From a virus, in IMG/VR virus record IMGVR_UViG_3300006033_000120, positions 1-22,121 of that record: a stretch of 22,121 nt of DNA, one strand, 5' to 3'. Positions 1-22,121 of the stretch are shown one piece after another. Under the pieces are notes generated by a model. That model worked only from the letters and a program-made list of their open reading frames with translations. It was not told the origin of the DNA and searched no databases. Every line of letters begins with the position of its first letter. Positions within the stretch are counted from its first letter, which is position 1. Position numbers and translations under genes: made by a program.

Positions 1-20
1 GGGTTGAGGTGCAATTACCC

Positions 21-440
21 ATGTTCACCCTGGAAAAAGGCCAGGAGGCCGAACGGCGGACCGGACCCGGGCGCCCGGCCGGTGCCCAGAACAAAACAAC
101 CGAGGCCTGGCGCGACCACCTTACTGCCAAGTATGGAAACCCGCTGGAACGGTTGATGCAGATCGCGACGGCGGACCCAAAGACTCTGATGCGGGGACAA
201 GGGTTGAAGGCCATTGACGCCTTCACCATCCAGATCGCGGCGGCCAAGGTCGCCATGCCCTATCTGATGTCGAAGATGCCGGTGGCGGTCGAGGTGGGCG
301 GGCTGCAGCCCGTATTCCAGCTGATCATCCCGGAATCCCATGCCCAGGCGATCAATGAGCAGGCCGTCCTTGAGGGGGAATCCCGGCGGGTGAATGCCGG
401 GCCGCTGACCGTGGATATTCCGACCGGGGATGAGGGTTAG
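21..440 (+). CDS. Small terminase subunit candidate
   Basis: This 139-residue protein sits directly before the large terminase, where the DNA-recognising small subunit is normally encoded. Its N-terminus has a basic GRPAGAQNKTTEAWRD stretch of the GRPxGxxNKTT type often seen at the start of phage terminase-associated DNA-binding proteins, followed by predicted helices. I saw no clear helix-turn-helix. The reading frame is open from a GTG at 9, but ATG 21 is preferred because GAGGTG at 6-11 gives a Shine-Dalgarno sequence at proper spacing for 21 and would overlap the GTG. The role rests mostly on position; a different small DNA-binding protein is possible. Confidence 0.6.
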   Translation: MFTLEKGQEAERRTGPGRPAGAQNKTTEAWRDHLTAKYGNPLERLMQIATADPKTLMRGQGLKAIDAFTIQIAAAKVAMPYLMSKMPVAVEVGGLQPVFQLIIPESHAQAINEQAVLEGESRRVNAGPLTVDIPTGDEG

Positions 441-444
441 GGAT

Positions 445-1935
445 ATGGCGGCGGGTCTGCGTACATGGGTTTCGCCCGGGCCGGTCGCCAGCGCGTTCTA
501 CCTGTCGGACAGCTATATCAACGGCATCATGGGGCCGGTCGGCTCCGGCAAGACAAGCACCTGCATCATGCGGGCGTTGCGGGTCGGAATCGCGCAGAAC
601 CCGTCGCCGATTGACCGCGTGCGGCGCACGCGCGGGCTGATCATCCGCGACACTTACGAGAATGCCAAGCGCACCGTCATTCCGTCCTGGCAGACCTGGT
701 TCCCGCCAAATCTGGCCGGATCGCAATGGATCGCCGGGCCGCCGGCCAAGCATATCCTGCGCTTCCCCCATCCGAGCGGGGACGGAACCACGGTCGAGAT
801 CGAGGTGATGTTCGTCGGGCTTGGCGAGCACAATGTGGAAGACATTCTGCGCGGCTTCGAGCCGACCTGGGTTTGGATCAATGAGGCGGATCTGACGCCG
901 GAAGCGGTGCTGGATCACGCCATCCTGCGCGTCGGGCGATATCCGTCGATGCTGCATGGCGGCGCCACATGGTCGGGTGTGTGGTGCGACTTCAACGCCT
1001 TCCCCCTGACGTCCTGGTGCTATCGTCGTTTCGTGGCGGAGCCCGCGTCGAATGTGCGGTTCTTTCGGCAGCCGGGTGGCCTGGAGCCGGGGGCGGAGAA
1101 TCTGGAGAACCTGCCGTCCGGCTATTACGAAAAGATCGTGGCGGCGAATGAAAACGACCCCTGGTATGTGGACCGCATGGTGCACAACCTGTTCGCCTAT
1201 CCGCGTGACGGCAAGCCGGTATTCCTGCGGGTCTATAACGACACGCGCCATGCGGTGAATTACGAGCTGCGGCCGGTACAGGGTGTGAAGCTGGCGCTGG
1301 GCTATGACGCCGGAAGAACGCCATCCTGCATTATCGGCCAATATCTGCCGGACTGGCGCTGGATCACGCTGGATGAAATCATTCTGGATGGCGCGATTGC
1401 CGAGGATCTGGCTGAAGCTGTCCTGAAGGTGCTGACGGATCGCTATCCCGATTGGCTGGCGGACAAGAGGGTGATGCTGGAAGCGTCGGGCGATCCGGCT
1501 GCGTCGAACCCGAACGACACGTCCGCGCTGACCTTCCATGACACGCTGCGCCGGGCAACCGGCATCCGCTGGAAACCCGCGCCGGGCAACAATGTGCTGG
1601 ATCCGCGTATCGCCGTGATTGCCCAGGCCTGCGCATTGGACCGGAACGGGAAGCCCGGATTCCTGGTCGGATCGAAAACGCCTGTCATCCGCGAGGCGCT
1701 GAACTTTGGTTATCGCTATGCCGCCATCCAGCGCGCCGGGCGGCTGGAATATGGCGAAAAGCCGGAGAAGAACAGCTATTCGCACCCGATGGACGGGCTG
1801 CAATACGCCATGCTGGGCGCGGGTGGCTATGAGCGGATGCGGTTGAAAAAGCAGGCGGCCAATGATGCGCAGGGGCATGGCGGTGCCAGCGCAGGCAGAC
1901 GGGGGCCGCGCATCACATACAGGATTCCCGGATGA
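445..1935 (+). CDS. Terminase large subunit (DNA packaging ATPase/nuclease)
   Basis: The large terminase docks on the portal, pumps DNA into the prohead and cuts the concatemer. From the start at 445 (496 residues) the Walker A motif GPVGSGKT is at residues 30-37, a Walker B-like strand WVWINEAD with the catalytic glutamate is near 142-149, and the C-terminal RNase H-type nuclease shows candidate metal-binding aspartates at about D288 (GYDAG), D350 (SGDPA) and D450 (SHPMDGLQYA). The length is normal for the family. An in-frame ATG at 430 would overlap the upstream gene; ATG 445 has GAGGG at 432-436 eight bases upstream and is preferred. The stop overlaps the next start as ATGA. Confidence 0.93.
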   Translation: MAAGLRTWVSPGPVASAFYLSDSYINGIMGPVGSGKTSTCIMRALRVGIAQNPSPIDRVRRTRGLIIRDTYENAKRTVIPSWQTWFPPNLAGSQWIAGPPAKHILRFPHPSGDGTTVEIEVMFVGLGEHNVEDILRGFEPTWVWINEADLTPEAVLDHAILRVGRYPSMLHGGATWSGVWCDFNAFPLTSWCYRRFVAEPASNVRFFRQPGGLEPGAENLENLPSGYYEKIVAANENDPWYVDRMVHNLFAYPRDGKPVFLRVYNDTRHAVNYELRPVQGVKLALGYDAGRTPSCIIGQYLPDWRWITLDEIILDGAIAEDLAEAVLKVLTDRYPDWLADKRVMLEASGDPAASNPNDTSALTFHDTLRRATGIRWKPAPGNNVLDPRIAVIAQACALDRNGKPGFLVGSKTPVIREALNFGYRYAAIQRAGRLEYGEKPEKNSYSHPMDGLQYAMLGAGGYERMRLKKQAANDAQGHGGASAGRRGPRITYRIPG

Positions 1936-2285
1936 TGGATCGCGATATTTCAAGGTCTTATGGCCCGTCGCTTCCGGTAACAGGCGATGATTACGCCGCC
2001 CTGGCGCGGGAAGCGCCGAAGCCGGTCCGCCTGCGCGTGGCTGAAAGCAGGGCGCGCGCGGAAGCGGAAGGAATGGCGCGGGTGGAAGTGACGGTGCCGG
2101 CGCGTTTCGCCCCGCTGGTGCGACTGGTCGCGGGCGCGCTGACCCATCCCAATAGCGAGGTCGTTTTTCGCTGCGTTTCCCTGCTGACGGTGTTGCAGGA
2201 TCTGATGGGGCGTCGGCCGCGCGGGGCGCGCAGGCGGCGGCGGTCCTGCGGCGGTTCCGGGGGGGGGCACGATGTGGCGGCATAG
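1932..2285 (+). CDS. Hypothetical protein, 117 aa
   Basis: I do not recognise this protein. The start overlaps the terminase stop as ATGA, and third-position GC is high throughout, which supports real coding. The N-terminal half is charged and helical (residues about 20-50). A hydrophobic patch with VRLVAGALTHPNSEVVF and CVSLLTVLQDLMG follows at about 63-95. The C-terminus is a strongly basic run (GRRPRGARRRRR) that could bind nucleic acid. A second ATG directly follows the first, so the true start could be 1935. Its place between terminase and portal is usual for small packaging or head accessory proteins, but no function can be assigned. Confidence 0.65.
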   Translation: MMDRDISRSYGPSLPVTGDDYAALAREAPKPVRLRVAESRARAEAEGMARVEVTVPARFAPLVRLVAGALTHPNSEVVFRCVSLLTVLQDLMGRRPRGARRRRRSCGGSGGGHDVAA

Positions 2286-2499
2286 ACGCCCGCGCCGGTC
2301 GCGCCCGCCGGCTGTTGGGCCGGACAATTGGAAATTTCCTACCCGCGACCGGTTGGCGGCGACACAGGGGCCGTCCGAGCCGGAAACACCGTCCAGGCTG
2401 CGCGCCAGGGCGGCAGCGATGCGCGCGGCCGGGGATGGCGAGCTGGCCGATGATCTGGAAGCCCGCGCCAGGCGGATGGAGGGGTGCGAGGATGATTGA
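2272..2499 (+). CDS. Hypothetical basic protein, 75 aa
   Basis: A small protein not recognised from family knowledge. It begins inside the end of the previous gene (14-base overlap) and ends eight bases inside the next, forming part of a compressed chain. GGGGGGG just upstream offers a purine-rich ribosome binding region. The N-terminus is rich in Arg and Pro (MWRHRRPRRSRPP). The C-terminal half has a helical pattern (RLRARAAAMRAAGDGELADDLEARARRME). Third codon positions are GC-rich, which supports coding. It may be a small regulator or packaging accessory, but this is guesswork. Confidence 0.55.
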   Translation: MWRHRRPRRSRPPAVGPDNWKFPTRDRLAATQGPSEPETPSRLRARAAAMRAAGDGELADDLEARARRMEGCEDD

Positions 2500-3004
2500 A
2501 ATCCGGGCGGCCAATTGGCGCGACGTGTCTTTCGTGGCGTCCGCGATGCGCGATTGGGATTGGCGGGAGATCTGGGCGACGCGGTCGCGCATCGACCCGG
2601 CCGGGCTTGCCTATCAGTTGGTGACGATGTCGCCCTGGGCCTGGACGGCGGGTGAAATCCGCGATGATCGCTATCACCCGATTGCCGCCCTGGGGGCTGC
2701 CCAGCAATGGCCGGGCGTGGCGCATGCCTGGATGTTCGCAACGCCGGATTTCAGGAAGGTGGCGCGCGCGGTGACCGATCACGCGCTTGCGGTTTTCAAG
2801 CCGGCGCTGCTGGATGCGGGGCTGCGGCGGCTGGAATGCCACAGCATGGCAGGACATGGGGCCGCGCATCGCTGGCTGCGCCGGCTGGGCGCGCGGATCG
2901 AAAATGCGGACAGTGGATCGGGCGGGGCGGTGCCGGCATTCGGCGCGGACGGCCAGACCTTTTACCGGTTCGTCTGGTTGGCGGAACCGCAAGACGCTTC
3001 CTGA
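2492..3004 (+). CDS. GNAT-like protein resembling T7 gp13 (DUF2833 type)
   Basis: The 170-residue product has the layout of the GNAT-like proteins encoded near the connector in T7-type phages (T7 gp13). It has an N-terminal strand-helix MIEIRAANWRDVSFVASAM, a central strand with GVAHAWMFATPDF (about 75-87), and a C-terminal helix-strand GHGAAHRWLRRLGARIE (about 121-137) of the form seen at the end of acetyltransferase folds. The canonical acetyl-CoA loop (Q/RxxGxG/A) is not evident, so enzyme activity is doubtful. The frame is open upstream to about 2315, but ATG 2492 gives a coherent N-terminus, overlaps the previous stop by eight bases and is preceded by GGAGGGG at 2478-2484. T7 gp13 is needed for virion assembly; the same role here is inferred. 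Confidence 0.65.
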   Translation: MIEIRAANWRDVSFVASAMRDWDWREIWATRSRIDPAGLAYQLVTMSPWAWTAGEIRDDRYHPIAALGAAQQWPGVAHAWMFATPDFRKVARAVTDHALAVFKPALLDAGLRRLECHSMAGHGAAHRWLRRLGARIENADSGSGGAVPAFGADGQTFYRFVWLAEPQDAS

Positions 3005-3034
3005 AAGCGGAAGCCTTTTCGTTTCGCGCGGGTT

Positions 3035-3074
3035 TCCATCATCCTTCGCACCCACTGGGAAAGCCGACGATGGA
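3035..3074. repeat. Intergenic inverted repeat with minus-oriented GTCGGC-TTCCC motif
   Basis: TCCATC at 3035-3040 is the exact reverse complement of GATGGA at 3069-3074. Between them GGGAAAGCCGACG (3057-3069) is the reverse complement of CGTCGGCTTTCCC, the motif found on the + strand in the gaps at 6131, 7226 and 21468. The right arm leads into the strong ribosome binding site of the next gene, so a folded RNA could affect its translation. There is no T-run, so this is not an intrinsic terminator. The gap (3005-3086) is one of the longest in the window. Confidence 0.45.
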
Positions 3075-3086
3075 GGAGGGGGCGAA

Positions 3087-3290
3087 ATGTGTGTTGCAAG
3101 CTCACCTTCGCCCTCTCCAGCCCCGGCCCCGGCCCCGATACCCAGCAAATCCGATCAGGACGTACAGGATGAGCGCCGCGCCGAACTGCGTCGGCGGCGG
3201 CTTGCCCTGGGCCGGCAGAACAGCATTCTGACCGGTGGCGAGGGCGCGTTGGGCGCGGCCCCGGTTCAGACCAAGACCCTGGGGGCCTGA
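3087..3290 (+). CDS. Small MC-start Pro/Arg-rich virion assembly protein candidate
   Basis: This 67-residue protein begins MC, continues with a Ser/Pro/Ala run (about 5-20) and ends in a basic helix followed by LGRQNSILTGGEGALG and a terminal KTLGA. Small proteins of this build (MC, proline tract, RRR..GR.SILTGG..G) are common beside the connector in podoviruses. The C-terminus also recalls that of T7 gp7.3, a small tail-assembly protein, but that link is only a resemblance. The start is fixed by GGAGGAGGGGG at 3072-3082, close upstream of ATG 3087. The frame is open much further upstream, but that part overlaps the previous gene as a shadow. The portal starts three bases after its stop. Confidence 0.6.
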   Translation: MCVASSPSPSPAPAPAPIPSKSDQDVQDERRAELRRRRLALGRQNSILTGGEGALGAAPVQTKTLGA

Positions 3291-3292
3291 CC

Positions 3293-4948
3293 ATGCCCCC
3301 AACCAAGGATCAGGATCTGCTGGCCCGCAACCGCGCGGCCTTCACCGCACGCAAACCCTATGAGCAGTTGTGGGACGAGGTTGCGGAACGCATGTGCCCG
3401 GAAATGGCCGGGTTCGGCAGCGATGCCGAAAAGCGGATGGAAGCGTCGCTGTATGACAAGGCGCGGGATTCCAGCCCGATGCTGGCGCTGACCCGGTTGC
3501 AATCGGTGCTGTATCAGGGGCTGACGCCGCGCGATTACCGTTGGCATGGGCTGGGTATTATCGAGGATCCCGATCTGGAGGAGTACCAGCCGGTCAAGGT
3601 CTGGCTGGAGCGCTATGCCAAGATCCTGTTCACGCGGCGCTATGACCCGCGCGCCGGATTCGACGCCATGCTGCCGAATTTGTACCGCACGGGCGGGCTG
3701 TTCGGGACCGCGCCCATCCTGCAGGAAAGCGGCGGCAGGGGTTTGCCGATGCGCTATCGGGCACTGGATCTGCGCGAAACCGCGCTGGAAACCGATGCCT
3801 GGCAGAAAATCACGGCGCTGCATCGCCGGTTCCGGCTGACCGCGCGGCAGATCGAGGGGGCATATCCCGGGGCCGATCTGCCGAGCTGGTTGCGCACGGC
3901 GATCAAGGGCAATGGGTCCGAGCGGTTCGAAATCCGCCATTCCATCGTGCCGCGCCCGGATGGCGAGGAAGGCGCGCGGGCCACGCGGCGGATGCCGTTC
4001 CGATCCTGCCACATGCTGGCGGACGGGCATGTGCTGCGCGACAGCGGCTATCAGCGGCTGCGCGCCTATGGCTTCTTCTGGGAACGGTATGCCGGCTGGC
4101 CCTATGGCGTCGGTCCCGGTGCGCGGGTGCTGGCGGATGTGAAGGAGTTGTTCACCTACGTCATCACCACGACACGCATGGGCATGAAACAGACCGATCC
4201 GCCCACGATGTGGTCGGATGATGTGGATGTGGATTCGCTGGATCTGAACCCGGGCGCCCATAATCAGGGGATGATGGACTTTGCCGGGCGCGCACTGTTC
4301 CAGACCCTGGCGGTGCAGGGCAATCCGGTTCTGGGCCTGGAGATGCAGGACCGCAAGGTGCGCCAGATCCAGGAGGCATTCCACAACGCGGCCTTTTCCC
4401 TGCTGGAGCCGAATGACCGCGAAATGACGGCGACGGAAGTGCTGGAGCGGGTCCGCCAGAACCGGTCGATGGTGTCGCCCGTGGTCGGCGGGGCGGAAAC
4501 CTATTGGCTGAATGAGCAGATCGACAACGAGCTGCACGCGCTGTCGCAGGAGCGCCAGCCGAATGGCGAGCCGCTATTGCCGCCCCCGCCGCGCGAGCTG
4601 GAAGGGTTGTCGATCCGGGCGACCTATAAAAGCCCGCTGACCCAGGCGACGCAGGCCGATGAGGCCAGTTCCACGGTCAACTATCTGCGGCTATGCGCGG
4701 AGTTGGCGCCGGAAGAGGCGGCAAAGCTGGTGGATCGGAAGGAAGCGCTGCGCGTGATCGCCAAAGGCATGTCCGTGCCGGCGCATGTGCTGCGTTCGCG
4801 CGCGGCGGTGGCGCGGATCGAGGAAGGCGAGATGCAGGAGGCCGAGCAGATGCGCCAGATGGCACAGGTGCAGATGGCGGCGGAAGCGATGGGGCAGGCA
4901 TCGCCCATGGTCAATGCGCTGGCGAATAATCGCGCGGTGTCGTCATGA
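3293..4948 (+). CDS. Portal protein (T7 gp8-like head-tail connector)
   Basis: The dodecameric portal forms the DNA channel at one vertex, nucleates head assembly and binds terminase and then the tail. The 551 residues match the usual size of T7-type connectors (T7 gp8 is about 536). The N-terminus has the family pattern: RKPYEQLWDEVAERMCPE at about 20-37, then LTRLQSVLYQGLTPRDYRWHGL near 67-88. A Gln/Met-rich helix with YLRLCAELAPEEAAKLVDR, MSVPAHVLRS and EEGEMQEAEQMRQMAQVQM closes the C-terminus, like the barrel-extension tails of connectors. It lies between packaging and capsid genes, as expected. Its stop overlaps the next start as ATGA. Confidence 0.92.
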   Translation: MPPTKDQDLLARNRAAFTARKPYEQLWDEVAERMCPEMAGFGSDAEKRMEASLYDKARDSSPMLALTRLQSVLYQGLTPRDYRWHGLGIIEDPDLEEYQPVKVWLERYAKILFTRRYDPRAGFDAMLPNLYRTGGLFGTAPILQESGGRGLPMRYRALDLRETALETDAWQKITALHRRFRLTARQIEGAYPGADLPSWLRTAIKGNGSERFEIRHSIVPRPDGEEGARATRRMPFRSCHMLADGHVLRDSGYQRLRAYGFFWERYAGWPYGVGPGARVLADVKELFTYVITTTRMGMKQTDPPTMWSDDVDVDSLDLNPGAHNQGMMDFAGRALFQTLAVQGNPVLGLEMQDRKVRQIQEAFHNAAFSLLEPNDREMTATEVLERVRQNRSMVSPVVGGAETYWLNEQIDNELHALSQERQPNGEPLLPPPPRELEGLSIRATYKSPLTQATQADEASSTVNYLRLCAELAPEEAAKLVDRKEALRVIAKGMSVPAHVLRSRAAVARIEEGEMQEAEQMRQMAQVQMAAEAMGQASPMVNALANNRAVSS

Positions 4949-5232
4949 CCGGGCTGGTGGACAGAATCGCGGCGCGGCTGGGCATGGCCCAGGCCCGGTG
5001 GCGCCGTGTGTTCGCCGGCGATGACGGGCAGCGCGTGCTGGCGGAAATCGCCCGCTTTCTGGAAATCGACCGGCCCGCCTATGTCAAGGGCGATGCTGAA
5101 GCCGTGACCGCGCGCGCGATCAAGCGCGATCTGTGGCGCTTCATTGAAACCAATCTGCAGGCGACGCCGCAGGAGTTGCAGGCCATCGCGGCAAGGCTTG
5201 CCAAGGCCAGCGAGAAGGAAATCAGCGGATGA
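4945..5232 (+). CDS. Bbp19-like phage head protein
   Basis: The 95-residue product resembles the small Bbp19 family of Bordetella phage BPP-1 and relatives: a central FAGDDGQRVLAEIARFLEIDRPAY segment followed by a GDAEAVTARAIKRDLWRFIE helix, matching the family theme of 'GxxVLxxLxrF ... dp ... EGrR'. Family members lie between portal and scaffold genes, as here. The role is not established; a structural or assembly helper is likely. It is linked to its neighbours on both sides by ATGA overlaps, which suggests coupled translation with portal and scaffold. Confidence 0.65.
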   Translation: MTGLVDRIAARLGMAQARWRRVFAGDDGQRVLAEIARFLEIDRPAYVKGDAEAVTARAIKRDLWRFIETNLQATPQELQAIAARLAKASEKEISG

Positions 5233-6128
5233 GACGCAAACTGTTGTCCATGACGGGTTTGTCATTCATGGCCGCCGCAGCCCCTTGGCTGTGCGGCATC
5301 GAGGGCAACGGGGATGATGGCGGTGCGGGTGGCGGCGGCAATCCGCCGCCCGCCGATGGCGGCAAGGCCCCACCCGCCGATGGCGGCAATCCGCCCCCCG
5401 CCGATGGCGGCAAGGTGCCGCCCGCCGATGGCGGCAAGACACCGCCCGCCGATGGCGGCAAGACACCGCCCGCCGATGGCGGCAATCCACCGCCTGCTGA
5501 TGGCAGCAAGGCCCCGCCCGTACCGTTCGCCAGCCTGTCCGAGCCGGATCGCGCTGTCCTGAAGGAGCTTGGCTTCGATGATCCGGCCAAGGCGTTGGAG
5601 GCGCTGAAGGACCATGCCGGGCGGGCGAAGGATTTGCCCGCCAAGCCGGAAGATTTCGATTTTGCCCCCCCGTCGGATATGCCGGAAGACCTGCCATATG
5701 ACGCGGCGTTGGCGGACGCCTTCCGCAAGATCGGGGTCGATGAAAAGCTGACCAAATCCCAGGCCAAGGCGCTGCATGATTTCTGGGTAGCTGATCAGGT
5801 GGCACGGCATCGGGACTATGTGAAAGGCCTGGAGGAGGCAAAAGACAAGGCTTGGCAGGAATTGCGGCGCATCGATCCGCGCTGGCGCGGCGATGGCGGC
5901 AAGCAGCTGGTGGACCGGGTGCAGGCCTTCGTGCGCGGCAAGGGGCCGCCCGGCCTGGCGGACGAGCTGGTCCTGACCCATGAGGGTAATAAGCCCCTGC
6001 TAATCGCCTTTTTCGAGGAATTGTCGCGCGACTATGCCGAAGACGACTTCGTGTCCGGCCAGCCCGGCGGCGCGAGCGACCGTTCCCTGGCGGAAGAGAT
6101 GTACCCGACCATGCAAAAGAAATCCTGA
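5229..6128 (+). CDS. Scaffolding protein candidate with octapeptide repeat
   Basis: Position directly before the capsid gene, acidic helical C-terminal two thirds and lack of enzyme motifs fit an internal scaffold that shapes the prohead. Residues 1-22 (MRRK, then LLSMTGLSFMAAAAPWLC) look like a short signal or membrane segment, unusual for a cytoplasmic scaffold; there is no proper lipobox before C22. Residues about 35-97 are seven tandem copies of an eight-residue unit (GGxxPPAD) and a partial eighth. From about 100 onward come SLSEPDRAVLKELGFDDPAKALEALKDHAGR, the KPEDFDFAPP and DAALADAFRKIGVDEKLTKSQAKALHDFW motifs and a closing acidic helix, as in many phage scaffolds. ATG 5229 has AAGGAA upstream and overlaps the previous stop. 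Confidence 0.72.
   Translation: MRRKLLSMTGLSFMAAAAPWLCGIEGNGDDGGAGGGGNPPPADGGKAPPADGGNPPPADGGKVPPADGGKTPPADGGKTPPADGGNPPPADGSKAPPVPFASLSEPDRAVLKELGFDDPAKALEALKDHAGRAKDLPAKPEDFDFAPPSDMPEDLPYDAALADAFRKIGVDEKLTKSQAKALHDFWVADQVARHRDYVKGLEEAKDKAWQELRRIDPRWRGDGGKQLVDRVQAFVRGKGPPGLADELVLTHEGNKPLLIAFFEELSRDYAEDDFVSGQPGGASDRSLAEEMYPTMQKKS
5333..5506 (+). repeat. 24-bp tandem repeat, about seven copies, in the scaffold gene
   Basis: A 24-base unit beginning GGCGGCAA and ending GCCCGCCGAT recurs in register about seven times, encoding GG(K/N)xPPAD. The fifth and sixth copies are identical; the others differ mainly at the codons after GGCGGCAA (aat ccg, aag gcc, aag gtg, aag aca). The last copy has decayed (GCCTGCTGAT, GGCAGC). 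Because the unit is a multiple of three, slippage or unequal recombination would change linker length without shifting the frame. Confidence 0.9.
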
Positions 6129-6130
6129 CC

Positions 6131-6156
6131 GTCTGGCCTTCCCAGGTTCAGAAGGC
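6131..6156 (+). repeat. Hairpin between scaffold and capsid genes
   Basis: GCCTTC (6136-6141) and GAAGGC (6151-6156) form a perfect six-base stem with a nine-base loop; the sequence starts with GTCTGGCCTTCCC, a variant of the motif seen in three other gaps. No T-run follows, so termination is unlikely. It may stabilise or process the mRNA ahead of the highly expressed capsid gene. Confidence 0.5.
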
Positions 6157-6190
6157 GGCCCAGCCCGCCATCACAGGAAAGGATGAATAG

Positions 6191-7195
6191 ATGGCAACCG
6201 TAAACCAGAGCAGTGATGTTCGGACGCTTCTGGACTTCGCGAAGGAGACCGAAAACAAGAAGGCCGCCAAGATCGTCCAGATGATGGAGAAGAAAAATCC
6301 CATCCTGCGCTATCTGCCCTATGTGCCGGCGAATGACGGCACGTCGCATCTGACCACGCGGAACATCGCGCTGCCGACGTCCAGTGCGCGCATGATCAAT
6401 CAGGGCTTCGCGAAGTCCAAGGGCCGGTCTGTGCAGATCAAGGTCGGCACGACCATGTTCGGCGTGATTTCCCAGGTTGATGCGCGGCTGATCGACAACA
6501 GCGGCGATCCGGCCGGGCATCGGCTGAATATGGAGCGCAGCTATATCGCGGGCATGGCGAACGACCAGTCCGACTATCTGTTCTATGCGTCGAACGCGGC
6601 CGATCCGCGCCTGTTCAACGGCATCTGTACCGAGCTTGGCTCGCTGTCCGGCCCCTATGCGGATCAGATCATCGACGCGGGCGGGACCGGTTCGGACAAT
6701 ACCAGCGTGATTTTCACCGTGCTGGGCGAGGATACCATTCACGGCATCTTCCCGCAGGGTAGCCAGGTCGGCCTGAAGACGGAGGATATGGGCAAGAATC
6801 TGGTCAAGGATGACGAAGGCAAGGAATATGCGGCCTGGCAGACCCTGTATGAATGGGATAACGGGATCGTGGTTCGCGATCCGCGCTATCTCTGCCGCAT
6901 CGCCAATATCGACGTGTCCAATCTGGCGACGTTCGGCACGGAAAGCGACAGCAGCGCCAATCTGCTGCGCCTGTTCATCGAGGCCTATCACCGGCTGGAA
7001 GACCTGGACGCAGGTGTGCCGGTCATCCTGTGCAACCGCGCGGTCAAGCAGTGGCTGGATATCCAGGCCATGGAGAAGAAGAACGCCGCGCTGGGCATCA
7101 TGGATGTGGCCGGGCGGCCGGTAACCAGTTTCTGGCAAATCCCGATCGAGCGCACCGATTCCCTGCTGACCACAGAGGCGCGCGTGGTCGCCTAG
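6191..7195 (+). CDS. Major capsid protein (epsilon15 gp7 / BPP-1 Bbp17 type)
   Basis: The 334-residue protein has the size and features of the HK97-fold shell proteins of epsilon15 and BPP-1. The N-terminus reads TLLDFAKETENKKAAKIVQMMEKKNPILRYLPYVPAND, then TTRNIALPTSSARMINQG and a long SYIAGMANDQSDYLFYASNAADPRLFNGI segment near 116-145, followed by the C-terminal LFIEAYHRLEDLDAGVPVILCNRAVKQWLD. It lies between scaffold and cement genes in the BPP-1 order. AAGGA at 6179-6183 gives a good ribosome binding site seven bases before ATG 6191. The 62-base gap upstream contains a hairpin, consistent with separate control of this abundant protein. Confidence 0.88.
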   Translation: MATVNQSSDVRTLLDFAKETENKKAAKIVQMMEKKNPILRYLPYVPANDGTSHLTTRNIALPTSSARMINQGFAKSKGRSVQIKVGTTMFGVISQVDARLIDNSGDPAGHRLNMERSYIAGMANDQSDYLFYASNAADPRLFNGICTELGSLSGPYADQIIDAGGTGSDNTSVIFTVLGEDTIHGIFPQGSQVGLKTEDMGKNLVKDDEGKEYAAWQTLYEWDNGIVVRDPRYLCRIANIDVSNLATFGTESDSSANLLRLFIEAYHRLEDLDAGVPVILCNRAVKQWLDIQAMEKKNAALGIMDVAGRPVTSFWQIPIERTDSLLTTEARVVA

Positions 7196-7217
7196 CCCAT
7201 CGTTGCGGTCATTCCTG

Positions 7218-7254
7218 CGGTTCATCGTCGGCCTTCCCGGAACTGACGAAACCG
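7218..7254 (+). repeat. Hairpin upstream of the cement gene with GTCGGC-TTCCC motif
   Basis: CGGTT (7218-7222) pairs with AACCG (7250-7254) and CGTC (7226-7229) with GACG (7245-7248), separated by a small internal loop. CGTCGGCCTTCCC (7226-7238) and CTGACGAAA (7243-7251) both recur in the gap before the endolysin gene. The strong ribosome binding site AAGGAGG (7261-7267) follows just outside the hairpin. There is no T-run. Confidence 0.55.
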
Positions 7255-7272
7255 TAAGGAAAGGAGGGCGCC

Positions 7273-7659
7273 ATGCGCCTTGATAAACGGAACCTGTTCA
7301 GCGACGCCCAGGCGGTCACCTCCTCGGCGGTTGCGTCCACCAATGTGATCGAGACCGGCGGCGGTTCCGGCGCCGGTAATCCGGTCGGGATGGCCGTACA
7401 GGTGGTCGAGGCCTTCGCCGGCGGAACCTCGCTGAAGGTCGGGATCGAAACCTGCGCCACGGAAGGGTTCTCGTCCGGGGTGGTCACCCTGGTGGAATCC
7501 ACGCTGGCGCTGGCGGCGCTGACCGCCGGGGCACGCTTTCCCCTGAATTTCCTGCCCGAAGGTGACCTTGGCTTCATCCGGCTGAAATACACGCCGACGG
7601 GCACGTTCACCGCCGGGAAGCTGACGGCCGGGCTGACGGATGGCCGCCCGTCGGACTGA
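7273..7659 (+). CDS. Capsid cement (decoration) protein, Bbp16 family
   Basis: Residues 1-30 read MRLDKRNLFSDAQAVTSSAV then STNVIETGGG, the characteristic opening of the BPP-1 Bbp16 cement proteins (M.LDK.NLFSDAQAVT...STNVID.G). The remaining part is beta-rich with LKVGIETC and ARFPLNFLPEGDLGFIRLKYTPTGTFTAGKLTAGL, ending in a short tail. The family binds on the outside of the capsid and stabilises it after expansion. The length (128 residues) is normal. The start has a strong AAGGAGG site five bases upstream. The stop codon lies inside the hairpin of an intrinsic terminator. Confidence 0.9.
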   Translation: MRLDKRNLFSDAQAVTSSAVASTNVIETGGGSGAGNPVGMAVQVVEAFAGGTSLKVGIETCATEGFSSGVVTLVESTLALAALTAGARFPLNFLPEGDLGFIRLKYTPTGTFTAGKLTAGLTDGRPSD

Positions 7660-7671
7660 CGGGCTTTCTTT
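7646..7671 (+). terminator. Intrinsic terminator after the capsid module
   Basis: GCCCGTC (7646-7652) and GACGGGC (7658-7664) form a perfect seven-base GC-rich stem with a five-base loop, followed at once by TTTCTTT (7665-7671). The stop codon of the cement gene (7657-7659) is within the hairpin. This is the only convincing intrinsic terminator seen in the window. Since the next gene follows on the same strand with no evident promoter, it is likely leaky and would lower tail gene expression relative to capsid. Confidence 0.72.
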
Positions 7672-7699
7672 CGGCGGATCAGATCAGGAGAAGCGGAAC

Positions 7700-8281
7700 A
7701 TGGCGAAAGAACTGGAAGAGGCCCTGGCGAAGGTGAAGGCGGCAGAGGATCGCGCCGCGAAGGCAGAAGCCGATCTGAAGGCGGCCGTCGATCTGGCTGC
7801 CGGCCTTGAAGCGGATTTGAAGGTCGCCAATGACCAATCCGCGACGCTGCTGGCGAAGGTGAAGGCGGCAGAGGATCGCGCCGCGAAGGCGGGCGCCGCG
7901 CCGGCGGGCGCTGGCCTGGGGCGGCCGAAGGGTGTCTTCGTGGAGGTGGTGAAGAAATGCGATATCGGCGGGCTGCGGCGCCCGGGCGACCGCTTCACCT
8001 ATTTCCCGGCGGAAGGGGAAAAGCAGTTGCCGTCATCGCTGATCGCGGCAAAGCCCGTGGCCGGCGAGGCGCTGATGTCCGACGGGGAAATCCTGGCCGG
8101 GTTGCTGCGGCTGCATCCGGACAATGACACACATTGGACCAAGGAAGGTCTGCCCAGCATGGAGGCGGTGGAAGCCATGCTGGGTCAGAAGATCCAGCGC
8201 GAGGATGTTCGCCGCGCCACGGGTGGGCTGAACCGCCAGAATGCGGTTGAGATGCGCCGCTTCCATCGTCTGGACCGCTGA
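7700..8281 (+). CDS. Coiled-coil phage structural protein, 193 aa
   Basis: Residues 1-65 form a long Ala/Lys/Glu coiled coil containing two copies of LAKVKAAEDRAAKA exactly 42 residues apart. An AGAAPAGAGLG hinge (65-74) leads to a small domain (about 77-125) beginning PKGVFVEVVKKCDIGGLRRPGDRF. The end has DNDTHWTKEGLPSMEAVEAMLGQKIQREDVRRA (about 141-173), a 'HWT..G.P....V...LG..I.R..V..A' pattern seen in small phage head or tail accessory proteins. ATG 7700 is chosen because CAGGAG (7685-7690) precedes it; an upstream in-frame ATG at 7640 would lie inside the cement gene and terminator. It may bridge head and tail, but the function is unknown. Confidence 0.7.
   Translation: MAKELEEALAKVKAAEDRAAKAEADLKAAVDLAAGLEADLKVANDQSATLLAKVKAAEDRAAKAGAAPAGAGLGRPKGVFVEVVKKCDIGGLRRPGDRFTYFPAEGEKQLPSSLIAAKPVAGEALMSDGEILAGLLRLHPDNDTHWTKEGLPSMEAVEAMLGQKIQREDVRRATGGLNRQNAVEMRRFHRLDR
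7724..7890 (+). repeat. 41-bp exact direct repeat, 126 bp apart
   Basis: The same 41 bases occur at 7724-7764 and 7850-7890. The period of 126 bases is 42 codons, or six heptads, so the duplication keeps the coiled-coil register. A weaker repeat with 42-base spacing (EADLK at about 7766 and 7808) lies between them. Confidence 0.9.
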
Positions 8282-8299
8282 CGGGCGAGGGGTCGGCAG

Positions 8300-8908
8300 A
8301 TGGCCGGATCGCTGGTTGAGTTGTGGAACCGCTCCCTGCTGGCGGCCGGGGGGAAGTTGATCCGTGATCCGGTGTCGGATCAGGGGGCGGATGCCACCCA
8401 TGCCCGAACCTGCTGGCCGGGTGTGCGCGATGCAGAACTTCGCCTGCACAACTGGAGCTTCGCCAGGGTGCGGGTCGATCTGCGGCCGATGGCCGGGGTT
8501 ACGGTGCCGTCTGGCTGGGCTTATGCCTTCGAATTGCCGGGCGATTGTCTGGCGCTGCGGGCGGTGCGGGTGAATAACCGGCCGGTACCCTATGAGCTGG
8601 CCAGCCTGCAGATCGTGTCGGAATCGGGTTCGGCCTGGCGCAAGGTGGTGCTGGCCGATATCGAGATCCTGCCGGCGACCTATACGCGCCGGGTGACCGA
8701 AACCACGCTGTACGATCCGCTATTCGATACGGCCGTGGTGATGTCGCATGCGGCGGAGCTGCTGTACCGGATCGGCTACAAGCAGAGCAAGTTCGACGGG
8801 CTGATGGCCGCCCATAAGCTTGCCATCCGCCAGGCTGTCGCGGCCAATCTGATCGAAAAGGGCCGGCCCCAACCGGAACAGGATGCGGTGGAGCGGGGGC
8901 GGTCATGA
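8300..8908 (+). CDS. Tail adaptor, T7 gp11-like (tail tubular protein A)
   Basis: This 202-residue protein matches tubular protein A in size (T7 gp11, 196) and pattern: LVELWNRSLLAAGGKLIRDPVSDQGADATHARTCWPGVRDAELRLHNWSFARVRVDL fits the family opening 'AlN..L...G...I.s..d....a..c...yp..rd..L..hpW.fA..r..L'. A beta-rich middle with GWAYAFELPGDCLALRAVRVN and a C-terminal helical bundle (VVMSHAAELLYRIGYKQSKFDGLMAAHKLAI) follow, as expected for the ring between portal and nozzle. GAGGGG upstream of ATG 8300 is a plausible ribosome binding site. The next gene begins within the stop (ATGA). Confidence 0.8.
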   Translation: MAGSLVELWNRSLLAAGGKLIRDPVSDQGADATHARTCWPGVRDAELRLHNWSFARVRVDLRPMAGVTVPSGWAYAFELPGDCLALRAVRVNNRPVPYELASLQIVSESGSAWRKVVLADIEILPATYTRRVTETTLYDPLFDTAVVMSHAAELLYRIGYKQSKFDGLMAAHKLAIRQAVAANLIEKGRPQPEQDAVERGRS

Positions 8909-10971
8909 CGGTTGCCCGTGATGTGATCCGCAGTTTCGCGCGGGGCGAGCAGACGCCCAAGCTGGGCGCGCGCGATGATCTGGACCAGTGGCGCATTTCG
9001 CTGAAGCGCTGCCGCAATATGATCATCATGCCTTATGGCGGGGCAACCAGCCGCATGGGCACGGTCATGATGGGCGCGGTCAAGGATGCGGCGGCCCCGC
9101 CGGTCATACTGCCCTTCGTATTCGCGGAGACGCCCAACCAGTCTTACATGATGGAGCTGGGCGAGAACTATATCCGCTGGTACACGCGCGCCGGACGGGT
9201 GGTCGACGAAAGCGACGATCCATATGAAATCGCCTCGCCCTGGAGTGCGGCCCAGGCCCGCGCGCTGCATTTCGTGCAGTCGAACGATCTGGCCTGGTAC
9301 ACCCATGCCGATGTTCAGCCGCGCCGGCTGGAGCGCCGCGACCATGCTGATTGGCAACTGGTCGAGGTGGATTTCGTTGACGGCCCCTATGAGGATGAAA
9401 ACACCGATGATGCGCTGACGGTGACCTCGTCGGGCACGAGCGGCAGCGTCACCCTGACCGCATCGGCTGCTCTGTTCGACGCGGGCCGGGATGTTGGCCG
9501 GTTGATGCGCCTGTATATCGGCGACACATGGGGTTATGGCGAGATCACGGCGGTTGCGTCGTCCACATCGGCCACGCTGCTGGTAAAGCGCAGCCTGGGC
9601 GGGACGGGCGCAACGGCGGCCTTCCGCCTCGGCATGTTTTCGCCCGGCCTGGGTTGGCCGGGGCTGTGTTCCTTCTTCGAAAGCCGGTTGTGCGTGGCGG
9701 GCATGCGCCGCCGGCCGCAGACCGTTTGCCTGTCCAAATCCGGCGATTTCGAAAACTTCTCGGAAACCAGCGAGATCCCGGACGGGGCGGATGCCGGCAA
9801 GATCAAGAACGAGGTCGTGGCGGATGACGCGCTGGTCTACACCATCGACGCCAATTCCGTTGACAAGATCGTGGGTCTGCAGGAAGGCGACAGGCTGCTG
9901 ATCTTGACCGTTTCGGCCCTGCGCCAATTGTCGGCCCAGTCCAGCGAAGAAGGGCTGACACCGGACAATCCGAAGCAGCGCCGCGCCGGCAAGGTCGGCT
10001 GTGCGTCCGTCCGCCCGATAGAGACCGAAGAGGGCGCCTATCTGATCGTCGGGGCTTACGGCAAGCGCATCTTCGATCTGGTCTATTCGATCGAGCGGGA
10101 CGGGATGGTGCCCGATGACAAATCCATCCTGTCGGAGCATCTGTTCCGGGCGGGCGTGGCGTCGATGGCCTGGCAGGCGAACCCGTATCAGGTGGCCTGG
10201 TTTGCGCTGAAGAATGGCCGGCTGGTCAGCTGCACCTATAACCGGGCGCAGCAGATCGTAGCCTTCGCCCGGCATGAGCTGGCCGGCACGGATGCGCGCG
10301 TGCTGTCGGTCGCGGTGCTGCCGGGCGAGGAACAGGATGATCTGTGGCTGGTGGTCAGCCGCACCATCAACGACGAAACCCGCGTCTTCATCGAACGCAT
10401 GGCGCCGCAATTCGAGGCCGATCCCGAAGACGCCGCCCAAAAGTCCGGCATGTGGTTCGTGGATGCCGGATTGCGTGGCGTTTACGAGGATCCCCAGGAC
10501 GTGATTTCCGGCCTGGAGCATCTGGAGGGCGAGACGGTCAAGATCGTGGCCGACGGCGCCTTGCAGCCGGACCGCGTGGTTACGGATGGCACCATCACCC
10601 TGCAGACCCCGGCGCGGGATGTGGTGGTCGGGCTGGGCTACCGGCAGGAACTGATCACGCCCGGCATCGCTGCCCAGGCCATCCCCGGCTACACCGCCGA
10701 AGGGCAAAAACAGAGCGTCAAGGGCGCACTGGTCAAGCTGCTGGGATCGCTGGGCGGTGCCGCCGGGGAGGAGCGCGGCACCCTGCAACCCTTCAATACC
10801 TGGGAAGCGTCCTATCCCGCGGATGACACACAGCCGCTGTTTACCGGGGAAATCACGGTATCGGCGGATGGCAATTACGAGGCCGGGGGGCGGTTCCGCG
10901 TGGTGTCGGATGATCCCCTGCCATTGACGGTGCTGGGGATCGAACTGCGCTTTGAATCGGTGGAGGTCTGA
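8905..10971 (+). CDS. Tail nozzle, T7 gp12-like (tail tubular protein B)
   Basis: The 688-residue protein follows the gp11-like adaptor, as in T7. Its N-terminus (about 7-55: SFARGEQTPKLGARDDLDQW, then NMIIMPYGGATSRMGT) matches the opening of podoviral nozzle proteins, 'F..GE.sP.l..R.Dl..y..g....rN....p.GG...R.Gt'. Long beta-rich regions (about 55-560) include EVDFVDGPYEDENTDDALTVT and a SGTSGSVTLTASAALF insertion that looks like an immunoglobulin-like or head domain. The nozzle hexamer closes the tail tube and carries the fibres. The length is slightly below T7 gp12 (794). Confidence 0.8.
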   Translation: MTVARDVIRSFARGEQTPKLGARDDLDQWRISLKRCRNMIIMPYGGATSRMGTVMMGAVKDAAAPPVILPFVFAETPNQSYMMELGENYIRWYTRAGRVVDESDDPYEIASPWSAAQARALHFVQSNDLAWYTHADVQPRRLERRDHADWQLVEVDFVDGPYEDENTDDALTVTSSGTSGSVTLTASAALFDAGRDVGRLMRLYIGDTWGYGEITAVASSTSATLLVKRSLGGTGATAAFRLGMFSPGLGWPGLCSFFESRLCVAGMRRRPQTVCLSKSGDFENFSETSEIPDGADAGKIKNEVVADDALVYTIDANSVDKIVGLQEGDRLLILTVSALRQLSAQSSEEGLTPDNPKQRRAGKVGCASVRPIETEEGAYLIVGAYGKRIFDLVYSIERDGMVPDDKSILSEHLFRAGVASMAWQANPYQVAWFALKNGRLVSCTYNRAQQIVAFARHELAGTDARVLSVAVLPGEEQDDLWLVVSRTINDETRVFIERMAPQFEADPEDAAQKSGMWFVDAGLRGVYEDPQDVISGLEHLEGETVKIVADGALQPDRVVTDGTITLQTPARDVVVGLGYRQELITPGIAAQAIPGYTAEGQKQSVKGALVKLLGSLGGAAGEERGTLQPFNTWEASYPADDTQPLFTGEITVSADGNYEAGGRFRVVSDDPLPLTVLGIELRFESVEV
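10962..10967 (+). promoter_or_regulatory. Ribosome binding site that fixes a GTG start
   Basis: GGAGGT lies eight bases before GTG 10976, inside the end of the nozzle gene. It selects the GTG over the in-frame ATG at 10952, which lies upstream of this site. Confidence 0.7.
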
Positions 10972-10975
10972 AGCC

Positions 10976-11509
10976 GTGTGCGATCCGACAACCATGATCG
11001 TCGCCACGTTGGCAACTGCGGGTGTCAACGCTTATGGGCAGATCCAGGCAGGCCAGCAGGCGCGCGCGGCGGGGGAGCGCAATGCCCAGATCCTGGAACA
11101 GCGCGCGGCGGCGCAACGCGAACAGACCGCGTTCAATGAGGAACGAACGCGCGCGCGCAATAGGCGGGCCGCCGCCCTGGCCCGCGTCGGCCTGGCGACC
11201 TCCGGGGTGGCTGCCACCGGAACGCCGCTTTCGGTGGCGGGTGCCGACCGGGAAGAGATGGAGTTGGACGCCCTGACGGTGCGGTGGCAGGGCGAGTTGG
11301 AAGCGCAGGAAAGCCTGAACGAGGCCGAAACACAGAGATTCCTGGGCCGCCAGGCCGCCAGCCGGGGCGTGATGGGCGCCATCGGTACGCTGGCGACGGG
11401 GGCCTTGAGCGCGGGCGGGGTCGCCTACAAGGCCGGCATGCTGAATTTCGGGAATGGCGGCGGCGTATCGACCCTGCGCCAGAACGCCCAGTTTCTGCGG
11501 GGGGTGTGA
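10976..11509 (+). CDS. Internal virion protein, T7 gp14-like
   Basis: From GTG 10976 the 177-residue product begins MCDPTTMIVATLATAGVNAY, similar to T7 gp14 and relatives, which start MC and carry an N-terminal hydrophobic helix. A long Ala/Gln/Arg/Glu helical region follows (about 20-130), with RNRRAAALARVGLATSGVAATGTPL (about 56-80) resembling the 'G..mLegSs' turn of gp14. A hydrophobic GVMGAIGTLATGALSAGGVAYKAG segment is near the C-terminus. gp14 forms the outer-membrane part of the ejection channel in T7; the same role is inferred here. The gene sits just after the nozzle and before the large internal proteins, as in T7. Confidence 0.72.
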   Translation: MCDPTTMIVATLATAGVNAYGQIQAGQQARAAGERNAQILEQRAAAQREQTAFNEERTRARNRRAAALARVGLATSGVAATGTPLSVAGADREEMELDALTVRWQGELEAQESLNEAETQRFLGRQAASRGVMGAIGTLATGALSAGGVAYKAGMLNFGNGGGVSTLRQNAQFLRGV

Positions 11510-13659
11510 TGGCATTTCGTATCGGAACGGGTGTCGAGGCGCGCGGGATCGGCGGGGCCGGCAATGTCGGCCGGGGATCGCTGATCCCGATCACGGCGGC
11601 TACATCGCCGGCGCTGGCTATCGATACCGGCCGCATCCAGGGCGCATTGGAAGATATCGCGGCCGAGCGCGCCCAGAAGGAGCGGGAAAAGCTGGCCGAG
11701 CAGAAAAAGCATGAGGAGTTGCAGCGCCGCATCGCCGAAACATCCTGGCATGCGCGCAGCTTTGCCGAGTTTTCGCAGCGCATGAATGATCAGGTGGAAG
11801 CCTTCGATGCGGAAGGCGGCGCGGTGAAGCCGGACTATGCCGCCCGCGTGCGAGAGACGGGCGAAACGATGCTGCAGGAATACTTGCAGGAACAGTCGAT
11901 TTCCCCCCTGGCGCGGGCCGAGTTCGAAGCCAGTGCATTGCGGGCCGTGACCGGATTTCACAATCAGGCGCTGGGCCGCAGCCGGTCGGCCCAGGCGGCG
12001 GAAACGGTGGATCGCTGGAACGATTTCACGCGCGGCATCGCCAACAGGGCCAATCGTGAACCGGGCGGGCTGGATGCGGCGCTGGAACAGCTGAACGCGG
12101 AATTCGACAGTTTTTCCCAGGCCATGCCGGCGGAAGATCGCGAGGAATACCGCCGCGTGAGCAATGCCCTGGTGGTACGCCAGGAAGTGGACGGCATGAT
12201 AACCAAGGGAAGGCTGTCCCAGGCGGAAGCCCTGCTGAATTCCGGCCGGTTCGATTCCCTGCTGGACCCTGACACGGTGTCGCGCCTGCGTTCCGGCATC
12301 GAGACAGAGCGCCGTCGTATCGTCGCGGAAAACCGGGACGAAGTGGAGATGCTGGGGCGGTCGGCCATGGCGCGGGCACAGCGTGGCGAACCCGTGGATG
12401 ACGGGGTGTTCGACCGGATCGAAGCGCTGGGCGGTGATGGCAATATCTGGGCGGAACGAGTGGTGCGAAGCGAAACCGTCTTCGGTCATGTATCCCTTGC
12501 CAGCGAGATGGGGTCGGATGAGCGCGCGGCCTATCTGCGCGCGATCCGGCCGGACGCGGCTTCCGCCGGCTATCAGGGCCGCGATACCTACGGCGACGAC
12601 ATTGCCGATTGGGATGCCGTGGTGCGCGGGGTGCAGGAATTCGAAACCAGGCTGGAGCGGGATCCGGCTGCTGCCGTGGATGCGGCGGTGGCCCGGCGGA
12701 TGGAACGCGATGGCGCATCCCAGGATGGGGAAGACCCGCAGGCCCGCCGTCTGGCTTATCGCATCGAGGAGCAGCGCCGCCGTGGCGTGATCGACCCCGC
12801 GCCAATGACGCGCGAGGAGGCGCGGGACTGGACCGGGCGCTTCGAGCAGGCCGATGTGAATGGCAGGATCGGCATGCTGGGCGATCTGTCCGGCGGTATG
12901 GGCGAGCATTTCCCGCGCGCCATCGGCATGCTGGCCGATGAAGGCCTGCCGAAGGGCGCGGCCATGGCCGGCTGGGCGTCGCATCAGGGTCGCTTAGCCG
13001 ATGCCCGCGCCATTCTGTCGGGGGCGACGCATCCGGAAGCGGCGAAGATCCTGCCAGGATCGACCGATTTCAAGGCGGCGCTGCAGAACCGCGTCGCGGC
13101 GATTTTCCCGCAGGATCAGGATATGTATGCCGCGACGGTGGATGCGGCGCGGGCGGCCTATGTTTCCCTGTCGCAGGCGGCCGGTGCAACCGATGGCGAA
13201 TTCGTGGGGGAGGAAGCCGAAGGCAGGCTGAACCGCGCCATCGAAATGGCGACCGGCGGCGTGATCGACTATCAGGGCGCGGCCTTCCTGCCCCCGAAGC
13301 CGGGCGTCACGCCATCGGCCTTTGAGCGCACGCTGACCACGCTGGCGGATGAGGATCTGGCCGGCGCGCGCAATGCGACGGGAAGCGCCGTGACGGCGGA
13401 AGATGTGTTGGAAGGTCGGGTGCGGCTGGAAACGCTGGCGGATGGGCGCTATGTGCTGATGGCGCCGGATGGCGCGATCCTGGATGGCAGGCGGGTAGAG
13501 CGGGGCGATCCCTATCCGGTCTTCGTGCTGGATCTGGGCGATCTCTGGCCCAGGCTGGGCGGGCGCCTGATCGAACGCGCCAGGGAGCGCGAGCAGCAAA
13601 TCCGCCAGTCGATCCGGGATGCCGGGCCGGTGCCGCGCGAAGACGGGATGGTGCCGTGA
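11509..13659 (+). CDS. Large internal virion/ejection protein, T7 gp15-like by position
   Basis: The 716-residue protein lies where T7 encodes gp15 (747 residues), the periplasmic part of the ejection channel. The frame is open back to 11284, but ATG 11509 shares one base with the previous stop (TGATG) and gives a coherent N-terminus (MAFRIGTGVEARGIGGAGNVGRG). Residues about 47-75 are a charged coiled coil (DIAAERAQKEREKLAEQKKHEELQRR), followed by mostly helical sequence with many Arg/Glu/Ala. A beta-rich C-terminal part contains LETLADGRYVLMAPDGAILDGRRV near 655-675. I saw no enzymatic motif. The assignment rests on gene order, size and helical character. Confidence 0.68.
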   Translation: MAFRIGTGVEARGIGGAGNVGRGSLIPITAATSPALAIDTGRIQGALEDIAAERAQKEREKLAEQKKHEELQRRIAETSWHARSFAEFSQRMNDQVEAFDAEGGAVKPDYAARVRETGETMLQEYLQEQSISPLARAEFEASALRAVTGFHNQALGRSRSAQAAETVDRWNDFTRGIANRANREPGGLDAALEQLNAEFDSFSQAMPAEDREEYRRVSNALVVRQEVDGMITKGRLSQAEALLNSGRFDSLLDPDTVSRLRSGIETERRRIVAENRDEVEMLGRSAMARAQRGEPVDDGVFDRIEALGGDGNIWAERVVRSETVFGHVSLASEMGSDERAAYLRAIRPDAASAGYQGRDTYGDDIADWDAVVRGVQEFETRLERDPAAAVDAAVARRMERDGASQDGEDPQARRLAYRIEEQRRRGVIDPAPMTREEARDWTGRFEQADVNGRIGMLGDLSGGMGEHFPRAIGMLADEGLPKGAAMAGWASHQGRLADARAILSGATHPEAAKILPGSTDFKAALQNRVAAIFPQDQDMYAATVDAARAAYVSLSQAAGATDGEFVGEEAEGRLNRAIEMATGGVIDYQGAAFLPPKPGVTPSAFERTLTTLADEDLAGARNATGSAVTAEDVLEGRVRLETLADGRYVLMAPDGAILDGRRVERGDPYPVFVLDLGDLWPRLGGRLIERAREREQQIRQSIRDAGPVPREDGMVP

Positions 13660-16634
13660 TGTTCAACGAACGCGATCATCTGGCCCGCCTGCCCATCGGG
13701 GGCAATGCGCCCTCCGCGCCGGGAGCGAACCTGACCGCCGGATATGAGGCGCAATGGGCGGCGGACAACGTCTTTTCCGACATGGTGAACCGTGAGGAGG
13801 CCTATTCCCGGCTGGTCGCCACCATCAATGAGCGCCTGGGCGAGGCCGGGCGGCCGATCACCTCGCCCATCGGTGGCGAGGACTGGTTGACCGAAGAAGA
13901 GCGGGCGGTTGATCCGGTCTGGGGTGTGATCCCCGCCAACAGCCAGCCCGCGCAGGAAATGGTGGAACAGCGCTTCTGGGATCGGCTGGACGAGATGCGG
14001 GCCGAGCGGCCGGAACTGCTGGAAGGCCTGCCGCAGAACCGCGCCAATTTCCTGGAGGAGATGGAACGCGATCTGCGCGGCCGGGTGGAAAAATTCGAGG
14101 AATTGCAGGCGCGCGCGACCGGCTGGGGGGTGGCGGCCGGCATTACCGGCCAGATGGGGGCGGCGATGGAGGACCCGCCGAACGCGGCGTCCCTGTTGGT
14201 AGGTGCGCCGGTTCGTGCGGGCCTGCTGGCGAAAATGGCGATCGAGGCCGGTCTGAATGCAGGCCAGGAAGCGCTGGCGCAACCCCAGGTGCAGGGTTAT
14301 CGCGGGCGTCTTGGGCTGGAATCCGGCCCGGCACAAGCCCTGGAGAATATCGCGCTGGCGGGCGCCGGCGGTGCGACTTTCGTGCTGGGCGAGCGCATTG
14401 TGGGAACGGCGCTGAAGAGCGGATGGAGGGCGGTGGAAAAGGCGCTGGGGCGCCGGATGACGCCGGAAGAACGGGCGGCCCTGGAGGCGGAAATCCGCGC
14501 GCGCGAGGTCGAGGCGGCAAACCCCGTCGAACGTCCGGGTGCACAGGACAGGGCGGAACATGTCGAGGCACTGGACGCGGCCCGGGCCGATGCGGAGCGG
14601 GGAGAGCCTTATGCCGGATCGGTGCCGCAACATGGCGGCATCGGGACCGGCACCTATGACTATCAGTTGGACGGGCGGACCATCGCGGTGGATCTGCCGG
14701 ACCGGGTCCATGCCGACCTGCTGGATCATGCGCTGGCGCTGGAAACGGGGGACGGCGATGCGGCGGCCCGGCGTGACATTCTGTTCCGGCGCTTGCAAGG
14801 CTATGTGGGCGACGATCCGGGCGCGGGCCAGCCCTTCCGCACGGTGGATGACGTGGACCTGTTGGCACAGGATTATCTGGAACAGGTCCGGGAGCTGGCG
14901 CAGGGGCGCGACCGGATCAATCCCGGTTCCATTCTGGATGCGGACAGGGCTGCCGATTTCACCCGGGCGCTTGTGCTGGAGAAGCTGGGCGGCGGTCAAC
15001 CCGTGCGGGTAGAGGTGGATGGTCGGCCGGTTGTGGTCGATCCGCCGGCCCTGCGTCGGGCGGTGGAGCCAGCCCAGGAATCGGCCGGTGTCGCCCTGCG
15101 CCCGATCCGCCAGGATATAGCCTTCCTGCCATCGGGTGCGCGCGTCGATGTGGAATATGCCCTGGTCGAAGCCGCGACGCTGAAAACCAGCCATGACGAT
15201 ATGTTCCGCGCCAATGTGGACTATCCGCAGGCCCTGCAACCGCGCGAGCGCGACCGCAGCGCGGCGGAATTGCAGGTGCAGGAGATGGCCCGCGCACTGG
15301 AACCGCGCCTGCTGATCGAGGATCCGAAGGTGACGGGCGGCGCCCCGATCATCGCGCCCGACGGCGTGGTGGAATCGGGCAATGGGCGAACCATGGCGAT
15401 CCGCCGCGCCTATGCCGAAGGATCGGAGCGGGCTTCGGCCTATCGCGCGGAGCTGGCCGCGCGGGGTTTTGATGTGGAGGGGATGACGGCCCCGGTCCTG
15501 GTTCGGGTTCGACGTCAGCCCATGACGGAAGGGGAGCGGCTGGATTTCGTGCGCCAGGCCAACAAGCGCGACACGCTGGGCATGTCTTCGGCCGAACAGG
15601 CGATGAGCGATGCGCGCCTGCTGGATGAGAATGTGCTTGCGCTCTATCGTGGCGGCGATGTGCGGCTGGCGGCGAACCGGGCCTTCGTGCGTGCGGTGCT
15701 GGACCGGGTGGTTGGGCGGCAGGATGCAGCATCCCTGATCGGGGCGGATGGCGAGCTGGCCCAGGCCGGCGCCAGGCGGATCGAAGCGGCCATGCTGGCG
15801 CGGGCCTATGACGCGGGCGATCTGGTCACCGCGCTGATCGAGGATGCGGACAACAATATCCGCGCCATCGGCGGGGCCATGCTGGATGTCGCCGGCCCCT
15901 GGGCCGCGATGCGCGGCCAGGTCGCGTCGGGTGCGATCCATCCGGACATGGATGTAACCGCCCATCTGGTGGAAGCGGTGCGGCTGGTGCGCCGCGCCCG
16001 GAATGCCGGCCGCAATGTCGCGGAATATGTCTTCCAGCGGGACGCCTTTTCGGACGATCTCTCGGATCAGACGGCGGCGCTGCTGCATCTGATGTTCAGC
16101 GACCCTGCCTTTTCCCGGCCGGTTGGCCGTGCGAAACTGGCGGCCCGGTTGCAGGATTTCGTGGCGGCCGCCTTGCAGACGCAACCCGGACGCGATATGT
16201 TCGGGCAGGAGCCGGACACGCTAGCCATGCTGCGCCGGCGTGGAGGCGATGATGGACCAGACCAAGCAGCCAATGCCGGTGGCCCCGGAGCGGACGGCCG
16301 AAGTGACGGATCTTCGGCTGGCCCGGATGAGTCCGGCGCTGCTGGGGGTCTTCGCGCAGGTGAACCGTCAGGCCGCCGCCCGCCATCCGGACGAGGCCTG
16401 GCGGATGGAAACGGCCGGGGAGATGGAGCGGGTTCAGCGCGCGCTCAACTCCAGGCGGAAATCCAACGGCTAGAACCCGAACTGGACGGGCTGAGCGCGA
16501 CCGACCCCGAGACGGGAGCGGTCATTTCCGCGCGCGCCCTGCTGGAGGAGGCGGAGCGCCGCGTCCAGGCCGCATCTGAAATCACATCCTGCGTATTCGG
16601 CGCCGCGCCCCGTGCGGCCGGGGGGGCGGCATGA
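13656..16634 (+). CDS. Large virion protein with ddrB/ParB-like domain
   Basis: The 992-residue protein starts within the stop of the previous gene (ATGATG overlap). Residues 1-150 are charged and helical. Two glycine/alanine-rich hydrophobic stretches (about 154-200, 225-253) are typical of internal proteins that cross membranes on ejection. Residues about 498-655 match the ddrB-like ParB superfamily domain: VEYALVEAATL, YPQALQPRERDRS, APIIAPDGVVESGNGRTMAI, TAPVLVRVR, then DFVRQANKR and SSAEQAMSDARLL. Members occur in phage polyvalent proteins and may be nucleases or nucleotide-binding. Residues about 861-928 are a Gly/Ala/Asp/Pro linker with atypical codon use, overlapping a small gene in another frame. 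A final helical segment (929-992) has normal codon use. Likely injected with the DNA. Confidence 0.72.
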   Translation: MMFNERDHLARLPIGGNAPSAPGANLTAGYEAQWAADNVFSDMVNREEAYSRLVATINERLGEAGRPITSPIGGEDWLTEEERAVDPVWGVIPANSQPAQEMVEQRFWDRLDEMRAERPELLEGLPQNRANFLEEMERDLRGRVEKFEELQARATGWGVAAGITGQMGAAMEDPPNAASLLVGAPVRAGLLAKMAIEAGLNAGQEALAQPQVQGYRGRLGLESGPAQALENIALAGAGGATFVLGERIVGTALKSGWRAVEKALGRRMTPEERAALEAEIRAREVEAANPVERPGAQDRAEHVEALDAARADAERGEPYAGSVPQHGGIGTGTYDYQLDGRTIAVDLPDRVHADLLDHALALETGDGDAAARRDILFRRLQGYVGDDPGAGQPFRTVDDVDLLAQDYLEQVRELAQGRDRINPGSILDADRAADFTRALVLEKLGGGQPVRVEVDGRPVVVDPPALRRAVEPAQESAGVALRPIRQDIAFLPSGARVDVEYALVEAATLKTSHDDMFRANVDYPQALQPRERDRSAAELQVQEMARALEPRLLIEDPKVTGGAPIIAPDGVVESGNGRTMAIRRAYAEGSERASAYRAELAARGFDVEGMTAPVLVRVRRQPMTEGERLDFVRQANKRDTLGMSSAEQAMSDARLLDENVLALYRGGDVRLAANRAFVRAVLDRVVGRQDAASLIGADGELAQAGARRIEAAMLARAYDAGDLVTALIEDADNNIRAIGGAMLDVAGPWAAMRGQVASGAIHPDMDVTAHLVEAVRLVRRARNAGRNVAEYVFQRDAFSDDLSDQTAALLHLMFSDPAFSRPVGRAKLAARLQDFVAAALQTQPGRDMFGQEPDTLAMLRRRGGDDGPDQAANAGGPGADGRSDGSSAGPDESGAAGGLRAGEPSGRRPPSGRGLADGNGRGDGAGSARAQLQAEIQRLEPELDGLSATDPETGAVISARALLEEAERRVQAASEITSCVFGAAPRAAGGAA
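16242..16246 (+). promoter_or_regulatory. Internal Shine-Dalgarno for the overprinted gene
   Basis: GGAGG lies five bases before ATG 16252 within the large virion protein gene. It is out of frame for that protein's translation and would allow internal initiation of the 73-residue overlapping frame. Confidence 0.5.
16252..16473 (+). CDS. Putative overprinted small protein, 73 aa
   Basis: This +1-frame ORF is wholly inside the 992-residue virion protein gene. From ATG 16252 it reads MDQTKQPMPVAPERTAEVTD and continues with a balanced, helical, charged sequence including LRLARMSPALLGVFAQVNRQ, AARHPDEAWRMETAGEMERV and QRALNSRRKSNG. In this stretch the third codon positions of this frame are mostly G or C, as in the rest of the window, while the host gene frame has clearly lower third-position GC and encodes a low-complexity Gly/Ala/Asp/Pro linker. 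It has its own GGAGG. In-frame starts also exist at GTG 16240 and ATG 16249. No family was recognised. An alternative is that this is a remnant of a separate gene that merged by frame fusion. Confidence 0.6.
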   Translation: MDQTKQPMPVAPERTAEVTDLRLARMSPALLGVFAQVNRQAAARHPDEAWRMETAGEMERVQRALNSRRKSNG

Positions 16635-19105
16635 GCGTGCGCCAATGCATCCAGTCCAAGCGGCTGACGGGCAAGCTCGCCCCGAAGGAAGCCGATGAGG
16701 CGGAAGTCCTGTTCGATCAGTTGCGGAACGAATTTCGCAAGACGCTGGGCAGCAATGAAGCCGATCTGGAAGCCGCCGCCGCGCTGGAACGCATCATGCG
16801 CGAGCGGGCCGAACAGTACCGTTTCCAGACCGGGCTGCAGATCCTGGCCGACAAGCGGAACCTGGATCTGGTTTCCAGGCATTCGCGCGGTGTCGGCAAT
16901 GGTGTTCTGGCCCTGCTGGACAAGGATATCTATGGCGATCTGAATGGCATCGCCAATGTGTCGTCGGTGCATGCCCAGATGGTCGGCCGGGCACATTCCC
17001 TGCTGTTCGGTACCATCGAGAAATTCCGCGTCAAGGGGCTGTCTCTGGTCAATGACAAGGCCGGTGAAGAGCGGCTGCTGAAGGCAATCCTGGATGGTGC
17101 GCCCGATAAGGACATGGCGGGACATGTCGATGCCTGGAAACAGGCAACCGAGATGCTGGCCGAACAGTTCCGCAAGCGCGGCGGCATCATCCCGCAGGGG
17201 GATGACCGGATCTATTTCCCGAACCCGCGCCATGACGCGGCGGCGATCAACAAGGTGGGGCGAACGGCCTGGAAGGCGAAGGTCATTCCGTTGCTGGACC
17301 GGGAAAAGATGCTGGATTTCGAGACCGGCCGGCCGATGGATGATTTGAAATTCGAGACGGTTTTGAACGAGGCCTATGAAACCCTGGCATCGGGCGGGAT
17401 TTCCAAATCCGATGGCGCGGGCCGGGGCGCCGGTTGGCTGGCCCGCGCCCGCGCGGCCCCGCGCATCCTGCGCTTTCGCGATGCTGATTCCTGGAGCGCC
17501 TATAATGCGGAATTCGGCGAAGACGGCATCTATGGCGCGATGATGGGCCATGTCGACCGGATCGCGCGGGAAATCGCGGCCATGGATGTGCTGGGGCCGA
17601 ACCCGGATGCGGCCATGGCGCGCTTTACCGATCTGATCCGCCAGGAACATGGCGCATTGGCCGGCGCGAAGGCCAGTCACGCGGCCCAAACCTATCGGGT
17701 GGTGGCTGCCATCGACCCGATTGAAAACCCCGGCCTGGCGGCCTTTGGCGGGGCGGTGCGATCCTGGTTGACCGGACAGCAGCTTGGGTCGGCCATGCTG
17801 ACGGCGGTAACCGATTTCGGTTTCATGAAACAGACGGCGGGCTTCAACGGCCTGTCCGCCGCCCGCGCCATGAAATACTATACCGGGCTGATGAATCCGG
17901 CATCATCCGCGGACAGGACTGCGGCGGCCCGGATGGGTATCGTGGTGGAAAACGCGCTGGGCGCGATGCACGCCCAGGCCAGGTTTTCCGGCGCGGCGGG
18001 CGCGCAGCGTTTTGCCGGGCGCTACGCCGATTGGGTCATGCGCGCATCGGGGTTGGCGCCGCATACCTATGCGGCCCGCGTGGGCTTTCAGCAGGAAATC
18101 TTCGCCCAGCTATCCGATCAGGCCGGGAAGGACTGGGCAGCGCTGCCGCGCGATTTCCGCGCCATGCTGAAACGCTATGGCCTGGATGGCGAAAGCTGGG
18201 AACGCCTGCGCGCGACGGACGGTTTCGAGCATCGCGGCCAGCGCTTCCTGACCCCGCTTTCGGTGGAGGAGGGGGTTGGCGGCGCCGATGGCGCCAGGCT
18301 GGGCCAGGCCATCGCCCGCATGGCCTGGGAGGAGACGGAGCGCGCGGTCCCGAAAGGCTCGGCCCGTGTTGAGGCGCTGTTGCGGGCGGGCACGCAGCGC
18401 GGTTCGGTGATCGGCGAGGCGGTGTCTTTCCTGACCATGTACAAGCGCTTCCCGATCCTGATCATCCAGAACCATCTGGCCCGGGCGATCTTCGACCGGC
18501 AGGGCGGATGGATCGCGCCCGATGGCGGCTTCAGCCGGGGTAAATATCTGGCCGGGCTGGCGATCTACACCACGATGATGGGCGCCTTCGCGCTGCAATT
18601 ATACGAAATCTCCAATGGGCGCGACCCGATGGCGATGGATGACGCGACGTTCTGGGGAAAGGCCGCGTTGAAGGGTGGTTCGCTCGGCTTCTTCGGGGAT
18701 TTCCTCACATCGGCGGACGGCACGAACCGCTATGGGCGCGATCTGATATCCTCCATGGCCGGGCCTGGCTTCGGCCTGGGGCAGGATATCGTTGATCTGA
18801 CGTTCGGCAACGCCGGCGAGGCCTTGCGTGGCGAGGATACAAGGATCGGGCGGGAGGTGGTGCGCTTCGCGGACCGGTATCTGCTGCCCGGTACCTCGCT
18901 CTGGTACAGCAAGCTCGCCATGGATCGGCTGATCATCGACCAGTTGCAGATGCTGGCCGATCCGCAGGCGGCGCATCGCAATGCCGCGCTGGAACGGCGG
19001 GTGCGCAAGGAAACCGGACAATCCTATTTCTGGCGCCCCGGCCGGCTGGCGCCAGAACGCGCGCCCGATCCCGGCGCAATCCGGACAGAGGAGAACTGGC
19101 GATGA
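16631..19105 (+). CDS. Large internal virion/ejection protein, T7 gp16-like by position
   Basis: The 824-residue protein is the third large product after the nozzle and directly precedes the tail fibre, the place of gp16 in T7 (1318 residues, so this is much shorter). It is mostly helical, starting with SVRQCIQSKRLTGKLAPKEADEAEVLFDQLRNEF. A hydrophobic YLAGLAIYTTMMGAFALQLYE stretch lies near residues 638-658, followed by FWGKAALKGGSLGFFGDFL. The C-terminus ends with SYFWRPGRLAPERAPDP, a pattern I know from large podoviral internal proteins. The lytic transglycosylase domain of T7 gp16 is not visible. The start overlaps the previous stop as ATGA. It probably belongs to the DNA-ejection apparatus. 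Confidence 0.7.
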   Translation: MSVRQCIQSKRLTGKLAPKEADEAEVLFDQLRNEFRKTLGSNEADLEAAAALERIMRERAEQYRFQTGLQILADKRNLDLVSRHSRGVGNGVLALLDKDIYGDLNGIANVSSVHAQMVGRAHSLLFGTIEKFRVKGLSLVNDKAGEERLLKAILDGAPDKDMAGHVDAWKQATEMLAEQFRKRGGIIPQGDDRIYFPNPRHDAAAINKVGRTAWKAKVIPLLDREKMLDFETGRPMDDLKFETVLNEAYETLASGGISKSDGAGRGAGWLARARAAPRILRFRDADSWSAYNAEFGEDGIYGAMMGHVDRIAREIAAMDVLGPNPDAAMARFTDLIRQEHGALAGAKASHAAQTYRVVAAIDPIENPGLAAFGGAVRSWLTGQQLGSAMLTAVTDFGFMKQTAGFNGLSAARAMKYYTGLMNPASSADRTAAARMGIVVENALGAMHAQARFSGAAGAQRFAGRYADWVMRASGLAPHTYAARVGFQQEIFAQLSDQAGKDWAALPRDFRAMLKRYGLDGESWERLRATDGFEHRGQRFLTPLSVEEGVGGADGARLGQAIARMAWEETERAVPKGSARVEALLRAGTQRGSVIGEAVSFLTMYKRFPILIIQNHLARAIFDRQGGWIAPDGGFSRGKYLAGLAIYTTMMGAFALQLYEISNGRDPMAMDDATFWGKAALKGGSLGFFGDFLTSADGTNRYGRDLISSMAGPGFGLGQDIVDLTFGNAGEALRGEDTRIGREVVRFADRYLLPGTSLWYSKLAMDRLIIDQLQMLADPQAAHRNAALERRVRKETGQSYFWRPGRLAPERAPDPGAIRTEENWR

Positions 19106-20796
19106 CCATCGGGGCCTATGCGCCGTCGAAGGCCACGACTGACGGTACGGGCGGAACCTTCGCCTTCGGCTTTCGCATTTTCGCAGCGTCGGAATTGCGG
19201 GTGACGCATTCGACGGAAGGGGTTCTGTCCGCCGCGCGCTACGTGGTGAACGGCCAGCAGGAAGACGGATCATGGTTGAACGATGGCGGGTCCATCACCT
19301 TCCTGCCGGGCCAGGCCCCGGTTGCGGGCGCGCTGACGATCGAGCATGCGCCAAGCTTTGAACAGCAGGTGGGTTTCCGCCAGATCGGCACGGTGGATCT
19401 GCGCATCCATGAAACCGCTTTCGACCGCGTGACGCGATTTGCGCAATTGCTGTTGAACAGCCTGAACCGCACGGTGCGCCGCGCGGCGGGATCAACCAGC
19501 ACTGCGGATTTGACTTTGCCGGAGCCGGAAGCGGGCCGGGCCATCATCTGGAACGATGCTGCCGACGGCATCGCCAACGGCCCCAGCGTGGGCGATATCG
19601 CCAATGCGGCGTCCAATGCCACCACGGCTACCACGAAGGCGGGCGAAGCGGTGGCGGCCAGGGATATCGCGGTCGCGGCGGCGGCATCGGCGGCGGGGGC
19701 AGTCGCCGGCGCTCTTCAAGTAACCAATGCCCTGTCCGAATTTGCTTCGGACCCGGCCGCCGCGCGGACCAATTTAGGCGCGGCATCGACGGTGGACGTG
19801 GCGGCTTCGCTAGCCGCACTTGACGCCAGGGTATCTGCCAATAGCAACGGCCTGCTGTATCAGGCGTTGCTGCGGGCCATGGATCAAGGCGCGTACGCCT
19901 ATTCCATGCCGAACGGTTTCGCGGATGAATTCGAGGATACCAGCGGCGTTGACGCAACCGCCAGCACAGGCGAAAGCTACGACGCCAGCGGCGACTATTA
20001 CGCCTCTGGTGCGATCACGCTGGGCACCGATCTGGTTCCCGATATGACCGGCGTTTCGACACCGTCTGGCACCGTTATATTCAGCACACAGAATGCCTCC
20101 TATCCGGCTTGGAAGGTCTTCGATGACAGCGCTGTTGCAGGAGACGGCTGGCTCACGACGGGATCAGCAAGCGGCTATGTGGGCTATGACTTTGGTGTTG
20201 CCACCACCGTTCGAGGCTTTTCGCTCAAGGCCCCATCTTCGGCGTGGGATGCGAGCGGCCCTGGTTCTGCACCGGGGATGTTTACAATTGAGGGATCGGA
20301 CGAAGGCTCCGCCTGGGCGGTCATTCAGTCGTACAATCAGACTGGATGGACGAATTACGAGAAGCGCACATTCACGTTCTCCGCGCCCCAGACGTATCGA
20401 TACTTCCGTTTGAACGGCTCCAGCCAATCCGGCGCTCGCTTGGGTATCGACGAGTTGGAGTTCCTCGGAGGGGTCGGGCCTGACCCTATGGCGCTCGTCT
20501 CCAACGCCTTCGCCGCAGTCGCCGAGCCGGTTTCGGCCCGCGCGGTTGTGCTGGTGGAGCCGATCGATGCGGTGACACTAAACACCGATCTTGTCTGCGA
20601 AATCAGCCGCGACGATGGCACAAGCTGGGCGGCCGGCACCCTGGCACAGGAAACGACCATGGCGGCCGTGCTGGTGCTGGGAACGGGCGAAATCGATCTG
20701 ACCGGCCAGCCCAGCGGCACGGATATGCGCATCCGGCTGCGCACGCCAAACGGTGATGCGGTCAAAGTGCACGGTTGGGCCGTGCAGTGGTACTAG
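19102..20796 (+). CDS. Tail fibre with T7-type N-terminus and F5/8 type C-like domain
   Basis: Residues about 1-130 resemble the virion-binding domain of T7 gp17: GTFAFGFRIFAASELRVTHST, YVVNG, GSITFLPGQAPVAGALTIEH and then RIHETAFDRVTRFAQLLLNSLNRTVRRAA. A repeated Ala/Thr/Ser segment (about 165-230) forms a shaft-like linker. Residues about 313-457 fit a discoidin (F5/8 type C) fold: ASYPAWKVFDDS, WLTTGSASGYVGYDFG, FTIEGSDEGSAW, then TYRYFRLNG and LGIDELEFLG. Such domains bind carbohydrate. The C-terminal domain (about 465-564) is beta-rich and ends in VHGWAVQWY. The discoidin region (about 20038-20472) appears less GC-biased than the rest, suggesting a swapped receptor-binding module. ATG 19102 overlaps the previous stop. 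Confidence 0.82.
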   Translation: MTIGAYAPSKATTDGTGGTFAFGFRIFAASELRVTHSTEGVLSAARYVVNGQQEDGSWLNDGGSITFLPGQAPVAGALTIEHAPSFEQQVGFRQIGTVDLRIHETAFDRVTRFAQLLLNSLNRTVRRAAGSTSTADLTLPEPEAGRAIIWNDAADGIANGPSVGDIANAASNATTATTKAGEAVAARDIAVAAAASAAGAVAGALQVTNALSEFASDPAAARTNLGAASTVDVAASLAALDARVSANSNGLLYQALLRAMDQGAYAYSMPNGFADEFEDTSGVDATASTGESYDASGDYYASGAITLGTDLVPDMTGVSTPSGTVIFSTQNASYPAWKVFDDSAVAGDGWLTTGSASGYVGYDFGVATTVRGFSLKAPSSAWDASGPGSAPGMFTIEGSDEGSAWAVIQSYNQTGWTNYEKRTFTFSAPQTYRYFRLNGSSQSGARLGIDELEFLGGVGPDPMALVSNAFAAVAEPVSARAVVLVEPIDAVTLNTDLVCEISRDDGTSWAAGTLAQETTMAAVLVLGTGEIDLTGQPSGTDMRIRLRTPNGDAVKVHGWAVQWY

Positions 20797-20808
20797 GAGG
20801 GTAATCGT

Positions 20809-21180
20809 ATGGCTATGCGATCCATCAACACTCGGCCAGGCCCGGCCTTGCCGCTGGCCGAACAGGTGAGGCGTGAATCCGCCCGGCGGCTGCGGGCGCT
20901 TGCCTTGCCTTACACGCCGGAAGAGCGGGAAACGTGGGCGCAGCAGGTGCGCGAGGCAGAGGCGCTGGATGCCAATCCCGCCGCGCCCGCGCCATTCCTG
21001 GAGCAGCGCGCGGCGGCGCGCGGGGTGACGGCCCCGGAACTGGCGGACACCGTGCTGGGGCTTGCGGCGGCCTATGCAACGCAGGCCGGAATCATCATGG
21101 GGGCCTATGACAAACTAATAGCCATGGACCCGATCCCGGCCGATTTCCGGGCGGATGCCTACTGGGCGGCCGAGCCATGA
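20809..21180 (+). CDS. DUF4376-like small tail protein, possible fibre chaperone
   Basis: The 123-residue protein lies directly after the fibre gene, where fibre assembly chaperones are common. Its sequence from about 36 on (YTPEERETWAQQVREAEALD, then PAPFLEQRAAARGVTAPELADTVLGLAAAYATQAGIIMGAY) matches the DUF4376-type pattern 'W..Q..EA......~tP.L...A..RG.....L...V...A..y....g...G'. That domain is frequent at the C-terminus of phage tail and fibre-associated proteins. AGGAGG at 20795-20800 lies eight bases before ATG 20809 and begins in the fibre stop codon. The chaperone role is inferred from place and family. Confidence 0.65.
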   Translation: MAMRSINTRPGPALPLAEQVRRESARRLRALALPYTPEERETWAQQVREAEALDANPAAPAPFLEQRAAARGVTAPELADTVLGLAAAYATQAGIIMGAYDKLIAMDPIPADFRADAYWAAEP

Positions 21181-21455
21181 GCGCGGCGGGTTCCCTGGAA
21201 ACGGTTGTGGCGGTGCTGCAGGCGCGGCAGGAAAACCACGAAAAATTCTGCGAGGAACGCGCGCGGCGGGCCGAGATCTTCGAGACGGATATGAAGGATG
21301 CCGTGCTGGGCATGCGCGCCGCGCAATCGGAAGCAACCAAGCGGGTGCATGACCGGCTGGACGCGCTGGTGCGCAGCGTGGCCGGGCTGCTGTTGGCCGT
21401 GGTGCTGTCGCTGATTGGTTTCATCGGCATGGCCATCTGGAATAAGGTCATGTGA
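21177..21455 (+). CDS. Holin-like protein, single C-terminal membrane span
   Basis: The 92-residue protein has a charged helical N-terminal part (residues 1-62, likely coiled coil, with QARQENHEKFCEERARRAEIFE) and one hydrophobic segment at about 67-88 (VAGLLLAVVLSLIGFIGMAI), ending in a short NKVM tail. This build resembles small XhlA-like lysis membrane proteins. With the endolysin gene immediately downstream, a holin or holin-accessory function is likely. A tail or superinfection membrane protein is possible. ATG 21177 overlaps the previous stop as ATGA. Confidence 0.6.
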   Translation: MSAAGSLETVVAVLQARQENHEKFCEERARRAEIFETDMKDAVLGMRAAQSEATKRVHDRLDALVRSVAGLLLAVVLSLIGFIGMAIWNKVM

Positions 21456-21461
21456 GGCGCT

Positions 21462-21499
21462 GCCCGTCGTCGGCTTCCCCCAACGACTGACGAAAGGGC
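21462..21499 (+). repeat. Hairpin upstream of the endolysin gene with GTCGGC-TTCCC motif
   Basis: CGTC-GTCG (21465-21472) pairs with CGAC and GACG (21484-21487, 21489-21492) with one bulged T, and GCC (21462-21464) can pair with GGC (21497-21499). The loop holds GCTTCCCCC. The elements CGTCGGCTTCCC (21468-21479) and CTGACGAAA (21487-21495) are shared with the hairpin at 7218-7254. The stem ends seven bases before ATG 21506 and may occlude its ribosome binding site (GAAAGGG), so it could delay lysin translation. Confidence 0.55.
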
Positions 21500-21505
21500 A
21501 AAGCG

Positions 21506-21985
21506 ATGTATGACAGGCAGTTGGATCAGCGCTTGAGCGAGCATTTCACGCTGCGCGAAGCGTGTAAAAGCGCGACGGCATTGCGCTTCGGGTTGGATAA
21601 TTCGCCCCCCGCGCAGATCATTCCCCGGCTGAAGGCGACGGCGGTTCATATCCTGGAGCCGGTGCGCGCGCATTTCGGCGGCCGGGCCATCGTGCCGTCC
21701 TCCTGGTACCGGACGGAAACGGTCAACCGGCTGGCCGGATCGACCAATCCGAACAGCCAGCATGTGCGCGGCGAGGCGGTAGATTTCGAGGTGCCGGGCG
21801 TTTCGAATTACGAGGTGGCGCATTGGATCGAAGGGTTTTTGACCTTCGACCAGTTGATCCTGGAATTCTATGACGGCAGCGACCCGCATTCCGGCTGGGT
21901 CCATGTCAGCTTCACGGCGGAGCGGGAGAACCGACGCGAAGTGCTGCGCTATGACGGCCGGCGCTTCCTGGCCGGGCTGGAATGA
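21506..21985 (+). CDS. Endolysin, M15-type peptidase (Peptidase_M15_3-like)
   Basis: The 159-residue protein has the zinc peptidase pattern of the M15 family, which cuts peptide cross-links or D-Ala-containing stems of peptidoglycan. The N-terminus LSEHFTLREACKSATALRFGLDN is the usual opening of the M15_3 group. IVPSSWYRTETVNRLAGST (about 62-80) and NSQHVRGEAVDFEV (about 83-96) supply H86 and D93 as zinc ligands in the SxHxxGxAxD motif, and GWVHVSF supplies H133. No separate cell wall-binding domain or signal peptide is present, consistent with release through a holin. The only start with a suitable site is ATG 21506, after GAAAGGGCAAAGCG. Confidence 0.85.
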   Translation: MYDRQLDQRLSEHFTLREACKSATALRFGLDNSPPAQIIPRLKATAVHILEPVRAHFGGRAIVPSSWYRTETVNRLAGSTNPNSQHVRGEAVDFEVPGVSNYEVAHWIEGFLTFDQLILEFYDGSDPHSGWVHVSFTAERENRREVLRYDGRRFLAGLE

Positions 21986-21996
21986 GGAGAGATGCC

Positions 21997-22121
21997 ATGT
22001 GGAGAGATCTCGTTTCAGCGGTCGCGCCGACGCTGGGCCTGGCTTTGGGCGGGCCATTGGGGGCAGCGGCCGGCCGCTGCCCCCAATGGCCCGCCCAAAG
22101 CCAGGCCCAGCGTCGGCGCGA
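21997..22121 (+). CDS. Partial gene cut by the contig end
   Basis: ATG 21997 follows AGGAGA (21986-21991) and reads MWRDLVSAVAPTLGLALGGP then LGAAAG, a start familiar from small phage proteins downstream of lysis genes (AP.L..ALGGPLG.AA). From about 22072 the sequence is only the reverse complement of what precedes it, so the residues after about 25 are not trustworthy. Function unknown. Confidence 0.5.
   Translation, partial: MWRDLVSAVAPTLGLALGGPLGAAAGRCPQWPAQSQAQRRR
22022..22121. repeat. Perfect 100-bp palindrome at the contig end
   Basis: The last 50 bases (22072-22121) are the exact reverse complement of 22022-22071, with no spacer; the centre is GGCCGGCC at 22068-22075. The left arm is coding sequence of the last partial gene. 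The likely cause is a fold-back assembly or amplification artefact at the contig end. Confidence 0.97.

Follow-up and report, generated by a model that had tools for sequence, protein, structure and literature searches.

Coding signal in the +1 frame of gene U

Does one stretch of DNA within a large virion protein gene encode a second protein in the +1 frame? The question is raised by gene U in a sequence of 22,121 nucleotides (the window), a 22 kb IMG/VR virus record that carries the structural operon of a podovirus-like phage. The operon comprises genes for terminase, portal, protease, major head protein and tail proteins, followed by a phrog_992 head protein, the 992-residue protein U with a ddrB-ParB domain and the phrog_684 virion protein V; a tail protein with an F5/8-type-C domain and an endolysin are encoded as well. 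U, its two neighbouring genes and the features of U located below lie on the plus strand. The gene for the upstream head/ejection protein (phrog_992) extends from 11509 to 13659. An ORF of 791 aa (11284-13659) probably reaches too far upstream, where its initial part overlaps the gene ending at 11509; translation likely begins at ATG 11509, which overlaps the preceding stop codon (TGATG). U (13656..16634) probably starts at ATG 13659 and, by synteny with relatives, takes the ejection-protein position. Like the ejection or internal virion proteins of podoviruses (PMC8954989) it is found in the structural operon, between the phrog_992 head protein and V (16631..19105), whose start forms an ATGA overlap with the U stop codon. 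The ddrB-ParB domain of U (15132..15512, residues 493-619) matches Pfam PF18763 with an E value of 1.3e-35 and 122.6 bits, compared to a curated cut-off of 27.6.

A sequence-only reading of the window had reported a move of the coding bias into the +1 frame near the 3′ end of U, a 73-residue ORF with its own GGAGG and ATG 16252, a return of the bias to the host frame downstream and the lack of a separate start for the C-terminal part of U. These observations were reproduced. The +1 frame is open from 16225 to 16473, bounded by TAG 16222-16224 and TAG 16471-16473, and contains in-frame ATGs at 16249 and 16252. A GGAGG Shine-Dalgarno-like site (SD; 16242..16246) precedes the second ATG with a spacer of 5 bases, and the ORF starting there (16252..16473, MDQTKQPMPVAPERTAEVTDLRLARMSPALLGVFAQVNRQAAARHPDEAWRMETAGEMERVQRALNSRRKSNG) would encode 73 amino acids with a pI of 10.6. 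It lies wholly within an ORF of another frame and has its own start signal, as a nested gene does. The host frame contains not a single ATG, GTG or TTG between 16236 and 16600.

From about 16233 to 16451 the low-GC codon position shifts from host position 2 to host position 3, and it is back in the host phase after about 16452. GC contents of the three host phases are 0.88/0.72/0.49 over 16236-16473 and 0.78/0.48/0.78 before this stretch. A codon model built from 6,418 window codons gave an LLR of the +1 over the host frame of 39.5 nats for 16233..16451, a stretch in which the host codon bias is lost and the coding signal is found in the +1 frame. Ordinary 73-codon segments never exceeded −16.9, and true coding segments that are read one frame off and are still open reached 54 ± 12. 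Thus, the composition and codon usage of the ORF are those of a coding frame. Host GC3 in the nested stretch is 37/74 compared to an expected 58.4 (z about −6.5). A further ORF with an SD-like site, located inside V (16695-16943), was rejected with an LLR of −70.

AlphaFold2 applied to the single 73-aa sequence predicted a three-helix bundle (helices 12-25, 28-44 and 48-71) with a mean pLDDT of 80.7 and a pTM of 0.62, although three-helix predictions are not rare for short Ala/Arg/Glu-rich sequences. Fold searches with this model gave no match at E below 0.1.

Part of this pattern follows from the amino acid sequence of U. Stop codons in the +1 frame need a T at host position 2, so that a Gly/Ala/Asp/Pro/Ser/Arg linker leaves the +1 frame open by default; indeed, 92% of the synonymous recodings of the window linker kept it open. 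None of about 4,600 open synonymous recodings at genome codon usage reached an LLR of 39.5 (maximum 8.6), whereas recoding with uniform synonymous codons gave a median of 34.9, and 32% of these recodings reached 39.5. Recoding of the Gly-Gly-Asp-Asp-Gly codons produced the arrangement of GGAGG and ATG at frequencies from 6% with genome usage to 16% with uniform usage, the background elsewhere being 0.9% per 25 codons. Because uniform codons reproduce the LLR and openness is automatic, the window by itself demonstrates a loss of codon bias in the host frame but not its cause. According to this, there may be no second gene at all: the linker before the C-terminal motif would have lost its codon bias, being relaxed or recently acquired, with both the SD-ATG arrangement and the openness of the +1 frame as by-products of Gly/Asp/Ala codons. 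Such a dip in codon bias is also seen in the related locus L131 (loci are designated by L numbers), although its +1 frame contains a stop codon. Nevertheless, we consider this explanation unlikely, since a second linker of the window that is rich in Gly, Pro and Asp (5289-5560, in a protease-like gene at 5229-6128) keeps a near-normal GC3, and V and the other window genes do not have such dips. The protease-like gene also carries tandem PPADGGK/PPADGGN repeats (5319-5530).

Nested +1 ORFs in U of related phages

Relatives were collected through V homologues, yielding about 60 distinct loci. In nearly all of them a large protein U ends at the start of V, usually with an ATGA overlap. The U proteins share the C-terminal motif P.g...D..G......t.R.l..E.d.d......C, which is also present in the window (..DPETGAVISARALLEEAERRVQAASEITSCVFG.., host frame, 16446..16634). 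By its position before V, the ATGA overlap and this motif the window protein belongs to the U family. The motif is always fused to U in the approximately 60 relatives; since none of them splits U around an intervening gene, U is a single host-frame gene, and the earlier suggestion that two ancestral genes were fused around a third finds no support. Queries with U, V, tail proteins or the 73-aa sequence revealed no close relatives of the window in the collections searched, the nearest showing about 37% in V.

The C-terminal motif ends in a near-universal Cys residue and is conserved across the roughly 60 phages, though the rest of U varies; it is perhaps a packaging or processing signal. The near relatives L131 and L136 (and also L144) differ in U by an inserted module of about 200 residues, which follows the ddrB region and precedes the C-terminal motif; this position is a site of cassette exchange. 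In L144, a contig of Pleomorphomonas koreensis, a U/V pair related to that of the window resides in an alphaproteobacterial genome. The pair probably belongs to a prophage and gives a clue to the group of hosts that such phages infect.

Scanning U for long +1 ORFs led to two families, first A and then B. Family A comprises +1 ORFs of 55-76 aa with the pattern M..qkSTTt......(F/Y)(D/N)(F/Y)..AE..A (e.g. L059 5667-5858), family B those of 82-102 aa with LS..QL..AIs.G..LAmLDaLSM..RKA (e.g. L071 4605-4913, L064 5295-5603). The B profile matched 47 segments including duplicates, about a dozen of which are secure, and the A profile about 20, all of them exclusively in the +1 frame of U. Membership is tentative for L049, L126 and L134 in family B, where pairwise similarity shows no clear excess over recoding, and for L068, L122 and L133 in family A, which are 2-3 sd above recoding. 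Neither family had a match below E 0.04 in Pfam or PHROGs. Nested ORFs of at least 55 aa with SD and ATG amounted to 14 per 11,880 codons of the U C-terminus, 14/14 in the +1 frame and none in the +2 frame, compared to 1 per 53,264 codons in V. L049 is the cultured Dunaliella viridis virus SI2, the annotation of which lacks the nested ORF (tentatively B).

The window ORF resembles both families. Like family A (55-76 aa) it is a short +1 ORF with SD and ATG. The A stop codons are mostly located 110-200 bases before the U stop codon, and most A and some B ORFs fall 110-240 bases before it; the corresponding distance in the window is 161. With family B it shares the +1 position in U next to the linker that precedes the C-terminal module, the SD-ATG start, the loss of host codon bias and a protein with a hydrophilic N-terminus followed by a helical core; the B model consists of a low-confidence basic N-terminus and a long helix. 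Nevertheless, the window protein has no detectable sequence similarity to either family. The A ORFs extend over the end of a host module (DGYA.IDNN) that the window lacks, and the A profile scored the window ORF with E 2.3 (rank 575 of 996 against shuffles). The B core motif is missing from the window ORF, which an iterated B profile did not detect and which scored below most of its own shuffles.

At the A and B ORFs the loss of host codon bias is mostly −2 to −10 sd, and the window ORF, at −7.7 sd, surpasses all other ORFs compared in its +1 LLR. Host GC3 is pushed towards the middle in GC-rich and AT-rich phages alike, as it is in the linker. That these dips in both kinds of genomes coincide with constraint on the +1 frame (see below) further argues against a linker that has simply lost its codon bias.

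The signal might also be a relic of an earlier frame: U would formerly have used the +1 frame from 16233 to 16451 before a pair of compensating indels, arising by mutation or as assembly errors, changed the frame; the start site would then be accidental. Indeed, the signal changes frame near 16233 and again near 16451, at points that precede the ATG and the stop codon, respectively, by about 18-20 bases. In addition, the composite protein would read smoothly. However, no phage or plasmid record searched encodes such a composite, the closest ddrB-domain U homologues (L131, L136) hold nothing like it, and the A and B ORFs of the relatives are nested rather than composite, which makes a relic improbable.

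Selection on the +1 frame

To quantify selection on the nested ORFs, expected substitution counts were taken from the rest of U for pairs of close relatives. In family A, substitutions that are silent in the host frame and alter the +1 product were observed 24 times versus 64.6 expected (0.37; p 6e-9; four pairs). Host-altering, +1-silent substitutions numbered 20 versus 14.6 expected, and +1-silent changes were not reduced (ratio about 1.0-1.4). In the pair L122/L127 a recombinant tract spans ORF A; leaving this pair out gives 21 versus about 63 expected for family A. In family B, 72 host-silent, +1-altering changes compare to 138 expected (p 4e-10). The substitution rate along U falls at ORFs B and A, with values of 0/128, 1/130 and 2/129 in B for the pair L068/L076.

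Two short B peptide patterns fetched 70 further B loci. In 23 pairs from this set, which are not all fully independent, 147 host-silent, +1-altering changes were counted versus 599 expected (0.25; p about 1e-108). B lies inside the host ORF in 70/70 of these loci, the host-frame span being at least 611 codons with a median of about 1,090, and the SD-ATG start is kept in most of them. Every substitution class was lowered, the +1-silent class least so (0.42), which indicates that both frames are constrained.

Similarity induced by the host frame was controlled for by synonymous recoding of the host frame in both members of distant pairs. The real +1 similarity exceeded that of the recoded sequences by z 6-17 for ten B pairs from genomes of 34-61% GC, and by z 4.4 for L107. 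As judged from these sequence comparisons, the nested +1 genes in U of the relatives are clearly preserved by purifying selection. A constraint on the nucleic acid (RNA structure, packaging or processing site) rather than on a +1 protein could account for the lowering of all classes in family B, the +1-silent one included, but is very improbable given that +1 peptides of 34% and 61% GC genomes are alike far beyond synonymous recoding, that +1-silent changes are the least suppressed in B and unreduced in A, and that most loci keep SD and ATG.

The coding signal of the window together with the nested genes of the relatives leads us to regard the 73-codon ORF as a probable real nested overlapping gene, with odds of about three in four. 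The dual coding proposed by the sequence-only reading is thus supported by conserved nested +1 genes in U of relatives, by the suppression of host-silent changes there and by a like signature in the window.

Proposed expression, role and significance of the nested gene

For the nested gene of the window we propose that ribosomes on the late structural mRNA would initiate internally at ATG 16252, using the GGAGG site, and would produce a small basic helical protein alongside U. Other ribosomes would stay in the host frame through the same DNA and complete U, whose C-terminal motif and ATGA overlap would lead into V. The host stretch would form a flexible linker that tolerates the composition imposed by the +1 gene. 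That this linker is a by-product of overprinting, as had been suggested, is plausible: its G/A/D/R/P composition is that of a GC-rich +1 gene read in the −1 frame.

Tentatively, the nested protein, whose synthesis would keep pace with that of U, may assist the internal (ejection) proteins as an assembly partner or as an accessory packaged together with them; a function in regulation or lysis is conceivable but less likely. On a broader proposal our opinion is evenly balanced, namely that the U linker is a hot spot of overprinting, at which at least three unrelated small +1 genes (those of A, of B and of the window type) originated or were exchanged, so that in many podoviruses an internal virion protein gene would give rise to one or two further proteins that are missing from annotations.

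Nested genes are in themselves a familiar arrangement. In phage lambda the spanin genes Rz and Rz1 are nested, the small gene lying wholly inside the other in a different frame and with its own ribosome-binding site. Rz and Rz1 are lysis proteins, whereas the host gene in the window encodes a virion protein and the nested stretch a linker. New are the families A and B, their breadth and their recurrent place. We found no earlier description of overlapping or nested genes associated with ejection or internal virion proteins in the open literature; the words 'nested', 'overlap' and 'reading frame' are absent from a review on ejection proteins (PMC8954989), as are 'nested' and 'overlap' from a paper on Sulfitobacter phages (PMC10386132). 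In phage P1, iddB (L001 3078-3476, phage P1 26577-26975) is an annotated ORF inside ddrB and in this respect resembles the window ORF, which also lies within a ddrB-domain gene. It was rejected as a parallel, as it runs antisense to ddrB and its overlap includes the ParB-like domain.

Since annotation pipelines discard long ORFs that are nested, such genes stay unseen. Families A and B, widespread in metagenome viruses, represent a class of phage genes missed by annotation. They lie within a gene that occupies the ejection-protein position, and their members are concrete candidates for testing how phages with short tails assemble or deliver their internal proteins. They also form a clear example from nature of overprinting within a disordered linker, across genomes of about 33% to nearly 70% GC. 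Strong dips in host codon bias that match neither family were seen in U of L102 (around 5606), L003 (around 16351), L120 (around 4400), L135 (around 3227) and L106 (around 5033), and these are possible further nested genes.
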